Below are positions 1 to 20,088 of a stretch of DNA of 20,088 nt, in pieces. Below the pieces are notes generated by a model. The model had not been told where the DNA came from, searched no databases, and was given only the letters and a program-made list of their open reading frames with translations. Made by a program: the position numbers and the translations under genes. Positions within the stretch are counted from its first letter, which is position 1; each line of letters begins with the position of its first letter. The DNA is from a virus, in the IMG/VR virus record IMGVR_UViG_3300002180_000071, positions 1 through 20,088 of that record. The stretch is one strand, 5' to 3'.

Positions 1-179
1 CCAACCACACTGGCTGCTGTGAGTATCACGCCGCCAAGGATCGTTAGTATCCCCGCTGCCTCGCTGGTTGCCACAAGATCGACACCCTCATTGATTACCG
101 CGAGCCCCGATCCGCCGCCGCCCACCGCCGCCCAGAGTTTGGTACGTGTTGCTTTGCGTATCAGATCTTCCCGTGTCAT
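1..179 (-). CDS. Putative small membrane protein (3' end off the window)
   Basis: The gene reads leftward and leaves the window after about 59 codons. The ATG is set by an AAGGAGG ribosome site seven bases upstream. The first 16 residues are polar and basic (starting MTREDLIRK). A glycine-rich stretch (VGGGGSGLAV) follows, and the last visible 20 residues are hydrophobic (ILTILGGVILTAASVV), which looks like a membrane segment. Its place after the structural genes would fit a holin or another small membrane protein of the lysis or virion module, but the C-terminal half is missing, so this is only a guess. It follows the 112-residue gene by 13 bases in the same transcript. Confidence 0.6.
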   Translation of the reverse strand, partial: MTREDLIRKATRTKLWAAVGGGGSGLAVINEGVDLVATSEAAGILTILGGVILTAASVV

Positions 180-192
180 AAATCCTCCTTCA

Positions 193-531
193 TTAGTAGG
201 CACCCTTCACATACGCCACTTCTGCCGTCTGCGAAGCGCCATAGGCGACTTTTACATACCGTGCTGCCCCCACCTCGAATACCACATGCTTCGCCGTGAC
301 CGCTGCCGTAGTAGCCGACGCAAAGTCTCCCGTAGCATCTGCATCCAGCGCATAGAGGGGCACAAAGGTTCCCCCCGAGGTTGGCGAGATGTGCAAAGAA
401 ACAGTACCGCTGGTGATCGCGGCAGGCAGGTTTACCGCCACTTTGGGGAATTCAGACCCCAGGTCTACCTCCGCCGATAGCGTCCCTGTTGTGGTTGTAG
501 TTACCCAGCCTTTGTTTTCATATATCCCCAT
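193..531 (-). CDS. Hypothetical all-beta virion protein, 112 aa
   Basis: I do not recognise a named family. The protein is rich in Thr, Ala, Val and Gly, has no cysteine, and alternates in a way typical of beta strands (GTLSAEVDLGSEFPKVAVNL, then ARYVKVAY and AEVAYVKGAY at the end). The repeated pattern of short hydrophobic strands ending in YVKVAY/YVKGAY suggests a small beta-sandwich such as a head-decoration or connector-like protein. It lies downstream of the capsid and beta-helix genes in the same direction, which supports a virion role. It starts at an ATG ten bases beyond the end of the preceding zinc-ribbon gene. Function is inferred from position and composition only. Confidence 0.7.
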   Translation of the reverse strand: MGIYENKGWVTTTTTGTLSAEVDLGSEFPKVAVNLPAAITSGTVSLHISPTSGGTFVPLYALDADATGDFASATTAAVTAKHVVFEVGAARYVKVAYGASQTAEVAYVKGAY

Positions 532-540
532 TGTTTTGCC

Positions 541-708
541 CTACCCTCTCCAATGCCCCAAGGGGCAATACCAGAGGCCGCTGGGATGTTGCTCCAGCCG
601 CTCCTGGCATACAGGGCAGTCACCCTGATCCCCGGGCAAGTTATCTTCATATTCCTTGCGGGCTCTGTTGGCTTTGTGAGCCTCCAGAATTACCTTGTCA
701 AAGCTCAT
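541..708 (-). CDS. Zinc-ribbon microprotein, 55 aa
   Basis: This short reading frame fills the gap between two structural genes. The N-terminal half is helical and charged (HKANRARKEYEDN). The C-terminal half carries a CPVC pair at residues 31-34 and a YCPLGH segment with Cys48 and His52. The four ligands (C-x2-C, then C-x3-H) fit a small treble-clef or zinc-ribbon fold. It starts seven bases after the stop of the beta-helix-like gene with only a weak ribosome site, so it is probably translationally coupled. The ordered metal-ligand pattern is the main evidence that it is real. Role unknown; a nucleic-acid or protein-binding adaptor is possible. Confidence 0.6.
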   Translation of the reverse strand: MSFDKVILEAHKANRARKEYEDNLPGDQGDCPVCQERLEQHPSGLWYCPLGHWRG

Positions 709-715
709 TGTTAGG

Positions 716-1636
716 CTATTCGTCCACGCTGGCCGTCCAGTTAATCAGCAGCGCTTTCTCGTTCACCAGATTGCAGACATACACGGGGTCCATCACCACG
801 AAGGTTGCTCCAGTGACAGCTTCCGTAATGTTGGCCGCGTTGTCCTTCACCATGATATTGATGTCAGGCCCTATGATCCCCGTAGAGGCAGTTACAGTGT
901 CTACGATTGCGACATCAGCAGCGTTCTCGGTCCATATAGTACCTGAGTGAATCCAGGCGCATGTTGATGCTGTCGTGCGGAAATCTATAGCGCCCACGGC
1001 AAAGTTGCCGTATATCCAGAAGTTCCTGACCTCTACTGAATCCACCGCGCCCACTATCGCAATGGCGCTATTCGCGCCAGCAGCCGCTGCACCGATGTGC
1101 TTATACCCATCTATCAAGAGCCTTTCCGCTGCATTTGTAGTGATGATTGCGTCGGTAGCCTGTCCTGTGACATCCCGATATTCACAGTTCAAGATCGCGC
1201 AGTCAGCTCCACTCACCTCTACACATCCGCTCACCGCATCAATGCCACCAAGGAACCGGATATTGCTGATGCTAGTATTGGCTGCTGCTAGCTTCAGATC
1301 ACCCGCCGCTGCCGTGGCGGTCAGTGTTGGCATTAATCGGCCCCGCCTGATGCCAACAATAGCCACGCCCGCCAAATCCACATCTATGGCACTGTCCGCT
1401 GCCAGGTTCTCGGTGTGGTACGGCGCGACTGCAATCACATCCCCATTGTTGGCTGTGCATTTATTCACAGCGCCATCTATAGTATCTAACGCTTGCTCCC
1501 AGCTCTCGCCGGAATTCGTGCTCGCGCCATTGGTCCCATCCACGAAGTAAACATCTCCCGGGCAATCACCTGGATACATGACCAGGTTGCCGGAGTTCCA
1601 CTTCGAGAACATACGTCCTCGCGGTACTTCACTCAT
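716..1636 (-). CDS. Right-handed beta-helix-like phage protein, 306 aa
   Basis: The N-terminal region (DVYFVDGTNGASTNSGESW followed by ALDTIDGAVNKC) resembles the opening of phage pectin-lyase-fold proteins, where a 'VDGTNG..' strand precedes the first coil. The rest is a run of short strands with repeated Ala, Ile, Asn and Asp turns (SISNIRFLGGID, CAILNCEYRDV, SVEVRNFWIYGNF), as expected for a parallel beta-helix. Such folds are common in tail spikes and virion surface proteins that bind or cut polysaccharide, but I see no catalytic signature. The ATG has a GGGAGGA site seven bases upstream. It sits only about 600 bp beyond the capsid gene, which is unusual for a tail spike, so a head-surface role is equally possible. 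Confidence 0.75.
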   Translation of the reverse strand: MSEVPRGRMFSKWNSGNLVMYPGDCPGDVYFVDGTNGASTNSGESWEQALDTIDGAVNKCTANNGDVIAVAPYHTENLAADSAIDVDLAGVAIVGIRRGRLMPTLTATAAAGDLKLAAANTSISNIRFLGGIDAVSGCVEVSGADCAILNCEYRDVTGQATDAIITTNAAERLLIDGYKHIGAAAAGANSAIAIVGAVDSVEVRNFWIYGNFAVGAIDFRTTASTCAWIHSGTIWTENAADVAIVDTVTASTGIIGPDINIMVKDNAANITEAVTGATFVVMDPVYVCNLVNEKALLINWTASVDE

Positions 1637-1742
1637 TCGACTTCCTCCCTTTTGGTTCTGTCACCATCTTATGTTTGCGAGGTTGGGCAGGAGCCTTAGC
1701 CCTCTGCCCAATCCTCTTGAGTTTATCCTTAGCTAGTTGCAT
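1629..1742 (-). CDS. Possible basic microprotein, 37 aa
   Basis: A short frame bridges the otherwise empty 110 bases between the 158-residue gene and the beta-helix-like gene. The product is very basic (KDKLKRIGQRAKAPAQPRKH, ending KGRKSNE). Its TGA stop overlaps the start of the next gene (AATGAGTGA), the kind of coupled junction used throughout this genome. Its own ribosome site is weak (AAAGTGG just before the ATG). The composition would suit a nucleic-acid-binding tail, but the evidence is limited to position, coupling and the filled gap. Confidence 0.4.
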   Translation of the reverse strand: MQLAKDKLKRIGQRAKAPAQPRKHKMVTEPKGRKSNE

Positions 1743-1747
1743 CCACT

Positions 1748-2224
1748 TTAGCTCGTTACGTCCACCTGTACGTCCTGGGCGTAGCGTGGATTGCCCATGG
1801 CTATGACCATCGCACCATCACATCCGCCATCCGCTACCTCTGTGCAAACCCAGCGTACAAAACCATATGTGCCGTACAGCCCGTCCGCTTGCACCTCGCA
1901 CACGTAGCACTGGTTAGCGCCTGCCGTAGTCGTGAAGCCTGTTGACGCCACCTCCGTAGTAGCTCCCCACGTGTTGCCGCTCGTGCAGACCTTGTACGTG
2001 AAGGCTACGGCCTCTGAGTTGGTGGGGGTTACGTCATCACAAGCCTCGCAGGTGATTGTCGCTGTGCCCGCCGCCCCTGCGCTCTTCACGATAATAAACA
2101 TGCACGATCCGTAGTTGGCCATATTGACCACATCGGATGCCGGATCGCCGTTGAATATATCCTCGTGCGCCGTCAGGTTATTGCCGTTGTAGAAATTCAG
2201 TTCATCCATCAAAAGTCCTGGCAT
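1748..2224 (-). CDS. Hypothetical head-region protein, 158 aa
   Basis: Located immediately downstream of the major capsid gene. Starts at an ATG with AAGGAGG nine bases upstream. The protein begins MPGLLMDELNFYNGNN and continues as beta-rich sequence with several cysteines (TITCEACDD, YKVCTSG, QCYVCEVQ, RWVCTEV). The central part (AGTATITCEACDDVTPTNS) resembles small phage beta-barrel proteins that follow capsid genes. A decoration or head-tail joining role is plausible from position. The number of cysteines is unusual for a virion protein and could mean metal binding or disulfide stabilisation. No specific family is claimed. Confidence 0.72.
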   Translation of the reverse strand: MPGLLMDELNFYNGNNLTAHEDIFNGDPASDVVNMANYGSCMFIIVKSAGAAGTATITCEACDDVTPTNSEAVAFTYKVCTSGNTWGATTEVASTGFTTTAGANQCYVCEVQADGLYGTYGFVRWVCTEVADGGCDGAMVIAMGNPRYAQDVQVDVTS

Positions 2225-2238
2225 TTCCTATATCCTCC

Positions 2239-3465
2239 TTATGCTCTCTCGGCCAGTCCAACAAAGGGACTCAGCGTATTTGCACCCTTGCGAGGCGTCA
2301 CCGCGCTCAGTAGCGACGGCTGCCCATCTACGCGAATCGAGAACTTGAAACACGTCTCGTCGTAGATGAATCTCACATGGGTACTCGATGCCGTCTTTGC
2401 ACTACCCTTTGTGCCGAAATAGTATTTGCTCAAATCACAGAGCCCGATGTCATTGGCATCCCCCAGGGTTTCCATCTTCTCGCTCAGGAACAATGGCCTC
2501 CCCAAGAGTGTCGCAGAAGCTCCCTCTGTAGCGTCCTTCACCAGCCCCACGGTTGCGCCCCCCGTTCCCACGGCAATAGTCAGCGTGGACAACTCCAAGA
2601 AGGTATCATTGTTTGCAACCCAGATGGCCTTGCCCTTGCTGGCCGCAGGCAACCTCATCCACATTTTCAGGATGTTCTCGGTTACGATGGTATCCGCTAA
2701 CTGTCCAGACTCTATAGCCTGGCTCACCAAGCACGGATTACTTGCGCTGAAGGCTCCCAGAGGTTTGCCCACGCCTGACCCCGTCAAGATGGCCTCGTCT
2801 ATAATGAATGCCTGAGCCTCTCCGAACATGCCGCTAACCAACGGGCCTACAGAGATGGGGCTGTCCGACATCATCTCGTCCGAGATGTACACCTTGCCGC
2901 TGAGTTTGCTGGCTATCAGCTTGATCTTCCCAAAGGTCGGCTTGGTTTCAGTGCCCGTTGCCCCCTCATTCTCCCAGGTCATATTCACGCCGCCGTAGAA
3001 GGTCGACGCCCTGCTGGTCTCATTTACCACCGGAATCGTCAGTATCCCTGTGGCCATCGGAAGCTCACGTACACGAGGCCTAGCTATCGATTCCTCCAAG
3101 GCAACCTTATCAATCTCTGCTTTGAACTCAACAGGGATCAAATGCCCCTCACCGTCCTCGCCGTCTTCGTGCATATACCCTGCGGTCTTCCGTACCGCTG
3201 AATCCCAGTCACGCATACGCTCAGATCCCCTGTTAGTGTCGGAGCGGAAAACCTCCTTTGTGAAGTGCGCCATATCCTCAAACCCGCCGTTGCCGCTCTT
3301 TATGAGCTTGTCCTCGGGGCTATCGCCCATCTTGACGCCAAGCTCCCCTGGGTCGCCATGCGGCAATACTGGCTCCGACTTCACATCCTTGGCTATTTGT
3401 GCCTCGGCGTGCTCAGCGAGCATCGCCTTAAGCTCGTCTCTGTCAATCATTACTGTTTCACCCAC
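2239..3465 (-). CDS. HK97-fold major capsid protein, 408 aa
   Basis: This protein builds the icosahedral head. The first 90-100 residues are charged and helical (DRDELKAMLAEHAEAQIAKD), matching the delta/scaffold domain that the prohead protease removes in HK97-like phages. The HK97 core begins near residue 90 with AGYMHEDGEDGEGHLIPVEF and continues through IARPRVRELPM, MTWENEGATGTETKP, IKLIASKLSGKVYISDEMM and the A-domain segment DEAILTGSGVGKPLGAF. It ends with VTPRKGANTLSPFVGL. The chosen start is GTG, because AGGAGG lies nine bases upstream of it; the first ATG is five codons further in and too far from the site. It follows the protease gene by 17 bases, the classic protease-capsid order. 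Confidence 0.95.
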   Translation of the reverse strand: MGETVMIDRDELKAMLAEHAEAQIAKDVKSEPVLPHGDPGELGVKMGDSPEDKLIKSGNGGFEDMAHFTKEVFRSDTNRGSERMRDWDSAVRKTAGYMHEDGEDGEGHLIPVEFKAEIDKVALEESIARPRVRELPMATGILTIPVVNETSRASTFYGGVNMTWENEGATGTETKPTFGKIKLIASKLSGKVYISDEMMSDSPISVGPLVSGMFGEAQAFIIDEAILTGSGVGKPLGAFSASNPCLVSQAIESGQLADTIVTENILKMWMRLPAASKGKAIWVANNDTFLELSTLTIAVGTGGATVGLVKDATEGASATLLGRPLFLSEKMETLGDANDIGLCDLSKYYFGTKGSAKTASSTHVRFIYDETCFKFSIRVDGQPSLLSAVTPRKGANTLSPFVGLAERA

Positions 3466-3482
3466 TTCGTTTATCCTCCTAT

Positions 3483-4430
3483 TTACACTTTGCCTAGCTG
3501 ATAGTCCCGCGCCCCCTGATATGCCTGACGCACCATCCCCGCTAGCTCAGTCGCACCCAACACAACCGGAGCTTTAGTCTCGACCTCTTCCGCTTCTTTC
3601 TCCGGCTCCTGCGTTGGTTGCTGTGGCTCGGAGCTATCCAGTACATTCTGGATCAACTCTCGCGCCTTCCCGAGATCAGATTTGTTCTTGCTCGAAAGCA
3701 CCGCTCCGACCTTCAGTAATATATCCTCGGGGATGTCGCCCCCCGTTATGCGCTCTCGTACTATGTCCCACGTGATATCCCCGTTCTCTTCGTTTAGGTT
3801 GCCCTCAATGATCAAGGACTTCACATAGTCTAGTTCGTCTCGGATCTCTGCTTGTGACGTACACTTGTCTGGTACAGTTGGTTGGATAATATCCTCTGCC
3901 CCCTCAGACTTGGTAATAGCCTTGAATTCCTTGGCAGTGATAACGCCGCTGCTCCAAGCGTTTCTCAGCGCCTCCGGATTGCTGGGGACTGGGACAATTG
4001 ACAGCTCTAGTAAATCCTGCCGTTTGTAGACCAGCGGATTCCACCCGAAATCGGGGTCGCCCTCCTTACTGGTCAGCTCGTCCCACTGTCGCGGGATGAA
4101 TCCTACAGACGTGGCCTTGATATAGCCGTCTTTAACCAGCCTGTAGATGACATCGGCAAACTCGTAGGTCTCCTTTGAGGCAAATTCAACCTCGAACCGC
4201 AGTTGTTTGTTGTCTACCCATACCTTCTTGGCCCGCCCAATCGGGGGCTGGCTATAGTCATGAGCCCACATAATGACAGGGTTGTTCTTGAAGTCCTTTA
4301 GATTCCACCCAGAAGCTCGGATTATATCCCCGTCCCTGTCCTGCGCTTCCGTGGACCCTACAAACTCAAGAACGCGATCACCCAGATCCTTAATCTCTGG
4401 GTACAGCACCTTCCTCATCATCTCTGCCAT
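3483..4430 (-). CDS. Prohead protease, HK97 family, with long C-terminal extension
   Basis: Serine protease of the U35/HK97 type that trims the capsid and itself during head maturation. Visible features: STEAQDRDGDIIRASGW at residues 26-42, the catalytic His57 in MWAHDYSQPPIGR, the nucleophile Ser108 in IKATSVGF, and the ELSIVPVPSNPEA segment at 142-154. The protease domain ends near residue 160. About 155 further residues are helical and charged, ending in a Gln/Glu/Pro-rich stretch, and may serve as scaffold. The ATG used here has GGAGG nine bases upstream; an in-frame TTG eight codons earlier has no such site. The gene starts 23 bases after an apparent terminator, so it depends on read-through or antitermination from the packaging genes. 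Confidence 0.93.
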   Translation of the reverse strand: MAEMMRKVLYPEIKDLGDRVLEFVGSTEAQDRDGDIIRASGWNLKDFKNNPVIMWAHDYSQPPIGRAKKVWVDNKQLRFEVEFASKETYEFADVIYRLVKDGYIKATSVGFIPRQWDELTSKEGDPDFGWNPLVYKRQDLLELSIVPVPSNPEALRNAWSSGVITAKEFKAITKSEGAEDIIQPTVPDKCTSQAEIRDELDYVKSLIIEGNLNEENGDITWDIVRERITGGDIPEDILLKVGAVLSSKNKSDLGKARELIQNVLDSSEPQQPTQEPEKEAEEVETKAPVVLGATELAGMVRQAYQGARDYQLGKV

Positions 4431-4452
4431 TCTGCCTCGCCTCCATATCCCC

Positions 4453-4493
4453 AAATAAAAAAGGGCAGCCTAGACATATCGTCTAAACTGCCC
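4453..4493 (-). terminator. Intrinsic terminator
   Basis: On the minus strand GGGCAG and TAGAC pair with GTCTA and CTGCCC around a five-base loop, with a two-base mismatch on each side. Six T residues then A and TTT follow directly. This is a regular Rho-independent terminator. It ends the YezD-like mini-gene and stands just before the protease gene, inside what should be one head operon. Confidence 0.8.
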
Positions 4494-4521
4494 TGAGTCC
4501 TACTCTTCAGGCGTTATTCGG

Positions 4522-4656
4522 TTAGCTCAACTCGATATTCTCTGTCTTCTCCTTGATCCTTACGGGCTCGCGGTTCCTCACTATAACGAGAGCATCACCA
4601 GATTCTATTTCTCGCAATCGCTCTATTAGCGCCTTCTCCTTCGAGGAACACAACAT
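4522..4656 (-). CDS. YezD/DUF2292-like small protein, about 44 aa (moron candidate)
   Basis: The C-terminal part, LREIESGDALVIVRN followed by REPVRIKEKTENIEL, matches the pattern I know from the YezD/DUF2292 family: a helix, then 'G.v.i.v..g.pv.i....ki.l'. The biochemical role of that family is unknown to me. The start is uncertain. The ATG chosen has GGAG six bases upstream and would give a 5' leader of about 13 bases from the promoter at 4676-4704. ATGs at 4668 and 4680, or a TTG at 4704, would add 4 to 16 residues. The gene has its own promoter and terminator and is flanked by head genes. Confidence 0.65.
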   Translation of the reverse strand: MLCSSKEKALIERLREIESGDALVIVRNREPVRIKEKTENIELS

Positions 4657-4675
4657 ATCGTACTCCATCTCTTGT

Positions 4676-4704
4676 TTCATACCATAACCTACATGGTTTG
4701 TCAA
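4676..4704 (-). promoter_or_regulatory. Sigma-70-type promoter with extended -10
   Basis: TTGACA (4704-4699) and TATGAA (4681-4676) are separated by exactly 17 bases. TGG before the -10 forms the extended -10 motif. Transcription should start near 4669, just before the YezD-like gene. The perfect -35 and exact spacing make chance less likely, but the AT-rich element lies in a short intergenic region and expression is not shown. Confidence 0.6.
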
Positions 4705-4719
4705 GTTATGCTATCTGTG

Positions 4720-5001
4720 TTACGCGGTACACTTTATGACTCCATCCGGCAAAGGATATCCTGTGACGCTGCTTCCTGTGGTCCATGTTATCTGAGGCCA
4801 AGTCGGCTCTGTTGGATATATTGGAATGGGATACGTCCACGGTATAGAGTAGGAGGGCAGTAGCTTATACCTACACACTACCTCTGGGCTTAATGGTTCA
4901 GGTACGCACAAATCCATCCGCTCTGCGCGCTCCTCGTACTTCTGCACCTGGTCCTTGTACCTGCAAACTGTATCATGCTGGCATCCGTTACAAACGCTCA
5001 T
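4720..5001 (-). CDS. Cys-rich hypothetical protein, 93 aa
   Basis: The start codon has AAGGAGGG five to eight bases upstream, directly after the portal-MuF gene. The first 45 residues carry CNGCQHDTVCRYKDQ, then LCVPEP and VVCRYK. These five cysteines with a histidine could bind a metal. A short charged helix (DQVQKYEERAERMD) separates them. The second half is rich in Pro, Tyr, Trp and Thr (YPIPIYPTEP, WPQITWTTG) and is probably extended. I recall short phage proteins with the same 'CxxCxHxxxCxY' opening but no function for them. It is the last gene of the packaging block before the promoter-gene-terminator cassette. Confidence 0.7.
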   Translation of the reverse strand: MSVCNGCQHDTVCRYKDQVQKYEERAERMDLCVPEPLSPEVVCRYKLLPSYSIPWTYPIPIYPTEPTWPQITWTTGSSVTGYPLPDGVIKCTA

Positions 5002-5009
5002 ATCCCTCC

Positions 5010-7052
5010 TTATTCAACTACGGGTAGCATCACGCAACGGCAACTCGGATGAGCAGGAGCCCTGTCGCCGCTACCTATCTTGTATACATTCCCGTGCAAA
5101 CCCTCGCATATCTCACAGATACGCTCATCCAGTGCCGCATACCATTCCTGCTTCTCTACGCCGGCTCGTTTGTAGCCTTCCTCGTTGCCGATATTGCTAG
5201 CTGTGATCACCTCGGTTCTGGCTATTCGTAGCGCCCTGGTTTTGTCGCAATGCTCGAAGACGCCCTTGACTCGCTTGGCTATTTCTTCTGCACCCTCGCC
5301 AGCTTCTACCCCTGCGCTCAACGCCGATCTCAACAACAACTCCGTCTCGTCGCCTATCTCTATCGCCGCCCACACAATACGCTTTTCGAGCCATTTCGTC
5401 GTATCCTCATTTGGCCCCCATATAGGCGGCTCCGTCTGCTTCGCTGGCTCAGGCTTCACTAGATTCTCGCCATCCGCTATCGCCTCACCCAATATCGTGG
5501 GTAGGAATTCGCCCAGAACGCCCTTCGCTGCGTTGACGGCATCCTTTCGGTTAAAGATGTCCTCAACTGCCACCCCAGGGTGGAAAGAGCGTATAGCAGC
5601 GGTTTCCTGCGCCTTAAACATAGACTGCAATGCTTCTGTAAGGGGCTTTTCCTTCTCCTCGGTCTTGGCTACCCACTGCTTCCAATGGTCGTCTTTCTGC
5701 CGTTCCGAGGTGAAGAATTTGCGACCCTTGGGGAAGGAGGCTTCCTCCTCGTCTTCCTCGTCCTCCTCTGGTTCCTCTTGGGGAATCAACGGGGGCTCCT
5801 CTGGTTCCTCTGGCTCAATGGGCTTCAGCTCATCGTCCACCTCAATCACGGTGATGGCATTGGGCACATAGAACACGTCGTAATCGGGGATGATATCTTC
5901 ACCAGCCATTACCCGTGCCTCATTGCGGGATATGCGCCCCGCAATCAGGCCCTTGTTTGCCGCCTCTGTCTTGGCTTCGACATTCTCCGGAACTGGGTCA
6001 GCGAAGTCTAACATCAGCTCCACGCCGGTATTCTGCTTGTACAGCGGAAGCCACTGCTCATTAAAGGCCTCTCGGTATTTCGTCAGGTACGGCAATACCG
6101 TGCCCCTGCCAAATTCTTCTCGCGCTATCTCTGCCGTGGCCCTGTTATAGCTGCCTTCCTTACCTGCGATGACATCCGGAACACCCAAGACATTGAGGAT
6201 CTTAGCCCCCCGGCTCTGCGCCTCCTTCCAGCCATCGAGTTCCTTGTTCGTCATGGCCAAGGTATGGACCTTCGCGCCGCCCCAGGCAAAGGCCGTTTTC
6301 CGCGCATTGCGCCAGCCAGCATGATCCCGTTTGAACTCCTCCATGATCTGCTCGCGCTCTTCCTTCGGAGGAATCTCGCCCTGCACCTCGTATACTACCC
6401 CAGGCATAGCGTCATTGTGATAGACCTTCTCTTGGTACCGCCCCGCGAATTTCTCTATGCTCAGGTCAGTACCCAAGGCCTGCGCTGCGCCAATGCCCCT
6501 CATGGGATTGGCAGGATTCGGATTCTTGATGTGGATTACCTCGGGGATCTCCAGCCTCATCTGTGTGCCGCCGTAAACGTATTGATAATACGAGATGTAA
6601 TCTACTGGATTCTCGCGGACTACCATCATCCGGCTTGGTATAATCGGCCATACCTGCTCTGGCACCTCGAGGTTGTTCATATCGAAGACAAGGAATTGCT
6701 CGCCTACCAGCACCATGTAGCAGGTCTGGAGATACATCAGCTCATACCACGTCATGAAGGGGTTTACGTGCTTCATAGTATCAAGGAGGACGTGCTTAGA
6801 GACCTCCTCACGATTATCCAGATCACCATCTGTGACCTTGTACAAACTCCACTTGTTCCGCGCCACGGCATCAGCGATTACAGATGTGCCACGGAACAGC
6901 CACCCCAGCTCGCCATAGGCGTGTAGATAAGCGTCTATACCCCACGTAGGCGGCAAGGCCATGTCCTGTATCTGCACACCGCCGAAGCGATACTTCGCGG
7001 CAAAGGGGTTCATTCGTGTCATTGTATCCTTAGCTCTCGTTATTACACTCAT
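5010..7052 (-). CDS. Portal protein fused to MuF-like head morphogenesis protein, 680 aa
   Basis: Residues 1 to about 400 are a phage portal protein: LGWLFRGTSVIADAVARNKW, the DYISYYQYVYGG region, EVIHIKNPNPANPMRGIGAA and VLGVPDVIAGKEGSYNRATA are typical. The portal forms the dodecameric DNA channel and docks the terminase. A highly acidic Glu/Pro/Asp linker spans residues 408-436. The C-terminal domain (about 450-680) is of the Mu gpF/SPP1 gp7 type: RIARTEVITASNIGNEEGY from residue 609, then Cys646/Cys649 in ERICEICEGLHG, His668, and Cys671/Cys673 in HPSCRC. MuF proteins are minor head proteins often encoded just after the portal; here both are in one chain. ATG with GAGG-rich sequence upstream, eight bases after the terminase stop. 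Confidence 0.93.
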   Translation of the reverse strand: MSVITRAKDTMTRMNPFAAKYRFGGVQIQDMALPPTWGIDAYLHAYGELGWLFRGTSVIADAVARNKWSLYKVTDGDLDNREEVSKHVLLDTMKHVNPFMTWYELMYLQTCYMVLVGEQFLVFDMNNLEVPEQVWPIIPSRMMVVRENPVDYISYYQYVYGGTQMRLEIPEVIHIKNPNPANPMRGIGAAQALGTDLSIEKFAGRYQEKVYHNDAMPGVVYEVQGEIPPKEEREQIMEEFKRDHAGWRNARKTAFAWGGAKVHTLAMTNKELDGWKEAQSRGAKILNVLGVPDVIAGKEGSYNRATAEIAREEFGRGTVLPYLTKYREAFNEQWLPLYKQNTGVELMLDFADPVPENVEAKTEAANKGLIAGRISRNEARVMAGEDIIPDYDVFYVPNAITVIEVDDELKPIEPEEPEEPPLIPQEEPEEDEEDEEEASFPKGRKFFTSERQKDDHWKQWVAKTEEKEKPLTEALQSMFKAQETAAIRSFHPGVAVEDIFNRKDAVNAAKGVLGEFLPTILGEAIADGENLVKPEPAKQTEPPIWGPNEDTTKWLEKRIVWAAIEIGDETELLLRSALSAGVEAGEGAEEIAKRVKGVFEHCDKTRALRIARTEVITASNIGNEEGYKRAGVEKQEWYAALDERICEICEGLHGNVYKIGSGDRAPAHPSCRCVMLPVVE

Positions 7053-7060
7053 TGCCTACC

Positions 7061-8329
7061 TCACACCTCCCCGAATGCTACCCTCGCGCCCTGGGACAAT
7101 TGGCTCAATACATACCTCTCTGCATCCATCCTGTGGTATTTCTCTTTGTCGTCGATCTTCTCTGTAGGCTCGTTATTGTCGTCCAGTTGTCGGCTGTAAC
7201 TGCCCTTCTCGTCGAGGTATCCCAGGAGATCGTCAAACACATCGATCTCATCCTTGGCATGATAGCCATAGACTCGGTTGATGCCCACCTCTACATCACT
7301 GACTGATGGCGTCTTGATGACTATCCCTGCATTACGGAATTCCCTACGCCACTGATCCTCCGACTTGGACCCACCACACCATAACACCACATCCTCGCCC
7401 TCTGAGAGCTTGAGCCATTCCATGGCGTGTCCCTTGGCCGTCAGTCCACCCTTGTGATATTCACGATAAGCAACCAGTCTCTGAGTCTCCGGATTCTTAG
7501 CATACCACATTGCTGCCGTATTCACGCCCCCGAAGTCACAGCCCACATATCGAGGCCATTCCTGCGGTATGGGGAAGCGTTTGATCTTGCATACGTCTTC
7601 ATCGAAGGCATCATAGATCATCCCCGCAGGCTTGGAATACACGCCGCGATAGAACATATCGAATTTCCACTTCGGCAGTCGCGCCCTAGCATCCTCGAAT
7701 TCCTCTCTCGGGAACGCAGGGTTCATGATACTCTCGAACTGTATCAGCTCGTAATCAGGGTCGCCCTTGAGCGCCTTGTCATGCACCTCATACTTGAGCC
7801 AGTCGAAGAGATACACCGTCGTGGTGATCAGGGCCCTACCCCGGTTGATCGATAGCCGCCGCAACACGGCATCCCAGGAATCCCGCCCGAATCGCTTCTG
7901 CCCTGCCTCGTCCAGCCATGCGCCTTTAGCTGTAGCTGATTCCAGCGAGTCAGCGTTATCCGCAGAGCCGAAGATTATTCGCCATGAACCATCGTGGAAA
8001 TTAAAGGCCTTGTCGTTCTTGGCGTATTCGCCAAGGTTGTATAGCGTCTTGAATGTGTAGAGGAATTCGGGTAGCAATTTGAGGTTGAGCAGCGGAAAGG
8101 ACGCAGTCACGATGAGGAAGTCATGCGTCTGCCCTGGAGGGGGTGGGCCAGATCGGAGATTTATTCGCTGGATCTCGTCGTATACCCATTCGGGGCCCCA
8201 GCATGTCTTGCCTGACTGCGTACCGGCCAGCACACAAGGGAACCGCGCATCGCTATCCGCAGCCCTCGTCTGGCCCGGGTGGAGGTTTATTTTTACTTCG
8301 CCGTTCCTAATCTCCCGAAATGGCTTCAT
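7061..8329 (-). CDS. Terminase large subunit, 422 aa
   Basis: ATP-driven DNA packaging motor with a nuclease domain. The Walker A loop is AGTQSGKT at residues 35-42. Walker B is GAWLDEAGQ with Asp140-Glu141. The nuclease domain starts near residue 255 with the RNase H-like strand YVGCDFGGVN (Asp265), and the C-terminal acidic site is likely in YHRMDAERYVL (Asp402). The length is normal for a TerL. Its start overlaps the end of the small subunit gene by 23 bases, so the two are translated in a coupled way. It feeds DNA through the portal encoded next. Confidence 0.95.
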   Translation of the reverse strand: MKPFREIRNGEVKINLHPGQTRAADSDARFPCVLAGTQSGKTCWGPEWVYDEIQRINLRSGPPPPGQTHDFLIVTASFPLLNLKLLPEFLYTFKTLYNLGEYAKNDKAFNFHDGSWRIIFGSADNADSLESATAKGAWLDEAGQKRFGRDSWDAVLRRLSINRGRALITTTVYLFDWLKYEVHDKALKGDPDYELIQFESIMNPAFPREEFEDARARLPKWKFDMFYRGVYSKPAGMIYDAFDEDVCKIKRFPIPQEWPRYVGCDFGGVNTAAMWYAKNPETQRLVAYREYHKGGLTAKGHAMEWLKLSEGEDVVLWCGGSKSEDQWRREFRNAGIVIKTPSVSDVEVGINRVYGYHAKDEIDVFDDLLGYLDEKGSYSRQLDDNNEPTEKIDDKEKYHRMDAERYVLSQLSQGARVAFGEV

Positions 8330-8678
8330 AATCCTTTACAATTGTCCGGGTTGTGATTATCGCCGCGCCCTCTGCCCCCGTATGCTCCAGGCGTTGCGGC
8401 ACACGGCCCTCCGTCCGCTGCCAAACTTCCTTCAGTACCGCTGGGTCGCCCTTTGAGAGCTTACTCACAATACCTATCGCAGCTATTTGAGCGCCGGTTT
8501 TCTTACCAGACTTATTCCATTGATCCTTGATCTTCTCCGCATCTCCATTGAGAAGCTCCTGAACGCATGTAGTTATTGAATTAAGCCTCTTGGGCCTTCC
8601 ATTAGGATTGCCGGACACCCCAGGAGGAAAGGGAGTCCCTATCAGTCTCCTAGGCTGTTTTACAGCGTCTTCAGACAT
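8307..8678 (-). CDS. Terminase small subunit-like DNA-binding protein, 123 aa
   Basis: The N-terminus carries FPPGVSGNPNGRPK, the hallmark of DUF5681 proteins that sit next to TerL in many phages and act as small terminase subunits. A helical middle part (ITTCVQELLNGDAEKIKDQW, IAAIGIVSKLSKGDPAVLKE) may supply DNA binding and oligomerisation. The C-terminus (IITTRTIVKDYEAISGD) probably reaches the large subunit. The start ATG lies inside the last codons of the methyltransferase gene (eight-base overlap), and its own end overlaps TerL by 23 bases. Expected role: recognition of the packaging site. Confidence rests on the motif and the gene order. Confidence 0.85.
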   Translation of the reverse strand: MSEDAVKQPRRLIGTPFPPGVSGNPNGRPKRLNSITTCVQELLNGDAEKIKDQWNKSGKKTGAQIAAIGIVSKLSKGDPAVLKEVWQRTEGRVPQRLEHTGAEGAAIITTRTIVKDYEAISGD

Positions 8679-9798
8679 TCTCCACCAACTCCGCCTTATT
8701 ACCTGTATAGTCTTCCCACCGCTTCACAATGACATCGCAGTAGTGAGGGTCGATCTCCATCATTCGGCACTTCCGGCCCGTCTTTTCGCAGGCAATCAGT
8801 GTGGTGCCAGAGCCGCCGAATGGGTCAAAGATAACATCGCCTTCCGTTATTGACCCCCGCTCCATGAGCCATTGCCAAACAGACATTGGTTTTGCTACAG
8901 GATGCTCCTTCGAGCTTGCGCCTTCCGTGATTGAAAATCCGTCTGGCCTTGACCCCATCCCTTTCTCTAAATAAGGATCAGCACCGTATGCTAGTACAGG
9001 TTGCCAACACGTAAACCCCCATGGGCCACGCCCTACACCAGCAGGGACAAACCAGCACAACGTCCAATCTGGGGACGGATACTTCCTTTGATTACTGTTC
9101 CCGCACGTAATTAGAGCGCGTTTCGCATATTCTTTAATGAGTGGGAGCGCATCATTGATGATGTTATCTAAGTTTTCTTTTGTGTCCACGTAGTCATTGT
9201 ACTTATACCCCACGCCATAAGGTGGATCAGCCAAACATAACTCAGCCTTCTCGCACCCCATCAGCCTATCTACATCCGTCACCACCGTAGCATCGCCGCA
9301 CAGCAGCCGGTGTTCTCCTAACTGCCATAGATCGCCGGTCTTGCAAATCGGCTCCTCCTGAACCTCAGGAACTTCATCGTCATCCGTAAGGCCCTCACGG
9401 TCTGGCTCCTCCTCTATCCCGAACTCCCCCACATCGAATCCCCAGTCAACGAGGTCATCCTGATCAAACGCATTCGCTAGCATCTCGAAGTCCCATTCCC
9501 CCATATTCTTGTTACTGCGAATGTTGTATTCCTGTAGTTCCTTCTTGGTGAGTTTCCGGCTGGGGATACGCACATCAATAGTCTCTGCGCCCCTGCCGAG
9601 CGTCTGGAGTATTTTGAGGCGTTGATGCCCTGCGATGATCGTATTATCGGTGTTGATCGCTGGTATCTCAGCGAGGTCGAACTTCTCCAGCGAGCGTTTC
9701 AGGTCTTCATACTGTTTCTCCGTGAGCCGGCGTGGATTATGTTCATACGGCACAAGCTCGTCAATTGTGCGAGTCGAAGTGCTCCAGGTTATATTCAT
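8671..9798 (-). CDS. ParB-domain/DNA methyltransferase fusion, 375 aa
   Basis: The first 90 residues are a ParB/Srx-like domain: ELVPYEHNPRRLTEKQYEDL followed by IIAGHQRLKIL. The C-terminal half is an N6-adenine or N4-cytosine methyltransferase with the catalytic motif DPPYGVGY at residues 191-198 and the SAM-binding motif FDPFGGSGTT at 324-333. Catalytic motif first and SAM motif last is the beta-class order; DPPY favours adenine. An acidic linker (about 128-150) joins the domains. The chosen ATG has AAGGA nine bases upstream; the in-frame TTG two codons earlier does not. ParB-methylase fusions next to small terminases are common in phages and probably modify phage DNA against restriction or at packaging. 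Confidence 0.92.
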   Translation of the reverse strand: MNITWSTSTRTIDELVPYEHNPRRLTEKQYEDLKRSLEKFDLAEIPAINTDNTIIAGHQRLKILQTLGRGAETIDVRIPSRKLTKKELQEYNIRSNKNMGEWDFEMLANAFDQDDLVDWGFDVGEFGIEEEPDREGLTDDDEVPEVQEEPICKTGDLWQLGEHRLLCGDATVVTDVDRLMGCEKAELCLADPPYGVGYKYNDYVDTKENLDNIINDALPLIKEYAKRALITCGNSNQRKYPSPDWTLCWFVPAGVGRGPWGFTCWQPVLAYGADPYLEKGMGSRPDGFSITEGASSKEHPVAKPMSVWQWLMERGSITEGDVIFDPFGGSGTTLIACEKTGRKCRMMEIDPHYCDVIVKRWEDYTGNKAELVENV

Positions 9799-9807
9799 AT
9801 GCAAATA

Positions 9808-9836
9808 TCCTTATCACATTATGCGGCGGTTGTCAA
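9808..9836 (-). promoter_or_regulatory. Weak promoter candidate before the methyltransferase
   Basis: TTGACA (9836-9831) is followed after 17 bases by TAAGGA with TGA in front (extended -10). Start of transcription would be only a few bases before the ATG, giving an almost leaderless message, and the -10 overlaps the likely ribosome site. The -10 match is poor, so this is tentative. Confidence 0.3.
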
Positions 9837-9850
9837 GGGCGAAACGGCAG

Positions 9851-9920
9851 AAGCCGCCCTCATAGAGAACGGCCTCGTTACTCCTTCTACACATGGCAGA
9901 TGAGCTGTGGAAGGCGGCTT
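9851..9920 (-). other. Structured intergenic RNA element (nested inverted repeats)
   Basis: In the 120-base gap between the 68-residue gene and the methyltransferase, AAGCCGCC (from 9920) pairs perfectly with GGCGGCTT (to 9851). Inside, CTCAT pairs with ATGAG, and a hairpin forms from GAG-T-AACG, loop AGGC, CGTT-CTC. No T-run follows, so it is not an ordinary terminator. It could protect or process the mRNA, or act as a cis-regulator of the methyltransferase. No known RNA family recognised. Confidence 0.4.
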
Positions 9921-10125
9921 AGCCGACGCTAGTGACGCCGCCAGTATACCAGCGACCCCTATCTACATACCCATTCATATCCGCATACCAGTTGGAGACG
10001 GAATGCGTAGGCTCCAGTGTCACAGGGCCAGAAGTAGTCGTTGACACCCTCCGGGTTGCCCACGGCTCGTACACCCACCCATCCTCCACCTTACACCACG
10101 TCCTCTTCATCCCTATTGCTACCAT
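9919..10125 (-). CDS. Hypothetical phage protein, 68 aa
   Basis: The ATG has AAGGAGG five bases upstream; the frame stays open further upstream but without any ribosome site. The protein starts MVAIGMKRTWCKVEDGWVYE and ends in a Tyr/Trp/Gly-rich part (NWYADMNGYVDRGRWYTGG). The middle is Thr/Ser-rich (RVSTTTSGPVTLEPTHS). I do not know the family. Its tail has a composition like that of the 93-residue protein next to the portal (TTGSSVTGYP), so both could be minor virion or assembly proteins. It is the last gene before the structured gap and the methyltransferase. Confidence 0.6.
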   Translation of the reverse strand: MVAIGMKRTWCKVEDGWVYEPWATRRVSTTTSGPVTLEPTHSVSNWYADMNGYVDRGRWYTGGVTSVG

Positions 10126-10247
10126 ATTGCCTCCTTCCCTATTTATGCCCCTCATGTCCCCCGTGCCCCAATGAGTAGCGCAAACTCTCACTGTTTGGTC
10201 TTTAACCCGGCACACGAGGCATCAAGGGCATAACGATTCAATATGGA

Positions 10248-10490
10248 TTATCCAAACCCCTCACCTACGAAATCGAATTCTGGGCACTCCTCAAGTGTTA
10301 TCGTTGGCCGACTACTTAGGGGATCGTCTTTTGGCTTGGGCTCGAAATGGCATTCCATTCGTATCTGTTTGGTGCAACTTTTGGCATCAGCGCAGTAATA
10401 TTCATGGCTACACCATATTCTCGGTTGCCAATCATGACCAGTGGTCACCTCTGGCCCAGGATGGAAGTTCTTGCAATCCTCTGCTCTCAT
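10248..10490 (-). CDS. Cys/His-rich hypothetical protein, 80 aa
   Basis: The protein opens MRAEDCKNFHPGPEV and has further ligand candidates in GHDWQPRIWCSHEYYC, KSCTKQ, MECHFEP and EECPEF: seven cysteines and several histidines in 80 residues. This looks like a small metal-binding domain. The ribosome site is weak (an AAAGGA about 17 bases upstream). The gene starts about 92 bases downstream of the hammerhead cleavage site, so on a cleaved transcript it would be the first gene, with a new 5'-hydroxyl leader. Function unknown. Confidence 0.6.
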   Translation of the reverse strand: MRAEDCKNFHPGPEVTTGHDWQPRIWCSHEYYCADAKSCTKQIRMECHFEPKPKDDPLSSRPTITLEECPEFDFVGEGFG

Positions 10491-10514
10491 ATTGCTATCG
10501 CCACATCCTTTCTC

Positions 10515-10683
10515 GTGTTAAGCAGCAAGATTCTTAAACGGACGGCCTTGGCCCCAACTCACCCAGCTAGGGGGCGCTAAGGGACGCTCTCGCGTTTCGC
10601 CTTTCGGCTCATCAGCCTTAATGCTGGGCATGCACCTGCTACCACACCGTCCTGGCAGGCCTAAGGAGCCTGCTGCTTAACAC
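10515..10683 (-). repeat. 13-bp perfect inverted repeat enclosing the hammerhead
   Basis: GTGTTAAGCAGCA (10515-10527 on the plus strand) is matched by its exact reverse complement at 10671-10683, with 143 bases between. A second nested pair, GGACGG with CCGTCC, lies inside, and the hammerhead lies inside that. On the minus-strand RNA these arms extend the ribozyme's stem I into a long rod. The right arm also encodes the last codons of the 76-residue gene. Confidence 0.75.
10562..10628 (-). ncRNA. Type I hammerhead ribozyme
   Basis: Read on the minus strand. Distal stem I is CCCAGC (10628-10623) with GCTGGG (10567-10562). Proximal stem I is TAAGG (10620-10616) with CCTTA (10582-10578). The core follows in order: CTGATGA (10615-10609), stem II GCC-GAAA-GGC, GAA, then stem III ACGC-GAGA-GCGT, then C at 10583. 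All conserved core positions are present, including A15.1-U16.1 and a GUC cleavage triplet. Cleavage is expected between 10583 and 10582. Stems II and III are closed and the ends lie in stem I, so it is type I. The nine-base internal loop on the 3' side of stem I is where a tertiary contact with loop II would sit. Confidence 0.93.
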
Positions 10684-10891
10684 TACCTGCGCCCACCTTC
10701 ACCTTGTACGCCTTTAATCCTTGACGTTGCGCTACCTCACTAGGGGTATTGCCTGTGCGTATATCCTCCATCTGCCGATGCCATGGATATTCAGCAGATA
10801 CCCCAATGGGGTGGCCCTTTACTACTCCAGTGATAGGCCTATCCCAACCCCACTCGAAGCGCTCCCTTTCCTGAAAAGTTCTATACCACAT
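10661..10891 (-). CDS. Hypothetical phage protein, 76 aa
   Basis: Starts at an ATG preceded by GAAGG. The product, beginning MWYRTFQERERFEWGW, is rich in aromatic and charged residues. Its C-terminal half contains a helical stretch TPSEVAQRQGLKAYKVKVG that could resemble a small helix-turn-helix-like motif, though I would not assign one. The last codons (SVKQQAP) are written in one arm of the 13-bp inverted repeat, so the coding sequence and the RNA fold overlap. It is the last gene before the hammerhead ribozyme. Function unknown. Confidence 0.6.
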   Translation of the reverse strand: MWYRTFQERERFEWGWDRPITGVVKGHPIGVSAEYPWHRQMEDIRTGNTPSEVAQRQGLKAYKVKVGAGSVKQQAP

Positions 10892-10951
10892 AGCGCCTTC
10901 GTATGTCGGCGCGACCCAGGGGGAAAGGAGGGGACCCCTGGGCCATTGCGC

Positions 10952-11164
10952 CTAAAGTTTATCTGTATCACACTCTGGGCTTGATGTCAAGTCGCCGGGC
11001 CTTGCCTTGAGTATCGATACTACAAACCTTAGCCCTACCCTCGTGTCCGGCTTGATGTCCGGCTTCTGCAGCATCTCCTCAAGGTATGCGACCACATCTT
11101 CGATCGCCCCATCATAGGCTAGTAAGTCTTGCTCGAATCCTCGCCGCCGTGGTCCTTGCCACAT
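10952..11164 (-). CDS. Hypothetical phage protein, 70 aa
   Basis: The ATG has a strong AGGAGG site seven bases upstream, so the start is well supported even though it overlaps the previous gene by 46 bases in another frame. The protein has a basic N-terminus (WQGPRRRGFEQ) and two likely amphipathic helices (GAIEDVVAYLEEMLQ and GLRFVVSILKARPGD), and ends acidic (SSPECDTDKL). I do not recognise the family. Small helical proteins of this kind are common among phage early genes. Confidence 0.65.
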   Translation of the reverse strand: MWQGPRRRGFEQDLLAYDGAIEDVVAYLEEMLQKPDIKPDTRVGLRFVVSILKARPGDLTSSPECDTDKL

Positions 11165-11445
11165 TCTGACACCTCCTCAACAGCCTCGTATGTCTGCTCG
11201 AATATATCAGGCTTGCATGGGTAGCGTTCACCTTGAACCCCTGTAATGATCCAATCCCCAGGGCAAACGCGATGACCACCTTCAAGCGTGCCTATCCAAC
11301 CATGAATATGAAGGTCGGCCCCACAAACATCACAAACCACCCCGTCATCTGGATACGTTTCAAATACATCAGATACTTTCGGGAATCTCCCAAATCCATT
11401 CCATTGAACCGCCTCGATCACTACTGGCTTCTTTCGGTATTGCAA
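11119..11445 (-). CDS. Conserved phage hypothetical protein (YRKKPVVIEAVQW family), 108 aa
   Basis: The opening YRKKPVVIEAVQWNG and the later PGDWIITGVQGERYPCKPDI followed by FEQTYE form a signature I know from many phage and prophage genomes; no function is established to my knowledge. Between them a CDVCGADLHIH segment may bind metal. The start codon is TTG: AGGAGG lies six bases upstream and no ATG or GTG fits. The gene overlaps a 49-codon frame at its start and the 70-residue gene at its end. Confidence 0.85.
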   Translation of the reverse strand: MQYRKKPVVIEAVQWNGFGRFPKVSDVFETYPDDGVVCDVCGADLHIHGWIGTLEGGHRVCPGDWIITGVQGERYPCKPDIFEQTYEAVEEVSECGKDHGGEDSSKTY

Positions 11446-11518
11446 CTAACACCTCCTTCTCTAACTTTATCTTCTTGATCGCTGCGTATATCATTTGCGA
11501 AGCCAACTTGTCATCCAT
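11369..11518 (-). CDS. Small overlapping ORF, 49 aa
   Basis: An ATG with AGGAGGTGATC directly upstream, which is a near-complete match to the 16S rRNA tail. The protein begins MDDKLASQMIYAAIKKIKLE, a charged amphipathic helix. Its last 25 codons overlap the first 25 of the conserved 108-residue gene in another frame. The N-terminal half looks like real coding sequence and also carries the ribosome site for the next gene, so coupling may be its main role. The overlapped C-terminal half (IPKEASSDRGGSMEWIW) looks less constrained. Confidence 0.55.
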   Translation of the reverse strand: MDDKLASQMIYAAIKKIKLEKEVLVAIPKEASSDRGGSMEWIWEIPESI

Positions 11519-11529
11519 AGATCACCTCC

Positions 11530-11856
11530 TCAGTCGCGGCCTAATCCCTCCCGACATGCCCCTCCGGGAGTCATCCCGTCCTTGTAATATTCCAGCCACG
11601 CATCCACATTCAACTCGCTAGCACTGGAAGCAGGCCACCCATACTTATCAACCAGGATAACCCTTAACTCATTCAGCCATTCCCCCTGCTCTGCCAGTCC
11701 CTCAACCCCTTGACACATCTCATTCCATCGCCCCTTGAGGTTCTCCGTTTCCCGGTAGGTGGCAATAATCTTTGCATTGGCCTTGACAGTCTCCCGTAGT
11801 CGTATCAACTCCAACACTACGAGTACCCCGATCAATATCTGTATCGCTAACATCAT
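11530..11856 (-). CDS. Membrane-anchored hypothetical protein, 108 aa
   Basis: The first 20 residues (MMLAIQILIGVLVVLELIRL) are a clear hydrophobic segment followed by basic residues, so an N-terminal membrane anchor is likely. The rest is a charged helix (RETVKANAKIIATYRETENL) and a region with LAEQGEWLNELRVILVDKYG, probably cytoplasmic. The ATG overlaps the stop of the gene before it (ATGA-type junction) with GAGGGG just upstream. Function unknown; small single-pass proteins in phage early regions sometimes act in exclusion or as spanin-like factors, but nothing specific supports this. Confidence 0.65.
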   Translation of the reverse strand: MMLAIQILIGVLVVLELIRLRETVKANAKIIATYRETENLKGRWNEMCQGVEGLAEQGEWLNELRVILVDKYGWPASSASELNVDAWLEYYKDGMTPGGACREGLGRD

Positions 11857-12107
11857 CTCCCCTCACTCTCGCTTGCCCCTGTATTGAGTTGTTCGCTTAT
11901 CCCAGATCCACTTGCTGCGAACCACCGATAGTATCTCTCCCCCTTCACTCTGGGTTTTATAGTGGTGTCCAGCACGGCAATCTCAAAGGCACCATCCCGC
12001 ATACACACCACCAACTCCTCCCCCTCGTCCGTCTTGAATACTACAGAGTTAAACACATCTCTTAACTCTAGCGTCCCGCCATCTCTAGGGTCAATACCTA
12101 TCCTCAT
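11853..12107 (-). CDS. Hypothetical phage protein, 84 aa
   Basis: The ATG has AGGAGG upstream and overlaps the stop of the preceding gene by four bases. The sequence MRIGIDPRDGGTLELRDVFN, followed by TDEGEELVVCMRDGAFEI, suggests a compact beta-rich fold. The C-terminus (YYRWFAASGSGISEQ, then ASESEGR) is flexible. Family not recognised. The last codons and the junction sequence resemble those at the end of the neighbouring 104-residue gene. Confidence 0.65.
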   Translation of the reverse strand: MRIGIDPRDGGTLELRDVFNSVVFKTDEGEELVVCMRDGAFEIAVLDTTIKPRVKGERYYRWFAASGSGISEQLNTGASESEGR

Positions 12108-12418
12108 ATCGCCTCCTCGCTCTCGCTTGCCTGTGTGCCTTCACCGTCTTCAGGAACAATCACCGGTATCCCATACCACGGTGCGATTGAATCGCCCTTG
12201 GAAGCTTCCATAAGAGCAGCCATGTCTTTCTTGAACTTATCCGCATAACCCTTGAACTTCGACTCTGCAACACCAGTCCTAATACAGCCCTCGCAAACCA
12301 TGAAATATGTGAACAGGTAGTCGGCTGGCTCGCCGCAGATCTCACACTTAGGCTTCACGTATGGCTTCATGGCCTTGATTAGTTTGTCTATCGCCTCCAA
12401 AGTCAACTCATCTGCCAT
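12104..12418 (-). CDS. Zinc-binding hypothetical protein, 104 aa
   Basis: ATG chosen because AGGAGG lies six bases upstream; the frame is open for five more codons to a GTG with no fitting site. An N-terminal helix (LTLEAIDKLIKAMKPY) is followed by a four-cysteine element: KPKCEICGEPADY and MVCEGCIRTG, two C-x2-C pairs about 16 residues apart, which should bind zinc. The C-terminal part is helical, then acidic (VPEDGEGTQASESEEAI). Could be a nucleic-acid-binding adaptor. Part of the tight run of small genes joined by overlapping stops and starts. Confidence 0.68.
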   Translation of the reverse strand: MADELTLEAIDKLIKAMKPYVKPKCEICGEPADYLFTYFMVCEGCIRTGVAESKFKGYADKFKKDMAALMEASKGDSIAPWYGIPVIVPEDGEGTQASESEEAI

Positions 12419-12429
12419 GATTCGCCTCC

Positions 12430-12702
12430 TCACTCATCGTTGTCGCACACTGAACACCGACAGTACAACTTCCGTCCGCAGTCGCAGCGCAACTCGTCTG
12501 TTGGTCTGACTGGAGCTGGTGGTTCTGACGCCTCCTCAACGGTATCGCGCCGCACTATCCTGACACTGTACATACCATCATACTCAATACACGCTGGCAC
12601 CGGATTCCATGGATTGTGTATAATCCTCCAACCACCCTCGTTCAGCGCCCATGTCAACGCCGCCTCCAGCTCTGCGATATACTCCGTGTCTTTCTGGCAC
12701 AT
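12430..12702 (-). CDS. Hypothetical protein with C-terminal Cys cluster, 90 aa
   Basis: The ATG follows GGAGG by four bases; an upstream in-frame GTG overlaps that site and is less likely. The N-terminus is helical (KDTEYIAELEAALTWALNEG), then WRIIHNPWNPVPACIEYDG and YSVRIVRRD suggest a small beta unit. The last 20 residues hold RCDCGRKLYCRCSVC, five cysteines in C-x-C and C-x2-C spacing, very likely a zinc knuckle or ribbon. Third of several neighbouring small proteins with such clusters. Confidence 0.65.
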   Translation of the reverse strand: MCQKDTEYIAELEAALTWALNEGGWRIIHNPWNPVPACIEYDGMYSVRIVRRDTVEEASEPPAPVRPTDELRCDCGRKLYCRCSVCDNDE

Positions 12703-12713
12703 AGCCCCTCCTT

Positions 12714-12941
12714 TCACTTACATGACTCGTCGTCAAAATCAATACTATATTGGGTACCATCTGGCAATGTTATGTCATCAAAGCGTCCATAATCTGCATC
12801 GCCCCCCACCTCTATGATCGTTCCATCTGTGAATATAATTTCCTCAATGCACATTGCCCAACCCAAATACGAGAAGTGCGTAACTTCTTTTATTGTTTTG
12901 CCTATTAACAATCTTGCTACGTCATCTGGATTCATTGCCAT
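12714..12941 (-). CDS. Hypothetical phage protein, 75 aa
   Basis: ATG with GGGAGG upstream. The protein MAMNPDDVARLLIGKTIKEV continues with FSYLGWAMCIEEIIFTDGTI, GGDADYGRFDDITL and DGTQYSIDFDD. The repeated 'strand-DGT-strand' pattern points to a small beta-sheet domain, as seen in several short phage proteins of unknown function. Ends in a GTGA junction near the start of the next gene and overlaps the previous one by 20 bases. Confidence 0.68.
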   Translation of the reverse strand: MAMNPDDVARLLIGKTIKEVTHFSYLGWAMCIEEIIFTDGTIIEVGGDADYGRFDDITLPDGTQYSIDFDDESCK

Positions 12942-13107
12942 GCTTCACCTCCCTTTGGTTAGACAGGCGCGAAGGGTCGATGGATGAGCATTGCACATAC
13001 TGATGGCACCACCCACAGAAGAATCCACCCTTGCGAGCCCTAAGCCACTGTGTCTTGGGTATCCGTAGATCCCTTGCACACGGAAGGCAAATCATCTGTT
13101 CGCTCAT
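12922..13107 (-). CDS. Double C-x2-C zinc-finger-like protein, 61 aa
   Basis: The ATG at 13107 has GGAGG six bases upstream; the frame is open 16 codons further but without a ribosome site. Two cysteine pairs, ICLPCARDL near residue 7 and FFCGWCHQYVQC near residue 30, are about 22 residues apart and would hold one zinc ion. Between them sit basic residues (RIPKTQWLRARKGG), suitable for nucleic-acid contact. It overlaps the next gene by 20 bases. Function unknown. Confidence 0.65.
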   Translation of the reverse strand: MSEQMICLPCARDLRIPKTQWLRARKGGFFCGWCHQYVQCSSIDPSRLSNQREVKHGNESR

Positions 13108-13191
13108 TATTACCTCCACGCTTCGCGCTATGACTAATAAGCTAATATCCAACACTACCCTACGGCCTGTGGTCAGGCACCCCTTCCATCA

Positions 13192-13992
13192 TCACCATCC
13201 GCGCCCGGTCCTTAGCCCTCCTCCTGTTCTGCGCTGTTCGCGAAACTCTTCGACCGTGGTATACCTTTGAGGTTGCCGTGTACTGCCTCGTTTACTTGGC
13301 GCACGGTTAAACTCCTTTGCATTCCGCATCCAGTTCCGAAACGCTGCGAGCTCATCCTTCATTGTCAGGCCCCGGGCGAGCCAATTGTCTTGGCACTTCG
13401 CCCACTCTAAATCTACATTGCTTCCAGGGTAGTCCACCTTGAACTTAGCCAATGCCTCTGAGTCCATGTGTACTGTTCGCTTGATTTTTTTTGCTGGTGC
13501 TGTGTCTCCCTCTTCTCTCTCTGCAGTAATCTCTGAAGAGTAATCTATGTAAGAGGAAACATCCCTTTGGTCATGTTGGATAATTACTTTTGGTATGTTT
13601 GGAAAAGTACCTTTGGTAATGTTCCTTTCTACCCCCTGGAGGAATCCAGTCGGGTCAATTCGTATGTGGGTTGTGGGATTCCCCCCAAATTTATGCACCG
13701 ATGTTTGCACTAGACCTCTCTCTTTCAGCACCTTTATAGCCCTGTCGAACTGCTTAGGGCTGATCCTACACTCATCCCACCATTCATGCTTTGCCTTGAC
13801 TAGCCACAGGTAGCCGTTAAGTTCAACTTTCAACTTTGATCCCCCATCCTTCGAGGGGAGATGCCAGAATACTATCTGACTCAGCAATACCCCTGCTACC
13901 AAATCCCCAGCCATATCAATGTAGCTGCGCTTCACATCTATTGTGTCCCGCGAGTCAAGCTCCCATCGGTAGAACTCCTCAATTGTTTTCAT
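13192..13992 (-). CDS. Winged-helix replication initiator-like protein, 266 aa
   Basis: Residues 27-110 look like the N-terminal winged-helix domain of phage replisome organizers: DLVAGVLLSQIVFWHLPSK, then WLVKAKHEWWDECRISPKQF, then DRAIKVLKERGLVQTSVHKF (recognition helix and wing), then PTTHIRID. A Ser/Glu/Lys-rich linker follows. The C-terminal part (ALAKFKVDYPGSNVDLEWAK, then RGLTMKDELAAFRNWMRNA) resembles the DNA- or helicase-loader-binding tail of such proteins. The expected role is binding the phage origin and loading the host helicase, since no phage helicase or polymerase is seen here. ATG with AAGGAG seven bases upstream; an adjacent GTG is the alternative. Lies just after the XRE gene. 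Confidence 0.75.
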   Translation of the reverse strand: MKTIEEFYRWELDSRDTIDVKRSYIDMAGDLVAGVLLSQIVFWHLPSKDGGSKLKVELNGYLWLVKAKHEWWDECRISPKQFDRAIKVLKERGLVQTSVHKFGGNPTTHIRIDPTGFLQGVERNITKGTFPNIPKVIIQHDQRDVSSYIDYSSEITAEREEGDTAPAKKIKRTVHMDSEALAKFKVDYPGSNVDLEWAKCQDNWLARGLTMKDELAAFRNWMRNAKEFNRAPSKRGSTRQPQRYTTVEEFREQRRTGGGLRTGRGW

Positions 13993-14007
13993 CACCTTGC
14001 TCCTTAT

Positions 14008-14226
14008 TCAGACTGTCACCTGATCCAGCTCACTCCATATTTCGCTCTCTGCGCAATTCAACACCTTTACCAATCTCTGACGAACGTCCGGGCCAGGGAG
14101 ATAGTCGTATCGCTCCACCATTACTAGTAAACTGGGGGCTGCATTTGCTGCAACTGCCAGTCCCTGCTGGCTAAACCCTTTCTGCTTCCGCATACTCCGC
14201 AGACAATTTGCTGACTGTGCCATCAT
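14008..14226 (-). CDS. XRE-family HTH regulator, 72 aa
   Basis: A compact Cro/CI-type helix-turn-helix protein. Residues 8-60 read CLRSMRKQKGFSQQGLAVAA, then NAAPSLLVMVERYDYLPGPD and VRQRLVKVLNCAESEIW, the usual five-helix order with 'S.Q.LA..A' as helix 2 and 'S....E' in the recognition region. It has no cleavage or oligomerisation domain, so it is Cro-like in size. ATG with AAGGAGG upstream. It is the first gene after the 14265-14295 promoter and so probably regulates itself and the genes downstream. Confidence 0.85.
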   Translation of the reverse strand: MMAQSANCLRSMRKQKGFSQQGLAVAANAAPSLLVMVERYDYLPGPDVRQRLVKVLNCAESEIWSELDQVTV

Positions 14227-14264
14227 TAAACCTCCTTATTATTTGCTTTCTCTCATCACTGTGC

Positions 14265-14295
14265 ATTATACCATAGTTAATGGCCCAAGAGTCAA
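14265..14295 (-). promoter_or_regulatory. Promoter with consensus extended -10
   Basis: TATAAT at 14270-14265 with TGG in front (TGGTATAAT), and TTGACT at 14295-14290, 19 bases upstream. The spacing is long, but a consensus extended -10 tolerates this. The transcript would start near 14258 and enter the XRE gene through an AAGGAGG site. Probably the start of the replication and small-gene operon. Confidence 0.65.
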
Positions 14296-14307
14296 TGGCG
14301 GCGCTAG

Positions 14308-15252
14308 TTATCCAAATCCATAACTTCCTGCTGCAATCTCTGCGCTGCCATCTCGCATTATCTGCCTACCAATGTACTCCGCTACTTGAGGGACTACTGC
14401 ATTGCCTAAACCTCTAAGTCGGTCCACCCGATCGGGAATCCCATAAGCCACTCGACCCACGTCGGGTTCAGGTGCCCACCAATCGCATTCGGGAGGCAGT
14501 CGTTTGTATTCCCGTGGCTGTACCGCTGACTTACTCCCTTCCAATCCCTGCTCTGGGGAGACGGATATAGTGCTACAGCATCTTCCAGTCTGGCCCCGTG
14601 ATTCCCGTCCTTGATGTTTCTGGGGTTCCGGAGTTGATATAGCATACCGTCTCCGCAACGAGGAGTCGGCCACATATTTGGTGTGTTCACTTGATCCGAT
14701 AGACTGATAGCATGTCCTTGCCGCTTGCGGGTTTCCGCATTGGCCGGCCCTCCTGTTGTTTCGTTCGCTCCTGGTGTGCGCCACAATGAAGACTCGATCT
14801 CTCCTGTGGGGCGCGCCCACGGAGGCTGCTGATAAACAACCCCATTCCGCATCATACCCGCTCTCGGCCAGGTCTCCGAGTATTCCGCCAAAGACGGTCC
14901 CTCGATTGATAGAAAGCAAGCCTGGTACGTTCTCCACGAGCACGAACCTTGGTCGTACCATGCGAAGGATCCGGAGGAATTCCGGCCAGAGCCACCGCTC
15001 ATCTTCTGTCCCTTTCCTTGCTCCTGCGACTGAGACGGGCTGACAAGGGAATCCCCCTGCGATGAGATCAACGTATTCGAGTTCTGTAATGTCTTTGACA
15101 TCACTATATCTCCTAACATCAGGCCAATGTTTAGCAAGTACCTTCAGGCAATAGGGGTCGTTTTCCACCTGCCACAGACACTTCATCCCAGCCCTCTCTA
15201 ATCCAAGATCAATACCTCCAATACCTGCGAACAAGCTCCCGTACCGCATCAT
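14308..15252 (-). CDS. C5-cytosine DNA methyltransferase, 314 aa
   Basis: Transfers a methyl group from SAM to carbon 5 of cytosine in a specific DNA sequence. The motifs are in order: SAM-binding SLFAGIGGIDLGLERAG (residues 6-22), catalytic GFPCQPVSVAG with Cys70, LVENVPG at 105-111, APHRRDRVFIVA at 147-158, a variable recognition domain about 160-260, and RLRGLGNAVVPQ at 278-289. The length is normal for a small phage enzyme. No restriction enzyme is seen beside it, so it is an orphan that probably shields phage DNA. The ATG at 15252 shares a base with the stop of the preceding gene (TGATG), which favours this start. Another long frame lies inside it. Confidence 0.95.
   Translation of the reverse strand: MMRYGSLFAGIGGIDLGLERAGMKCLWQVENDPYCLKVLAKHWPDVRRYSDVKDITELEYVDLIAGGFPCQPVSVAGARKGTEDERWLWPEFLRILRMVRPRFVLVENVPGLLSINRGTVFGGILGDLAESGYDAEWGCLSAASVGAPHRRDRVFIVAHTRSERNNRRAGQCGNPQAARTCYQSIGSSEHTKYVADSSLRRRYAISTPEPQKHQGRESRGQTGRCCSTISVSPEQGLEGSKSAVQPREYKRLPPECDWWAPEPDVGRVAYGIPDRVDRLRGLGNAVVPQVAEYIGRQIMRDGSAEIAAGSYGFG
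14406..15101 (-). CDS. Overlapping ORF nested in the cytosine methyltransferase gene, 231 aa
   Basis: A second minus-strand frame stays open through most of the methyltransferase gene. It has its own ATG with AGGAG eight bases upstream. The product reads like a protein: SLVSPSQSQEQGKGQKMSGG, then SYRTYQ-type and SETWPRAGMMRNGVVYQQPP segments, GEIESSLWRTPG, MWPTPRCGDGM, and the end GGHLNPTWVEWLMGFPIGWT. From memory, phage proteins with 'SETWPRSGMMRNG..Y..PP', repeated '.WPTP' and a terminal 'LNP.WVEWLMG.P.GWTDL' are widespread near cytosine methyltransferases. It may be a true overprinted gene, or a frame that looks conserved only because the methyltransferase motifs are conserved. Function unknown. 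Confidence 0.5.
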   Translation of the reverse strand: MSKTLQNSNTLISSQGDSLVSPSQSQEQGKGQKMSGGSGRNSSGSFAWYDQGSCSWRTYQACFLSIEGPSLAEYSETWPRAGMMRNGVVYQQPPWARPTGEIESSLWRTPGANETTGGPANAETRKRQGHAISLSDQVNTPNMWPTPRCGDGMLYQLRNPRNIKDGNHGARLEDAVALYPSPQSRDWKGVSQRYSHGNTNDCLPNAIGGHLNPTWVEWLMGFPIGWTDLEV

Positions 15253-15407
15253 CACTTATCGCACATGATTGTCTCTGTGTATTTGGATAACACCCTATCC
15301 ACCGCCAATAACTCTCTATTCTTTCCTGTCTGATCCCAAATCATACGCCGCCCGAGCTTCATCACAAAGTATGCAACTCGATTCCAATACCGACTCAATC
15401 TAAACAT
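15252..15407 (-). CDS. Basic small hypothetical protein, 51 aa
   Basis: Fills the 165-base gap upstream of the methyltransferase. The ATG has AGGAGG seven bases upstream, and its stop shares a base with the methyltransferase start (TGATG), so translation of the two is coupled. The sequence MFRLSRYWNRVAYFVMKLGR is basic and aromatic, and the remainder (ELLAVDRVLSKYTETIMCDK) is helical. The partly hydrophobic N-terminus might associate with a membrane or DNA. No family recognised. Confidence 0.7.
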   Translation of the reverse strand: MFRLSRYWNRVAYFVMKLGRRMIWDQTGKNRELLAVDRVLSKYTETIMCDK

Positions 15408-15421
15408 ATGGCTACCTCCTA

Positions 15422-15829
15422 TTAGCATTCAGATCCCCACGAAGTAACAATGCTGTTTACCAGATAAACTAGCCAGTCAATTGCAATCTGGGCTTGTTCA
15501 TCAGTCTCGAAGGTCGCGAGGATTTTGATTGCGCCCTCTGTTGTAGTGTACATGCACTTTTTCGTGCCGTCTTCCAACTTGCCTATAGTGATCTCATCGC
15601 CATTAGCTTTCGTGTAACTCCACCCGATGAATTTCTCTGCCGGCTCGCATCCCTTGTCGTTCTTCAGCCCCTTCATTTTAGCCTCTGCCAACTCCATAGC
15701 TTTCCTCTCTACTCTGCATGAGTCCTCGTCGTCATCATGATAACCCGCCTCATGAGAGCTAAGGGCACTGGCTACCTCATATTCCACCTTGGCGTTGATG
15801 TACTCCATGATGGTCTCTATGTCGTCCAT
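15422..15829 (-). CDS. Hypothetical phage protein, 135 aa
   Basis: The ATG has GGAGG six bases upstream and begins one base after the stop of the excisionase-like gene; the frame is open further upstream but overlaps that gene. The N-terminal part is an acidic helical segment (MDDIETIMEYINAKVEYEVA, then YHDDDEDSCRVERKAMEL). A small beta unit follows (FIGWSYTKANGDEITIGKL, CMYTTTEGAIKILATF), then a helix (ETDEQAQIAIDWLVYLV). Not recognised. Second gene of the leftward early operon. Confidence 0.7.
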   Translation of the reverse strand: MDDIETIMEYINAKVEYEVASALSSHEAGYHDDDEDSCRVERKAMELAEAKMKGLKNDKGCEPAEKFIGWSYTKANGDEITIGKLEDGTKKCMYTTTEGAIKILATFETDEQAQIAIDWLVYLVNSIVTSWGSEC

Positions 15830-15830
15830 A

Positions 15831-15998
15831 TCACTCCTCCCTGTTTTCATCCATGTACTTTTGGATGTCTTCCTCTCGATACCTCCGATGCTTCGCCCCA
15901 CCAATGCGGATGCACGGGATCGGCAGGCTGAACCGCAGGGTTGCCTTGGATACCCGCAGTATCGCCGCAGCCTCTTCTACTGTCAACAACTTATCCAT
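15831..15998 (-). CDS. Excisionase-like helix-turn-helix protein, 55 aa
   Basis: A short DNA-binding protein of the MerR-like excisionase family. MDKLLTVEEAAAILRVSKAT is the standard opening (strand, helix 1, turn, recognition helix), followed by LRFSLPIPCIRIGG and HRRYREEDIQKYMDEN, the wing and closing helix. Family members usually read 'ST(V)RR.I..G.IP..R.GR..R....DL..'. ATG with GGAGGA upstream. It is the first gene of the leftward transcript from the divergent promoter and may act as repressor, activator or excision factor. No integrase is present in the window to tell these apart. Confidence 0.82.
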   Translation of the reverse strand: MDKLLTVEEAAAILRVSKATLRFSLPIPCIRIGGAKHRRYREEDIQKYMDENREE

Positions 15999-16019
15999 GC
16001 TGTCCTCCATCTATTGCAG

Positions 16020-16049
16020 ACTATAGCACATACTATATATTATTGTCAA
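16020..16049 (-). promoter_or_regulatory. Leftward promoter for the excisionase-like operon
   Basis: TTGACA at 16049-16044 and TATAGT at 16025-16020, 18 bases apart, with TGC before the -10 (extended). Expected start near 16013, about 15 bases before the excisionase-like ATG and just ahead of its GGAGGA site. A good match to a vegetative promoter. Confidence 0.68.
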
Positions 16050-16053
16050 GGGG

Positions 16054-16082
16054 TTGACATGAGTTATTGGATGTGTTAATAT
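16054..16082 (+). promoter_or_regulatory. Rightward promoter for the recombination operon
   Basis: TTGACA at 16054-16059 and TAATAT at 16077-16082, 17 bases apart, with TGT before the -10. Expected start near 16089. The leader then carries AAGGAGGG before the ATG at 16119. Its -35 lies four bases from the -35 of the leftward promoter. Confidence 0.6.
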
Positions 16083-16118
16083 CTGATAGGTCAAAGGAAA
16101 ACAGAAGGAGGGTAACAA

Positions 16119-16589
16119 ATGCCTAGCAGATTAGAAGCAGAGTACAAGGGGTACACGATAAGGTGGGAAGACTACCAGAGAGTATTCGCTGTGCTCCTCG
16201 ATGATATGCCTGCCACCACAGCGAAATTGGAATCTGTTGAGGACTGCGAAAAGTGGATAGACAAACAGTTGAAAGTCAAATACAAAAGGGTGAAGGTTCT
16301 TTATCAGCCATGGGCCAATCGCACAGAGGGATGGGTAGACGGCGAGGCCACTAGCATAGTTGATGACACTGATGTTTGGGTTATCAGCAAGAGAACTGGG
16401 AATAGGAGCAAAGAGCGCCTTGGCAATGTTGTAATAAAGAGCAATGAGAATGATGCCTTGATTGCTAGGCTCAAAGCCCTCGCTGATAGAATCGCAGACC
16501 TCACAGAAGAACAGAAAACCATAACAGCTTTCTTAGAGCGACTTACCCCAGCCATGATGACGGTTGATGGCGAGGCAAAGGAGGGCTGA
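16119..16589 (+). CDS. Hypothetical phage protein, 156 aa
   Basis: First gene of the rightward operon, with AAGGAGGG seven bases before the ATG. The N-terminal domain (EYKGYTIRWEDYQRVFAVLL, then VEDCEKWIDKQL) looks like a small mixed fold seen in short phage proteins. The middle is basic and beta-rich (YKRVKVLYQPWANRTEGWVD, TDVWVISKRTGNRSK). The C-terminus (ALIARLKALADRIADLTEEQ) is a predicted coiled coil or long helix. Unknown function; the context suggests a role tied to DNA recombination or its control. The stop overlaps the next start (TGATG). Confidence 0.72.
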   Translation: MPSRLEAEYKGYTIRWEDYQRVFAVLLDDMPATTAKLESVEDCEKWIDKQLKVKYKRVKVLYQPWANRTEGWVDGEATSIVDDTDVWVISKRTGNRSKERLGNVVIKSNENDALIARLKALADRIADLTEEQKTITAFLERLTPAMMTVDGEAKEG

Positions 16590-16885
16590 TGGCAACGGAT
16601 ATAACGCTGGCCCAGCTGGGCATCGGGCCCCGGGATGCAGTCAGGGCGAACCGGCTCGCGGCGTGGCTGGCGAGGCCGAGGAATAAGCGAAGGAAGATCC
16701 GGAGTAAAGGAGGAAGCATGATGACTAAAGAGATTGAGGTCGCGGAGTTGGCAGAGAAATTGGCCATGGATAAATTCTACGCACCCCTCTGGGCTCTGAC
16801 GCCCCATGACCAAACCCGTATGTTGGACAAGGCGCGAAGGCTCATCGGTGAGCCCCAGAATAACAATGTGAGAAAGGAGAAATAG
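16589..16885 (+). CDS. Hypothetical protein, 98 aa, with internal in-frame start
   Basis: The upstream ATG overlaps the previous stop and has AGGAGG four bases before it. Its first 43 residues (MATDITLAQLGIGPRDAVRA, then LARPRNKRRKIRSKGG) are basic. A second in-frame ATG at 16718 has a better placed AAAGGAGG and gives a 55-residue protein beginning MMTKEIEVAELAEKLAMDKF, an acidic helical domain. Two forms may be made, or only the short one with the upstream part being leader. The product is unknown; it lies just before the SbcC-like gene (four-base gap). Confidence 0.6.
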   Translation: MATDITLAQLGIGPRDAVRANRLAAWLARPRNKRRKIRSKGGSMMTKEIEVAELAEKLAMDKFYAPLWALTPHDQTRMLDKARRLIGEPQNNNVRKEK

Positions 16886-16889
16886 AGGA

Positions 16890-18872
16890 ATGGCTGAAAT
16901 CGGATTGAGGAAACTATCACTTCGGAACTTCAAAGGCCTTCGAGAATTCACACTAGAGCTTCCCACCAAGCCTTTCAACGATGCCAGTATCTACGGGGAT
17001 AACGCTACTGGCAAGACAACCCTCGCAGACGCCTGGTTCTGGCTACTCTATGGGAAGAACAGCCAAGATCAGGTGGATTTCGAGATCAAAACCTTGGATG
17101 AACACGGCCAGCCGATCCATGGTCTGGAGCATGAGGTCGAAGGGGTGCTGGAGATTGACGGCAAATTGACTGTATTGCGGAAGGTCTATGCGGAAAAGTG
17201 GACCAAGCGACGCGGAGCCGCCAATAAAGAATTCACTGGGCATACGACGGACTACTACATCGATGGCGTCCCAATGCAGAAGAAGGAATATGACGCCCGA
17301 ACTAGCATTGTTGATGAGAAGCTGTTGAAACTCTTGAGCAACGTGAGACATTTCAATGAGGTTCTGCACTGGCAGGATAGGCGAAAGATACTCCTTGAGG
17401 TATGTGGGGATATCTCAGATGAGGAGGTCATCGCCAAGAACAGCGACCTTGCCGATCTACCGGGAATACTTGATGGGCGCCCGTTCGACGACCACCGAGC
17501 GATGGTACTTGCACATCGGACGAAGATCAACAAGGAACTCCAAGAGATCCCCCTCAGAATCGATGAGGCAAACCGTGGCTTGCCGAAATCCGAAGAAAGC
17601 TGCGCGATAGTTACTGCTGCCCTCGATGGGTTTAAGTCCGCGCAACAAGCAAAGCAGCGGGAGTTCATCACACTGAAAGAGGGTGGCAGTATAGCTGAAA
17701 AAACCAAGACATTGCAGGGGATCGAGTCGAAGCTGATAGAATTAGAGCGAGCCCACTGGTTGGTACAAGCCGACGCAAAGCAGGCAACCGTAGTTGAGAT
17801 GAATAAGGTCAGGGAAGAGATCGAGCAACACAAGTCCCTGGCTACCAAAAAGCAAGGGCATATAGACGCGAATGACGCGGAGATAGCCGAACTCGAAAAG
17901 CAGATGGCAACCTGGCGCGAAGAGTGGCACGTAGTCAACGCCGAGGGGTTTGTCTATGCCGAGAGTGACACCTGCCCAACATGCGGGCAGTCGCTGCCAA
18001 CGGAGCAGGTTGAGACTGCCCGGGAGAAGGCTTTAGCCAATTTCAACCGCCAAAAAGCAGAGAGGCTGGAAGCCATCCAGCAGAGGGGCAAAGAGGCTCA
18101 TGCTAAATGCGAGTCCCTTGTTGCGGAGAATGCGCACATTTCTCAAGGAATCGAGAGTGCCGCATCCGAACAGAATACCCTTGAAGCACGAGCCTCGGAC
18201 CTACACGGGAAGCTGGAAGCAGCCAAGCAACTTGAGACGGACTACACCAAGCTGCCTGAGCATATCACCATGACTAAGGAGAAGGCCACGCTTGAGCAAG
18301 CCATCGCTGAACTCAGACTGGGATGCGCTGACGCCCTCGACGCGCTCAGTGAGGAGATCGCCAGATACAACTCCCTTATTTCAGAGAAGGTGACGATTCT
18401 GGCGCAGCTGGATCAGAGGGGAGCAGGCCTCCAGCGCATCGAGGAGCTGAAGGCCCAGGAGAAAACACTGGCCGCTGCGTACGAGAGGTTGGAGCGAGAG
18501 CTTTATCTCACAGACCAATTCGTGCGCTCGAAGGTGCAATTCTTGGAACGCCAGATCAACAGCTGTTTCCAGTTTGCCCATTTCAAAATGTTCAACGAAT
18601 TGATCAACGGCGGGATCGAGGAATGTTGCGAGACTCTATACCAGGGAGTACCCTACAATTCGGCGCTCAACAACGGGGCTCGCCTGAATGTGGGCATCGA
18701 TATAATCAATACGCTCTCAGAGCACTATGACTCCACGGTCCCGATCTGGCTGGATAACGCCGAGGCGGTGTCGCAAATCATCGAGAGTAGGGGCCAACAG
18801 ATCAGGCTGCATGTCAGCGAGCCCGATAAGATGCTGAGAGTAGAACTAGCAAAACAGGAGGTGGCAGCATGA
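16890..18872 (+). CDS. SbcC/RecF-like ATPase with zinc hook, 660 aa
   Basis: An SMC/Rad50-type ATPase probably acting on DNA ends during phage recombination. The N-terminal lobe starts LRKLSLRNFKGLREFTLELP and has the Walker A loop GDNATGKTT at residues 36-44. Long coiled-coil arms (about 200-550) flank a zinc hook, CPTCGQSLP with Cys362 and Cys365, as in Rad50 and SbcC, where two hooks dimerise on a zinc ion. The C-terminal lobe has a degenerate signature (ARLNVGIDIINTLSEHY) and a Walker B-like VPIWLDNAEAV in which Asn623 replaces the usual Glu. That DN form recurs in phage relatives as I recall them. No SbcD-like nuclease is adjacent. The stop overlaps the RecT start (ATGA). Confidence 0.9.
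   Translation: MAEIGLRKLSLRNFKGLREFTLELPTKPFNDASIYGDNATGKTTLADAWFWLLYGKNSQDQVDFEIKTLDEHGQPIHGLEHEVEGVLEIDGKLTVLRKVYAEKWTKRRGAANKEFTGHTTDYYIDGVPMQKKEYDARTSIVDEKLLKLLSNVRHFNEVLHWQDRRKILLEVCGDISDEEVIAKNSDLADLPGILDGRPFDDHRAMVLAHRTKINKELQEIPLRIDEANRGLPKSEESCAIVTAALDGFKSAQQAKQREFITLKEGGSIAEKTKTLQGIESKLIELERAHWLVQADAKQATVVEMNKVREEIEQHKSLATKKQGHIDANDAEIAELEKQMATWREEWHVVNAEGFVYAESDTCPTCGQSLPTEQVETAREKALANFNRQKAERLEAIQQRGKEAHAKCESLVAENAHISQGIESAASEQNTLEARASDLHGKLEAAKQLETDYTKLPEHITMTKEKATLEQAIAELRLGCADALDALSEEIARYNSLISEKVTILAQLDQRGAGLQRIEELKAQEKTLAAAYERLERELYLTDQFVRSKVQFLERQINSCFQFAHFKMFNELINGGIEECCETLYQGVPYNSALNNGARLNVGIDIINTLSEHYDSTVPIWLDNAEAVSQIIESRGQQIRLHVSEPDKMLRVELAKQEVAA
17520..17709 (+). repeat. 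Segment duplicated (diverged) at 19899-20088
   Basis: Codons 211-273 of the SbcC-like gene align without gaps with the last 190 bases of the window. The first 22 residues are identical although several third codon bases differ. The next stretch diverges in sequence but keeps VTAAL, GG and AEKTK. The two copies are therefore homologues that have evolved apart, not a recent exact duplication. Confidence 0.85.
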
Positions 18873-19651
18873 CAACAACCCCGGAAAAACAGACTACGGC
18901 GGTAGCTGAGAGACCGATCACCAAGATGAAGCTCGTCCTAGCTGACGAGAGTGTCCAGGAGCAATTCAGGAATGTTCTCAAGGAAAACACAGGCGTCTTC
19001 GTCGCTAGCATTCTCGATATCTATAGCTCCGACAAATATCTTCAGGAGTGTGAACCGAAGGCCGTCATCATGGAATGCCTAAAGGCGGCAACCCTGAATC
19101 TCCCCATCAACAAACAGCTCGGGTTCGCTTACATCATCGCCTACAAGAGAGTCCCCCAGTTCCAGATGGGCTACAAGGGATACATCCAGCTTGCGATGCG
19201 GACCGGGCAATACCGACATATCAATGCTGACGTTGTACTGGAGGGGATCAAGGTACACAAGGATCTTCTTTCCGGAGAGGTGACCTTCTCCGGGGATCCG
19301 ACAAGCGATAAACCCCAGGGCTATTTCGCGCACTTCGAAACGCTCAATGGCTTCAGGAAAACCCACTATATGACACGGAAAGAAATTGAATCCCACGCCA
19401 AGAAGTACAGCAAGAGCTATGGGGCTGCCAACAGTGCCTGGGCTACGGACTTTGACGCCATGGCGATCAAGACCCCGCTACGCCTGCTGCTCTCGAAGTA
19501 TGGGCTCATGACAACTGAGATGGAGAGAGCAATCACTTCTGAGTATGACGCGGAGGAGGAGGTTGCTGCCGCAATCACCGAATACGCCAATAGCGAGGTC
19601 ATCGACGTGGCCCCTGGGGGGATTGCACCTGCGCCGGATCCAGGGTTCTAA
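18869..19651 (+). CDS. recT: RecT-family single-strand annealing protein, 260 aa
   Basis: Anneals complementary single strands in phage recombination. The RecT core is clear: FVASILDIYSSDKYLQECEP near residue 44, then CLKAATLNLPINKQLGFAYI, then AYKRVPQFQMGYKGYIQLAM, then RTGQYRHINADVV. Later blocks include GYFAHFETLNGFRKTHYMTR and WATDFDAMAIKTPLRLLLSK. The C-terminal tail (about 235-260) is acidic and proline-rich. Start ATG overlaps the end of the ATPase gene, with AGGAGG upstream. RecT usually works with a 5' exonuclease (RecE-like); none is seen, but the next gene begins an MBL-fold hydrolase that may fill that place. Confidence 0.95.
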   Translation: MTTTPEKQTTAVAERPITKMKLVLADESVQEQFRNVLKENTGVFVASILDIYSSDKYLQECEPKAVIMECLKAATLNLPINKQLGFAYIIAYKRVPQFQMGYKGYIQLAMRTGQYRHINADVVLEGIKVHKDLLSGEVTFSGDPTSDKPQGYFAHFETLNGFRKTHYMTRKEIESHAKKYSKSYGAANSAWATDFDAMAIKTPLRLLLSKYGLMTTEMERAITSEYDAEEEVAAAITEYANSEVIDVAPGGIAPAPDPGF

Positions 19652-19652
19652 C

Positions 19653-20088
19653 ATGGAAATCAAGGTACTGGCGTCCGGCAGTTCGGGGAGTGCTTATTAT
19701 GTCAGCGGTGACGGCGCGCCGTTATTGCTGGACGCCGGGATCCCATTTCAGGCGATCCAGCGGGGCCTGGGGTTCGGGGCATCTGGGGTGGCCGGGTGCC
19801 TGGTGTCACATGAGCACGGAGACCACAGTCGCGCAGTTCCCGAATTGATAAAGCGGGGAGTCGATTGCTACATGAGCGAGGGAACAGCGGCAGCCATCAC
19901 GAAGATCAACAAGGAACTTCAGGAAATCCCCCTCAGAATCGACGAGGCAAACCGCGGCTTGCCGGACTGCGGCATAGACCAGGAGACAGTCACAGCCGCT
20001 CTTACTGAGCTGAAAACTGCTCGGCAGAGGAAACAAGAGGAGCTTGTCACACTCGAGTCTGGCGGTGGCGTGGCGGAGAAGACGAAGG
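19653..20088 (+). CDS. MBL-fold hydrolase N-terminus fused in frame to an SbcC-like fragment (runs off the window)
   Basis: The frame is open from ATG 19653 to the end. Residues 1-80 are a metallo-beta-lactamase-fold hydrolase: IKVLASGSSGSAYYV, LLLDAGI, and the metal motif SHEHGDH with His53, His55, Asp57 and His58, as in YycJ-like and phage DNA-processing hydrolases. At about residue 82 the sequence switches in frame to TKINKELQEIPLRIDEANRG and onward, homologous to residues 211-273 of the SbcC-like protein. A normal MBL hydrolase needs some 150 further residues with more ligands, so this chimera should lack a full active site. It could be an assembly join between related phages, or a real recombination product. 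No ribosome site stronger than the coupling to RecT is seen. Confidence 0.75.
   Translation, partial: MEIKVLASGSSGSAYYVSGDGAPLLLDAGIPFQAIQRGLGFGASGVAGCLVSHEHGDHSRAVPELIKRGVDCYMSEGTAAAITKINKELQEIPLRIDEANRGLPDCGIDQETVTAALTELKTARQRKQEELVTLESGGGVAEKTK
19899..20088 (+). repeat. Diverged copy of SbcC-like codons 211-273
   Basis: Partner of the segment at 17520-17709. Same direction and same codon phase. It starts abruptly after the MBL codons at an exactly shared 20-base run and continues to the last base of the window. Confidence 0.85.

Follow-up and report, generated by a model that had tools for sequence, protein, structure and literature searches.

A hammerhead ribozyme within a larger conserved structured RNA of phages

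The locus and the predicted RNA

The window analysed in this study is a 20,088-nucleotide stretch of viral DNA (IMGVR_UViG_3300002180_000071), large parts of which are 100% identical to IMGVR_UViG_3300027852_000093 (39.5 kb), and the two records were therefore considered to be the same phage. The RNA described here occupies the gap between two small open reading frames (ORFs 10661-10891 and 10248-10490) on the same strand, upstream of genes for a ParB-methyltransferase, the small terminase subunit (TerS), the large terminase subunit (TerL) and the portal protein. Around it, neither a promoter-like site nor a minus-strand terminator-like site was found. A blastn comparison of an 800-bp region with phages gave no match, and relatives of the neighbouring 80-aa protein were found in the same phage only. 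The features of the locus, and the basis on which each was assigned, are as follows.

10517..10681, minus strand: whole RNA, scaffold plus hammerhead (independent covariance model; architecture shuffles)
10671..10681, minus strand: P0 5' strand, GTTAAGCAGCA, outer closing helix (11 bp, perfect, with 10527-10517)
10661..10666, minus strand: X, first copy of CCTTAG, overlapping the stop codon of ORF 10661-10891 (repeat)
10655..10659, minus strand: PA 5' strand, CCTGC, partner 10639-10635 (pairing, family covariation)
10647..10652, minus strand: PB 5' strand, GGACGG, pseudoknot strand in the PA loop, partner 10545-10540 (pairing, covariation)
10635..10639, minus strand: PA 3' strand, GCAGG (pairing)
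10623..10629, minus strand: P1b 5' strand (outer stem I), GCCCAGC, partner 10567-10561 (pairing; family helix 100% paired)
10616..10621, minus strand: Y, stem I 5' strand, TTAAGG, with X' or X as possible partner (pairing)
10609..10615, minus strand: hammerhead core CTGATGA, C3-A9 (sequence read; core pattern scan)
10599..10608, minus strand: stem II, GCC-GAAA-GGC (sequence read, pairing)
10596..10598, minus strand: core GAA, G12 A13 A14 (sequence read)
10584..10595, minus strand: stem III, ACGC-GAGA-GCGT (sequence read, pairing)
10583, minus strand: C17, with predicted cleavage 3' of this base, 10583/10582 (H17 spectrum in 89 relatives)
10577..10582, minus strand: X', second copy of CCTTAG, stem I 3' strand, with a predicted 5'-OH end at 10582 (repeat and pairing)
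10571..10575, minus strand: PK1 5' strand, GCCCC, within the stem I internal loop, partner 10555-10551 (pairing, covariation)
10561..10567, minus strand: P1b 3' strand, GCTGGGT (pairing)
10551..10555, minus strand: PK1 3' strand, GGGGC (pairing)
10540..10545, minus strand: PB 3' strand, CCGTCC (pairing)
10517..10527, minus strand: P0 3' strand, TGCTGCTTAAC (pairing)
7061..8329, minus strand: TerL gene, downstream (phrog_2, E 5.2e-26)

A complete type I hammerhead core was present on the minus strand at 10629-10561. All of the core elements (C3 U4 G5 A6 N7 G8 A9, G12 A13 A14, A15.1-U16.1 and H17) were found between 10615 and 10583, stems II and III were closed by loops, stem I was open, and the helices covary in relatives. 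The initial annotation, which had proposed a minus-strand type I hammerhead with a full core, was thus borne out by the sequence and by the comparative evidence. It had also described stem I as two perfect helices around a one-sided internal loop of nine bases. The two helices and the 9-nt loop on the 3' side were confirmed, but the loop is not strictly one-sided because a single unpaired A lies on the 5' side. The inner helix (TTAAGG 10621-10616 with CCTTAG 10582-10577) consists of five Watson-Crick pairs and one U.G, and the outer one (CCCAGC 10628-10623 with GCTGGG 10567-10562) carries an additional G.U pair. The GAAA loop of stem II lies opposite the stem I internal loop, and these might form a stem I/II tertiary contact.

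The core pattern matched once in the window, and one match was obtained in 2 of 100 shuffles before any pairing requirement. The unconstrained fold of the region was a different structure (-26.7 kcal/mol, against -22.0 kcal/mol for the hammerhead), so thermodynamics alone would leave the hammerhead unproven, and the case for it rests on comparison. At the level of sequence, this comparative evidence establishes the hammerhead where folding energy cannot. A strong match to the Rfam hammerhead models had been expected, but a search of the window at the gathering threshold reported nothing. Below threshold, RF00163 scored 23.5 bits (E 0.0015 over 301 bases and 2.4e-5 over the record) against a gathering score of 34, which is a detection threshold and not a structural definition of the hammerhead.

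The hammerhead is contained in an RNA of approximately 165 nt (10681-10517) with an 11-bp closing helix and two H-type pseudoknots. The scaffold consists of P0 and the PA hairpin, whose loop pairs with a distant 3' segment (PB), together with P1b and PK1, which form a pseudoknot of the H type; the hammerhead is inserted in the P1b loop and borrows the conserved repeat X' as the 3' strand of its stem I. All five scaffold helices (P0, PA, PB, P1b and PK1) were found in the window in the topology of the family, and the full architecture arose by chance in 2 of 20000 shuffles of the window flanks. A covariance model built without the window matched 10666-10529 over model positions 1-149 of 149 with 52 bits (E 4e-13), a score to which the hammerhead itself contributes in part. 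Together with L056, L028, L007 and L009, the window forms a subtype of sequence that is rare in the family. These four sister members gave a partial match only to the window-free model, and their X repeat is less exact than that of the window. Two baits designed on this subtype recovered only the window, L056 and chance coding matches.

Relatives and covariation

The core together with a short stem II served as the pattern for a first scan of IMG/VR, and structural filtering left 16 sites including the window, the flanks of which aligned well past the hammerhead. Further scans were performed with letters of the flanks rather than of the core, and at least 119 sites were parsed. Any member recovered with a bait necessarily matches the bait sequence; conservation of the core and within GGGGAATAACTG was therefore set aside, and pairing partners lying outside the baits were used as evidence. 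Among the matches listed, the 119 parsed sites comprised 72 with the hammerhead, 20 without it, 12 permuted, 5 with altered cores and 10 classed as unresolved, of which two were false matches and most others further members. With the addition by hand of the sites that could be resolved, the set used for analysis of context contained at least 116 members.

These relatives, at least 116 in number, came from phages of Pseudomonadota, Actinomycetota and Cyanobacteriota, with one copy per record as a rule. The hammerhead is modular, being present in most members, missing in at least about 20 that keep the scaffold, and accompanied by circular permutation of the whole RNA in at least about 12-15. 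Named carriers include Arthrobacter phages Constance and Karkharias, Mycobacterium phage Gaia and prophages of M. abscessus, with a version lacking the hammerhead in Microcystis phage Mwe-JY26. The permuted form was found in Enterobacter phage SDFMU_EhYP and in E. coli prophages; further matches came from phages of Dickeya and Pectobacterium and from 15 of 5426 E. coli genomes, the latter covering 73-74% of the query. Tandem pairs of the RNA were observed at two loci (L072 and L110), about 110 and 172 nt apart. A scan of genome contigs with the core pattern gave five chance matches in coding sequence, which had no hammerhead structure and were rejected.

For analysis of covariation, 108 unique members among the matches listed were aligned with the insert removed, and all column pairs were ranked by corrected mutual information. 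The top 12 column pairs were 11 helix pairs (from PA, PK1, P1b and PB) and one pair reflecting the identity of X and X'; further helix pairs occurred at lower ranks among weaker, mixed ones. The covarying PB column pairs ran from 16-92 to 22-86, and two additional single pairs (5-75 and 39-60) alternated between G-C and U-A. In a second, separate alignment of 24 members with the hammerhead, standard pairs were present in 88.1% of cells, compared with 67.1% after shuffling and 37-46% when partners were slid. Double-change cells numbered 174 (59±6 in shuffles), and the observed score was reached in none of 500 shuffles. Across these 24 members pairing reached 95.7% in PA, where each of the 5 pairs showed double changes, and 100% in PK1, where 4 of 6 pairs did; P1b was also 100% paired, and stems I and III covaried. 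A P0 score of at least 10 was obtained for 29% of the unpermuted relatives among the matches listed, compared with 0.9% of shuffles. Covariation in the aligned sequences thus shows the scaffold, its topology, and a hammerhead that is optional and permutable.

The identities of U16.1 and H17 were not imposed by the search. Among the matches listed, position 16.1 was U in all 89 members bearing the hammerhead, and position 17 was C in 48, A in 38, U in 3 and G in none. This spectrum, with C17 at 10583, supports the previously proposed cleavage between 10583 and 10582 as a prediction. The 10.1-11.1 pair was G-C in 58 of the 89 members listed and A.A, U.U or C.A in 30. Such mispairs, which earlier screens had rejected, were observed in L105, L135, L160, L155 and others. 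In the active hammerhead structure C3 and G8 pair with each other. In three members (L077, L139 and L124:3001-3139 from Mycobacterium phage Gaia) the core reads TTGANAA, with U3 and A8 jointly replacing C3 and G8, and this constitutes natural covariation inside the catalytic core.

Direct repeats, proposed mechanism and alternatives

X lies just 3' of P0 and X' just 3' of the predicted cut, and the two are direct repeats. In the main type the repeat is NCGYGG (type B consensus); in the window subtype it is replaced, and in the window itself CCTTAG occurs twice (10666-10661 and 10582-10577), with an identical first base. Among the parsed members listed, the first base of X and X' was identical in 107 of 108 (CC in 55, GG in 42 and TT in 10), and this identity was kept in 19 of the 20 members without a hammerhead. 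Pairing of Y with X was at least as long as that with X' in 67 of 84 relatives listed. The ability of Y to pair with either repeat would be consistent with a change of pairing partner or with ligation. Strand exchange by Y cannot, however, be the sole cause of the X/X' identity, because 19 of 20 hammerhead-free members retain it. Direct pairing between X and X' was rejected, as it fails in members whose first base is G, and column 5 of X covaries with column 75 instead. A partner in cis for the repeat was sought in the hammerhead-free members and was not found; in 17 of these 20 the base immediately 5' of X' could pair with the first base of X if G.U is allowed.

We consider it probable that the window encodes a structured phage RNA of about 165 nt that is nicked by its inserted hammerhead, with a scaffold that is likely a trans-acting stable RNA. 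It is most likely a stable phage RNA nicking itself into a two-piece form. Hammerhead cleavage yields 2',3'-cyclic phosphate and 5'-OH ends. Cleavage 5' of X' would leave the cyclic phosphate on C17 and the 5'-OH on 10582. Such a cut would nick the folded RNA without cleanly separating its parts, because P0, PB and the outer stem I join the two halves, and the product would be a nicked RNA of two pieces, held by P0, PB and P1b, and not separate mRNAs. The freed Y strand might then swap X' for the identical upstream X; alternatively, ligation by the hammerhead could join C17 to the end of X. For the scaffold, the most likely role is that of a stable, trans-acting RNA produced along with phage tRNAs or late transcripts. 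A more specific version is put forward tentatively, namely that the RNA represents a class not previously described in phages, in which a double-pseudoknot scaffold carries a conserved strand-swap repeat (X/X') and the hammerhead is an interchangeable nicking module placed exactly 5' of X', the self-made 5'-OH end and the two identical repeats allowing rearrangement (for example strand exchange, or ligation by the hammerhead with circularisation) that would serve a function in trans in the infected cell.

The initial annotation had interpreted the hammerhead as a stand-alone element splitting a leftward polycistronic mRNA into an accessory/replication part and a packaging/head part and exposing a 5'-OH end. 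The position of the window RNA between two small ORFs of the same strand and upstream of the ParB-methyltransferase, terminase and portal genes is compatible with this, and comparable transcript processing has been proposed for phage and clustered prophage hammerheads (PMC3088659). Against it, the hammerhead is a domain of the larger conserved RNA at 10681-10517 and is embedded in conserved flanking structure, the relatives sit in very different gene contexts, about 20 have the scaffold but no hammerhead, some are permuted, and the halves would probably still be base-paired after the cut. Splitting of the mRNA is thus unlikely as the main function and possible only as a side effect, and the original interpretation, which is partly supported, was too narrow.

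A role as a processing spacer in tRNA operons, with self-cleavage trimming neighbouring tRNA transcripts, is equally improbable. Of the 116 relatives listed, 32 had a tRNA no more than 300 nt away, compared with 11% for random positions in the same loci, and in all 32 the tRNA was on the same strand. Such trimming has been proposed for HDV-like theta ribozymes of gut phages, which are connected with phage tRNAs (PMC10879173). Most of the members listed, including the window, have no nearby tRNA, however, hammerhead-free members also occur in tRNA clusters, and the cut would fall inside a folded RNA and not at a tRNA end.

When a conserved neighbouring gene was sought, terminase was found to recur, but in a minority of loci only. 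TerL was the commonest recurring neighbour (10 of the loci listed, on the same strand in all), and in about 8 of the 26 records listed with a detectable TerL the RNA was within approximately 2.5 kb of it on the same strand. By analogy with the pRNA of phi29, this might indicate a packaging-associated RNA. That function is considered more improbable still, as TerL was distant in most of those records and phage maps cluster terminase genes and late leaders in any case. Finally, an inactive sequence that resembles a hammerhead by chance or after decay, as the sub-threshold Rfam score and the different minimum-energy fold might suggest, is very improbable in view of the covariation in stems I and III, the presence of every core base in the window, and the retention of core and pairing in about 90 of the relatives listed, with C, A or U and never G at position 17.

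In the E. coli prophages the permuted RNA lies immediately downstream of a terminator-like sequence, between the genes for Q-type antitermination and the holin; this position would place its synthesis at the beginning of the lambdoid late transcript. This permuted RNA is unannotated in the prophage of E. coli MB06231 (L237:5010-5200) and in 14 other E. coli genomes.

Relation to known RNAs

The window hammerhead resembles RF00163 (Hammerhead_1) in its core (CUGANGA, GAA, A-U and H17), its C-G-S order, its open stem I and its hairpin stems II and III. Unlike in RF00163, stem I of the window hammerhead is split by a loop containing one strand of a pseudoknot, stem II is limited to 3 bp, and a larger conserved RNA supplies the 3' strand of stem I, with the score of 23.5 bits against 34 given above; some relatives also differ from that family by A.A or U.U at 10.1-11.1, or by U3-A8 in place of C3-G8. 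RAGATH-1 (RF03152) is similar in being a hammerhead with a conserved upstream 5' hairpin. It was not matched by the window (18 bits against 56.3, E 1.2), and its model, in which stem II is a single pair, contains no P0, PB or PK1. The hammerheads of Perreault et al. 2011 (PMC3088659) are likewise found in phages and prophages, have stem I loop pseudoknots and can have a very short stem II. In those the pseudoknot joins loop I to the nucleotides immediately following stem II, whereas in the present RNA the partner of the stem I loop lies 3' of the entire hammerhead, within a scaffold that exists without the hammerhead too.

Type-SGC hammerheads (HRIMA-1; Eckert et al. 2023, PMC10085705) share the presence of several pseudoknots and the theme of permutation. 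Their hammerhead blocks are reordered as S-G-C, an order that was not found in the window; here the core retains C-G-S and it is the scaffold that is permuted in some members. The theta ribozymes (PMC10879173) are also self-cleaving RNAs connected with phage tRNAs, but they are HDV-like and not hammerheads. No HDV-family match occurred among Rfam matches to E 10 for the window region, L070 and L187.

At the gathering threshold, Rfam reported no hammerhead in eight and in a further sixteen loci of the family, and tRNAs were found in the sixteen. Two hammerhead-free members had no convincing Rfam match even at E 10, and the scaffold was absent from all Rfam 15 families tested. A signature string of the scaffold was found in no searched paper (the one match was unrelated), and a keyword search of the literature, which covered few subscription papers or supplements, gave no description of it, so an earlier description is possible. 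The hammerhead is therefore of a known kind, and the larger scaffold RNA appears to be undescribed.

The role of prokaryotic hammerheads has been named as an open question in a review (PMC6155905). One widespread set of phage hammerheads, which the Rfam models miss, is now tied to a conserved scaffold RNA in which the hammerhead is optional, and this raises the question of what the whole RNA does and why it should cut itself. Hammerhead-free and circularly permuted versions occur naturally and can be compared, and direct tests are possible with the members carried by E. coli prophages and by cultured phages of Enterobacter, Arthrobacter and Mycobacterium. Short annotated 'hypothetical proteins' overlie the RNA at L125:2961-3071 (Constance gp68) and L238:3013-3129 (Pappous), and are probably not genes. 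In two members without a hammerhead (L106 and L217), and perhaps in L087, another short insert (...TGAGATACCACAT...) was observed immediately 5' of X', and might represent another module.
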